Origin: Bacillus marasmi
GTDB taxonomy: Bacteria; Bacillota; Bacilli; Bacillales; Cytobacillaceae
Reading direction: 5' to 3'
Assembly: GCF_902168435.1 (NCBI RefSeq)
Contig: NZ_LR656186.1
Location: forward strand, 1 to 47,880
DNA length: 47,880 nt
The position numbers and the translations under genes were made by a program. The notes beneath the pieces were generated by a model. The model saw only the letters and a list, made by a program, of their open reading frames with translations, was not told where the DNA came from and made no database searches. Each line of letters begins with the position of its first letter. Position 1 is the stretch's first letter. Positions 1 to 47,880 of this stretch are shown here, piece after piece.

Positions 1-132
1 CAGGTTGCCCACGTGTTACTCACCCGTCCGCCGCTGACTATCGGGAGCAAGCTCCCTCAAGTCCGCTCGACTTGCATGTATTAGGCACGCCGCCAGCGTT
101 CGTCCTGAGCCAGGATCAAACTCTCCAAGAAA
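1..132 (-). rRNA. rrs: 16S ribosomal RNA, 5' end only (partial)
   Basis: The reverse complement near position 125 reads GAGAGTTTGATCCTGGCTCA, the universal start of bacterial 16S rRNA, followed by the conserved segment that ends in ATGCAAGTCGAGCGGA. Only about the first 130 bases are inside the window; the gene continues off the left edge. The 5' end is placed at about 132 by analogy with Bacillus 16S genes. An rrn operon directly downstream of gyrA matches the Bacillus origin layout. Confidence 0.96.
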
Positions 133-275
133 GTTGAGTTGATTAGCTCATAAAAGTTACGTTGGCTAGTGTTCATGACCAAAGTCAGATACACTAAATT
201 TTATTTATTGTTGACGTTTGTTTGTTTAGTTTTCAAAGAGCAATTTATTAATTTATCGCTTGAAGCGACTTTATT

Positions 276-304
276 AATATATCATTCTCACTTAAATATG
301 TCAA
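276..304 (-). promoter_or_regulatory. rrn promoter P2 (proximal)
   Basis: On the minus strand a perfect -35 box TTGACA (299-304) is separated by 17 bp from the -10 box TATATT (276-281). It lies about 145 bp upstream of the 16S start, as expected for the second of the tandem SigA promoters of a Bacillus rrn operon. Confidence 0.85.
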
Positions 305-361
305 CAATCTTTTTTAATTATTAATTGTTGATGACATATCAGTGTGTTGCTGACTTGAATG

Positions 362-390
362 ATTATATCAAGACTAAAGGAGTATTGCAA
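362..390 (-). promoter_or_regulatory. rrn promoter P1 (distal)
   Basis: On the minus strand TTGCAA (385-390), a 17-bp spacer and a perfect TATAAT (362-367) form a strong SigA promoter. It starts just beyond the gyrA terminator and reads toward the 16S gene. With the promoter at 276-304 it makes the usual tandem rrn pair. Confidence 0.85.
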
Positions 391-412
391 GTATTTTCGT
401 TTAAGAGGCAAG

Positions 413-440
413 AAAAGGTGACCCATTACTGAGTCACCTT
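413..440 (-). terminator. gyrA terminator
   Basis: Inverted repeat with arms AAGGTGAC and GTCACCTT around a short loop, followed on the minus strand by a T-rich stretch. It lies about 20 bp after the gyrA stop codon and separates gyrA from the rrn promoters. Confidence 0.8.
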
Positions 441-457
441 AGTTAAGTTGCTATAAA

Positions 458-3058
458 TTACTCTTCATCATCAGAAGTTTCTGATTCAGATTCAGTTGGA
501 CCTTCATCATCTTGATCAGCCTCAGCTGCTTCAAGTAAACGAGTTAAACTCGTATCAGTAGGATTTGTTTCAAGATCACTACCTTCAGTTTCTATTATTT
601 CCATTTCGTCTTCCGACTTTTCTTCTTCTTTTTCAACCTTTGCCACAGTTGCAACTTGATCGTGGTCTTCTTCTCCAAGACGGATTAGTCGTACACCTTG
701 AGTATTACGCCCCATAGAAGAAATATCATTTACATCCATTCTGATTAATACTCCGCCAGTGGTAATTAGCATTACGTCCTCTTCGCCAGTTACAACCTTC
801 ATAGAAACAAGATAGCCGTTTTTATCGGTGATATTGCAAGTCTTAATACCTTTACCGCCTCTACCCTGAATTCGGTACTCTGAAGCAGGAGTTCGTTTTC
901 CATAGCCTTTTTCAGTTACGATTAAGATATCAGTATTTTCTTCGAGTACTTCCATTCCTACTACTTGGTCATCTGGATCTAAAGTGATGCCTTTTACACC
1001 AGTTGCTGTTCTTCCCATTGAACGCACATCTGTTTCTGGGAATCTAATTAGCATTCCATTTTTAGTACCAATAATGATTTCTTTGCTGCCATCTGTTAGA
1101 CGAACTGAAATCAACTCATCTTCCTCACGTAAGTTCACAGCAATTAAGCCATTATTTCGAATATGTGCAAAGGATGTCAATGGTGATCGTTTAGAAACTC
1201 CTTCTTTAGTAGTAAAGAATAGGAATAAATCATCACCAAATTCTGAAACTGGAATAATCGCATTAACCCATTCACCTTTATCAACTTCTAGCAGGTTGAT
1301 AATCGGTAAACCTTTTGCAGTTCTACTGTATTCCGGAATTTCATATCCCTTTGAACGATACACCTTTCCTTTATTGGTAAAGAACAGGATAGTATCATGG
1401 GTTGATGTCGTAATCAGATGTTCTACAAAATCATCCTCATTTGTATTCATCCCTTGGACCCCACGGCCTCCTCGTTTTTGTGAGCGATACGTAGAGACAG
1501 GAAGGCGCTTAATATATCCATTGTGTGTTAAGGTAATTACAACATTTTCTCTCGGAATAAGGTCTTCGTCCTCAATCATTTCAATACCAGCTGTAATGAT
1601 TTCAGTTCGACGCTTATCGTTGAAACGTTCTTTAACCTCTAAGAGTTCTTCTCTAATAATTTCAAGAATTTTTTCTTCATCTGCTAGGATTGCCTTTAAT
1701 TCGGCGATAAGTTGATGTAAGGAATTTAACTCATCCTCAATTTTATCTCTTTCCAAACCTGTTAAACGCTGCAGACGCATATCAAGGATTGCTTGTGCTT
1801 GCTTTTCTGATAACTGGAATTGAGTCATCAAACCTTCACGAGCAATATCAGTTGTTCGTGATCCTCGAATTAAGCTAATCACTGCGTCTATATTGTCTAG
1901 TGCTATTTTCAAGCCCTCTAAAATATGCGCTCGAGCTTCCGCTTTCCGTAGTTCAAACTCTGTTCGGCGACGAATGACAACTTTTTGATGATCTAAATAA
2001 TGAACTAAACATTGCTTTAAACTTAATACTTTAGGCTGGCCATCGACTAATGCTAAAGTATTGATTCCGAAGCTGGTTTGTAAAGCTGTGTGCTTGTATA
2101 AGTTATTTAGAAGGACATTGGCGTTTGCATCTTTACGAACCTCGATGACGATTCTCATACCATTACGGTCTGATTCATCGCGAAGATCGGTAATTCCTTC
2201 AATTTTTTTATCACGAGCTAACTCAGCAATTTTTTCAATTAATCTTGCTTTATTTACCTGATAAGGTAACTCATTTACAATGATAACTTCTTTACCGTTC
2301 GATTTTTGTTCAATCTCAACCTTTGATCTGACTGTGATAGAGCCTCTGCCAGTTTCGTAAGCTTTTCGGATTCCGCTACGGCCTAATATTTGTCCCCCGG
2401 TTGGAAAATCTGGACCAGGAATGATATCCATTAATTCTTGGATAGAAATATCAGGATCATGACTGACCGCTAAAACACCGTCAATAACCTCGCCAAGTTG
2501 ATGTGGAGGTATGTTTGTTGCCATTCCAACAGCAATTCCAGTTGTTCCATTAACTAAGAGGTTAGGGAAACGCGCTGGAAGCACAACAGGTTCCTTTTCC
2601 TCACCATCATAGTTATCTTGGTAGTCAATCGTATCTTTATTAATATCCCGCAGGAGTTCCATTGAGATTTTTGACATTCTTGATTCAGTGTAACGCATCG
2701 CTGCGGCTGAGTCGCCGTCAACAGAACCAAAGTTTCCATGACCGTCTACGAGCATGTAGCGATAGTTGAAATCCTGTGCCATCCGAACCATCGTTTCATA
2801 AACAGCTGAATCTCCATGAGGGTGATACTTACCAATTACATCCCCTACGATACGTGCTGATTTTTTATATGGTTTGTCCGCATGAATTCCAAGATCGTGC
2901 ATAGCATAAAGGATACGCCGATGAACAGGTTTTAATCCATCGCGTACATCTGGAAGTGCACGTGAAACAATAACACTCATTGCATAGTCAAGAAAGGATG
3001 TCTTCATTTCCTGACTAATATTTATCTCTTTTATTTGAGAATTTGGTGTTTCAGCCAT
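458..3058 (-). CDS. gyrA: DNA gyrase subunit A
   Basis: Breakage-reunion subunit of DNA gyrase, which introduces negative supercoils using ATP hydrolysed by GyrB. The 866-residue product has the winged-helix/tower domain with catalytic Tyr123 in AAMRYTE. The quinolone-determining residues Ser84 and Glu88 ([10 protein letters not shown]) are in the wild-type, drug-sensitive form. The C-terminal beta-pinwheel carries the GyrA box [11 protein letters not shown]. The ATG has a good ribosome-binding site (TAGGAGG). The protein ends in an unusually long acidic tail (about the last 70 residues, rich in Glu, Asp and Ser), making it longer than the roughly 820 residues of B. subtilis GyrA. It lies downstream of gyrB, with a 120-bp gap, and is followed by a hairpin terminator. 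Confidence 0.97.
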
Positions 3059-3178
3059 AATTGGTGCCTCCTAATTAGGGCGCAGATATTTGTTTCAACA
3101 CCCTTCGTACTGAAAAAAAGAAAAGGAGGATAGTGGTCCGACCTCTACCCTTAATCTTTCTATGTCTAGTTTAAGACT

Positions 3179-5116
<1,938 letters not shown>

Positions 5117-5172
5117 CTACTCTTTCTGCATACACACTCGTCTTCAATTATTCAAAAGCCATTTTTGCTTTG

Positions 5173-5418
5173 TTAATCGTGATTAAATAAAACTTTTGAG
5201 CGTTTCTTTAATGTTCCGGATGAAAAGGGGGAAAAATAAACTTTATTAGATGTAATGACAACCGATTTATAATTTCCTTTTGTTAGGTTGATGATTTGGT
5301 CTTTGCGTTGTTGAATGAATTTTTCCATTAACGGTGATGAACGTATACTATGCTTATCAATAATGGCAATAATCTCTTTCGTATGAACGGTTATCTCTTC
5401 GCCAACATGCAAATACAA
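5173..5418 (-). CDS. remB: Extracellular matrix regulator RemB (YaaB)
   Basis: Small protein of 81 residues if the TTG at 5418 is used. That start gives the same length as B. subtilis YaaB/RemB and sits behind GAGGTGA; a GTG at 5427 is an alternative, close to the recF stop. Recognised family features are the N-terminal LYLHVGEE, central KSVVITSNKVYFSPFSS and C-terminal TLKKR. RemB in B. subtilis is a regulator of biofilm matrix and osmoprotection genes. It lies between recF and gyrB in the conserved origin gene order and is probably cotranscribed with recF. Confidence 0.88.
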   Translation of the reverse strand: MYLHVGEEITVHTKEIIAIIDKHSIRSSPLMEKFIQQRKDQIINLTKGNYKSVVITSNKVYFSPFSSGTLKKRSKVLFNHD

Positions 5419-5428
5419 AATTCTCACC

Positions 5429-6547
5429 TCACTGAATTCGGTTCATTTTTCCGGCTTCCACCTTAAAGGCAGCTGCCTCTTTCAAGGTTTGATGGTCGAT
5501 TCCGTCCACACTTGTTGTTGTAACAAACGTTTGAACCTTCCCTTGAATTGTATTTAGTAAGTGGGATTGACGATAATCGTCTAATTCAGACAAGACATCG
5601 TCTAATAATAAAATAGGGTACTCACCAATTTCAGAGCGAATCAACTCAATTTCAGCGAGCTTGACGGAGAGGGCTGTCGTTCTTTGTTGTCCTTGTGAAC
5701 CGAATGTTTGGACATCTCTGTCATTCACAATAAAAAGTAGATCATCACGATGGGGACCGAACAAAGTAATACCGCGCTCAATTTCTTTATTTTTAACCTT
5801 GAAATATTTCTGTTCATATACTTCTAACATTTTCGACAAATCAAGGTGTTCTGATACATCCACTGACGGTTTATACTCCAATTTTAATGTTTCTAGGCCG
5901 CGAGAAATCCCTTCGTGAATTGGAATAGCCCATTTTTCCAATAATTGGATAAATCCAAACCGCTTATGAACTATTTTGCTAGCCAGTGTCATAAATTGTT
6001 CAGTTAAAATGTCCAGCATGGTCATGTCGGTTTGTTTTTTTGTTTGTAATAGCTTTAAATAATGATTACGCTGCTGTAGTATCTTTTGAAATCGCCCCAT
6101 ATCATGTAAATAAATCGGGGATACTTGTCCAATCTCCATATCAATAAAGCGGCGCCTTACTTGAGGACTACCTTTAACAAGGTTTAAGTCTTCCGGCGCA
6201 AACATCACAACATTCATATTTCCAACATATTGGCTCAACTTCTGTTGCTCAATATGATTAAATTTAGCTTTTTTTCCTTTTTTCGAAATAATTAATTGCA
6301 AGGGCACTGAGCCATGGTTTTTTTTTATTCTACCTTCTATTTTAGCATATTCTTTGTCCCAAGAAATAAGTTCTTTGTCATTAGAAGTACGGTGGGACTT
6401 GGCCATTGCCAATACATAAATTGATTCCATAACATTTGTTTTCCCTTGGGCATTTTCACCTAGGATAACATTCACTTTGTTTTCAAAATGAGCTTCAAGT
6501 TCAGTATAATTACGATAATTTTTTAGCAGCAATTGCTCAATATACAT
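5429..6547 (-). CDS. recF: DNA replication and repair protein RecF
   Basis: SMC-like ATPase that helps load RecA at single-strand gaps. The 372-residue product has Walker [10 protein letters not shown] near residue 35, the ABC signature GSQGQQRT in the C-terminal third, and Walker [14 protein letters not shown]. The start is placed at the ATG giving [14 protein letters not shown], behind AAAGGTGG. A start 9 bases further upstream is possible but matches the family less well. It follows yaaA with a gap of 18 bases and runs into remB. Confidence 0.96.
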
Positions 6548-6565
6548 GGAAGCCACCTTTGTTAA

Positions 6566-6775
6566 TTACATCACAATGAACGTTCCAAAGTCGGGGATAT
6601 CAACCTGGTCTCCGGGATAAAGCTTTCTTCCTCTTCGTTGATCTTGTTCATCATTAACGAAAACTGCATATTCCCCTAGAAACCATTTTGCCATACCACC
6701 GGTTTGAATAACCTCAGCCAATTTTAGAAACTGACCCATAGTGATGTATTCCGTATCAATTTTGATTTCTTTCAT
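6566..6775 (-). CDS. yaaA: S4-domain RNA-binding protein YaaA (RlbA-like)
   Basis: A 69-residue protein made of a single S4 RNA-binding fold: ITMGQFLKLAEVIQTGG, then a central VNDEQDQRRGRKLYPGD segment. This is the small S4 protein always found between dnaN and recF in Bacilli; a role in ribosome assembly has been proposed. The cellular target cannot be read from the sequence. Confidence 0.92.
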   Translation of the reverse strand: MKEIKIDTEYITMGQFLKLAEVIQTGGMAKWFLGEYAVFVNDEQDQRRGRKLYPGDQVDIPDFGTFIVM

Positions 6776-6902
6776 TATCTCACTCTTTTCATCTTGAAGG
6801 TAAGATGTTCTAAAAAATAATGATAATTTTTTAGACTCAATTCTTTAATTTTACTAAAAAAACACGAAGTGTACAAATCCAAAAGATAGAAGGCGGCAAT
6901 TT

Positions 6903-6940
6903 AAAAAAAGAGCCCGACTAAAAATGCAGCCGAGCCCTTT
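6903..6940 (-). terminator. dnaN terminator
   Basis: Read on the minus strand, a 13-bp stem (AAAGGGCTCGGCT pairing with AGTCGGGCTCTTT, some G-U pairs) is followed by seven Ts. It lies within 20 bp of the dnaN stop and separates dnaA-dnaN from yaaA-recF. Confidence 0.8.
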
Positions 6941-6952
6941 GTAGCTTTAAAA

Positions 6953-8089
6953 TTAATATGTTCTTACTGGAAGAATTAATTGTAAAATTGAATCATCCTC
7001 AATTGGACGCAGCACGAACGGGCGCATAGCCCCAGTAAAGCTGATTTTGATTTCAGATCCTTCTAAAGCCTTTAAAGCATCCATCATATATTTCGCACTA
7101 AAAGAGATTTTTAGCTCTTCACCATTTATCTCCTGAGCTTGAATTTGTTCTACGACGTTTCCAATTTCAGGGGTATTAGAGGAGACCTCGATTGCACTTC
7201 CTTCAATTGTTGCTAATTTTACTACATTATTTTTTCCTTCACGTGCCAATAGCGAAGCACGATCTATCGCATGTAAAAATTCTTTTGTAAGAACAGATAC
7301 TTCAGTTTTACTATCACTTGGTATTAAACGTGATGTATCAGGATAATTTCCTTCTAACAGTCTTGAGAAGAATAATAAATGTTTTGCTTTAAATAAAACC
7401 TGATTCTCTGTAATAACGATATCGATTAGTTCATTTGAATCATCAAGAATTTTACTCAATTCATTTAAACTTTTACCTGGAATAACAACATTATAGGATG
7501 CATCGTTTTCAGATTGAATTCTAGCTTTCCGCAAAGCTAATCTGTGGCTATCTGTTGCAATACAGGCTAGTACGTTATTTTCAACATTCCAGTTTACACC
7601 TGTCAAGATTGGTCGTGTTTCTGAGGTGGACACTGCGAAAACAGTTTGACGAATCATCACTTTCAACAAATCAGTTGGGATACGAAAAACATTTTCTTCA
7701 GAGATCTGTGGGAGATGCGGATATTCTTCTGCATCAAGTCCATTTAGGTTGAATTCCGACTTGCCTGAGCGGATAACTGTCTGTAAATGATTTTCTACTT
7801 GAATCTCAACTGTATCAGTAGGCAGCTTTTTTACAATTTCACTAAAGAATTTAGCTTGTAATACAATTGCCCCAGTTTGTTTAATTTCTACAATTTCATC
7901 TCCAGCTTCTTCTTTTGGAATAAATGATTCAATTGAAATATCTGAATCACTACCTGTTAAAGTTACCCCTTCGTTTGTTGCTACAATTTTGATTCCCGTT
8001 AAGATTGGGATAGTTGTTCTGGAAGTAACAGCCTTCATTACGTCTTGTACACTTTGAACTAAGCGATCTCGTTGGATTATAAATCTCAT
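6953..8089 (-). CDS. dnaN: DNA polymerase III beta sliding clamp
   Basis: Ring-shaped processivity factor that tethers the replicative polymerase to DNA and recruits repair proteins. The 378-residue length equals the family norm, with three repeated clamp domains. The start MRFIIQRDRLVQSVQDVMKA and the C-terminal RPIEDDSILQLILPVRTY are typical, the latter forming part of the partner-binding pocket. The ATG follows GGAGG. It lies downstream of dnaA, with half of the bipartite origin between the two genes. Confidence 0.98.
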   Translation of the reverse strand: MRFIIQRDRLVQSVQDVMKAVTSRTTIPILTGIKIVATNEGVTLTGSDSDISIESFIPKEEAGDEIVEIKQTGAIVLQAKFFSEIVKKLPTDTVEIQVENHLQTVIRSGKSEFNLNGLDAEEYPHLPQISEENVFRIPTDLLKVMIRQTVFAVSTSETRPILTGVNWNVENNVLACIATDSHRLALRKARIQSENDASYNVVIPGKSLNELSKILDDSNELIDIVITENQVLFKAKHLLFFSRLLEGNYPDTSRLIPSDSKTEVSVLTKEFLHAIDRASLLAREGKNNVVKLATIEGSAIEVSSNTPEIGNVVEQIQAQEINGEELKISFSAKYMMDALKALEGSEIKISFTGAMRPFVLRPIEDDSILQLILPVRTY

Positions 8090-8156
8090 TTAAAATTAAT
8101 CCTCCGTATTATGCATATTTTTTTGGTTCTAAACATATAATAATAAGATTTAAAAA

Positions 8157-8270
8157 TAATAGAAGTACTAGTAGGGCCTGTTAGTATGTGGATAACTACG
8201 TAAAGCGAAAGGAAACACAGTCTATCCACATGTGGACAGACTGTGCGTAAGTTAATGTAAGTTATACACA
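8157..8270 (-). other. oriC, dnaA-dnaN side: DnaA boxes, GC spacer, DnaA-trio and AT-rich unwinding element
   Basis: Read in the dnaA-to-dnaN direction, DnaA boxes lie at 8262-8270 (weak), 8222-8239 (two overlapping, head to head) and 8187-8195 (TTATCCACA, perfect). They are followed by a short GC-rich spacer (GGCCC, near 8175-8179). Next come trio-like repeats (CTACTAGTACTTCTATTA, about 8158-8175) and a run of nearly pure A/T toward dnaN. This is the arrangement of the B. subtilis basal unwinding system, where DnaA boxes load DnaA onto single-stranded DnaA-trios. No mapping data; assignment is by motif and position. Confidence 0.8.
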
Positions 8271-8310
8271 TTTTCCAAGGTAACACTATGCTATTAGTAT
8301 GAGCCTTCTT

Positions 8311-9657
8311 CTAAAATTTTAACATTTCATTGATTTCTTTAAGTTGCTTTTGCAGTTGAGGATCTGTTTGCAAAAGCTTAGATATTTTCTCATGGGCATG
8401 AATGACGGTTGTGTGGTCTCGTCCTCCAAATTCTTCACCAATCTTAGGTAATGAGAAATCTGTAAGCTCTCTTGATAGATACATGGCAATTTGGCGCGGA
8501 AACGCGACTGATTTTGTGCGTTTTTTGGCCTTGAAGTCTTCTAGTTTAATATTGAAGTGCTCTCCAACCACTCGTTGAATCTCTTGGATGGTAATCACTT
8601 TCGGTTTAGAAGTAGGAATGATATCTTTAAGTGCCTCTGCTGCTAAATCAGCGTTAATGTCTTTATTAATTAGAGACGAATAAGCTACAACACGTATTAG
8701 CGCACCTTCTAATTCACGAATATTGGAATCAATTTGATTTGCTATATATAGCATCACTTCATTTGGTATATCTAATCCTTCTGCTTTAGCCTTTTTACGA
8801 AGAATGGCAATCCTCGTTTCTAAATCAGGTGGTGTAATATCCGTTATTAAGCCCCATTCAAATCGGGAACGCAAACGATCCTCCAGGGTAGGAATCTCTC
8901 TTGGTGGACGGTCACTCGAGATGATAATTTGTTTACTTTCCTCATGAAGCGTATTAAAAGTATGGAAAAATTCCTCTTGTGTAGATTCTTTTCCTGCTAA
9001 AAATTGAATATCATCAATCAATAGCACATCGACATTGCGATACTTATTTCGAAATTCAACTGCCTTATTATCCCGAATTGAATTAATGAATTCATTAGTA
9101 AATTTTTCAGATGATAAATAGACTACCTTTGCTTGCGGGTTATGATCTAAAACATAATGGCCAATGGCATGCATTAAATGGGTTTTTCCTAAACCTACTC
9201 CTCCATAAATGAATAGAGGATTGTATGCTTTTGCAGGAGCTTCAGCCACAGCTAACGAAGCGGCATGAGCAAAGCGATTTCCGGACCCAATAACGAAAGT
9301 ATCAAATAAGTATTTAGGATTAAGCAAGCTTTGCGGAAGCTCTGCAACATCCTCTTCTTTCTTTGACTTTTTTGGAGGTACTGGAAGATCTATGTCTTCC
9401 TCTCGCTGATTTTGCGGAATGATGAAGCGAACACTAAGCTCTTCACCTGTAATTTCTAGCAGAATTCCAGCTATCAATTGCGAATATCGTTCCTCGAGCC
9501 AATCCCGTGCAAACTCATTCGGAGCTGTAATTGTTAGTGTATCGCCTTGTAATGAATGAGCCTTTGTTGATTTTAGCCAGGTTTCAAAGCTAGGCTTGCT
9601 TATCTTTGTTTCTATTGTCGCTAATGCCTTATTCCAAAGATCCGCAATATTTTCCAA
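8311..9657 (-). CDS. dnaA: Chromosomal replication initiator DnaA
   Basis: AAA+ ATPase that binds DnaA boxes and opens oriC. Domain I starts [19 protein letters not shown] charged linker follows, then Walker [10 protein letters not shown] near residue 150 and Walker [13 protein letters not shown]. The C-terminal helix-turn-helix contains [15 protein letters not shown]. The 448-residue length matches B. subtilis. The start codon is TTG at 9657, preceded by a strong AAGGAGGGA; no better ATG exists upstream. It is flanked by DnaA-box clusters on both sides, consistent with autoregulation as well as initiation. Confidence 0.98.
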
Positions 9658-9861
9658 TTTTGATATCCCTCCTTTTCACTAAATTACATTTAAAGCTTTT
9701 TAGTGCTTTCATTTTTGTTTTTTTGCATGACTTTAGACATAGTTAGCTTGGATTATTCATAAATATTCAACGCTATTCATCCAAGAAACTATGAATTTAT
9801 AAAAATACAAATCGATTAATGTGGAAAAATATATAATAAGGAAGGAAAAAGGGATTTCGAC

Positions 9862-10138
9862 AATATCCACTACTTGTGGACAACCTTTTCCCACCCCTCT
9901 GAATAACCTGTCCACAGCTTATCCACAATCTGTGGATAAAACAGTTATTCACATCTATTTATTCAGAGTGAAAACACAAATATAATATCAAATAATCCAT
10001 TGTGGTGCAATGCCTTTTAATACATTATCCACAAGCGCCACATCTTGTTAATAATTTTTGTCCACAGCCTCTTAGTCTGTTAAGAACCTGTCGATATCGA
10101 TTGTGGATAATAAAAAAACCTGTCGAAAACTATCCACA
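9862..10138. other. oriC, upstream half: DnaA-box cluster between dnaA and rpmH
   Basis: Perfect boxes TTATCCACA occur at 9919-9927, 9931-9939 (reverse), 10025-10033 and 10102-10110 (reverse). One- or two-base variants are at 9875-9883, 9945-9953 and 10130-10138. The 835-bp interval 9658-10492 has no gene. Outside the boxes it is A/T-rich, and its right end holds the rpmH promoter. With the cluster at 8157-8270 this gives a bipartite origin flanking dnaA, as in B. subtilis. Confidence 0.88.
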
Positions 10139-10417
10139 ACCATAGTGTCGAGCAATATAATGCATGAAATTTTATTTTGAAATTATGGTTTTGAGTGTTT
10201 GCTTATTTTTATTTTTTTTGAAAAGGCAATAGTGAGAAATTCTCTATTTTGATCCTGAAATATATTATGGGAAAAACAGGACTATTTTATTTTTAATAAA
10301 AAAAGGGTAAAATATTTAATTGTGGTAAAAGAGAATTTATATTGGATTTTCGGTTATACTAGAGGCGGAGAATTTCATAATAAGAAGAATGAAGTATAGA
10401 TAATTTCTGACAAACAG

Positions 10418-10447
10418 TTGACAACTTTAAGCACCGGTCACTATAAT
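10418..10447 (+). promoter_or_regulatory. rpmH promoter
   Basis: TTGACA (10418-10423) and TATAAT (10442-10447), both consensus SigA boxes, with an 18-bp spacer and the rpmH start 45 bp downstream. It drives rpmH and, through a leaky terminator, possibly rnpA. Confidence 0.85.
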
Positions 10448-10492
10448 TGAAAAGACTGTCTTTAGCAGTAAATCCTCAGGGAGGTGTTATAT

Positions 10493-10627
10493 ATGAAAAG
10501 AACTTACCAACCAAACAAACGCAAACACAGCAAAGTTCACGGTTTCCGTGCACGTATGAGCTCAGCAAACGGACGTAAAGTGCTTGCGCGCCGTCGCCGT
10601 AAAGGAAGAAAAGTATTATCTGCTTAG
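10493..10627 (+). CDS. rpmH: 50S ribosomal protein L34
   Basis: A 44-residue, Arg/Lys-rich ribosomal protein starting [18 protein letters not shown] and ending KGRKVLSA, an essentially invariant family. The ATG is preceded by GGGAGGTG. It is the first gene to the right of the origin, as in nearly all Bacilli, and is followed at once by a strong hairpin terminator. Confidence 0.97.
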
Positions 10628-10654
10628 GCCACTGAAACATCAGTGGTCTTTTTT
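10627..10654 (+). terminator. rpmH terminator
   Basis: Stem GGCCACTGA / TCAGTGGTC with a small loop and a run of six Ts. It begins at the rpmH stop codon. Confidence 0.85.
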
Positions 10655-10769
10655 CTCATTTGCTCCTATCTTCCCCATGGCATTCTGCTTTCAGCTGATA
10701 TTTCTGAAGCTACTTAACAGCAACAAATAATTTATACATAAAGATCCTTCCTGGTTTGAGGGTGAAAAA

Positions 10770-11135
10770 ATGAAAAAAGAGTTCCGAATTAAAAAAAATA
10801 AAGAATTTCAACATGTATTCAAAAATGGAAAATCATTTGCCAACAGGCAGTTTATTATTTATGTGCTAGGAAATCCTGTACAGGAGAAGTTTCGGATTGG
10901 TCTTTCTGTAAGCAAAAAAATCGGTAATAGTGTAATGCGAAATCGGATTAAAAGATGCATTCGCCAATCAATCTTTGAATTACAGGATTCGCTCAAAGCT
11001 GGTCAAGATTATGTCATAATTGCCAGAAAGCCTGTTAGTGAAATGGATTTCCATCAAATAAAAAGCAGTCTTATTCACGTTTTAAGGGTTGCGAAAGTAT
11101 TACAAAAAACGGTTGAAAACAATCAGCAAAAGTAA
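10770..11135 (+). CDS. rnpA: Ribonuclease P protein component
   Basis: Protein cofactor of RNase P, the ribozyme that trims tRNA 5' leaders. The 121-residue product starts [20 protein letters not shown] and contains the family's basic RNR motif ([15 protein letters not shown]) for binding the catalytic RNA. The ATG follows GAGGGTG. Together with rpmH upstream and spoIIIJ-jag downstream it forms the conserved rpmH-rnpA-yidC-jag order. Confidence 0.97.
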
Positions 11136-11202
11136 AATTGTGAAAGCGCATTTATTAAAAAGATGTTAAAATATGAATGGTGTGTCTAGGAAAGAAATAA
11201 TA

Positions 11203-11226
11203 GAGGAGACTAAGGTCTTCTTTTTT
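11203..11226 (+). terminator. Terminator-like hairpin between rnpA and spoIIIJ
   Basis: Stem AGGAGAC / GTCTTCT with a 4-base loop, followed by six Ts. It lies about 70 bp after rnpA and 45 bp before the spoIIIJ start, so it could end the rpmH-rnpA transcript or attenuate spoIIIJ. Confidence 0.55.
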
Positions 11227-11269
11227 ATGATGAATAATTTATATTTATTGAAGTCAGGAGGATAAACGC

Positions 11270-12046
11270 TTGAAAAAAAGAATATTTCTTGTTATTGGTT
11301 TAATTCTACTCATGGCTCTTCTTTCAGGGTGTACAGAATACAACCAGCCAATAACATCTGAGAGTAAAGGATTTTGGAACGAATATATTGTTTGGCCGTT
11401 ATCCCAGCTAATCATATGGGTTGCAGAATTTGCTGGTGGATATGGTATCTCGATTATTATTGTTACGCTTATCATTCGTTTAGCCATTTTACCGTTAATG
11501 ATTAAGCAAACAAAGAGCTCTAAGGCAATGCAAGCAATACAACCTGAAATGGAAGCTCTAAAGCAAAAATATAGTTCAAAGGATCAAGCTACTCAGCAAA
11601 AGCTGCAGCAAGAGACAATGGCATTATTTCAAAAGCATGGAGTAAATCCATTGGCAGGGTGTTTTCCGCTACTAATTCAAATGCCAATATTAATTGGTTT
11701 TTATCATGCAATTTCGAGAACAAGAGAAATCGCAGAACACAATTTCCTATGGTTTGATCTTGGCTCTCCGGATCCATATTACATTTTACCGTTAGTTGCA
11801 GGTGCGACTACATTTATTCAACAAAAGATGATGATGGCAGGAACTGCAAATCAAAATCCGCAAATGGCAATGATGCTCTGGATGATGCCGATTATGATTA
11901 TTGTATTTGCAATCAGCTTCCCAGCTGCACTTTCCTTGTACTGGGTAGTAGGTAATATCTTTATGATTGTTCAAACGTATTTTATTAAAGGTCCAGAATT
12001 GAAAAAAACACCGGATACTGGTAAAGCGGGAGGAGCAAAAAAGTGA
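11270..12046 (+). CDS. spoIIIJ: Membrane protein insertase SpoIIIJ (YidC1/MisCA)
   Basis: YidC/Oxa1-family insertase of the cytoplasmic membrane, needed in Bacillus for SigG activation in the forespore. The 258-residue product starts with a lipoprotein signal (lipobox LLSGC). It then has five predicted membrane segments with the family motif [20 protein letters not shown]. The hydrophilic groove Arg is in [13 protein letters not shown]. It ends in a short basic tail (GGAKK). The start is TTG at 11270 behind AGGAGG. The stop overlaps the jag start by 4 bases (GTGA), so the two are translationally coupled. Confidence 0.95.
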
Positions 12047-12660
12047 AACAAGTAACTGCTACAGGACAAACTGTCGAAGAAGCAGTAGAAAGTGCTTTAG
12101 CTCAATTAAATACGACAAAAGATCGTACAGAGATATCTATTATTGACGAAGGTAAACGAGGCATATTTGGTATTTTCGGATCCCGACCTGCTATCGTCAA
12201 GGTAACCGTGAAAATTGATCCACTTGAAGAAGCTAGTAAATTTATTGTTGATGTAAGTAGAGAAATGGGAGTTTCGGTTAAGGTTGAAACAATACGAGAA
12301 GGAAAGCATGTGCATTTCGTTTTAACTGGAGAAAAAATTGCTTTACTTATTGGAAAAAGGGGACAAACCCTTAATTCACTTCAATATTTGACCCAACTAG
12401 TATTAAATCGCTATTCCGATCAATATTTAACGGTTATGCTGGATGCTGAGGATTATCGCAAAAGAAGAAATGAGACGCTAATTCAGCTTGCTGAGCGATT
12501 AGCTCAAAAGGCTGTTAGAACTGGTAAAAATGTTGCTCTCGAACCAATGCCTTCATATGAGCGAAAAGTAATTCATACAGCTTTAGTTGAAAATAGGAAA
12601 ATCAAAACATATTCGGACGGTACTGAACCATACCGACATATCGTAATTGCACCAAAATAA
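12043..12660 (+). CDS. jag: RNA-binding protein Jag/KhpB (SpoIIIJ-associated)
   Basis: Cytoplasmic RNA-binding protein encoded with SpoIIIJ; in other Gram-positives the homologue (EloR/KhpB) affects cell elongation. The 205 residues show an N-terminal Jag_N domain ([18 protein letters not shown]), a KH domain ([18 protein letters not shown]) and a C-terminal R3H domain ([12 protein letters not shown]...[12 protein letters not shown]). The start is GTG at 12043, overlapping the spoIIIJ stop. A repeat element and a terminator follow. Confidence 0.95.
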
Positions 12661-12700
12661 TAAGAAAATTATTTTTTTAAAAGGCTGTTTTAATGTACAA

Positions 12701-12846
12701 TGTTGATTTTTGCCTCGTTGATTGGAGTGGAAGGCGCGTAGACTCCTATGGGAGTAGCTGGCATGGGAGACCCCACAGGCGCAAAGCGCCGAGGAGGCTC
12801 CCAGTTAGCCCCATGGAAAGCGAAGTGCCTGAAGCGGAAATCAACA
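12701..12846. repeat. Intergenic repeat, family A, copy 1
   Basis: About 146 bp bounded by the inverted ends TGTTGATTT and AAATCAACA. Inside are the blocks GGCGCAAAGCGCCGAGGAGG and AAGCGAAGTGCCTGAAGCGG. The copy at 16807-17064 shares its ends and these blocks. Elements of this kind are common between genes in many Bacillaceae. It is GC-richer than its surroundings and has no credible coding capacity; short open frames through it are artefacts. Confidence 0.85.
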
Positions 12847-12869
12847 TTCAAATTTAACATAGCCAATAA

Positions 12870-12902
12870 AAAAATCCATTCCAAGCGGGATGGATTTTTT
12901 TT
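12870..12902 (+). terminator. jag terminator
   Basis: Ten-bp stem AATCCATTCC / GGGATGGATT with a tetraloop and eight Ts. It sits beyond the family A repeat, so the repeat lies inside the jag transcript. Confidence 0.8.
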
Positions 12903-12947
12903 GATGGTTTTTGATGAAATTCTAATGTTTTTTTCTGGGTCATGAGT

Positions 12948-13052
12948 TGTGGATAATATTTTTGGGTAAAAAGATAGAGGAAAAAACGAGATTTATTGTT
13001 ATTCACATGTGGATAAGTTAAAATAAAACGTAAAAAGACTTCGTGTGGATAA
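12948..13052. promoter_or_regulatory. DnaA-box cluster upstream of mnmE
   Basis: Three perfect TGTGGATAA boxes (12948-12956, 13008-13016, 13044-13052) and one variant TTATTCACA (12999-13007) lie within 105 bp, 120-220 bp in front of mnmE. In B. subtilis the region upstream of the same gene (trmE/thdF) is one of a few stable DnaA-binding sites away from oriC, so this is a likely conserved DnaA titration or control site. Confidence 0.75.
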
Positions 13053-13171
13053 GTGAAAGCTAGGACTTTTTTCTAAAGAGTGCTTGTGGTATTCTTGGGA
13101 ATTAGGAAATGAGTTGAATTTGACTGAGTTGAAATAGATGATTGAGGGCTGAAAGGTTGGAGGTGAGAAGT

Positions 13172-14557
13172 ATGGAATTTGATACGATTGCAGCAATCTC
13201 GACTCCTATGGGAGAGGGAGCAATTGCAATAGTCCGATTGAGCGGAGACGAGGCAATTAAAATTGCCGACCAGCTATTCCGTGGGGTAAATGAAAAAAGA
13301 TTAGCCACGGTAAGTAGCCATACGATACATTATGGACATTTAGTAGAGCCGAAAACCGGGCAGGTTGTCGAAGAGGTTATGGTATCGTTGATGAAGGGGC
13401 CTCGAACCTTTACAAAAGAGGATGTAGTTGAAATCAACTGTCACGGTGGGATTGTTTCAGTTAACCGAGTTTTGCAACTGGTGCTAAATAACGGCGCGCG
13501 TCTGGCTGAACCAGGTGAATTTACGAAACGAGCTTTCTTAAATGGACGAATTGATTTATCTCAAGCAGAGGCAGTAATGGATTTAATTCGAGCCAAAACA
13601 GATCGAGCAATGAACGTTGCACTTGGACAGATGGAGGGAAGGCTCTCCAAAATGATTCAAAAGCTTCGGCAGGAAATATTGGAGATTCTTGCTCATGTCG
13701 AAGTTAACATAGATTATCCAGAATATGATGATGTAGAAGAAATGACTCATAGGATGTTAATAGAAAAGGCTACATATGTTCAAGGTGAAATTAACAAGCT
13801 TTTACATACATCTCAGCAGGGGAAGATTCTTCGTGAAGGGCTTTCGACGGTGATCATTGGAAGACCCAATGTCGGAAAGTCCTCTTTATTAAATAGTCTA
13901 GTTCAGGAAAATAAGGCAATTGTAACAGATATTCCTGGGACTACCCGTGATGTTATTGAAGAATATGTTAATGTTCGTGGTGTACCCTTACGTCTATTAG
14001 ATACAGCTGGAATTCGAGAAACAGAGGATATCGTAGAAAGAATTGGCGTAGAACGCTCACGACAAGTATTAAAGGAGGCCGATTTAATACTACTAGTATT
14101 AAATTACTCCGATGAGCTGACGGAAGAGGATATCAATCTGTTTAAAGCAGTTGAAGGTATGGATGTTATTGTCATCGTCAATAAAACTGATTTACCGATA
14201 AAGATTGATTTGGAAAAAGTAAAAGATCTAGCGGATACACACAAGATTGTTACAACTTCCTTATTGGAAGACCGTGGAGTAGACGAGCTAGAAGAAGCGA
14301 TTGCTTCATTATTTTTTGAAGGCTCGATTGAAGCTGGTGATTTAACTTATGTTTCTAACTCGCGCCACATAGCTTTATTAAATCAAGCAGCACATGCTAT
14401 CGAGGAAGCAATTAGTGGTGTTGATATGGGTGTCCCAATCGATATTGTGCAAATTGATTTAACAAGAACATGGGAATTACTAGGCGAAATTATCGGCGAA
14501 AGCGTCCACGAAAGTCTAATCGACCAGTTATTCTCCCAATTTTGTTTAGGGAAATAG
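13172..14557 (+). CDS. mnmE: tRNA modification GTPase MnmE (TrmE/ThdF)
   Basis: With MnmG it forms the carboxymethylaminomethyl group on uridine 34 of certain tRNAs. The 461-residue protein has an N-terminal folate-binding domain ([20 protein letters not shown]), a central helical domain, and an inserted Ras-like GTPase ([25 protein letters not shown]). It ends in the conserved FCLGK with the reactive Cys. The start is the ATG behind GGAGGTGAG; an upstream start 30 bases earlier is unsupported. A DnaA-box cluster precedes it. A 126-bp repeat begins at the last base of its stop codon. Confidence 0.96.
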
Positions 14558-14842
14558 AAAAGCGTAAGCGGCTTGCACAGGGGCGACAGGCACAAGACGA
14601 GCCGGCTAGAAGGTCGTATTTTGACCGTCTGGACGGAATGGCTTGTGACCCCGAGCCCCTAGCCGCTGAAGCTAGACAATAAGAAAAGCGTAAGCGGCTT
14701 GCACAGGGGCGACAGGCACAAGACGAGCCGGCTAGAAGGTCGTACTTTGACCGTCTGGACGGAATGGCTTGTGACCCCGAGCCCCTAGCCGCTGAAGCTA
14801 GACAATAAGAAAAGCGTAAGCGGCTCGGTCAGGGAGTCGCTG
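14557..14842. repeat. Family B repeat: two tandem 126-bp units plus a partial third
   Basis: Units 14557-14682 and 14683-14808 differ at a single base (T/C inside GTCGTAYTTTGACC). A third unit breaks off after about 20 bp (14809-14830) and the sequence then diverges. Each unit reads GAAAAGCGTAAGCGGCTTG... and ends GCTAGACAATAA. Each can fold into a long imperfect hairpin (AGCGGCT/AGCCGCT, GGGGC/GCCCC, CACAAG/CTTGTG). It fills most of the 335-bp gap between mnmE and mnmG. Apparent small ORFs through the units are not genes. Confidence 0.9.
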
Positions 14843-14892
14843 GAAATCAAATAATTAATGAAATCTTTTTAAGAATAAGGAGGCATTCTAAA

Positions 14893-16785
14893 ATGCCGTA
14901 TGAGGCCGGAAATTTTGACGTAATTGTAATCGGAGCAGGACATGCCGGTTGTGAAGCAGCACTTGCTTCAGCACGTCAAGGTGCAAAAACATTAATCATT
15001 ACCATCAATCTAGACATGGTCGCATTCATGCCATGTAACCCATCAGTCGGCGGACCTGCCAAAGGAATTGTCGTACGTGAAATTGATGCCCTAGGTGGAG
15101 AAATGGGCAGAAATATTGATAAAACTCATATTCAAATGCGTATGCTCAATACTGGGAAAGGTCCTGCAGTGCGTGCGTTACGCGCTCAAGCAGATAAATT
15201 CTCTTATCAACACGAAATGAAAAAAACGCTTGAAAATACCGAAAATCTAACACTGCTTCAAGGCATGGTGGAGCAACTAATCGTTGAAGATGGTGTTTGC
15301 AAGGGAATCATCTCAAAAACTGGAGCAATCTATCGCTCTAAGGCAGTTGTTATTACAAGTGGAACATTTTTACGTGGCGAAATTATTATAGGTGATTTGA
15401 AATACTCAAGCGGTCCAAACAATCAACAGCCTTCGATAAAATTATCCGAGCATTTAGAGCAGCTCGGCTTAGAGCTTGTTCGTTTTAAAACAGGTACACC
15501 ACCACGGGTAAATAGCAAAACTATCGATTATAGCAAGACGGAAATTCAGCCAGGTGATGATATACCACGCGCATTTTCGTATGAAACAACAAAATATATT
15601 ACAGATCAGCTTCCTTGCTGGTTAACATATACAAATGAAACGACACACACGATAATAGATAATAATTTACATCGATCACCGATGTTTTCAGGGATGATCA
15701 AAGGAACTGGACCACGCTACTGCCCTTCAATAGAGGATAAAGTAGTTCGTTTTAATGATAAACCCCGTCATCAAATCTTTCTTGAGCCTGAAGGACGCAA
15801 TACAGAAGAAGTATATGTACAAGGTTTATCAACTAGCCTACCTGAGGATGTTCAAAAGGAAATTATCAAATCAATTCCTGGTTTAGAGAATGCCCAAATG
15901 ATGCGTTCTGGATATGCCATTGAATACGATGCTGTTGTGCCAACACAATTATGGCCAACACTTGAAACAAAGGTAATTAAAAATTTGTATACGGGTGGCC
16001 AAATTAACGGTACATCTGGGTACGAGGAAGCGGCAGGTCAAGGATTAATCGCCGGTATCAATGCCGGAAGAAGGGCCTTGGAAAAAGAAGAAATAATTCT
16101 GAGTCGTTCAGATGCTTATATTGGAGTATTAATTGATGACCTTGTTACGAAAGGTACTGCCGAGCCATATCGGTTGCTCACTTCCAGAGCAGAATATCGC
16201 CTGTTATTACGCCATGACAATGCAGACCTTCGTTTAACTGATATTGGTCGCAAAATAGGTCTAATTTCTGATGAACGATATGAAAAGTTCACAAAGAAAA
16301 AACAATTAATAGAAGCTGAAAAAGAGCGTTTGCGTTCTATCATTATTAAACCGACACAACAAGTGCAGGAACTGATTCGTTCACAAGGCGGTAGTGAATT
16401 AAAAGATGGTATTCGTGGCGCGGATTTACTGAAGCGTCCAGAAATGAACTATGAACATATTCATTCAATCATTCCGAGTGAAGTTCCACTTGATTTTGAA
16501 GTTAGTGAACAAGTGGAAATTCAAATTAAATATGAAGGATATATTGAAAAATCGTTGCAACAAGTAGAGCGTCTTAAAAAGATGGAAGATAAAAAAATCC
16601 CAGAGAATATTGATTATGATGCAATTTCCGGTCTTGCAACAGAAGCGCGCCAAAAATTAAAAAAGGTACTTCCTCTGTCAATTGCCCAAGCATCACGTAT
16701 TTCCGGAGTAAACCCTGCTGATATATCAATATTATTAGTCTATATCGAACAAGGGAAAATCGCACGAGTACCAAACGAAGGCTAA
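14893..16785 (+). CDS. mnmG: tRNA uridine-5-carboxymethylaminomethyl modification enzyme MnmG (GidA)
   Basis: FAD-dependent partner of MnmE in wobble-uridine modification. The 630-residue protein starts with the Rossmann dinucleotide fold ([19 protein letters not shown]) and has the two GidA signatures ([22 protein letters not shown] and the later [23 protein letters not shown]). The C-terminal helical domain that binds MnmE ends in [18 protein letters not shown]. The ATG follows AAGGAGG. It is downstream of mnmE, but separated by repeat units rather than in a tight operon. Confidence 0.97.
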
Positions 16786-16806
16786 TATTTAGTTTTTGAT
16801 AAATAA

Positions 16807-17064
16807 TGTTGAATGGAGCGGAAGGCACGAAGACTCCTGCGGGAGGAAAGGGCATAGGGAGACCCCGCAGGCGCAAAGCGCCGAGGAGGACGAAAGGCGG
16901 AAGCGGCTTGCTCAGCCCCGACAAGCGCTGGAGGGCAAGCGGATGAAGTCGTCCTTTTGAGTTCATCTGATTGACCGAAGCGACTCGAGGGGCTAGCCGC
17001 TGCAGCTAGACAATCTCCCTGCACTGCCCTAAGGTGCGCGAAGTGCCTGAAGCGGAAATCAACA
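16807..17064. repeat. Family A repeat, copy 2, split by a family B element
   Basis: The outer parts (16807 to about 16890 and about 17025-17064) match the family A copy at 12701-12846: ends TGTTGA.../TCAACA, shared CGCAGGCGCAAAGCGCCGAGGAGG and GCGAAGTGCCTGAAGCGG. The middle is a family B element. The composite fills the 307-bp gap between mnmG and rsmG. Confidence 0.85.
16895..17011. repeat. Family B repeat nested inside family A
   Basis: Contains AAGCGGCTTG, CAGCCCCGACAAGCGC, then GGGGCTAGCCGCT and CTAGACAA, which are the ends of the 126-bp units behind mnmE; its centre is different. The interruption of a recognisable family A copy implies that the family B element inserted second. Confidence 0.8.
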
Positions 17065-17092
17065 ACCAAGTTATGAGAAGGATGGCTTTCCT

Positions 17093-17809
17093 ATGAATGT
17101 CGAACAATTTCAATCAATGCTGGCGGAGAAAGGCATAGCCCTTTCTCCACATCAGCTTGAACAATATAATCAATACTACCAAACACTAGTTGAATGGAAC
17201 GAAAAAATGAATCTAACGGCAATTACTGACCAACCATCCGTTTACCTAAAACATTTTTTCGATTCAATCTCGGCAGCATTTTATTTTGATTTTAATAAAC
17301 CATTAAAAATCTGCGATGTAGGTGCAGGAGCGGGCTTTCCAAGCATCCCGATTAAAATTGCTTTTCCTCATATTAATGTAACAATAGTGGATTCATTGAA
17401 TAAACGAATTAGCTTTTTAGAGAATTTAGCTAATGAGCTAAATCTCGAAGGAGTTCAGTTTATCCATGACCGTGCTGAAACATTTGGGCAAAATCTTGCC
17501 TATCGCGAGCAATTTGATGTCGTAATGGCACGGGCAGTCGCTAGATTATCAGTGTTGACTGAATTATGCTTGCCTTTAGTTAAAGTAGGTGGAACCTTTC
17601 TTGCCATGAAGGCGCAAAGTGCAGAAGAAGAATTAACTGCTGGGAAAAAGGCTATCACAATAATGGGTGGTAAGGTCGAGCAAATCCATTCATTTTTGCT
17701 CCCACTCGAAGAAAGCGATCGCAATATTATCATTATTAATAAAGTAAAATCTACCCCGAAGAAATATCCTAGAAAACCGGGGACGCCGAATAAATCTCCA
17801 GTTGAATAG
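17093..17809 (+). CDS. rsmG: 16S rRNA (guanine-N7)-methyltransferase RsmG (GidB)
   Basis: Methylates a guanine in the 530 loop of 16S rRNA using S-adenosylmethionine. The 238-residue product has the class I methyltransferase motif [16 protein letters not shown] and the family sequence [20 protein letters not shown]. It also contains [14 protein letters not shown] and ends in a basic tail ([13 protein letters not shown]). In other bacteria, loss of this gene gives low-level streptomycin resistance. It lies between mnmG and noc with a repeat on each side. Confidence 0.96.
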
Positions 17810-17914
17810 AGGATACCTTTTTTCATTGTATTGTGGCATAATTTGTTTTAGGGGAAAAGTAGTCGACAATAATTTATTTTTTGTGTAAGAAGTATAATTT
17901 TTTAACATAGATTA

Positions 17915-18073
17915 GTGTCTAGCTCCAGCGCCTAGCGTCTAGTGGACTTCAACCTCCCTCCCTACGATAAGTCAACATCGATTCGCACTTTCGTGCTCAT
18001 CGTGTTTCCTTTATCTCAGTCGGAAGGTCTCCAGTCCATACGTCGCTGAGCAAGGCGCTTGCGCTTTTCTTAT
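17915..18073 (-). repeat. Family B-like repeat, reverse orientation
   Basis: The reverse complement starts AAGAAAAGCGCAAGCGCC and ends GGAGCTAGACAC, the same termini as the B units, but with a different middle. With the rsmG tail and the noc leader it makes up the 311-bp gap between rsmG and noc; no gene is seen there. Confidence 0.75.
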
Positions 18074-18120
18074 AACGAGAATCTATTTTTTAGGGAGTTT
18101 CGTAAAGGTGGTGCAGGGTG

Positions 18121-18978
18121 ATGAAGAATTCTTTTTCACGCTTTTTTGGCCTGGGCGAAAAGGGGGAACAGGTTCAAATTGAAGAAGAACAATCGAGCGA
18201 GCGTGAAGAAATTAGAAAAATCGCTATCGATCAAATCGTTCCAAATCGTTTCCAACCGAGAACGGTTTTTGACGAAGATAAAATTGAAGAATTAGCACGA
18301 ACCATTCGGACACATGGGATTATACAGCCAATTGTTGTAAGAGAATTCGAACAAGGGCAATTTGAAATAATTGCTGGGGAACGTCGTTGGCGTGCAATGA
18401 AAAAATTGGGTTGGGAAGAAGCACCAACAATTGTTAAAAATTTAAGCGATACTGAAACCGCTTCTGTTGCATTAATTGAAAACCTTCAACGAGAAGAACT
18501 TTCACCGATTGAAGAAGCAATTGCCTATGGGAAATTACTTGAACTGCATAATTTAACTCAAGAAGCACTTGCGCAAAGACTTGGTAAAGGTCAATCGACG
18601 GTTGCCAATAAGCTTCGACTTTTAAAGCTACCACAAGAAGTTCAGGATGAGCTTCTAAGTAAGACGATTACTGAACGTCATGCTCGTTCTCTTATTCCGC
18701 TTAAGGATCCAGAGAAACAGGTACAACTACTTCAAGAAATAATTGAAAAGGGTCTAAATGTTAAACAAACAGAGGACCGTGTTGTTAAAATGCTTGAACA
18801 ATCAGAAGTAAAACCAAAGCCAAAACGAAAAGCGTTCAGTAAAGATATGCGAATTGCTGTTAATACAATTCGTCAATCTTTATCAATGGTATCTGACAGT
18901 GGGATTAAATTAAATGCTGAAGAAGAAGAATTTGATGATTTCTATCAATTTACGATTCGGATTCCAAAGAAAAGTTAA
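18121..18978 (+). CDS. noc: Nucleoid occlusion protein Noc
   Basis: ParB-family CTP-dependent DNA-binding protein that spreads on the chromosome, attaches to the membrane and blocks Z-ring assembly over the nucleoid. The 285 residues begin [16 protein letters not shown], the amphipathic membrane-targeting helix typical of Noc. They continue with the ParB/Srx CTPase motifs ([37 protein letters not shown]). A helix-turn-helix follows ([23 protein letters not shown]). The start is the ATG behind AAAGGTGG; a GTG directly before it is less likely. It is a paralogue of Spo0J two genes downstream. Confidence 0.95.
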
Positions 18979-19279
18979 ATAGATAATATTTGAAAAAAAT
19001 GGAAGAGGGAAAGCGTTTAGACTATTTTTTTGTCTCAGCCTCTCTCTTTTTTGTTTGTCCATTATATTAATCTCCGTGAATGTTAACCTCAATTATAATA
19101 TCAGTACTATTTTTCCATCATTTCCTTCAATTGAATATGATTCACTTAACAAGATTTTAAATAAAATTTCGATTATCGATTCCTTTTCATGTTAAAATAG
19201 AATACATGATTGCTAGTGTACCCCATAGAAGAATCGTCTCTATGAGTTCATTTTTAGGAAAATGAAGGTAGGTGATGTC
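18979..19279 (+). other. noc-soj intergenic region with a weak terminator
   Basis: About 300 bp without a gene. An imperfect hairpin (AGAGG at 19004 pairing with CCTCT at 19039, plus AGAC/GTCT inside) followed by Ts probably terminates noc. The rest is A/T-rich and should contain the soj-spo0J promoter, but no boxes stand out. Confidence 0.5.
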
Positions 19280-20041
19280 GTGAGCAAAATTATTGCTATC
19301 GCGAACCAAAAAGGAGGAGTCGGTAAAACGACTACTTCTGTAAATCTAGGCGCCTGCTTAGCATACATAGGGAAAAAGGTCTTGTTAGTAGACATTGACC
19401 CGCAAGGAAATGCTACAAGCGGTATCGGAATTGAAAAAGCTGATGTAAATCAATGCATTTATGATGTATTAGTAGATGATGTTGAAGCTAGTAAAGTTAT
19501 TAAGCCAACGGCAGTAGAAAACCTGTTTGCCATCCCGGCAACGATTCAATTAGCTGGAGCTGAAATAGAACTTGTCCCAACGATTTCTCGGGAGGTTCGC
19601 CTAAAACGTGCTTTGGAAGAGGTGAAGGATCAATTTGATTATATTATTATCGATTGTCCACCATCACTTGGTTTGTTAACCCTTAATGCTTTAACAGCTG
19701 CAGATTCCGTCCTTATCCCTGTTCAATGCGAGTATTACGCTTTAGAAGGCTTAAGCCAATTGTTAAATACGGTTCGCCTTGTACAGAAACATCTTAACCA
19801 TGATTTAACGATTGAAGGTGTGCTGTTAACCATGTTGGATGCAAGAACAAATTTGGGATTACAGGTTATTGAGGAAATAAAAAAATATTTTCAAGACAAA
19901 GTATATAAAACGATTATCCCAAGAAATGTTCGTCTTAGTGAAGCACCGAGCCATGGTGAGCCAATTATTAAGTATGATGCAAAATCACGTGGTGCCGAGG
20001 TTTATTTAGATTTGGCAAAGGAAGTGGTTGTGAATGGCTAA
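19280..20041 (+). CDS. soj: Chromosome-partitioning ATPase Soj (ParA)
   Basis: Deviant-Walker ATPase that acts with Spo0J in origin segregation and also regulates DnaA. The 253-residue product (start GTG at 19280, same length as B. subtilis Soj) begins SKIIAIANQKGGVGKTTTS with the signature Lys. It continues with VLLVDIDPQGNATSG and DYIIIDCPPSLGLLTLNAL. The ATG 18 bases upstream gives an N-terminal extension not seen in the family and would have no proper ribosome-binding site. The gene overlaps spo0J by 8 bases. Confidence 0.96.
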   Translation: MSKIIAIANQKGGVGKTTTSVNLGACLAYIGKKVLLVDIDPQGNATSGIGIEKADVNQCIYDVLVDDVEASKVIKPTAVENLFAIPATIQLAGAEIELVPTISREVRLKRALEEVKDQFDYIIIDCPPSLGLLTLNALTAADSVLIPVQCEYYALEGLSQLLNTVRLVQKHLNHDLTIEGVLLTMLDARTNLGLQVIEEIKKYFQDKVYKTIIPRNVRLSEAPSHGEPIIKYDAKSRGAEVYLDLAKEVVVNG

Positions 20042-20888
20042 AGGCTTAGGAAAAGGTCTGAATGCGTTCTTTTCAAATATTGAAGCTGAATCTGAAGAAG
20101 CTGTACAAGAGATAAAGCTTAAAGAACTACGTCCTAATCCATATCAGCCGCGGAAAATTTTCCAGCAGGAAGCGATTGATGAATTAAAGCAATCTATTCT
20201 TGAACATGGAATCCTTCAACCTATCATTGTTCGCAAAAGTATTAAGGGCTATGAAATTGTTGTTGGAGAGCGGCGTTATCGCGCTGCAAAAGAGGCTAAG
20301 CTTGAAACGGTTCCGGTTGTTGTTCGAGAATTGAATGAGCAACAAATGATGGAACTTTCCGTTCTAGAAAATCTCCAGCGTGAGGATTTAACTCCAATTG
20401 AAGAGGCAGCAGCCTATCAAATGCTGATGCAAAAGCTAGAATTAACGCAAGAGCAGTTGGCCAATCGACTTGGTAAAAGTAGGCCTCATATCGCTAACCT
20501 AATTCGATTGCTTTCACTTCCACAAAAAATCCAAGAATTAATTTCCTCAGGGGAAATCTCGATGGGACATGGCCGAGCATTGTTAGGTTTACGGAAAAAA
20601 GAAATCATACCTGCAGTCGTTGAAAAAACAATTAAGGAAAACTTAAATGTTCGTCAGCTAGAGTTGTATATCCAGCAGTTAAATGATCATGTTTCACGTG
20701 AAACAAAAAAGGATAAACCGAAAAAAGACGTATTTTTAATCGAACGTGAATCTTATCTGCGTGAACGCTTTGGTACGACTGTTAATATTAAACAAACAAA
20801 AAAGAAAGGGAAAATTGAGATTGAGTTTCATTCAAAAGAAGATTTAGAGCGAATCTTAGAATTGCTTGATCAAAGTGATTTTTCCTAG
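20034..20888 (+). CDS. spo0J: Chromosome-partitioning protein Spo0J (ParB)
   Basis: CTPase clamp that loads at parS and recruits SMC condensin. The 284 residues start MAKGLGKGLNAFF, followed by the CTP-binding motifs (NPYQPRKIF, GERRYRAAK, ENLQREDLTPIEEA). The parS-reading helix-turn-helix is LTQEQLANRLGKSRPHIANL, and a C-terminal dimer domain follows. A perfect parS site lies inside the gene. Its start overlaps the end of soj, so the two are coupled. Confidence 0.97.
   Translation: MAKGLGKGLNAFFSNIEAESEEAVQEIKLKELRPNPYQPRKIFQQEAIDELKQSILEHGILQPIIVRKSIKGYEIVVGERRYRAAKEAKLETVPVVVRELNEQQMMELSVLENLQREDLTPIEEAAAYQMLMQKLELTQEQLANRLGKSRPHIANLIRLLSLPQKIQELISSGEISMGHGRALLGLRKKEIIPAVVEKTIKENLNVRQLELYIQQLNDHVSRETKKDKPKKDVFLIERESYLRERFGTTVNIKQTKKKGKIEIEFHSKEDLERILELLDQSDFS
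20690..20705. promoter_or_regulatory. parS site within spo0J
   Basis: Exact 16-bp palindrome TGTTTCACGTGAAACA, the Spo0J loading site. A parS inside spo0J itself is also found in B. subtilis. Confidence 0.95.
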
Positions 20889-20918
20889 CCAACAATTAAT
20901 TTGTTGGCTCTTTTTTTT
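20887..20918 (+). terminator. soj-spo0J terminator
   Basis: Nine-bp stem AGCCAACAA / TTGTTGGCT, 5-base loop, then eight Ts, starting at the spo0J stop codon. Confidence 0.9.
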
Positions 20919-21065
20919 GATTTCGTCCATCCCCCTCCACTGAATGTAGCATTTATACTATAAATCAACAATACTCACAAATAGGATGAAATTTTCGTGC
21001 AATAATGTTAATTTTGTAATATTAACTTTGGTATTTTTTCCATACTAGGCGAATAGGGGATGCAC

Positions 21066-21770
21066 ATGTTTTTATTAGGAACAATTGTAAATGGTTTATT
21101 AATCATCATCGGAACTTTGTTAGGAAAATTATTCCATCGCATTTCAGAAAAAATGAAGCATTCTGTTATGACGGTAATTGGACTTGCAGTTGCTGTTTTA
21201 GGTTTACAGATGGGATTTAAAAGTGAAAACTTTTTAATTGTTATCATCAGTCTTGTAATTGGTACTGTAATCGGTGAATATTTCGAACTTGAAAATAAGT
21301 TGAATCAAGTCGGAAATTGGTTAGAATCGAAAATTGGTAATAAAAGTAATGGGAGTATTTCAGAAGGCTTTGTTACGGCTACACTTATTTTTGTAATTGG
21401 TGCAATGGCCATTATAGGTGCTTTAGACAGTGGAATTCGTGGAGATCATGATGTCCTATATACGAAAGCGATTATTGATGGATTCACTGCGATTATATTG
21501 ACAACAACATTAGGAATTGGTGTATTATTTTCAGCTATACCTGTTGTTGTTTATCAAGGTACTATTGCAATGTTCGCTACTCAAATTGATCGCTTTGTAC
21601 CGCAAGTTTTAATGGATTCATTTATTGTTGAAATGACTGCGACTGGTGGTGTGATGATTTTTGCTATTGGTCTAAATTTAATAGGAATAACTAAAGTAAG
21701 AGTAGCGAACCTCCTCCCTAGCATCCTCATCACAGCTATAATTGTAACAATTATTTATTTGTTAGCTTAA
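21066..21770 (+). CDS. DUF554 family membrane protein (YdfK-like)
   Basis: A 234-residue polytopic membrane protein of the DUF554 family, function unknown. Visible are about six hydrophobic segments and the family-like motifs LGTIVNGLLIIIGTLLGK, GLAVAVLGLQMGF and AMAIIGALDSGIRGDH, the last resembling a substrate site. ATGs at 21060 and 21066 are both possible; the second has better spacing from TAGGGG. It is followed by a terminator shared with the convergent yyaC. Not part of the soj-spo0J operon. Confidence 0.85.
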   Translation: MFLLGTIVNGLLIIIGTLLGKLFHRISEKMKHSVMTVIGLAVAVLGLQMGFKSENFLIVIISLVIGTVIGEYFELENKLNQVGNWLESKIGNKSNGSISEGFVTATLIFVIGAMAIIGALDSGIRGDHDVLYTKAIIDGFTAIILTTTLGIGVLFSAIPVVVYQGTIAMFATQIDRFVPQVLMDSFIVEMTATGGVMIFAIGLNLIGITKVRVANLLPSILITAIIVTIIYLLA

Positions 21771-21787
21771 TGAATATTAGAGAATAG

Positions 21788-21821
21788 GAAAAGGGAGAAT
21801 GTAAAAATATTCTCCCTTTTC
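21788..21821. terminator. Bidirectional terminator between the DUF554 gene and yyaC
   Basis: Stem AAAAGGGAGAAT / ATTCTCCCTTTT, with Ts on one strand and As on the other, placed between two convergent genes. Confidence 0.85.
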
Positions 21822-21847
21822 ATTAGCATAGATTTTAAACTTGATGG

Positions 21848-22477
21848 TTAAGGAGTGTTCTCCCTACTAATTTGTTCCAGAGCTACATGTGACCAGTGAT
21901 CGCGTCGGTGGTAGCTCATACTTGCTTCGTGAATTCCATTTGCAATCGTTTTAGCCATCTTTAAAACTAAGTTTAGCCTAGTATTTTGTAATACAAAAAA
22001 TTCCATAAAACCACTTACATTTACGATTCCAGTAATATGGATATCGCCTACCTCTGGAAGGTCTTTATTGACACCTGCACCTGGTTTGACAGGACCTTCA
22101 GCAATTTGAATTACTCCTACGCTTTTCAAACGTCCTAAACATGCATCGATTCCAATAATAAATGGATCAGCATGCTTTTCATGAATTGCGTTAAGTTGCT
22201 CCTTCAAATTGACAGCATGGATCGGATTTTCAAGCGTCCCATATACAAAAAAGGGAGAAATCACTTTTTCTTCTAGAAATGTTCCGACAAGGGGGCCTAA
22301 TGAATCTCCTGTAGAGCGGTCAGTTCCAATACATACAAAAACAATTGGTCGGTTAGCATTCATGCTAGACATTTTCGTTGTAAGTTCTATTGCCAATTTT
22401 TCAGGAGCCGCAATTTCATCATGAAGAATTCTTGAACTCCCGCCTCTCTTATCAAAGAAATTTGGCATAAAATTCAT
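21848..22477 (-). CDS. yyaC: Spore protease-like sporulation protein YyaC
   Basis: A 209-residue member of the YyaC family, related to the germination protease Gpr and restricted to spore formers. It has IVFVCIGTDRSTGDSLGPLVG near residue 45 and IIGIDACLGRLKSVG, the positions where Gpr-like proteins hold their acidic residues. Its substrate is unknown. The ATG follows GAGGTGG. It is the only minus-strand gene in the right arm before the ger operon, probably with its own sporulation promoter. Confidence 0.9.
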   Translation of the reverse strand: MNFMPNFFDKRGGSSRILHDEIAAPEKLAIELTTKMSSMNANRPIVFVCIGTDRSTGDSLGPLVGTFLEEKVISPFFVYGTLENPIHAVNLKEQLNAIHEKHADPFIIGIDACLGRLKSVGVIQIAEGPVKPGAGVNKDLPEVGDIHITGIVNVSGFMEFFVLQNTRLNLVLKMAKTIANGIHEASMSYHRRDHWSHVALEQISRENTP

Positions 22478-22660
22478 TAGCTTCCACCTCTTCTCATTGT
22501 ACTAACAGTATACGGATAATAATGGCAATGTATACGTCCATTGATTAATAAAAAGCAAGTTTTAAGGAAAATTTATTTAATGTCTTTCATTTTTAAGTAA
22601 ATGCCGTTTTCTGTTAAGATAATAATTAGACAATCTTTCAAATAAAGTAGGTGATGATAG

Positions 22661-23542
22661 TTGAAATTAACCGAAAAGGACATCGAGAATGTAACAGAGA
22701 AGCTAGTTGAGCAGGAAACATGGATCTATTTAGGAACTGTGGCATTAAAAATAGTTGCTATCTTTATTATTGCAGGTATAATCATACGGATTGCTAAGTT
22801 GGCGATTAAAAATATTTTTAAGGTTCGTTCGTTGTCGCCATTAAGGACCTCCGAACGTCGGGATACAACACTTGCGAAATTATTACAAAATATTGTTACA
22901 TATGTAATCTATTTTATTGCGTTTATTATGATGTTGTCCACGTTAAACATCAATGTCGGACCAATATTGGCAGGTGCTGGTGTTGTAGGTCTCGCAGTCG
23001 GGTTTGGAGCCCAAAACCTCGTGAAAGATATTATTACCGGATTTTTTATTATTTTTGAAGATCAGTTTTCAGTCGGTGATTACGTCCGAATTGGTCAATT
23101 TGAAGGCGATGTTGAGGAAATCGGCTTAAGAACGACAAAAATAAAGGGACTCACCGGTGAGCGCCATATTATTCCGAATGGTAGTATTTTAGACGTAACA
23201 AACTTTTCAATTCATAATAGTAAAGCAATTGTTGATGTTGGGATTGCCTATGAGGAAGATATTGACCGAGCTGAGCAAGTCATTCGTGAATTGCTGGAAA
23301 CCTTGCCTGGGAAATATGAAGAGATTATTGCTCCACCACAGCTTTTAGGGGTTCAAACGTTTGGACCATCAGAAGTGGTTCTGCGAATTGTTGCAGAGAC
23401 CCAACCAATGAAGCACTTTCTTGTGTCGAGAGCGATCCGTAAAGAGGTCAAGCACTGGCTTGATTTACATGGAATAGAAATTCCCTACCCTCGACTTGTT
23501 ATGTACTCTAAAGCAGAGCAGTCGTTGGATAAGCAGATATAG
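22661..23542 (+). CDS. Small-conductance mechanosensitive channel (MscS family)
   Basis: Membrane channel that opens on osmotic downshock. The 293 residues show N-terminal hydrophobic helices, then the pore helix and beta domain typical of MscS (GAGVVGLAVGFGAQNLVKD, IIFEDQFSVGDYVRIGQFEG). A cytoplasmic alpha/beta domain ends in HGIEIPYPRLVMY. The start is TTG at 22661 behind AGGTGATGA. It is probably transcribed with yyzM, 23 bp downstream. Confidence 0.93.
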   Translation: MKLTEKDIENVTEKLVEQETWIYLGTVALKIVAIFIIAGIIIRIAKLAIKNIFKVRSLSPLRTSERRDTTLAKLLQNIVTYVIYFIAFIMMLSTLNINVGPILAGAGVVGLAVGFGAQNLVKDIITGFFIIFEDQFSVGDYVRIGQFEGDVEEIGLRTTKIKGLTGERHIIPNGSILDVTNFSIHNSKAIVDVGIAYEEDIDRAEQVIRELLETLPGKYEEIIAPPQLLGVQTFGPSEVVLRIVAETQPMKHFLVSRAIRKEVKHWLDLHGIEIPYPRLVMYSKAEQSLDKQI

Positions 23543-23565
23543 CAGGAAAAAGAGGAGGGTCCATT

Positions 23566-23763
23566 ATGCAGGAAATCACATTTAACTTAAATGATATAGT
23601 TGAAATGAAAAAGCCTCACCCTTGTGGTACCAATCGCTGGAAAATAATTCGGATGGGGATGGATATCAGAATTAAATGTGAAGGCTGTGGCCATAGCGTG
23701 TTAATCCCACGTCGTGATTTTTCGCGAAAAATGAAAAAGTTACTGTTAAAGCATGAAGAATAA
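23566..23763 (+). CDS. yyzM: DUF951 family protein YyzM
   Basis: A 65-residue protein of the DUF951 family. It contains MKKPHPCGTNRWKIIRMG and KCEGCGHSVLIPR: one Cys early and a Cys-X2-Cys pair, a likely single metal-binding or nucleic-acid-binding fold. Function unknown. It lies between the MscS channel and engD, an order kept in many Firmicutes. A hairpin overlaps its last codons. Confidence 0.9.
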   Translation: MQEITFNLNDIVEMKKPHPCGTNRWKIIRMGMDIRIKCEGCGHSVLIPRRDFSRKMKKLLLKHEE

Positions 23764-23775
23764 TTCATGCTTTTC
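23748..23775 (+). terminator. yyzM terminator
   Basis: Stem AAAGCATGAA / TTCATGCTTT with a 6-base loop and trailing Ts. It overlaps the end of the yyzM coding region. Confidence 0.8.
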
Positions 23776-23931
23776 TTTGTGATAAGTAAAACACAAGGAG
23801 CAGAAATCATAGTTTATAAGCTTGTTTTTTTATTGGCTTGTATCTATAATTGTGAAAGACTATAAGGATTGACCGTATTTAAAATTAGAATTCATAGCTT
23901 TAATATAGAAGAAAATGAGGAGTGAAACAGG

Positions 23932-25032
23932 ATGGCTTTAACAGCTGGTATTGTTGGTTTACCAAACGTAGGAAAATCAACATTATTTAACGCAATTACC
24001 CAAGCAGGTGCAGAATCTGCCAATTATCCCTTTTGTACCATTGACCCGAATGTAGGAATTGTCGAGGTACCTGACCATCGTTTAAACAAACTAACAGAAT
24101 TAGTTCAACCTAAAAAAACTGTACCAACAGCATTTGAATTTACGGACATTGCCGGAATCGTAAAAGGTGCCAGCAAAGGTGAAGGTTTAGGGAATAAGTT
24201 CCTTTCCCACATTCGTGAAGTAGATGCAATTTGTCAGGTTGTTCGTTGTTTTGCCGACGACAATATCACTCACGTTGCCGGTAAGGTGGATCCAATTGAT
24301 GATATTGAAACGATAAATTTAGAGTTGATTTTAGCAGATATGGAATCTGTTGAAAAACGAATTGGACGCGTTGAAAAACTAGCAAAGCAAAAGGATAAAG
24401 ATGCTACGGCAGAATTTGAAGTGCTTTCAAAATTACGTGAAGCGTTTGAAGAAGAAAAACCAGCTCGTACTGTAGACTTTACAGAAGAGCAATTGAAAAT
24501 TGTCAAAGGACTTCATTTATTAACAATTAAACCAGTTCTTTATGTAGCAAATGTTTCTGAAGACGATGTAGCTGATCCATCAGACAATGAATACGTTAAG
24601 AAAGTAAAGGAATTTGCTGAAAAGGATAACGCACAAGTAATCGTAATATGTGCAAAAATTGAATCCGAAATTGCCGAGCTGGATGGCGAAGAAAAAGAGA
24701 TGTTCCTTCAAGAATTAGGAATTGAAGAATCAGGACTTGACCAATTAATTCGTGCAGCATATAGCTTGCTCGGATTAGCTACTTATTTTACTGCAGGAGT
24801 ACAGGAAGTGCGCGCTTGGACGTTCCGTAAAGGAATGAAAGCACCTCAATGTGCTGGAGTAATTCACTCTGATTTTGAGAGAGGATTTATTCGTGCAGAA
24901 ACAGTTGCCTATGAAGATTTGCTCGCTGCAGGTAATATGACAGCAGCAAAAGAAGCAGGTAAAGTTCGCCTAGAAGGAAAAGAGTATGAAGTAAAAGATG
25001 GAGATGTCATTCACTTCCGTTTTAATGTTTAA
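23932..25032 (+). CDS. engD: Ribosome-binding ATPase YchF (EngD)
   Basis: Obg-like P-loop protein that prefers ATP and binds the ribosome. The 366 residues have G1 GLPNVGKSTLFNAI, G3 DIAGIVKGAS, a central coiled-coil domain (about residues 130-200) and a C-terminal TGS domain with EYEVKDGDVIHFRFNV. Length matches the family (366). The start is the ATG behind GAGGAGTG-like sequence. Confidence 0.96.
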   Translation: MALTAGIVGLPNVGKSTLFNAITQAGAESANYPFCTIDPNVGIVEVPDHRLNKLTELVQPKKTVPTAFEFTDIAGIVKGASKGEGLGNKFLSHIREVDAICQVVRCFADDNITHVAGKVDPIDDIETINLELILADMESVEKRIGRVEKLAKQKDKDATAEFEVLSKLREAFEEEKPARTVDFTEEQLKIVKGLHLLTIKPVLYVANVSEDDVADPSDNEYVKKVKEFAEKDNAQVIVICAKIESEIAELDGEEKEMFLQELGIEESGLDQLIRAAYSLLGLATYFTAGVQEVRAWTFRKGMKAPQCAGVIHSDFERGFIRAETVAYEDLLAAGNMTAAKEAGKVRLEGKEYEVKDGDVIHFRFNV

Positions 25033-25056
25033 TAATTCCTCAAACTGGATAGGAAT

Positions 25057-25097
25057 GAAAAGGGTGACTTTTATTTTTTGGTCATCCTTTTCTTTTT
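25057..25097 (+). terminator. engD terminator
   Basis: Stem GAAAAGGGTGAC / GGTCATCCTTTTC followed by Ts, just before the rpsF promoter. Confidence 0.8.
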
Positions 25098-25111
25098 CCA
25101 TCGACATAACA

Positions 25112-25140
25112 TTGCAAGTCTTTCAAAGATATGCTATACT
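25112..25140 (+). promoter_or_regulatory. rpsF-ssb-rpsR promoter
   Basis: TTGCAA (25112-25117), 17-bp spacer and TATACT (25135-25140), a near-consensus SigA promoter about 70 bp before rpsF. Confidence 0.8.
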
Positions 25141-25160
25141 TTTAACTTGTGAGTAATGAA

Positions 25161-25203
25161 TAGTTGCTCCTTGCCCTAAAAGGGCCGTGTAGACCAAAAG
25201 GAG
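25161..25203 (+). promoter_or_regulatory. Putative S6:S18 ribosomal-protein leader of rpsF
   Basis: The leader can fold with outer stem CTCCTT (25167-25172) pairing to AAGGAG (25198-25203), and an inner stem GCCC/GGGC (25173-25185) followed by CCGTGTAGACC. The S6:S18 complex binds a bacterial rpsF leader with a conserved bulged CCG. Here the outer stem would hide the ribosome-binding site of rpsF, giving feedback control. Assignment is by pattern only. Confidence 0.65.
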
Positions 25204-25212
25204 GTGAAAGTG

Positions 25213-25503
25213 ATGAAAAAGTACGAAGTTATGTACATCATCCGTCCAAACATTGAAGATGAAGCGAAAAAAGCTTTAGTTGAGCGTTTCAATTCGATCT
25301 TAACTGAAAATGGTGCGGAAGTTAACGAAACAAAAGATTGGGGTAAACGCCGTCTTGCTTACGAAATCAACGATTTCCGTGACGGATACTACCAAATCTT
25401 AAATGTTAATGCTGCTCCAGCTGCGGTTGAAGAATTCTCCCGTTTAGCAAAAATCAGCGAAGACATCATTCGTCATATCGTAATTAAACAAGAAGTAAAA
25501 TAA
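25213..25503 (+). CDS. rpsF: 30S ribosomal protein S6
   Basis: A 96-residue small-subunit protein, [20 protein letters not shown], with the ferredoxin-like fold and the S18-contacting [12 protein letters not shown]. The start is the ATG with AAGGAGGTG at the right distance; a GTG 9 bases upstream overlaps the ribosome-binding site. First gene of rpsF-ssb-rpsR, which couples ribosome and replication proteins throughout Bacilli. Confidence 0.97.
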
Positions 25504-25535
25504 TATTGACTTGACATATTCTTCCAATCCTTCAG

Positions 25536-25551
25536 TGTTTCACGTGAAACA
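25536..25551. promoter_or_regulatory. parS site between rpsF and ssb
   Basis: Exact TGTTTCACGTGAAACA, identical to the site in spo0J, in the 79-bp gap between rpsF and ssb, about 15 kb from oriC. Confidence 0.93.
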
Positions 25552-25582
25552 TCGAAGTGAATGAAGAAAGGAGTTGGTTCTG

Positions 25583-26101
25583 ATGATGAATCGTGTAGTA
25601 TTAGTTGGCCGTTTAACAAAAGATCCTGATTTACGCTACACCCCGAACGGTGTACCAGTCGCGACCTTTACCCTAGCTGTGAATCGAACTTTTTCGAATC
25701 AACAAGGTGAAAAGGAAGCAGATTTCATCAATTGCGTGATTTGGCGACGTCCTGCAGAGAATGTGGCTAATTTCTTGAAAAAAGGAAGTCTGGCTGGTGT
25801 TGACGGTCGGATTCAAACGCGTAACTATGAGGGACAAGATGGTAAACGCGTTTATGTGACAGAAGTTGTTGCGGATAGCGTTCAATTCCTTGAACCAAGA
25901 GGCAGTAATTCTGGTGACAGAGGCGGAAACGGATTCTATAACGAACCACCACGAGAACAGGGTTCTCCGTTTGGAAATAATCAGAATCAACGACCTAACA
26001 ATAACAACAATAATAACAGTAAAGGCTATACACGTGTAGATGAAGATCCATTTGCAGGAAGCGGTCAAATTGACATTTCTGATGATGATCTTCCATTCTA
26101 A
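25583..26101 (+). CDS. ssb: Single-stranded DNA-binding protein SsbA
   Basis: Binds single-stranded DNA at forks and recruits partner proteins. The 172-residue product has the OB fold ([19 protein letters not shown] to [12 protein letters not shown], about residues 1-110). A flexible Gly/Asn/Gln-rich linker follows, with a run of six Asn. The conserved acidic tip ISDDDLPF docks helicases and repair enzymes. The start is the first ATG of the pair at 25583, behind AAAGGAG; an upstream TTG in the same frame overlaps that site. Confidence 0.97.
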
Positions 26102-26115
26102 TATGTTTTAGCTGA

Positions 26116-26391
<276 letters not shown>

Positions 26392-26402
26392 TTGTAAAAG
26401 AG

Positions 26403-26431
26403 GACAGTGAGTACGCTCACTGTCTTTTTTT
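26403..26431 (+). terminator. rpsF-ssb-rpsR terminator
   Basis: Nine-bp perfect stem GACAGTGAG / CTCACTGTC with a tetraloop and seven Ts. Confidence 0.93.
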
Positions 26432-26533
26432 ATCTCTAGATTGACACTATTCGTAGAAGATAGAAAGGTTGAATCGTTTGATTTTACTAGCTACAATAGA
26501 GATATTGAATGTCTTTTTTATCGGAGGAATGGA

Positions 26534-27475
26534 ATGAAAAATGCAAGTCAGTTAACAAAGGGAGCAATGTTTTTAACAATATATTCTATATTATTATTAA
26601 TAACGTTGTATGTACCACTACTAGGATCCGTCACCGTCTTTTTCTTGCCTCTTCCTTTCATTTTGTTTGCTGCACATAACAATTTGAAAAGTTCGTTTGT
26701 TTTAATCGTTGGAGCGTTGCTGCTGTCGATGATAGTTGGGACAATGCTGACAATACCGCTGACATGGGTTTTTGCTGTGATGGGTGTCTCAATAGGCTAT
26801 TTAATTAGTCAGCAAAAAAGTCGATGGGTTATTCTATCGACAACATCATTTCTTACTTTAATCAATATTATTGCCATCTATGTGGTATCGGTTGTATTTT
26901 TAAATGTTAATGTTATTAAGTCCTCAATGGATATGATGCATGAATCGTTTCAAATGAGCTACGAAATGCTCGAGAGCATGGGACAGAAGCCTAATGAACA
27001 GGTGATTCAGCAGTTAGAAGCTAGCATTAAAATGTTTGAAATATTAATGCCAAGCATTTTTGTGATGTCTTCCTTTTTATTAGTCTTTTTTATTATGTTA
27101 ATATCAATGCCTTTTATGAAACGATTTGGGGTTAAATTGATCGATTGGATTCCATTACGTGAATTAACTCTTCCGAAAAGCTTGCTGTGGTATTATATTA
27201 TTTGCATGGGAATTAGCTTAATAGTGAACCCAGAGCCCGGTACATACTTATATATTGCTATTACAAATCTTGTATACATATTGCAATTTGCGATGATTAT
27301 TCAAGGTGTTTCACTTATTTTCTATTATTGTCACGTAAAAGGATTTGGAAAAGTTGTACCTGTTGTAGTTGTAGTTTTTTCAATGTTACTGCCATTTCTC
27401 CTTTATATTGTGAGGATATTCGGTATAATTGACCTAGGATTTGATTTAAGAAAACGGATAGCAAAAAAACAGTAA
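26534..27475 (+). CDS. yybS: YybS family membrane protein (DUF2232)
   Basis: A 313-residue integral membrane protein with about eight hydrophobic segments, found directly upstream of gdpP across Bacilli. It resembles the S component of ECF-type transporters, but its substrate is not known. The start is the ATG (MKNASQLTKGAMFLTIYS) behind GGAGG; the frame is open further upstream without a suitable start. The gap to gdpP is 70 bp, so cotranscription is likely. Confidence 0.9.
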   Translation: MKNASQLTKGAMFLTIYSILLLITLYVPLLGSVTVFFLPLPFILFAAHNNLKSSFVLIVGALLLSMIVGTMLTIPLTWVFAVMGVSIGYLISQQKSRWVILSTTSFLTLINIIAIYVVSVVFLNVNVIKSSMDMMHESFQMSYEMLESMGQKPNEQVIQQLEASIKMFEILMPSIFVMSSFLLVFFIMLISMPFMKRFGVKLIDWIPLRELTLPKSLLWYYIICMGISLIVNPEPGTYLYIAITNLVYILQFAMIIQGVSLIFYYCHVKGFGKVVPVVVVVFSMLLPFLLYIVRIFGIIDLGFDLRKRIAKKQ

Positions 27476-27545
27476 TCTATCTTAATTCGTCTTTGCTGTA
27501 TTTTTTAAATAATTATCCAATCATTACAGTCTGGGAGCTGAAAAC

Positions 27546-29519
27546 ATGCCTTCTTTTTTGGAGAAAAAATCCCTGCGATATTGGTTATTTGGGTTGATGG
27601 GCTTTACTCTTTTGCTACTTGGTCTGTTAACTTACTATAACTGGCTTATTGGTCTTTTCGCGTTCTTTCTCACAGCGATCCCATACTACTTTATTTTTTA
27701 CATCTCAAGAATCCAGAGAAAAGAAGCTGAAGAATACATATCAACCCTTTCCTATCGAGTAAAAAAAGTCGGAGAGGAAGCATTAATGGAAATGCCAATT
27801 GGTATTATGCTCATTAATGATGATTACAGTATCGAATGGACTAATCCATTTTTAACTTCATTTTTTCAGGAAGATCGTTTAGTGGGAAGATCGCTTTACG
27901 ATGTTGCTGATATATTAATTCCGTTAATTAAGCAAGAGGTTGATACGGAAATTATAACCCTACACGAACGAAAGCTTCGTGTTATCCATAAGTACGAGGA
28001 GCGATTATTGTACTTTTTCGATGTAACCGAACAAACAGAAATTGAGAAAATGTACCGTGATGAGCGTACTGTTCTCGGAATCATCTTTTTAGATAATTAT
28101 GATGAACTCACACAAGGCATGGATGATCAAGCCCGTAGTAACATCAATAACATGGTCACAGCATTGCTCAATAATTGGGCTAAGGAGAATGGTGTTTTTC
28201 TCAAGCGTGTTTCATCCGAGCGCTTTATCGCAGTGTTTAATGAGCATATCCTACAGTTTTTGGAAAAAGGGAAATTTAGTATACTAGATGAAGTGCGAGA
28301 GAGTACATCAAAGCAAAATGTTTCACTTACACTTAGTATCGGGGTTGGCACAGGGGTTTCCTCCCTTCCGGAGCTTGGTACATTAGCACAGTCCAGCCTT
28401 GACCTTGCACTTGGACGGGGTGGTGACCAAGTAGCGATTAAAAAGGCAAATGGCAAGGTGAAGTTTTTTGGTGGAAAAACGAACCCGGTTGAAAAGCGTA
28501 CAAGAGTTAGGGCAAGGGTAATCTCTCATGCATTAAAAGAATTAATTACCGCCAGTGATAAAGTCATTATTATGGGTCACAAAAATCCTGATATGGATGC
28601 AATCGGAGCCTCAATCGGGATATTAAAAGTTGCAGAAATGAATGAACGAGAAGGCTTTGTTGTATTTGATCATAATCAAATCGACGCAAGTGTGAGCCGC
28701 CTAATGACGGAAATCAAACAAAAAGAAGCTCTATATTCTAGAATGATTAATCCCGAGTTAGCACTTGAAATCGCAACTGATCGTACTTTGCTGGTGATTG
28801 TTGATACACATAAGCCATCGCTTGTAATTGAAGAAAAGCTGTTAACAAAAATTGATAATGTTGTGGTAATAGATCACCATCGCCGTGGCGAGGAATTTAT
28901 TGAAAATCCGTTACTTGTATATATGGAGCCATATGCTTCATCAACAGCAGAGCTAGTAACAGAATTACTCGAATACCAGCCAAAGCGCGGTAAGATTGAT
29001 ATGCTTGAAGCAACGGCGCTATTAGCAGGGATCATTGTTGATACAAAAAGCTTTACATTAAGAACTGGGTCTCGAACATTTGAGGCAGCATCTTATTTGC
29101 GTGCTCAAGGTGCTGATACAATATTAGTACAAAAATTCTTAAAAGAGGATATTCGCACATATATTAGACGTGCAAAATTAATTGAATCTGTTTATTTTTA
29201 TCATGAGGGGCTAGCTATTGCTAAGGGTAGTGAGGATACAGAATATAGTCAGGTAGTTATTGCACAGGCAGCTGATACTTTGCTAACGATGAATGGAGTA
29301 ATTGCATCATTCGTCATTTCCAAACGTGGTGAAGCAGGAATAGGAATTAGTGCCCGTTCCCTAGGTGATGTCAATGTACAAGTCATTATGGAGTCGTTAA
29401 ACGGTGGCGGTCACTTAACAAATGCAGCAACTCAATTAACGGTTCCATCGGTTGCTGAAGCTGAAATGCTTCTTCAACAAGCCATCGATGAATACTTAGA
29501 AGGAGGCAGAAGAGAATGA
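27546..29519 (+). CDS. gdpP: Cyclic-di-AMP phosphodiesterase GdpP (YybT)
   Basis: Membrane-bound enzyme that hydrolyses c-di-AMP and so tunes potassium balance and cell-wall stress tolerance. The 657 residues comprise two N-terminal membrane helices, a haem-binding PAS domain (about 80-150) and a degenerate GGDEF domain (about 170-300). The DHH phosphodiesterase core follows ([16 protein letters not shown] near 343, then [12 protein letters not shown]). The DHHA1 domain contains [11 protein letters not shown]. All metal-binding Asp/His residues of the DHH core are present. The stop overlaps the rplI start (ATGA). Confidence 0.96.
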
Positions 29520-29965
29520 GAGTAATTTTTTTAAAGGATGTTAAAGGAAAGGGAAAAAAAGGTGAAGTTAAGAATGTAGCAGACGGATATGCCCAAAACT
29601 TCTTATTGAAGCAGGGCTTAGCGATAGAGGCGTCACAAGCAAATATGAGTTCACTTGAAGCCCAGAAGAAAAAAGAAGAAAAACAAGCTGCACAAGAACT
29701 AGAAGAGGCAAAGAAGTTAGGTGCCCAGCTTGAAAAAATTACTGTAGAGCTATCTGCTAAATCTGGTGAAGGTGGCCGATTATTTGGTTCAATCACAAGC
29801 AAGCAAATTGCTGAAGAACTCCAGAAAAAGCATAAAATCAAAATTGATAAGCGAAAAATTGAACTTGCTGATGCAATTAGAAGCCTTGGATACACTAAGG
29901 TTCCTGTAAAATTGCACCATGATGTGACTGCTACATTAAATGTTCACGTTAAAGAAGTAAACTAA
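29516..29965 (+). CDS. rplI: 50S ribosomal protein L9
   Basis: A 149-residue protein with the N-terminal rRNA-binding domain ([32 protein letters not shown]), a long charged connecting helix and a C-terminal domain ([16 protein letters not shown]). The start overlaps the gdpP stop by 4 bases behind AAGGAGG, indicating translational coupling. Confidence 0.97.
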
Positions 29966-30020
29966 ATTTGGCAGTTCCCATTCGTAAAAAATCTTGTTAG
30001 AATATAATAGTTGAGCAAAC

Positions 30021-30053
30021 AGTGATCGGTTATTTGGCTGATCACTTTTTTCA
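30021..30053 (+). terminator. rplI terminator
   Basis: Stem AGTGATC / GATCACT with a 12-base loop, followed by six Ts, 55 bp after rplI. Confidence 0.8.
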
Positions 30054-30108
30054 TACAGTATGTGAAGAAAAGGAAGTCATTCCTCTCTCGATAAGGAGGC
30101 TTTTATAG

Positions 30109-31473
30109 ATGAATGATGCATTAACAGATCGTCTTCCTCCCCAAAATATTGAAGCGGAGCAGGCAGTATTAGGGGCAATTTTTCTTGAACCTGCAGCCTT
30201 AATCATGGCTTCTGAGATATTAATTCCTGAAGACTTTTATCGCAGCTCACATCAAAAAATCTTTGGTGTAATGCTAAAGCTTAATGATCAAGGAAAAGCA
30301 GTTGATTTAATTACTGTAACCGAGGAATTAGCAGCTGCAAAACTGCTTGAAGATACTGGTGGAGTTCGCTATTTAAGTGAATTGGCTGCTTCTGTTCCTA
30401 CAGCTGCCAATATTGAATATTATGCAAAAATTGTGGAAGAGAAATCGATTCTACGCAGATTAATCCGTACTGCAGCTGGAATAGCTCAAGATGGATATGA
30501 GCGTGAGGATGAAGTTACTGCCCTGTTGGGTGAAGCTGAAAAAAGTATTCTTGAGGTTGCACAGCGCAAAAATGCTGGCGCCTTCCATAATATAAAAGAC
30601 GTATTAGTTAGAACCTATGACAATATTGAACTATTAACGAATCGTAAAGGTGATATTACCGGGATTGCCACAGGATTTGCAGAACTTGACCGAATGACTG
30701 CTGGCTTCCAAAGAAATGATTTAATCATTGTCGGAGCACGTCCCTCTGTTGGTAAGACAGCTTTCGCATTAAATATTGCTCAAAATGTAGCGACAAAAAC
30801 AGGTGAAAATGTCGCGATTTTCAGTCTCGAAATGGGTGCTGAGCAACTTGTTATGCGTATGCTTTGTGCTGAAGGGAATATAAATGCGCAAAACCTTAGA
30901 ACTGGCGCACTTACAGATGAGGACTGGGGAAAATTAACGATGGCAATGGGAAGCCTATCTAATGCAGGTATTTTCATTGATGATACCCCTGGTGTTAGAA
31001 TTGGGGAAATCCGTTCTAAATGTCGCCGTTTGAAGCAAGAGCATGGCTTAGGTATGATATTAATCGACTATTTGCAGCTAATTCAAGGTGATGGACGTTC
31101 AGGCGAAAATCGTCAGCAAGAGGTATCGGAAATTTCTCGTTCACTAAAGCAGCTTGCCCGTGAATTGCAAGTACCGGTTATTGCTCTATCGCAGCTCTCT
31201 CGTGGTGTAGAACAGCGTCAAGATAAGCGTCCGATGATGTCCGATATTCGTGAATCAGGTAGTATTGAGCAGGATGCTGATATTGTTGCTTTCTTATATC
31301 GTGATGATTACTATGATAAGGAAACGGAAAATAAAAATATTATCGAAATTATTATTGCAAAACAACGTAATGGTCCAGTTGGCACTGTTTCACTCGCCTT
31401 CGTCAAAGAGTATAATAAATTCGTAAACTTAGAGACTCGTTACAACGATCCATCTATGCCACCAGGTGCTTAG
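30109..31473 (+). CDS. dnaC: Replicative DNA helicase (DnaB-type, DnaC of Bacillus)
   Basis: Hexameric helicase that unwinds DNA ahead of the replisome; called DnaC in B. subtilis and DnaB elsewhere. The 454 residues start with the N-terminal domain (RLPPQNIEAEQAVLGAIFLE). A RecA-like motor follows, with Walker A GARPSVGKTAFALN, Walker B MILIDYLQLIQ and the arginine-finger region RGVEQRQDKRPMMSDIRESG. The ATG has an AAGGAGG site. A strong terminator follows. Confidence 0.97.
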   Translation: MNDALTDRLPPQNIEAEQAVLGAIFLEPAALIMASEILIPEDFYRSSHQKIFGVMLKLNDQGKAVDLITVTEELAAAKLLEDTGGVRYLSELAASVPTAANIEYYAKIVEEKSILRRLIRTAAGIAQDGYEREDEVTALLGEAEKSILEVAQRKNAGAFHNIKDVLVRTYDNIELLTNRKGDITGIATGFAELDRMTAGFQRNDLIIVGARPSVGKTAFALNIAQNVATKTGENVAIFSLEMGAEQLVMRMLCAEGNINAQNLRTGALTDEDWGKLTMAMGSLSNAGIFIDDTPGVRIGEIRSKCRRLKQEHGLGMILIDYLQLIQGDGRSGENRQQEVSEISRSLKQLARELQVPVIALSQLSRGVEQRQDKRPMMSDIRESGSIEQDADIVAFLYRDDYYDKETENKNIIEIIIAKQRNGPVGTVSLAFVKEYNKFVNLETRYNDPSMPPGA

Positions 31474-31478
31474 AATGC

Positions 31479-31509
31479 GGTTAACCTATTATTAGGTTAA
31501 CCTTTTTTT
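31479..31509 (+). terminator. dnaC terminator
   Basis: Ten-bp perfect stem GGTTAACCTA / TAGGTTAACC with a tetraloop and seven Ts, directly after dnaC. Confidence 0.93.
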
Positions 31510-31590
31510 ATGATTTTAATCTTATATTATTATTTTTTTGAGAGAGGAAAATATTATATTTCTATTATTCTTTCGATGAAATATCCGTCC

Positions 31591-31634
31591 TTTTCCGAAC
31601 ATAAAATATAAGTTTTATGAAAATGTTCGTGTTT
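31591..31634. promoter_or_regulatory. Two inverted PurBoxes (PurR operator) upstream of purA
   Basis: TTTTCCGAACATA (31591-31603) and, on the other strand, AAACACGAACATT (31622-31634) resemble the Bacillus PurBox AWWWCCGAACWWT. They face each other with about 18 bp between, the spacing known for PurR operators. They lie immediately upstream of the putative purA promoter. Confidence 0.75.
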
Positions 31635-31636
31635 TA

Positions 31637-31666
31637 TTGACTTACATGGCAGTAAATTGATAAAAT
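31637..31666 (+). promoter_or_regulatory. purA promoter
   Basis: TTGACT (31637-31642) and TAAAAT (31661-31666) with an 18-bp spacer, about 65 bp upstream of purA and next to the PurBoxes. Confidence 0.65.
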
Positions 31667-31730
31667 TAGTTTGTTTGAATCGGGAAAGTTATAATGAAAT
31701 AAATACATATAACCTGGGAGGTTCTTTAAG

Positions 31731-33017
31731 ATGACATCTGTAGTTGTTGTCGGTTCACAATGGGGCGACGAAGGAAAAGGAAAAATAACCGATTTCTTAT
31801 CGGAAAATGCTGAGGTTATCGCACGTTATCAAGGTGGGAATAACGCAGGACATACAATAAAATTTAACAACGAGACATATAAATTACATTTAATTCCATC
31901 AGGTATTTTCTATAAAGATAAAATTAGTGTAATTGGTAACGGTATGGTTGTTGATCCAAAAGCATTAGTTGCTGAATTAAAAGGTCTTCAAGATCGCGGT
32001 GTTACAACTGATAATCTTCGAATCAGTAACCGTGCCCATGTAATTCTACCTTATCATCTTAAGTTAGATGAGGTTGAAGAAGAGCGCAAAGGTGCCAACA
32101 AAATTGGTACTACGAAAAAAGGTATTGGACCTGCATATATGGACAAAGCAGCTCGTAACGGAATCCGTATGGCAGATTTGTTAGATCGTGAAGTATTTGA
32201 AGAAAAGCTAACCCGTAATCTTGAAGAAAAAAATCGCATGTTCGAGCGTTTCTATGAAACAGAAGGCTTTAAGATTGAAGATATTTTAGATGAATATTAC
32301 GAGTACGGACAACAAATTAAGCAATATGTAGTAGACACTTCAAAGGTATTAAATGATGCTTTAGATGAAGGTCGTCGTGTATTATTTGAAGGTGCACAAG
32401 GAGTTATGTTAGATATCGACCAAGGTACCTATCCGTTTGTTACCTCTTCAAACCCTGTAGCTGGCGGTGTAACAATTGGTTCAGGCGTTGGTCCTACTAA
32501 GATTAATCACGTGGTTGGCGTATGTAAAGCTTATACAACTCGTGTTGGTGATGGTCCATTCCCAACTGAGCTTCATGATGAAATTGGTCACCAAATCCGT
32601 GAAGTAGGCCGTGAATATGGTACAACAACTGGCCGACCTCGCCGTGTTGGTTGGTTTGATAGTGTTGTGGTTCGTCATGCACGTCGTGTTAGCGGAATCA
32701 CAGACCTATCTTTAAACTCTATTGACGTTTTAACTGGTTTAGATTCAGTTAAAATTTGTGTAGCATACGATTACAACGGTGAGATGATTACTGAATATCC
32801 TGCAAACCTAAGAGTGTTAGCAGAATGTAAACCAGTTTACGAAGAGCTTCCAGGCTGGACTGAAGACATTACTGGCTGTAAATCACTCGATGAGCTACCA
32901 GTGAATGCAAGACATTATTTAGAGCGAGTTTCTCAACTTACTGGTATTCCTTTATCCATTTTCTCAGTAGGGCCAGATCGTAACCAAACAAACGTAGTAT
33001 TCAGCCCTTGGCGCTAA
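31731..33017 (+). CDS. purA: Adenylosuccinate synthetase
   Basis: Joins IMP and aspartate, using GTP, on the way to AMP. The 428-residue length is typical. Signature motifs are [16 protein letters not shown] at the N terminus, [30 protein letters not shown], and [11 protein letters not shown] toward the C terminus. The ATG follows GGGAGG. It has its own promoter with PurBoxes, so it is probably repressed by PurR when purines are plentiful. A repeat element starts right after the stop. Confidence 0.97.
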
Positions 33018-33190
33018 AACGAAAAGCGGAGGCAGCTTGACCAGCCCCGACAGGCATAAGACAAGCCGGCAAGAAGGTTGGTCTTTACCTTCTGGACGGA
33101 TTGGCTTATGACCCCGAGGGGCTAGCTGCCGTAGCTAGACAAAACGAAAAACGGAGCAGCTTGATCCTGAGTGGTATGCAGCTGTAGCTT
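33018..33190. repeat. Family B repeat after purA, one full copy plus a degraded fragment
   Basis: 33019-33141 has GAAAAGCGG...CAGCTTGACCAGCCCCGACAGG and ends GACCCCGAGGGGCTAGCTGCC and GCTAGACAA, similar to the units behind mnmE. A decayed second fragment (about 33143-33190) repeats GAAAAACGGAGCAGCTTGA. No genes are seen in the 404-bp gap between purA and tRNA-Lys. Confidence 0.8.
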
Positions 33191-33201
33191 TACCTATAAA
33201 A

Positions 33202-33243
33202 AAAGACGTGCAGTTGATGTGTTTACTGCACGTCTTTCTTTTC
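33202..33243 (+). terminator. purA terminator
   Basis: Thirteen-bp perfect stem AAAGACGTGCAGT / ACTGCACGTCTTT with a 10-base loop and Ts. It lies beyond the repeat, so the repeat is in the purA transcript. Confidence 0.88.
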
Positions 33244-33314
33244 CTAAGTTACTTGGTGAGTTTTATCGAAAATCATTAGATTTATTAATAAATAAAAAAA
33301 TATCAAAAAAACTA

Positions 33315-33344
33315 TTGCTTAATTATAATTTTATATGATATTAT
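33315..33344 (+). promoter_or_regulatory. Probable promoter of the tRNA cluster
   Basis: TTGCTT (33315-33320) and TATTAT (33339-33344) with an 18-bp spacer in very A/T-rich DNA, about 80 bp before tRNA-Lys. The truncated tRNA copy would be in the transcript leader. Confidence 0.5.
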
Positions 33345-33361
33345 AAAAAACGTCGTCACAG

Positions 33362-33386
33362 TATTAGTGCGAGCCATTAGCTCAGT
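33362..33386 (+). repeat. Truncated tRNA-Lys 5' copy
   Basis: TATTAGTGCGAGCCATTAGC and the next five bases repeat, with one mismatch, the sequence at 33413-33437 that leads into tRNA-Lys. The copy contains only the acceptor 5' strand and part of the D arm and then diverges, so it cannot be a working tRNA. Confidence 0.85.
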
Positions 33387-33421
33387 CGACGACAAATTCG
33401 TATAGATAATTATATTAGTAC

Positions 33422-33497
33422 GAGCCATTAGCTCAGTTGGTAGAGCATCTGACTTTTAATCAGAGGGTCGAAGGTTCGAGTCCTTCATGGCTCACCA
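33422..33497 (+). tRNA. tRNA-Lys (anticodon TTT)
   Basis: Acceptor strands GAGCCAT and ATGGCTC pair. The D arm, anticodon arm CTGACTTTTAATCAG and T arm GGTTCGAGTCC are complete. CCA is encoded at 33495-33497. Confidence 0.97.
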
Positions 33498-33512
33498 TTT
33501 TAATTTTAGTAT

Positions 33513-33584
33513 GGCCCCTTGGTCAAGCGGTTAAGACACCGCCCTTTCACGGCGGTAACACGGGTTCGAATCCCGTAGGGGTCA
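33513..33584 (+). tRNA. tRNA-Glu (anticodon TTC)
   Basis: Acceptor GGCCCCT pairs with AGGGGTC. The anticodon stem is CCGCCCTTTCACGGCGG and the T arm CGGGTTCGAATCCCG. The 3' CCA is not encoded (TCG follows the discriminator A). Confidence 0.97.
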
Positions 33585-33647
33585 TCGGCATAAGTTGGCT
33601 AGCAAAGAGCTGGCAAGGACGGTTTTACGTTGGTCAACTTTTTATTT

Positions 33648-33724
33648 GGTCCGGTAGTTCAGTTGGTTAGAATGCCTGCCTGTCACGCAGGAGGTCGCGG
33701 GTTCGAGTCCCGTCCGGACCGCCA
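33648..33724 (+). tRNA. tRNA-Asp (anticodon GTC)
   Basis: Acceptor GGTCCGG pairs with CCGGACC, the anticodon stem is CCTGCCTGTCACGCAGG, and CCA is encoded at 33722-33724. Confidence 0.97.
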
Positions 33725-33746
33725 TTTACATAACAGAATAGAAATT

Positions 33747-33819
33747 GGCTCAGTAGCTCAGTCGGTAGAGCAATGGACTGAAAATCCATGTGTCGGCGGT
33801 TCGATTCCGTCCTGAGCCA
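33747..33819 (+). tRNA. tRNA-Phe (anticodon GAA)
   Basis: Acceptor GGCTCAG pairs with CTGAGCC and the anticodon arm is TGGACTGAAAATCCA. The 3' CCA is not encoded. Last tRNA of the cluster; a terminator starts 11 bp downstream. Confidence 0.97.
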
Positions 33820-33829
33820 TCTAAATTGC

Positions 33830-33856
33830 AAAAGAGCATACATTGTATGCTCTTTT
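33830..33856 (+). terminator. tRNA cluster terminator
   Basis: Eleven-bp stem AAAAGAGCATA / TATGCTCTTTT with a 5-base loop, right after tRNA-Phe. Confidence 0.88.
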
Positions 33857-33872
33857 GTAATATTACTGTAAT
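33856..33872 (+). promoter_or_regulatory. WalR-box-like sequence
   Basis: TGTAATATTACTGTAAT fits the WalR consensus of two TGTWAH half-sites 5 bp apart. It is 310 bp upstream of the M23 peptidase gene, further than usual, and touches the tRNA terminator. The rest of the 362-bp gap up to 34181 is A/T-rich and shows no other clear feature. Confidence 0.4.
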
Positions 33873-34181
33873 GTTAGGGTAAGTTACGTAAAAAACATCA
33901 GCTAGTCCTTCCTAACCAAACAATTCCTAAAAATCCTTTAATAATAAGGATTCTCCATATTGGATCAAATATTTAATATGAAAACCCTTCCAATACACTG
34001 CCATTTTTCGACATTAAATGACAGTAATTATACATTTATGTTACATTATCAAATCAAATGCCCATTTTAACGCTAATTTATGGTAAAGTAAAAAAGTCGA
34101 AAATTGTAAGACTAACACATTAAATTTGTCAGAATATGATATTAATAGACTGTTTGTGCACGTTTAGTAGGAGGATTATGA

Positions 34182-35669
34182 ATGAAGAATTGGAAAACAA
34201 GTTTGTCCAACCTTACGGGCAATAAAACAGCAAGACTGATTCCGCAGGCGAAAAAGGTTGTTTATACAGCGCTCGCTGTAACTGCCTTATCCTTTGGCAT
34301 TTACAATGCACCAATGGCAAGTAGTAGTAGCAACGAATCGGAAACAACTACAGTATATTATGTGTATTTTAACAATGAATATATTGGAACTGTTTCAGAT
34401 AAGAAAGTAATTCAATCAGTGGTTAAAAAGAAACTAGAAGAGACGAAGTCAAATTACGAGGGTATCGAATTATCAACAGGTTCTCAACTAAAATACATAC
34501 CTGAACAAGTATTTGGTTCTAGTTCCTCAACGAACAATAATCAGGTGATTAAACAATTAAACGAAAAACTAACCATTCAAGCTGATGCAGCAGCAATTGT
34601 ATTAGACGGTAAACAAGTTGCATTCGTTGATAGCCAAAAATCAGCTGAGGAAGTTATTAAACAACTTAAACTTCAATATGTAAGTGAAGATCAAATGAAT
34701 GCAGTTGAAGCCCGAAAAAAAGACTCATCCAGTGCTTTACCTCAACTTCAAGAAAATGAAACTCGTGTTCTAGATATTAAACTATCAAAGGAAGTTTCCT
34801 TTGAAAAATCAGAAGTGACACCAGACAAACTAATGTCAGTTGAAAATGCTGTAAAATTTTTACAAAATGGTACTTTAGAACAAAAGAAATATCAAGTTCA
34901 AGAGGGCGATGTATTAGGCTCAATTGCTAACAATAATGGCCTAACTTTAAAGCAAATGGTTGAAATCAACCCAGGCTTAACTGAGGAAACTGTGTTGAAG
35001 ATTGGACAAGAAGTCAACATTACAGTTCAAGTACCTTTACTACAGGTTATTGTAGAAAAAGAAGCAATGGTTAAAGAAAGTATTGCTTACACTACTGAAA
35101 CAAAAGAAGATGGAAATTTACCGAAGGGCGAGAAAAAAGTAACTCAAACTGGTCAAAACGGTGAAAGACTTGCAACTTATACAATTTCTGAACAAAACGG
35201 TCAAGTTGTTAGCAAACAAGAAATTAGCTCAAATATTACTAAGCAACCAGTAAACGAAGTTATTGTTAAGGGAACAAAGGTTATTCCTTCACGTGGCGAT
35301 GGTTCATTAACATGGCCGACAGTTGGTGGATATATTTCAAGTCCAATGGGTTACCGTGGCGGTAAGATGCATAAGGGTATCGATATTGCGAGACCAAGTA
35401 ATCTTACGATTAAGGCTGCAGACAATGGAAGAGTCGTATCTGCTGGATGGGATGGTGCTTATGGAAATAAAATCACCATCGATCATGGAAATGGAATGCG
35501 TACCGTATACGCTCATTTATCATCAATTAGCGTAGGCTCAGGCCAAACCGTTGCCAAAGGTCAAGCAATCGGTGTGATGGGCTCTACCGGTGACTCAACT
35601 GGCGTACATTTACACTTTGAAGTTTATAAAGGTGGCAGTTTACAAAACCCTGTTTCCTATTTAAGATAA
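34182..35669 (+). CDS. Cell-wall metallopeptidase with LysM, G5-like and M23 domains
   Basis: Probable exported peptidoglycan endopeptidase of 495 residues. It starts with a basic region and hydrophobic signal or anchor (about residues 25-47). A long N-terminal part with helical, coiled-coil character follows. Then come a LysM-like wall-binding domain (KYQVQEGDVLGSIANNNG, near 240-285) and a G5-like segment (EKEAMVKESIAYTTE to EVIVKGTK). The C-terminal M23 domain carries the zinc ligands (MHKGIDIA, VYAHLSS, GVHLHFEVY). All catalytic His residues are present. It lies just upstream of walR, which controls wall hydrolases, so membership of the WalR regulon is plausible but unproven. Confidence 0.9.
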   Translation: MKNWKTSLSNLTGNKTARLIPQAKKVVYTALAVTALSFGIYNAPMASSSSNESETTTVYYVYFNNEYIGTVSDKKVIQSVVKKKLEETKSNYEGIELSTGSQLKYIPEQVFGSSSSTNNNQVIKQLNEKLTIQADAAAIVLDGKQVAFVDSQKSAEEVIKQLKLQYVSEDQMNAVEARKKDSSSALPQLQENETRVLDIKLSKEVSFEKSEVTPDKLMSVENAVKFLQNGTLEQKKYQVQEGDVLGSIANNNGLTLKQMVEINPGLTEETVLKIGQEVNITVQVPLLQVIVEKEAMVKESIAYTTETKEDGNLPKGEKKVTQTGQNGERLATYTISEQNGQVVSKQEISSNITKQPVNEVIVKGTKVIPSRGDGSLTWPTVGGYISSPMGYRGGKMHKGIDIARPSNLTIKAADNGRVVSAGWDGAYGNKITIDHGNGMRTVYAHLSSISVGSGQTVAKGQAIGVMGSTGDSTGVHLHFEVYKGGSLQNPVSYLR

Positions 35670-35680
35670 ATGATTGATAA

Positions 35681-35715
35681 AGTCTCTAGACTCCAGTTAG
35701 TCTAGGGGCTTTTTT
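35681..35715 (+). terminator. M23 peptidase gene terminator
   Basis: Twelve-bp stem AGTCTCTAGACT / AGTCTAGGGGCT (two G-U pairs), 6-base loop and five Ts. Confidence 0.85.
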
Positions 35716-35767
35716 GATATTGGCTGTGTTAAAGGTCATATGGTAAATTTATATAGTAGATTATGCA

Positions 35768-35795
35768 TTTAAGTTCAAATCAAAGATACTATAAT
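35768..35795 (+). promoter_or_regulatory. Possible wal operon promoter
   Basis: A perfect TATAAT (35790-35795) lies 75 bp before walR, but the best -35 (TTTAAG, 35768-35773) is weak. Confidence 0.4.
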
Positions 35796-35870
35796 AGATA
35801 AAATAGGACGTGAACGCGCTTATCCAGCAAAACTGGAAATCGTGTTAACCAGATAAAAGGAGAAAAACAG

Positions 35871-36578
35871 ATGGACATGAAAAAGATACTAGTCGTTGAT
35901 GATGAGAAGCCAATAGCTGATATACTCCAATTTAATTTAAAAAAAGAAGGCTATGATGTTTATTGCGCCTATGATGGCAATCAAGCTCTTGAAATGGTTA
36001 ATGAAATTATTCCAGATTTAATCCTCCTTGATATTATGCTTCCACTATTGGATGGCATGGAAGTATGTCGTGAAGTGCGAAAAAAGTATGAAATGCCAAT
36101 TATTATGCTAACGGCTAAGGATTCAGAAATAGATAAGGTGCTCGGATTGGAATTTGGTGCTGACGATTATGTAACCAAGCCATTTAGTACTCGTGAATTA
36201 ATTGCCCGGGTAAAGGCAAATCTTCGTCGTCACGGTCATACTGCGGCTCAAACTGAGGCCGAAGGAAATACTATTAATGTTGGTTCGCTGATTATTCATC
36301 CGGATGCTTATATTGTTTCTAAACGCGGTGAGTCTATTGAATTAACACATCGTGAATTCGAATTGCTCCACTATCTTGCCAATCATATTGGACAAGTGAT
36401 GACGAGAGAGCACTTATTACAAACCGTTTGGGGCTACGATTATTTTGGAGATGTCCGCACAGTAGATGTAACCGTAAGACGTTTACGTGAGAAAATTGAG
36501 GATAATCCGAGTAACCCAATTTGGATTGTAACAAGAAGAGGTGTGGGGTATTATTTAAGGAATCCTGAACAGGAATAG
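35871..36578 (+). CDS. walR: Response regulator WalR (YycF)
   Basis: OmpR-family regulator, essential in Bacillus, that matches autolysin expression to growth. The 235 residues have a receiver domain with phospho-acceptor Asp54 (LLDIMLP), acidic pair Asp10/Asp11 and Lys in [10 protein letters not shown]. The winged helix ends [18 protein letters not shown], almost identical to B. subtilis. The start is the ATG at 35871 behind AAAGGAG; a second ATG two codons on is possible. First gene of walRKHIJ. Confidence 0.97.
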
Positions 36579-36588
36579 GGTTGATGTG

Positions 36589-38415
36589 ATGCGAAAGGTT
36601 GGTTTTTTTCGATCCATCCATATTAAATTTGTGTTGATTTACGTTCTGCTCATATTAGTTGCGATGCAGATTATTGGAGTTTATTTTGTAAGACAGTTGG
36701 AAGAAACGCTTTTAACTAACTTTAAAAATTCATTAAATGAACGAGTCGATTTACTTGCCTACAATGTTGAAGAAGAGATGATGAAGGAAAGAGATAAAGA
36801 CGATCCTAAGCTAGAGGAAGATATTAAGAGGATTCTATTGGACTTTTCTTCCGCTGATATTATTGAAGTGAGAGTTATCCAAGCGGGCAGTTTAAAAATC
36901 ATCGGAACATCTAAGCTTAATAATCAGGATGTTGTAGGTCAAAGATCAAATGATTTAATGATTAAAAGGTCGCTTGTATTAGAATCAGAACAAAGCTCCA
37001 TTTTAATTGACAAGCAGTCTGGAAAGCGTACTTGGGTCCTTGCTACACCAATTAAATCTAATCGAGAAGTTAAGGGCACTATTTATTTAGTAGCAAAAAT
37101 TGAAAACGTATTTGCGCAAATGAAGGATATTAATGATATTTTTATCTCCGGAACAGCTATCGCCCTTGCTATTACTGCAATTTTAGGTATTCTACTTGCC
37201 CAAACGATTTCTCGACCAATTTCAGATATGCGTAAGCATGCACTGGCTTTAGCGAGAGGAAACTTTACGAGAAAAGTTAAAGTTTACGGCTATGATGAAA
37301 TCGGGCAGTTGGCAATAACTTTTAATAATTTAACTAAAAAGCTTCAGGAAGCTCAAGCGTCTACTGAAGGTGAGCGACGTAAACTTTCTTCAGTCCTTTC
37401 TAATATGACGGATGGAGTAATCGCAACGGATCGACGGGGACGGGTAATCTTAATTAATGAGCCTGCGGTAAAGCTTTTGAATGTTTCACGTGAAACAGTC
37501 CTCTCGCAGCCGATTGTTCATTTGTTAGGACTTGAGGACAAGTATAGCTTTGAGGATCTGTTGGAAGAACAGGAATCAGTCAATTTAGACTATAGCACTG
37601 ATAAAAACCACTATGTGCTTAGAGCTAATTTTTCAGTTATCCAAAAGGAAACTGGATTTGTAAATGGTCTCATCACGGTTTTGCATGATATAACTGAGCA
37701 GGAAAAGATTGATCGGGAACGGAGAGAATTTGTAGCAAACGTATCTCATGAATTAAGAACACCATTAACCACAATGCGGAGTTATTTAGAAGCATTGGCT
37801 GACGGCGCTTGGCAGGATGAAGAAATTGCTCCAAATTTTCTTGATGTTACTAGAAATGAAACGGAGCGAATGATTCGTCTTGTTAATGACCTATTGCAGT
37901 TATCAAAAATGGACAGTCAAGATTATCAACTGAAGAAGGAATGGATTAATTTCATCGTGTATTTCAACCGAATCATCGATCGTTTTGAAATTACGAAGGA
38001 GCACAATGTTCGTTTCAAAAGGAATCTTCCATCTCATGATATTTTCATTGAAATGGATGAAGATAAGCTGACTCAGGTTTTAGATAATATCATTTCTAAT
38101 GCATTGAAGTATTCTCCAGAAGGAGGATATGTCAGATTTGCTGTTGAGGAAAAAGAAGACTTGATTATGGTAAGCATTTCTGATCAGGGTGTTGGAATAC
38201 CAAAGGCAGATCTTGAAAAAATATTTGAGCGGTTTTATCGAGTGGATAAAGCTCGGTCCAGAAAACTAGGTGGTACTGGTCTCGGGTTAGCGATTGCCAA
38301 AGAAGTTATCAATGCCCACGGTGGCAAAATTTGGGCTACAAGTGTTGAAGGAAAAGGAACTACGATTTCCTTTACCCTTCCATACAACCATTCCTATGAG
38401 GATGATTGGTCATGA
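36589..38415 (+). CDS. walK: Sensor histidine kinase WalK (YycG)
   Basis: Membrane kinase of the essential Wal system. The 608 residues comprise a first membrane helix (about 12-32), an extracellular Cache-like domain, a second helix (about 185-205) and HAMP. A PAS domain (about 265-370) follows. The HisKA motif NVSHELRTPLTTMRSYLEAL has His387, and the ATPase has the N, G1 (DQGVGIPKADLEKIFERFYR) and G2 (GGTGLGLAIAKEV) boxes. The ATG at 36589 gives MRKVGFFRS, matching B. subtilis; a GTG just before it is an alternative. A perfect parS site is embedded in the PAS coding region. Confidence 0.96.
   Translation: MRKVGFFRSIHIKFVLIYVLLILVAMQIIGVYFVRQLEETLLTNFKNSLNERVDLLAYNVEEEMMKERDKDDPKLEEDIKRILLDFSSADIIEVRVIQAGSLKIIGTSKLNNQDVVGQRSNDLMIKRSLVLESEQSSILIDKQSGKRTWVLATPIKSNREVKGTIYLVAKIENVFAQMKDINDIFISGTAIALAITAILGILLAQTISRPISDMRKHALALARGNFTRKVKVYGYDEIGQLAITFNNLTKKLQEAQASTEGERRKLSSVLSNMTDGVIATDRRGRVILINEPAVKLLNVSRETVLSQPIVHLLGLEDKYSFEDLLEEQESVNLDYSTDKNHYVLRANFSVIQKETGFVNGLITVLHDITEQEKIDRERREFVANVSHELRTPLTTMRSYLEALADGAWQDEEIAPNFLDVTRNETERMIRLVNDLLQLSKMDSQDYQLKKEWINFIVYFNRIIDRFEITKEHNVRFKRNLPSHDIFIEMDEDKLTQVLDNIISNALKYSPEGGYVRFAVEEKEDLIMVSISDQGVGIPKADLEKIFERFYRVDKARSRKLGGTGLGLAIAKEVINAHGGKIWATSVEGKGTTISFTLPYNHSYEDDWS
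37482..37497. promoter_or_regulatory. parS site within walK
   Basis: Exact TGTTTCACGTGAAACA, encoding NVSRETV in the WalK frame, about 27 kb from oriC. Third perfect parS of the window. Confidence 0.93.
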
Positions 38416-39743
38416 CATACGAAAATATTAAATCAGTCATATTAACAATTCTAGTCATTACAAGTGTGGTATTAACCTGGAATCTATGGACTTACCAACC
38501 ACGCTATGCAACGATGGAAAACACCAATACTGTACAAGAGGTTATATTGAGTGAAGCTAAGGAAGTAGAGGAGATCATTCAACCTAATAAAATTATTTAT
38601 CATTTAAAGGATTCTCATTTTGGTACGACTAGCAGTGATGAGATTGATCAGACATTACAGGAAGTATTTCGTTGGAATTTTTATGATTTTGAAGAAATAA
38701 CTGAGGAAGTGGGCAAATTAACAGATTTTGTTCATGCTAAAGGAAATGTGGAAATTATTTTTCCTGATGCTGTACCAATTGAACTTTATAAAAGTATCAT
38801 CCATGTTGAAGATAAGAAAATACCTAACTTCCAATTTAACCGAATCGTCATTGATATTGAAAATACTGTTAAAAATGAAGGTAATATATACTTTGTCAAT
38901 TATGGAAATCCAAGAGATTATCAAGTATTTTCGAGCCATATTAATGGCGAGGATTTGAAGAAATTCGATCATCAGTTTTATCGAGTATCCAATCAATATG
39001 AAAACTATATCTCATATCAGGTGACTGAGGAAAGAACTTTATTCCTTCCTGAGAAAAATAAAACACTCATTCACTATCAGTATTTTTTAGATCAGTTGGA
39101 TCCAGAAAAGTTTAAAGATGCCATTTTTAATGACCCTAGCTATGTTCAAAGAAATGATGATGGAAATACGGTAGAATACATTGATGATTCTAGCATGTTG
39201 ACCGTTAATTATGACTCCCTCACGCTTTCATATGTGATACCAGCAGAGAAATCAGATGGAGCGGTACCTACAAAGGATTTATTAAAAAAGGGTATTAATT
39301 ATGTAAATGAACATGGTGGTTGGACTGGAAATTATAAATATGCAGCAGTTGATGAGGAAAATCAGCAAATTAAATTCAGACTTTATGATCGGAGCGGTTA
39401 TCCGATTTTTAATGATTTAGGTCTTTCGCAAATCGTCCAAATATGGGGGAAAAATGATATTTATAAATACAATCGTCCCATTTTTTCACTGGATGTACCG
39501 TTAACTACAGACAAAAAGGAAGTAACCCTTTTATCTAGTAGTGAAGTAATTGAGTACTTAAAGAGCAAGAAAGGCTTTAAGCCAGAAATGCTGAAGGATA
39601 TTGCAATTGGATATAAGATGTCCATAGATCCAAATGAACCGCAATTAATGAATCTTGAACCAGCTTGGTACTACCAGTATGGAAACCTCTGGGTTCAAGT
39701 TGTCCAGAAGGATGTTGGAGGGAATAGTAATGGATTGGAGTAA
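38412..39743 (+). CDS. walH: WalK regulator WalH (YycH)
   Basis: Extracytoplasmic protein that, with WalI, restrains WalK in B. subtilis. The 443 residues have one N-terminal membrane helix (about 6-27) and a large outer domain. The start is the ATG that overlaps the walK stop (ATGA). It overlaps walI by 14 bases, so walK-walH-walI are coupled. Sequence conservation in this family is modest; position and topology make the call. Confidence 0.92.
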   Translation: MTYENIKSVILTILVITSVVLTWNLWTYQPRYATMENTNTVQEVILSEAKEVEEIIQPNKIIYHLKDSHFGTTSSDEIDQTLQEVFRWNFYDFEEITEEVGKLTDFVHAKGNVEIIFPDAVPIELYKSIIHVEDKKIPNFQFNRIVIDIENTVKNEGNIYFVNYGNPRDYQVFSSHINGEDLKKFDHQFYRVSNQYENYISYQVTEERTLFLPEKNKTLIHYQYFLDQLDPEKFKDAIFNDPSYVQRNDDGNTVEYIDDSSMLTVNYDSLTLSYVIPAEKSDGAVPTKDLLKKGINYVNEHGGWTGNYKYAAVDEENQQIKFRLYDRSGYPIFNDLGLSQIVQIWGKNDIYKYNRPIFSLDVPLTTDKKEVTLLSSSEVIEYLKSKKGFKPEMLKDIAIGYKMSIDPNEPQLMNLEPAWYYQYGNLWVQVVQKDVGGNSNGLE

Positions 39744-40515
39744 GATTAAAACGATCTTTATTTTGACCTTCCTTGCCTTGGATATCTATTTGCTATATGA
39801 ATTTTTTAAGATTCGCGATGCTAGCAAGTATGACTTTATTACTGAAACTTCGTTTGAAGAGCATTTAGCTCAAGATAAAATTGATTATGTCGATCTGCCC
39901 ACTAACTTGACTAAAGATACTTATGTTAGTGCGAAACCGAAAGTCTTTAGGAAAGAAGAGTACGGAAAGATGAAAGGTGTTAATTATTCGATTACTGACG
40001 GAACGGTTTTACAGGGAGTTTTCGATCAGCCGATAAGCATGAAGGATCTTCAAAAATCTGACTTAAACGCATTGGTAGTCAATAAAATTCTTTATGGTGA
40101 TCAATATAAATATTTTAGTCAAAATAAAGAGGAACAAACGATAACCTTTTATCAACAATTTAAAAATAAAACGATTTATAATAACATTAATGGCAAATTG
40201 ACGCTCTATGTAAACGAAAGGAATGAAATCTATTCATTTTCACAGACGTTGTTGGAGGAAATAGAATTATTGCAAGAGGAACACGATGTATTACCTCCAA
40301 TAAAGGCCATAGAAACACTTTACGAAAATGGCCTACTCGAGCCAAGAACTAAAATTACTAAGGTTGAGCTTGGACTGCATACATTAGTTCAACTTACTGC
40401 ATCCCAATTATTAACACCGACCTGGCATTTTGTTGTGGATGATAAGGAAAATTTATATGTTAATGCTTTTGAGGGGCAAATTATCGAGATAGATGATAAT
40501 AAAGAAAAAAATTAG
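39730..40515 (+). CDS. walI: WalK regulator WalI (YycI)
   Basis: A 261-residue single-pass membrane protein starting MDWSKIKTIFILTFLALDIY, typical of YycI, with an extracellular YycI-type fold. It partners WalH and WalK in a membrane complex. The start inside the end of walH is preferred because longer starts would add a tail read from walH coding sequence. Confidence 0.92.
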   Translation: MDWSKIKTIFILTFLALDIYLLYEFFKIRDASKYDFITETSFEEHLAQDKIDYVDLPTNLTKDTYVSAKPKVFRKEEYGKMKGVNYSITDGTVLQGVFDQPISMKDLQKSDLNALVVNKILYGDQYKYFSQNKEEQTITFYQQFKNKTIYNNINGKLTLYVNERNEIYSFSQTLLEEIELLQEEHDVLPPIKAIETLYENGLLEPRTKITKVELGLHTLVQLTASQLLTPTWHFVVDDKENLYVNAFEGQIIEIDDNKEKN

Positions 40516-40528
40516 TGGAGTGAATTGA

Positions 40529-41323
40529 ATGTCTATGCATTTTAGTGTGCTCGCAAGTGGGAGTACAGGGAATGCGATCTATGTGGAGTCGGAGGATCAT
40601 TCATTTTTAGTTGATGCAGGCTTTAGCGGCAAGCAAATAGAAGGTTTATTTTCACAAATAGACCGTAAAATCGAAAATCTTTCGGGGATACTAGTGACGC
40701 ATGAACATAGTGATCACATTAAGGGAATTGGTGTTTTGGCACGGAAATATAAATTGCCAATATACGCAAATGAAAAAACATGGCAGGCAATGGAAGGATT
40801 AGTCGGGGAGATACCGGTTGAGCAAAAGTTTGTGTTTGGAATGGAAAGTGTGAAAAGCTTTGGCTCAGTATCAATTGAATCCTTCGGAGTTTCCCATGAC
40901 GCTGCAGAGCCAATGTTTTATGTATTCCATCATTCAGATAAAAAGCTCGTTTTAATAACTGATACAGGTTATGTCAGTGAGCGAGTAAAAGGGATAATAT
41001 CCAATGCAGATATGTACGTATTTGAAAGCAATCACGATGTACAAATGCTGCGTATGGGGCGTTACCCATGGAATATTAAACGTAGAATATTAAGCGACGT
41101 TGGCCATGTTTCAAACGAAGATGCAGCACTAGCGATGAGTGATGTGGCTGGAGATAAAACAAAACGTTTTTATTTAGCGCACCTTAGTCTCGATAATAAT
41201 ATGAAGGATTTAGCGAGAATGTCAGTATCGCAAACGCTACAATCAAGAGGAATTATTGTTGGTGAGCAATTTGAGTTATTTGATACTGATCCAAAAATTC
41301 CTACTCCTTTAACCCTTGTATAA
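40529..41323 (+). CDS. walJ: Metallo-beta-lactamase fold exonuclease WalJ (YycJ)
   Basis: The 264-residue protein has the metal site [17 protein letters not shown] and further ligands in GVSHDAAEP and ITDTGYVSE, characteristic of the YycJ branch. B. subtilis YycJ has been linked to DNA mismatch repair as a 5' exonuclease; a link to the Wal pathway is only by position. The start [16 protein letters not shown] is behind GTGGAGTG. It lies 13 bp after walI. Confidence 0.94.
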
Positions 41324-41490
41324 ACAAGCCATTTCCGAACAAAATATTACCAATGTCGGTCTAATCTATTAACAAATTGTTAACATTTTTAATATTGGTA
41401 TGTATTTCTAGATAATTGTAATCATTTTAGTATAATTATGATTAACACAGGATTCTCAAGGTATTTGTTTTGTTAGAAAGGATGGAGTCT

Positions 41491-42705
41491 ATGGGGTATT
41501 ATGATCAAGATTATGAAGGTCGATATAAACAACCGAAGCGTAATAAAAGCGGATATATTATTGCTAGTTTAGTTGGCGGAATTCTTGGCGCAATGCTCGT
41601 CATTGTTTCCCTACCACAGTTAACTGATTTAGGGGTCCTTCCCTATCAACCTTCAACAGAAAATAATGCCGTAAATAATCAGCGAAGTTCATCGGGTACA
41701 ACAAAAAATGTTTCAGTTGATGTTACATCACAAGTAACTAAAGCTGTTGAAAAAGCTGGAGATACTGTTGTAGCTATTTCAAACCTACAGGAAACTGGTT
41801 TCTGGTTTGGAGAGAGCAGCCGTCAAGAAGCCGGGACAGGCTCTGGTGTTATTTATAAAATAGAAGGCAACAAGGCATTTGTAGTCACAAATCATCACGT
41901 GGTAGACGGGGCCAAAGAGCTTGAGATTACTCTTTCTGATGGTACGAAGCATGCTGCCAAGCTGCGTGGTTCAGATGTATGGACAGATTTAGCAGTACTA
42001 GAGCTTGAGGCTAAAAATATTAAAAATATTGCAGAATTCGGAGATTCTGATAGTATACAGGTTGGCGAACCGGCAATTGCTATTGGTAATCCGCTTGGAG
42101 CAACCTTTAGTGGTTCAGTAACACAAGGGATTATTTCTGGCCTGGAACGGACGATTCCAATTGATATTAACTCAGATGGAATTGAAGACTGGCAAGCCGA
42201 GGTCATTCAGACCGATGCTGCGATTAATCCAGGTAATAGTGGTGGCGCCCTCGTGAATATTGATGGCCAATTAATTGGAATAAACTCCATGAAGATTGCT
42301 GAATCGTCCGTTGAGGGGATTGGATTAGCCATTCCAATCAACTATGCCATTCCTATTATTGAAGACCTTGAAAAGCATGGTGAAGTGAAACGACCATACA
42401 TGGGTGTAGAATTGCAATCTGTCAGTGAAATTGCCAAATACTATCAAGAGGAAGCATTAAAGTTGCCGAAGGATATTACTTACGGAGTTGCACTTCGTCA
42501 AATTGTACCGAATTCACCTGCTGATATTGCTGGACTGAAGGAGCTTGATGTCATTGTTGAAATGGATGGCGAAAAAATCGGAGATGTAATCGATCTTCGA
42601 AAGCACCTTTATAATAAAAAGAAAATTGGCGAGCAAATGAAGATTAAGTTTTATCGAAATGGCAAACTGCAAGAGACTACGATGAGACTTGCTGGCCAAA
42701 ACTAA
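41491..42705 (+). CDS. htrC: HtrA-like serine protease HtrC (YycK)
   Basis: Membrane-anchored quality-control protease facing the outside. The 404 residues have a cytoplasmic start (MGYYDQDYEGRYKQPKRN), one membrane helix (about 28-48), a low-complexity linker and a trypsin-like domain. Its triad is His in VVTNHHVVDG, Asp in DVWTDLAVLE and Ser in NPGNSGGALVN. A C-terminal PDZ domain follows (VPNSPADIAGLKELDVIVEM). The chosen ATG is that of other YycK proteins; earlier in-frame starts are at 41470 and 41482. Last member of the wal cluster, possibly with its own promoter (TATAAT at 41431). Confidence 0.94.
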   Translation: MGYYDQDYEGRYKQPKRNKSGYIIASLVGGILGAMLVIVSLPQLTDLGVLPYQPSTENNAVNNQRSSSGTTKNVSVDVTSQVTKAVEKAGDTVVAISNLQETGFWFGESSRQEAGTGSGVIYKIEGNKAFVVTNHHVVDGAKELEITLSDGTKHAAKLRGSDVWTDLAVLELEAKNIKNIAEFGDSDSIQVGEPAIAIGNPLGATFSGSVTQGIISGLERTIPIDINSDGIEDWQAEVIQTDAAINPGNSGGALVNIDGQLIGINSMKIAESSVEGIGLAIPINYAIPIIEDLEKHGEVKRPYMGVELQSVSEIAKYYQEEALKLPKDITYGVALRQIVPNSPADIAGLKELDVIVEMDGEKIGDVIDLRKHLYNKKKIGEQMKIKFYRNGKLQETTMRLAGQN

Positions 42706-42726
42706 TAGCTGTTGAATAATAATTTT

Positions 42727-42756
42727 AGCAGAAGGCTTATTGTAGCTTTCTGCTTT
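42727..42756 (+). terminator. htrC terminator
   Basis: Stem AGCAGAA / TTCTGCT with a partly paired loop, followed by Ts. Confidence 0.8.
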
Positions 42757-42794
42757 TTCATTTTTTTATACAAGAAAGGGTTGGATAGTCGGGT

Positions 42795-43111
42795 TGTGGA
42801 TAAATAAGTTTAGATTAAATGATTTTAATTTGTGGATATCAGGGATATAGTATTGTTAAGGAAACTGTGGATAAACGAGAAAGGAGTTTTAATAATGATA
42901 TATTGCTGTGAGGAACATGTAGAATTGGCTTTAGATGTGATCGTTGATGATTATATGACTTCGCCAACATTAGAGAAAATTGATGAAGAGAAAAAGATAT
43001 CAACAACCTGTGAATATTGTCGAAATCTAGCTGTATATGTTGTGGCGAACAGTTGATCTCATACAAGATGTGGATAGAAAATGTGGGTATGTGGATAACT
43101 CCTGTGGATAT
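42795..43111. promoter_or_regulatory. DnaA-box cluster between htrC and rlmH
   Basis: Six same-direction boxes: TGTGGATAA at 42795-42803, 42866-42874 and 43090-43098, and one-base variants at 42831-42839, 43069-43077 and 43103-43111. The set flanks the small CxxH gene and ends just before rlmH. In B. subtilis, the region upstream of yydA (rlmH) is one of the few DnaA-binding clusters away from the origin. Confidence 0.75.
42895..43056 (+). CDS. CxxH/CxxC small protein
   Basis: A 53-residue protein starting MIYCCEEHVELALDVIVDDY, with CCEEH at the N terminus and CEYC near the C terminus. This is the arrangement of the CxxH/CxxC family of small Bacillus proteins with a likely metal site. Function unknown. 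The ATG has AAAGGAG; a longer frame exists upstream but runs through DnaA boxes and is unlikely. It lies between htrC and rlmH, inside a DnaA-box cluster. Confidence 0.88.
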   Translation: MIYCCEEHVELALDVIVDDYMTSPTLEKIDEEKKISTTCEYCRNLAVYVVANS

Positions 43112-43146
43112 CTTGTTTGTAAACTGTTTGTAAAGCGGGGATAACT

Positions 43147-43626
43147 GTGAATATCTTAATTGTGACGGTTGGAAAATTAAAAGAAAAGTATTTAAAACAA
43201 GGCATTGATGAATTTGTGAAACGGATGTCGGGATACGCTAAGCTCGAAATCATCGAGGTGGCCGATGAAAAAGCACCAGAGGAACTGAGTGCAGCAGAAA
43301 TGGAACAAGTAAAGCAAAAGGAAGGCGAGCGGATTTTAAGTAAAATCAGTCAAGATACACATGTCATTGCACTAGCGATTGATGGGAAAATGAAATCATC
43401 AGAGCAATTAGCAGATGATCTAGACAAGCTTGCTACATATGGAAAAAGTAAAATTGCCTTTGTCATAGGTGGTTCGTTAGGCTTGAGCGATGACGTGTTG
43501 AAACGAGCTAGTGAAAAGCTATCTTTTTCAAAAATGACGTTTCCTCACCAAATGATGAGGTTGATACTGGTTGAGCAGATTTATCGAGCATTCAGGATCA
43601 ATCGCGGGGAACCTTACCACAAGTAA
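43147..43626 (+). CDS. rlmH: 23S rRNA pseudouridine-1915 N3-methyltransferase RlmH (YydA/OrfX)
   Basis: SPOUT-class methyltransferase acting on helix 69 of 23S rRNA in assembled ribosomes. The 159 residues start [19 protein letters not shown] and show the knotted SAM site ([17 protein letters not shown]). They end in the invariant [11 protein letters not shown]. The start is GTG at 43147 behind a weak GCGGGGAT. The last 22 bases of the gene, with 8 bases after the stop, are repeated at 47640-47669 on the far side of the ger operon. In staphylococci the same gene end is the attachment site of SCC elements. Confidence 0.96.
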
Positions 43627-43634
43627 ATGAGGTT
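43605..43634 (+). repeat. Direct repeat 1: rlmH 3' end (attachment-site-like)
   Basis: Thirty bases from codon GGG of GEPYHK to 8 bases beyond the stop. 28 of 30 match 47640-47669, including an unbroken 20-base run TACCACAAGTAAATGAGGTT. The repeats stop matching at the same point on the right. This is the rlmH-linked copy. Confidence 0.85.
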
Positions 43635-43676
43635 CTTCTTCGTTAATATTCTTGAACGTAAAAAACTTGAAAGAAT

Positions 43677-43707
43677 AAGATAGTAGAGTTTTTTTCTCTA
43701 CTATCTT
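43677..43707. terminator. Bidirectional terminator between rlmH and the ger operon
   Basis: Twelve-bp stem AAGATAGTAGAG / CTCTACTATCTT with a 7-T loop, between convergent rlmH and gerC-type gene. Confidence 0.85.
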
Positions 43708-43709
43708 TA

Positions 43710-44840
43710 CTAATCAACAACACCTGTGCGTTTTATTTCAACCTTAATAGTTGAATTTAACTTTAAACTTGAATACTTTTCCCTCAAATCTTTATCACTT
43801 AAATTGGAATATTTTCTGATGCTTTTTATTTTTCTTCCAATGCCAATTGGATCAGTATTTAATTTTCTTAACTCCTCAAGAAAATCCCCCAATTCTTTGT
43901 TTAGTTCTTCCCCAAGCAGTTGCTCTAATTTTTTTATAGATTTCCTATTGTTAAGAGGAATTGCAGGTTGTACTTCTATAGTTGAAACAGTTATCGTTGC
44001 GTTTAGATAAAAGTCATCTTCGTTAAATAATTTAACCTTTCCGTGGTGCTTTATTGGGTGAATAGTAATGTTAAAATTATCTCCTTTTGGCTTTTCGACT
44101 AATGGTATTCCCTTTTGTTCTAAAACCTCTATAGGAATGTTTAATGTTATATCTCCCAGAGAAGCCTTGCGATTGGAGAATAATTTTATGAACAAGGTTT
44201 TTGTCAAAGAAATAGAACCGACCATTTTATCATCCTTTAATAATGCCACCTTTTCAATATAGGGTGCTGCACCATTCTTATTCGATATAATCGGTAAGGT
44301 GGGATCGATGCCAATTTCATATAGAGTGGAGAAAAAATCATGCAGGTTGGAGTTTATTAACATTTCCTTCCTTTCTTGCTTATCCAATAATTGATAAATA
44401 TATGACCCCATTTCCGGGTATTCTTCATAGATATTATTTTTAATGACTTCTTCAGTATTGTTTGTAATGGCCAAAAAAATTAATGATCCAATGCTGCTTT
44501 CTCGTTGCATCGAATCTAAAAAAGATGAAATTCCTATCTTTTCACTTATATCTTTATCAAATAGTATTGTCCTCAATTGTCCAGATGTAATGTCGTGGCT
44601 TGTTTGTTGTTCTAACCTTTGTCTTATTTGTTTGCTTGTAGAACCGACGGCAGAAATGGTTTCACTTGTTTTCTCTTCTTTACGGTCGAATTGCAACAAG
44701 CTAATAGAGCCTTTATATGTATCTTTATCAAGTAAATCATAACCAATAATAGTTGAAATCCCTTGCCTTTCTAATATTTTTTCAGGGGGCACACATGCAG
44801 TACAGATAAGACAACAAAATAGAATAAGCCATTTTTTCAT
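43710..44840 (-). CDS. Spore germination lipoprotein, Ger(x)C family (C subunit)
   Basis: Lipoprotein subunit of a GerA-type germinant receptor, anchored outside the inner spore membrane. The 376 residues start MKKWLILFCCLICTACVPPE with lipobox CTAC. Family features include RQGISTIIGYDLLDK and the GQLRTILFDKDI region. The start is the ATG behind GGAG at 44840; an in-frame extension upstream would hide the signal peptide and is rejected. Last gene of the A-B-C operon, 13 bp after the B gene. The germinant cannot be deduced. Confidence 0.92.
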   Translation of the reverse strand: MKKWLILFCCLICTACVPPEKILERQGISTIIGYDLLDKDTYKGSISLLQFDRKEEKTSETISAVGSTSKQIRQRLEQQTSHDITSGQLRTILFDKDISEKIGISSFLDSMQRESSIGSLIFLAITNNTEEVIKNNIYEEYPEMGSYIYQLLDKQERKEMLINSNLHDFFSTLYEIGIDPTLPIISNKNGAAPYIEKVALLKDDKMVGSISLTKTLFIKLFSNRKASLGDITLNIPIEVLEQKGIPLVEKPKGDNFNITIHPIKHHGKVKLFNEDDFYLNATITVSTIEVQPAIPLNNRKSIKKLEQLLGEELNKELGDFLEELRKLNTDPIGIGRKIKSIRKYSNLSDKDLREKYSSLKLNSTIKVEIKRTGVVD

Positions 44841-44853
44841 CGTTTCAACTCCG

Positions 44854-45939
44854 TTAAGATTGTGAAAAAATTTTAGATTTAATGATTGAAATGAAATATA
44901 ACAAGAATGGATAGATAAACCATAGGTAAAAGCCAACATGACCAACTTGATCAAAAAAAAGGTTATTGTCGACTCTTTTGGTGACAAAAAAACTCGTGAT
45001 AAAAATGATTATGGAGATTAACCATATACCATGTTTTTGTTTTAAATGAAATATTTGTTTTAATCCTTTTGAAGAAATGAACAGGTATAAACATAAATTT
45101 GGAAAAATAACCAATATCCAAAATGGAACGGCAATAAATTCAAACCGTTCAAGAAATGGAAAATGGACCGTGCTTATCATACTGACCACAGGCCAAATAT
45201 ATTTTTCCAATTCCTTTTGACTAAAAAATAAGATCGAAATAACCGTTGTGATAAATACAAGAAGTGTAGTAAACCAGATTGCTAATTGACTGAAAAAAAG
45301 CAGCTTTTTTTTCTCCTTTATAAATGGAAAAATAAAAAATAAAGTTTCAAAACCTAACATTGTAAAATTGGTTTTAAATACTCCTTTCATTATTTGTTCA
45401 GGGGTTGCCGCCATGACAGGTAAAATTCTAGTGAAGTTTATCGATTCAAGCGGTTGATAAAAAACAAATACTAGCCATATCGTCATTAAAAAGGATAAGA
45501 AACATATCCCTGCAATTACTCTGAATCCGCCAGAAACGGCATAAATGGTTACGAATAATAGCGCTAAAACATCTACCCATTCATCAACTCCTTCATATCC
45601 CCATGTCAGAGACAATTCAACATAATCGATGATGATAGAGTAAAGTGCTGCAATAAAGTAAATAACAATAAAGGTATTGATGATACTGCCTATAAAGCGA
45701 CCAAATAAATTCTCGTGTATTTCATAAAGATTACAGTTTTCATATTTAGCAAGGATGCGCATTATTATCAAAATGATAACACTTATGAATAGTCCAGAGA
45801 GTAGAACGCTGATCCAGGCATCTTGCTTAGCTTCAAGAAAAACAAATCTAGGAACGCCAAGTATGCCCATTCCGATTTGTGAAGTGTGAATGATAAAGAA
45901 AGCAAGATAGGCGTTTACAAAACTAATATTTGATTTCAT
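44854..45939 (-). CDS. Spore germination transporter-like protein, GerB family (B subunit)
   Basis: Polytopic membrane subunit related to amino acid/polyamine transporters; the B subunit of germinant receptors binds the germinant in studied cases. The 361 residues have about ten hydrophobic segments and a conserved start (SNISFVNAYLAFFIIHTSQI followed by GMGILGVPR). The start is the ATG at 45939 behind GAGGTGG; a TTG 12 bases earlier lies within this site. It starts 8 bp after the A gene stop, so it is coupled. Confidence 0.92.
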   Translation of the reverse strand: MKSNISFVNAYLAFFIIHTSQIGMGILGVPRFVFLEAKQDAWISVLLSGLFISVIILIIMRILAKYENCNLYEIHENLFGRFIGSIINTFIVIYFIAALYSIIIDYVELSLTWGYEGVDEWVDVLALLFVTIYAVSGGFRVIAGICFLSFLMTIWLVFVFYQPLESINFTRILPVMAATPEQIMKGVFKTNFTMLGFETLFFIFPFIKEKKKLLFFSQLAIWFTTLLVFITTVISILFFSQKELEKYIWPVVSMISTVHFPFLERFEFIAVPFWILVIFPNLCLYLFISSKGLKQIFHLKQKHGIWLISIIIFITSFFVTKRVDNNLFFDQVGHVGFYLWFIYPFLLYFISIIKSKIFSQS

Positions 45940-45947
45940 TATCCACC

Positions 45948-47432
45948 TCAAATTTCATCTAAATCGGTATCTGTTTTTTTAGATTTCCTTCCTATCCGGA
46001 ATAATTTTAATGGACGATTAACAACAGGACGTTTCCTATAAAAATGGTGTGGGAGACGTATAAAGGCGTATTTTAAATCCTTTATCCTAAGCGGGTATAG
46101 AGGTGCAAGATAAGGTCTATTTAAGGATGTCAACTTTAACAAGTGGACAATCAGTACACAGACACCGATGATAATCCCATTAAAACCCCAAACACCTGCT
46201 AGAATAATGAAAGGAAATCTGGCGATTCTTATAGCAGTACCCATTTCATAAATTGGAGCTGAAAAGGCTCCTAAGGCACTAAATGCCACGATTATAATTA
46301 AAATGTTGCTAGTTAAGCCAGCCTCAACAGTTGCTTGACCAATCACAATCCCTCCAACAATCCCCATTGTTTGACCTACTTTTGATGGTAGACGTGCTCC
46401 TGCCTCTCTAAGTAATTCAATTAAGAATTCCATTAATATTGCTTCTAGTAACGGGGGAAAAGGAACTTGTGAACGTGATTGCCCAATGACAATTAACAAT
46501 TTAGATGGTATAAGTTCATAGTGATAGGTGAGGACTGCCACATAGAAGGCTGTAAAGAGCAATGATCCAGCCATAGCTAAAAACCGTATAAATCTAATGA
46601 AAGTACTCAAAGACCAGCGTAAATAAATATCTTCTGTTGATTCAAAAAACGAAAAAAAATTAGCAGGCCCAATAATAGCTACTGGGCTTCGATCTAAAAG
46701 GATACCAACCCGTCCATTTAAAATAGAATAGAGAAATCGATCAGGCAGTTCTGTCATGATAAACTGAGGAAAAAAAGAATAATGATTATCTTCAAGACAC
46801 TGTGCCAAAACTGAACTGTCACTTATATCATCCATTGTAATAGTTTCAAGCTTCTGCTTAAGTGTTTTTAGTATGTCTTCATCCGTTAAATCTTTAATGT
46901 AAATAATTCTTAATTTCTTCTTAACACGTTCTCCTATTTCTAATTCATCTGTACACAAATTAGAATTATTTAGATTTTGTCTGATAATTTTTATATTAGA
47001 AGACAATGATTCTGTAAACGAAATTTTAGGGCCGTATACCAAAGATTCAGTTTCTGCTTTCTCGATGGATCTTTCAATTGGATTAGCACAATTTACTAAA
47101 AGGGCTTTATTTTCTTTTAATAAGTAAATATAAACGAATCCATTTAAAAGTGAAGAAATAATTTCTTGTTCCTTAAAGTCAATCTTTACCTCGTCAATAG
47201 GGATATTTTTTATTAAATAAGAGTAGGTTATATCTTTTTTTGGCAGCTGTTGAATGAATTTAATAACATATTCATTAACTGTTTCAGTCTTAATTAAATT
47301 TTTCATAAAGATAACTTCCAGACAATCTCCAGCGACCTCAATTGTCCTGCAAAGTAAATCTGGTGATTGGTTGAGGATATTTTTAATTTTTTTATAATTT
47401 GGGCAATTATTGTTATTTGGTGTGTTTGCCAT
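45948..47432 (-). CDS. Spore germination protein, GerA family (A subunit)
   Basis: Large subunit of a germinant receptor in the inner spore membrane. The 494 residues have an N-terminal cytoplasmic region (about 1-270), then a membrane domain with the family signature PFPPLLEAILMEFLIELLRE and GARLPSKVGQTMGIVGG. A basic C-terminal tail follows (YRKRPVVNRPLKLFR). The start is the ATG at 47432 behind AAGGA; a longer frame begins 84 bases upstream without a proper site. Gene order A-B-C equals the gerA and gerB operons rather than gerK. The operon is AT-richer than its left neighbours and lies between two rlmH-end repeats. Confidence 0.93.
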   Translation of the reverse strand: MANTPNNNNCPNYKKIKNILNQSPDLLCRTIEVAGDCLEVIFMKNLIKTETVNEYVIKFIQQLPKKDITYSYLIKNIPIDEVKIDFKEQEIISSLLNGFVYIYLLKENKALLVNCANPIERSIEKAETESLVYGPKISFTESLSSNIKIIRQNLNNSNLCTDELEIGERVKKKLRIIYIKDLTDEDILKTLKQKLETITMDDISDSSVLAQCLEDNHYSFFPQFIMTELPDRFLYSILNGRVGILLDRSPVAIIGPANFFSFFESTEDIYLRWSLSTFIRFIRFLAMAGSLLFTAFYVAVLTYHYELIPSKLLIVIGQSRSQVPFPPLLEAILMEFLIELLREAGARLPSKVGQTMGIVGGIVIGQATVEAGLTSNILIIIVAFSALGAFSAPIYEMGTAIRIARFPFIILAGVWGFNGIIIGVCVLIVHLLKLTSLNRPYLAPLYPLRIKDLKYAFIRLPHHFYRKRPVVNRPLKLFRIGRKSKKTDTDLDEI

Positions 47433-47497
47433 TTGAAAAATCCTTAATAATTTTTTCTTATTATTTGAAAAAGAAAACCATTTTATCCACGGCTTTA

Positions 47498-47532
47498 TAA
47501 AAAAGTAAGTCCACAAAGTAGTTTATGGACTT
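47498..47532 (-). terminator. Hairpin with T-run in the ger leader
   Basis: On the minus strand AAGTCCATAAA pairs with TTTGTGGACTT around a 4-base loop and is followed by ACTTTTTTAT. It lies 65-100 bp upstream of the A gene, so it is either a terminator closing off outside transcription or an attenuator. Confidence 0.55.
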
Positions 47533-47639
47533 TATTTGAACTGAATTGTAAGAGATAATAGATGTAATTAACTGTGTGGAAACAGGATAAGTTGTGTGCG
47601 TAATTAAAGAGGGCGATAAATCCTCATTTAGATACAACA

Positions 47640-47669
47640 CGGTGAACCGTACCACAAGTAAATGAGGTT
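47640..47669 (+). repeat. Direct repeat 2: orphan rlmH 3' end (attachment-site-like)
   Basis: Matches 43605-43634 at 28 of 30 bases. Its two differences (GGT for GGG, CCG for CCT) are synonymous in the GEPYHK-stop reading of rlmH. No rlmH gene precedes it; the frame upstream closes after a few codons (IQH). Flanking it, CCTCATTTA (47622-47630) and TAAATGAGG (47659-47667) form an inverted repeat. Confidence 0.85.
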
Positions 47670-47880
47670 ACTTATAAGAATGCCTCTACTTATTGTTGGG
47701 GAGGATAAAAAATTAGGTTAAACATACGATTCTAATAAATAGAGGGAAAAATTCCTCCCTCTATAAATGTTGATGTACCAACGGTTTGAGCCATTGGTAG
47801 TGCATCAAAAAAATATTATTCGACAAATATTACTACAGTATTTTCATATTATGTGAATCTATTCCAATACATGGGTACGC
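47670..47880. other. Right edge, no gene seen
   Basis: With the ger leader and repeat 2, the 448 bases from 47433 to the window end carry no credible gene. One further hairpin (TAGAGGGA at 47740-47747 with TCCCTCTA at 47756-47763) could be a terminator for a gene beyond the window. Whatever follows the orphan rlmH end is cut off here. Confidence 0.6.

Follow-up and report, generated by a model that had tools for sequence, protein, structure and literature searches.

Staphylococcal cassette chromosome (SCC) elements, by which methicillin resistance spreads among staphylococci, integrate at the 3' end of rlmH, are marked by core direct repeats and inverted repeats, carry a ccr gene complex and excise precisely to form a circle, and ccr-less pseudo-SCC is a recognised category beside them. 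Integrons rely instead on a tyrosine integrase and attC hairpins, and the transposon Tn1546 is a member of the Tn3 family. The defining features of SCC are given in part by PMC10581047 and PMC6222049, and the latter also describes the Enterococcus cassette chromosome (ECC), a 32-kb element with ccrAB. SCC-like islands at rlmH of Bacillota, spore formers included, have already been published (PMC10061031), as has a mobile element that alters spore properties, namely the spoVA2mob operon on Tn1546 (PMC8005191).

The window, i.e. the whole stretch of 47,880 nucleotides analysed here, contains a germinant-receptor operon downstream of rlmH, which an original prediction, made from the letters alone, had read as an SCC-like insertion. 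Its features, with coordinates in the window and strand where one applies, are as follows.

43147..43626, plus strand: rlmH (Pfam SPOUT_MTase, 206 bits); the 3' end is the attachment site, with last codons common to the element
43609..43626, plus strand: core repeat copy 1 (GAACCTTACCACAAGTAA), the rlmH-side attachment site, 38.7 bits
43610..47644: cassette 1, 4,035 bp, starting at the A of the copy-1 GA and finishing at the G of the copy-2 GA
43624..43634, plus strand: right inverted-repeat arm of cassette 1 (TAAATGAGGTT), from sequence comparison and dyad analysis
43710..44840, minus strand: gerC (GerAC-type, 376 aa), Pfam Spore_GerAC_N and Spore_GerAC, intact in carriers
44854..45939, minus strand: gerB (GerAB-type permease subunit, ATG start at 45939), Pfam Spore_permease, 247 bits
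45948..47432, minus strand: gerA (GerAA-type, 494 aa, ATG at 47432, open frame to 47516), Pfam GerA, 523 bits
47622..47630: left inverted-repeat arm of cassette 1 (CCTCATTTA), 9/9 complementary to TAAATGAGG
47644..47661, plus strand: core repeat copy 2 (GAACCGTACCACAAGTAA), 36.1 bits
47659..47669, plus strand: right arm of cassette 2 (TAAATGAGGTT); its pairing partner, AACCTCACTTAGAT, precedes copy 3 on contig C37
47662..47880: first part of cassette 2, truncated where the contig stops; contig C31 ends with a repeat of 47750-47880

The rlmH-linked unit and its ends

Sequence comparison bore out the proposal that the 3' end of rlmH recurs downstream, at a distance of 4,035 bp and beyond an intact gerABC operon. 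The two copies (43596-43634 and 47631-47669) are identical at 33 of 39 bases, and their last 30 bp contain, as had been claimed, two mismatches, both in synonymous third positions (GGG/GGT and CCT/CCG). With up to three mismatches allowed, the 18-mer core has two matches in the window, where shuffling predicts 0.03, while the 24-mer has three in the whole 4.64-Mb assembly, i.e. the two in the window and one on contig C37 (C37:184439-184462, approximately 350 bp from the contig end), with none for the reversed control. The earlier concern that the repeat might occur at many unrelated places is thus answered by a single extra copy genome-wide at this tolerance. A more degenerate pattern additionally recovers a weaker fourth copy (C37:182492-182515) that scores 23.2 bits, where the chance maximum for the core score is 8.1 bits in 1 Mb of one strand.

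Absent from the original prediction were the inverted-repeat arms, TAAATGAGG after copy 1 and CCTCATTTA before copy 2, which, with the 18-bp core repeat and a dyad whose centre is the GA in GAACC, give the unit an SCC-type anatomy. From the copies alone the crossover narrows only to the segment from GA to TAA; the dyad centre predicts it, in copy 1, at GA 43609-43610. The GC content of 43627-47643 is 0.322, compared with 0.349-0.417 in 80 upstream windows of equal size.

The operon is a complete gerA-type operon, as originally described: Pfam finds GerA, Spore_permease (GerB) and GerAC, with RlmH confirmed in the same way, and the A, B and C subunit genes that define a GerA-type receptor lie in one operon. 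The ger genes are intact and under purifying selection, with no stops or gaps and dN/dS of 0.13-0.46 in alignments of eight carriers (494, 362 and 376 codons). By eye, the gerC product shows a lipobox-like CTAC. A crude scan upstream of gerA found no strict sigma-G promoter.

As had also been noted, no ccr is visible: the frames of cassette 1 comprise the three ger genes, which the Pfam scan covered, and two of fewer than 100 aa. Cassette 1 shows no ccr gene complex of the kind that defines SCC, and so falls outside SCC as strictly defined; cassette 2 is cut by the contig end. Position 47880, a point that the earlier reading lacked, is the end of the contig and lies inside this second cassette. 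The ger cassette appears to head an array of at least three cassettes, with a predicted order of rlmH, ger cassette, cassette 2, kinase cassette and then the chromosome. This order places contig C14 next to contig C37, the evidence being matching arms and, in part, shared gene content; both contig ends at this gap are repeated elsewhere.

Distribution of the cassette and of its ends

Five genomes of another genus contain the unit with 94.6-95.2% DNA identity. In two it lies at rlmH, in three it has no rlmH next to it, and homology ends at the cores. Comparison of the genomes thus indicates that the unit is mobile, the same cassette being present in another genus both at rlmH and elsewhere. Homologous recombination alone, in which the ger segment would have moved by transformation together with conserved flanks (rlmH and the genes downstream) and the repeat would be a relic of past duplication, could draw on the two carriers that do have the cassette at rlmH and on a search of nine carriers (G000 and eight others) that found no CcrB-like recombinase (E up to 1e-70). 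Against it, three carriers with both ends have no rlmH in the stretch examined; there the same ends stand between different flanks, and identical cassette ends at unrelated sites are not what this explanation predicts. Where the cassette does lie at rlmH, in the other two, divergence of that gene far exceeds divergence of the cassette: gerABC dS is 0.08-0.17 in the five closest carriers, whereas synonymous sites of rlmH, tested in two carriers, are saturated (dN 0.11-0.12). We accordingly regard this explanation as very unlikely.

A second possibility is that use of the site lies far in the past and that the operon has since become an ordinary part of the host's gene set. Such an immobile relic would suit a host in which no CcrB-like gene was found (E up to 1e-70), and the more diverged copies (L233-L235) do have decayed ends; however, identity of approximately 95% across genera at different sites points to fairly recent movement and makes an immobile relic improbable.

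The original prediction named, as an outcome that would count against it, relatives all carrying the ger operon at this site. This is not what was found: ger proteins occur at none of 80 named rlmH loci (up to 10 kb downstream, shorter at contig ends), so that the carriers came only from the family genomes, and four congeners have no GerA homolog near rlmH and lack the ger cassette. The empty sites it had proposed looking for exist, in that DNA beyond the cassette or array directly follows rlmH in related loci. Homologs of the ger genes at about 73-77% identity are repeated inside genomes and have no core at their ends, suggesting that ger operons spread in some other way too.

The end structure is itself widespread, a left arm with core being present in 99 of 193 family genomes and 17 of 25 genera, with the reversed control giving 0 in all 193. 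Among 68 core-to-core intervals, arm complementarity reaches at least 11 of 14 positions in 28, compared with 0.44% in letter shuffles, and stays below 10 in 34. Arms taken from different cassettes also match each other better than shuffled ones (mean 8.4 vs 7.4), because arm types recur. Where at least 10 of 14 positions pair, the best dyad centre falls exactly on G|A in 28 of 34 intervals, across several arm families; it is off centre in the other six, one of which is cassette 3 of this array, with a shift of 3.

Recombinases and a proposed route of movement

In relatives, all six large serine recombinases (LSRs) of one CcrB-like clade (561-573 aa) have, at a distance of 2.5-4.3 kb, a type-A left end, the same type as the left end of cassette 1; one of the six is in a complete element at rlmH, and five are seen with one end only. 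Homology searches within rlmH loci yielded ten LSRs, and every one of them clusters with staphylococcal CcrB. Eight were scanned against CcrB, six scoring 318-410 bits, one 198 and one, of 263 aa, 88, compared with 96-224 bits for nine LSRs from elsewhere. A tree places 30 Bacillaceae LSRs with CcrB at 99/94 support, 20 of the 30 having been preselected by CcrB score and 10 by homology within rlmH loci, with 21 other LSRs and CcrA outside. The 900-bit cut-off of NCBIfam NF047343 (CcrB) was reached in none of 193 genomes, the best score being 440 bits. L009, a Bacillaceae enzyme compared against plasmids that is not of the type-A clade, is 39% identical to staphylococcal CcrB. The host genome has two PF07508 genes, both weak CcrB matches (96 and 150 bits). 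As helpers, recombinases of the same genome were set aside: L005, which scored best against XisF, and L006, which by eye adjoins a repressor-like frame.

These enzymes also bear on the alternative of a passive transposon, whose transposase would recognise ATGAGGTTT terminal repeats and target rlmH-like ends. Terminal inverted repeats, many genomic copies and transposase-like genes near some ger copies (noted by eye among the frames) would all be expected of it. Yet no transposase was found for 36 cassette frames, among the best 25 of 30 and 25 of 51 Pfam families. In place of a short target-site duplication there is a core of 18 bp that resembles the rlmH end, different arm families share a dyad centre on GA, and it is LSRs of one clade that adjoin such ends. 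We consider a passive transposon extremely unlikely.

In our judgement the unit is most probably a recombinase-less, SCC-like cassette that carries a germinant-receptor operon and would be mobilised by a helper. The rlmH 3' end, the core direct repeats and the inverted repeats all support the SCC-like insertion first proposed, and the suggestion of a cargo-only cassette forming one unit of a larger array matches the cassette found elsewhere, its ends at cores and the tandem copies. Both helper and movement we infer, because no CcrB-like gene was found in the nine carriers at E up to 1e-70. A CcrB-like LSR from another element would join the cassette ends into a circle carrying a 46-bp attP centred on GA (predicted junction ...CACGGTG|AACCTTACC...). 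DNA entry would probably be by transformation, conjugation or a helper element, and insertion would use the GA within GAACC, either in the rlmH 3' end or in similar sites elsewhere, leaving an RlmH that would still end in GEPYHK. Since insertion would recreate the target, new cassettes could stack beside rlmH. For the host this would mean an additional GerA-type receptor, which might bring a new germinant response. Counting against this explanation, copy 1 of the core differs at three positions among near-identical cassettes, more variation than expected if the core always travels with the element.

We also lean, with less assurance, towards a broader reading, in which the rlmH 3' end of Bacillaceae would be an integron-like platform for small recombinase-less cassette arrays, moved between genera in trans by a GA-cutting CcrB-like serine recombinase and with interchangeable cargo (genes for germinant receptors, sensor kinases, transport or anti-phage functions). 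It is the germinant receptors that determine the moment at which a spore leaves dormancy, and were this platform real, the timing of spore waking would be a horizontally swapped trait.

Relation to known systems

A full receptor operon in a discrete site-specific cassette that appears to have crossed genera would be a means by which germination specificity could spread, and the staphylococcal cassette design occurs in roughly half of the genomes sampled from an environmental spore-former family. With a likely recombinase clade and crossover dinucleotide identified, movement becomes directly testable. Among the literature matches listed, we found no published case of germinant-receptor cargo in rlmH cassettes.

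The ger cassette resembles SCC and pseudo-SCC in its rlmH 3' end, 18-bp core repeat, imperfect inverted repeats and tandem composites, and SCC also in the CcrB-like recombinases of its complete relatives, but differs from SCC in its spore-forming hosts, small ger cargo and lack of ccr. With integron cassette arrays it shares tandem small cassettes that have no recombinase of their own and occupy one site, although integrons use a tyrosine integrase and attC hairpins. ECC, as described in PMC6222049, is similar in its rlmH target, roughly 50-bp att with a dyad, CcrAB-like enzymes and variable cargo, whereas the ger cassette is 4 kb and without ccrAB. The PolA-SSB primase islands likewise target rlmH, have large serine recombinases, form some tandem composites and occur in Bacillus and Paenibacillus, but are defined by primase, helicase and recombinase genes, the available part of PMC10061031 containing no small cargo-only cassettes or ger cargo. 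Tn1546 spoVA2mob (PMC8005191) is comparable as mobile DNA that changes spore properties; it is, however, a transposon with a spoVA operon, in contrast to a site-specific rlmH cassette with a germinant receptor.

The apparent rlmH cassette array of the host

The repeat of the rlmH 3' end in the original prediction is real: its two copies, whose 18-bp cores (copies 1 and 2) bound the ger cassette, are identical at 33 of 39 positions, and the two mismatches in the last 30 bases are both silent changes in the third position of an rlmH codon. Shuffling gives an expectation of 0.03 core matches in the window. Across the 4.64-Mb assembly, a 24-mer at up to three mismatches is found at three places (reversed control, 0), of which two are in the window and the third lies on another contig, C37, about 350 bp from the contig end and in an orientation that fits C37 downstream of the window contig.

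Between copies 1 and 2 stand gerA, gerB and gerC, all on the minus strand, in a cassette whose GC content (0.322) is below that of all 80 upstream windows of equal size (0.349-0.417). The two arms of this cassette are inverted repeats of each other.

Features of the host array
Right arm, after copy 1: TAAATGAGGTT
Left arm, before copy 2: CCTCATTTAGAT
Apparent third tandem cassette, L004 17710-19660 (G000, the host, C37:182518-184468), 1,947 bp: largest frame a sensor histidine kinase

TAAATGAGGTT is present again after copy 2, and on C37 AACCTCACTTAGAT precedes the third core copy and AAAAACTTATTTA a fourth, weaker one. From these further cores and arms, the suggestion that the cassette is one unit of a larger array holds up, with apparently at least three cassettes at the host rlmH, namely the ger cassette (4,035 bp), a second that is unread, and the third of 1,947 bp, for whose kinase the best NCBIfam matches are AtoS (258 bits) and KinD (179 bits), both under cut-off. 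The window is the entire contig of 47,880 bases, so that the array is cut off by the assembly; both contig ends have repeats elsewhere in the host genome, which would account for the break. Genes of C37 are also found downstream of rlmH in congeners (malate:quinone-oxidoreductase-like, by eye, in G001 and transporter-like in G002), this synteny being partial only.

The ger cassette and unfilled sites in relatives

Four congeners have no GerA homolog near rlmH, their best GerA being at most 45% identical. A GerA match at E <=1e-125 is present in 77 of 193 family genomes, host counted, and the 20 stretches with GerA matches that were fetched comprise five full units, three one-ended units and 12 others. 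The full core-to-core unit is 94.6-95.2% identical in G180, G191, G163, G151 and G188, all of one other genus, and the alignment drops to background past copy 2, as it also does before copy 1 where rlmH is not the neighbour. The cassette lies at rlmH in G191 and G188, where RlmH is 82% identical; no rlmH occurs within the 17, 18 and 7.5 kb fetched around it in G180, G163 and G151, and the far-side flank is common to G180 and G163 and different in G151. G057 retains the left end alone (86% identity); only the right end is kept in G187 and G169 (83%). The ger operon is present, whole or in pieces, in eleven of the 12 other stretches, for the most part at 73-77% identity; G055 has a partial match only (65%). 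In all twelve, cores are missing from the ger ends; the operon of G144, one of these stretches, has rlmH on one side and on the other a further core whose arms differ.

Across the eight stretches with a core, of which five are full and three partial, the alignments of gerA, gerB and gerC are nearly full-length and contain no stops or gaps; dN/dS is 0.13-0.46, which fits genes kept functional. The stops met by the GerA search in G163, G187 and G169 fall outside these gene alignments because the search query started upstream of the ATG. The ger dS is 0.08-0.17 in the five close carriers, and rlmH of the two with the cassette at rlmH is saturated at synonymous sites (dS not estimable), with dN of 0.11-0.12, a contrast that points to horizontal transfer of the cassette.

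Empty rlmH sites, which the original prediction proposed to look for in close relatives, are represented by two loci in which cassette-following DNA adjoins rlmH directly. In Bacillus sp. MM2020_4 (L043), rlmH is followed by DNA found after two cassettes in G191 (98% over 97 bp), and in Neobacillus niacini PL-B1 (L013) by DNA like that after the G188 ger cassette, a match (75% over 242 bp) that is weaker evidence since this DNA is repetitive. Domibacillus L019 and L029 form a clean filled and unfilled pair (96% over 246 bp) for an element that encodes a Ccr-like recombinase. Other cassettes recur as well, and one is common to Bacillus sp. PAMC26568 and Metabacillus bambusae (91%, matching from the cassette's first base).

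A 70-74% protein relative of GerA occurs at three places in G215 (L244, L245) and five in G230 (L236-L238), some partial. The two G215 copies compared share 99.6% identity across 3,944 bp, and their flanks are mostly unrelated. These G215 and G230 copies are without rlmH-like cores, which indicates another vehicle of ger genes.

Attachment sites and recombinases across the family

Sites resembling the rlmH end, up to 121 of them from 80 named Bacillaceae rlmH loci, were used to build a weight matrix for the core. Its top score in 1 Mb of simulated sequence (one strand) is 8.1 bits, against 23-39 bits for the four host-array sites. A core is present in 79 of the 80 loci (the exception being L044) and at least two tandem cores in 40, among which 23 have at least one interval with at least 10 of 14 arm positions complementary. 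The named loci, the window and further stretches together gave 68 core-to-core intervals. Of these, 28 have at least 11 of 14 positions complementary, against 0.44% of letter shuffles; 34 have at least 10 and the remaining 34 fewer. Arms of different cassettes match at a mean of 8.4 positions, against 7.4 in shuffles, because arm types recur. When the two ends of each of the 34 intervals (>=10/14) were joined as in a circle, 28 had their best dyad centre precisely at the G/A boundary of GAACC, across differing arm families (ATGAGGTTTT, AGAGGCGGTTTT, GGTAAAGC, CACATGG), and six had it elsewhere, the third cassette of the host array included. We read the GA shared by these centres as the predicted crossover dinucleotide. 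The left arm plus core pattern is found in 99 of 193 family genomes and 17 of 25 genera, with up to nine matches per genome; its reversed control gives 0 in all 193.

Other rlmH cassettes (L007, L011, L017, L152) are bounded by arms of a second family, AGAGGCGGTTTT with AGGTGCGGTGAACC, which sometimes alternates with the first inside one array. Cores with arms also stand far from rlmH in G001 (L154, L155, L156) and in G002 (L158 10576-11304, the core sitting in the 3' end of a gene DinB-like by eye), which suggests secondary attachment sites.

The host has two large serine recombinases (PF07508), with no att core within the surrounding 1.5 kb and scores that are not CcrB-like. CcrB-like genes (E <=1e-70) are found in 32 of 193 family genomes, in 0 of 14 controls and in none of the nine ger-cassette carriers. 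Six of the 20 stretches fetched around such genes encode enzymes of 561-573 aa that belong to a single clade; the distance from each to a left end of the ger-cassette arm type (type-A) is 2.5-4.3 kb. A single end is visible at five of these loci; the sixth is complete, its interior encoding RadC, a D5_N/DUF5906 protein, the CcrB-like enzyme and an N6-methylase protein.

Complete element, G234, in order: rlmH, core, arm TAAATGAGGTTTTTT, 15.5 kb, arm AAAAACCTCATTTAGAT, core

In a tree of 53 large serine recombinases, staphylococcal CcrB groups with 30 Bacillaceae enzymes at 99/94 support, leaving 21 others and CcrA outside; the six type-A-associated enzymes form a clade (100/100). As a caution on this grouping, twenty of the 30 had been selected by CcrB score (for two of these, L284 and L285, the fetched stretch shows neither rlmH nor core) and 10 by homology inside rlmH loci; for comparison, 32 recombinase loci were screened and 24 frames retained by motif, three of them duplicating rlmH-locus enzymes. 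NCBIfam CcrB scores of eight rlmH-region proteins are 318-410 bits for six, 198 for one and 88 for one, and those of nine recombinases from elsewhere are 96-224 bits.

In five of six type-A elements, a frame of about 185 aa shares bases with the start of the CcrB-like gene. Pfam finds a resolvase domain in the frame of L279, the one scanned. Where the catalytic-serine motif YxRVST would stand, the frames by eye have YTRNTS, and on this substitution the frame may be an inactive partner of the CcrB-like enzyme.

Frames of about 185 aa
L278 13841-14392
L279 8890-9453
L281 4423-4974
L282 11943-12494
L283 10067-10624

L286, L287 and L288 carry a diverged rlmH (63.5-64.8% identical to that of the window), with a Ccr-like recombinase at a distance of 2.6 kb; this rlmH may be a second one borne by an element.

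Cargo and relation to known cassettes

Within the named loci, 29 intervals with a median length of 2.4 kb hold 69 frames of 90 aa or more, of which 36 (L007-L077) were scanned. Among the Pfam families listed are FecCD transport, MFS and cation-efflux transporters, short-chain dehydrogenase, GGDEF, glycosyl hydrolase 18, HepT, AIPR and Schlafen AlbA, so that germination is just one of many functions carried. Genes against phage (Septu PtuA-like, AbiU-like) also occur, PADLOC giving strong PtuA (5.7e-143) and AbiU (6.4e-125) matches for the 36 frames taken together.

Among the matches listed in the open-licence literature, neither a germinant receptor as cargo of such cassettes nor family-wide arrays of small recombinase-less cassettes were found. 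SCC-like islands that carry large serine recombinases have been described at rlmH in Enterococcus (PMC6222049) and, with tandem composites, in several Bacillota (PMC10061031), and B. cereus and Geobacillus are named among the hosts (PMC10581047). The ger cassette probably works like SCC, with the off-centre dyads and the recombinase loci seen with a single end counting slightly against this reading; being without ccr, it is not SCC by strict definition, and the nearest label is a ccr-less pseudo-SCC.
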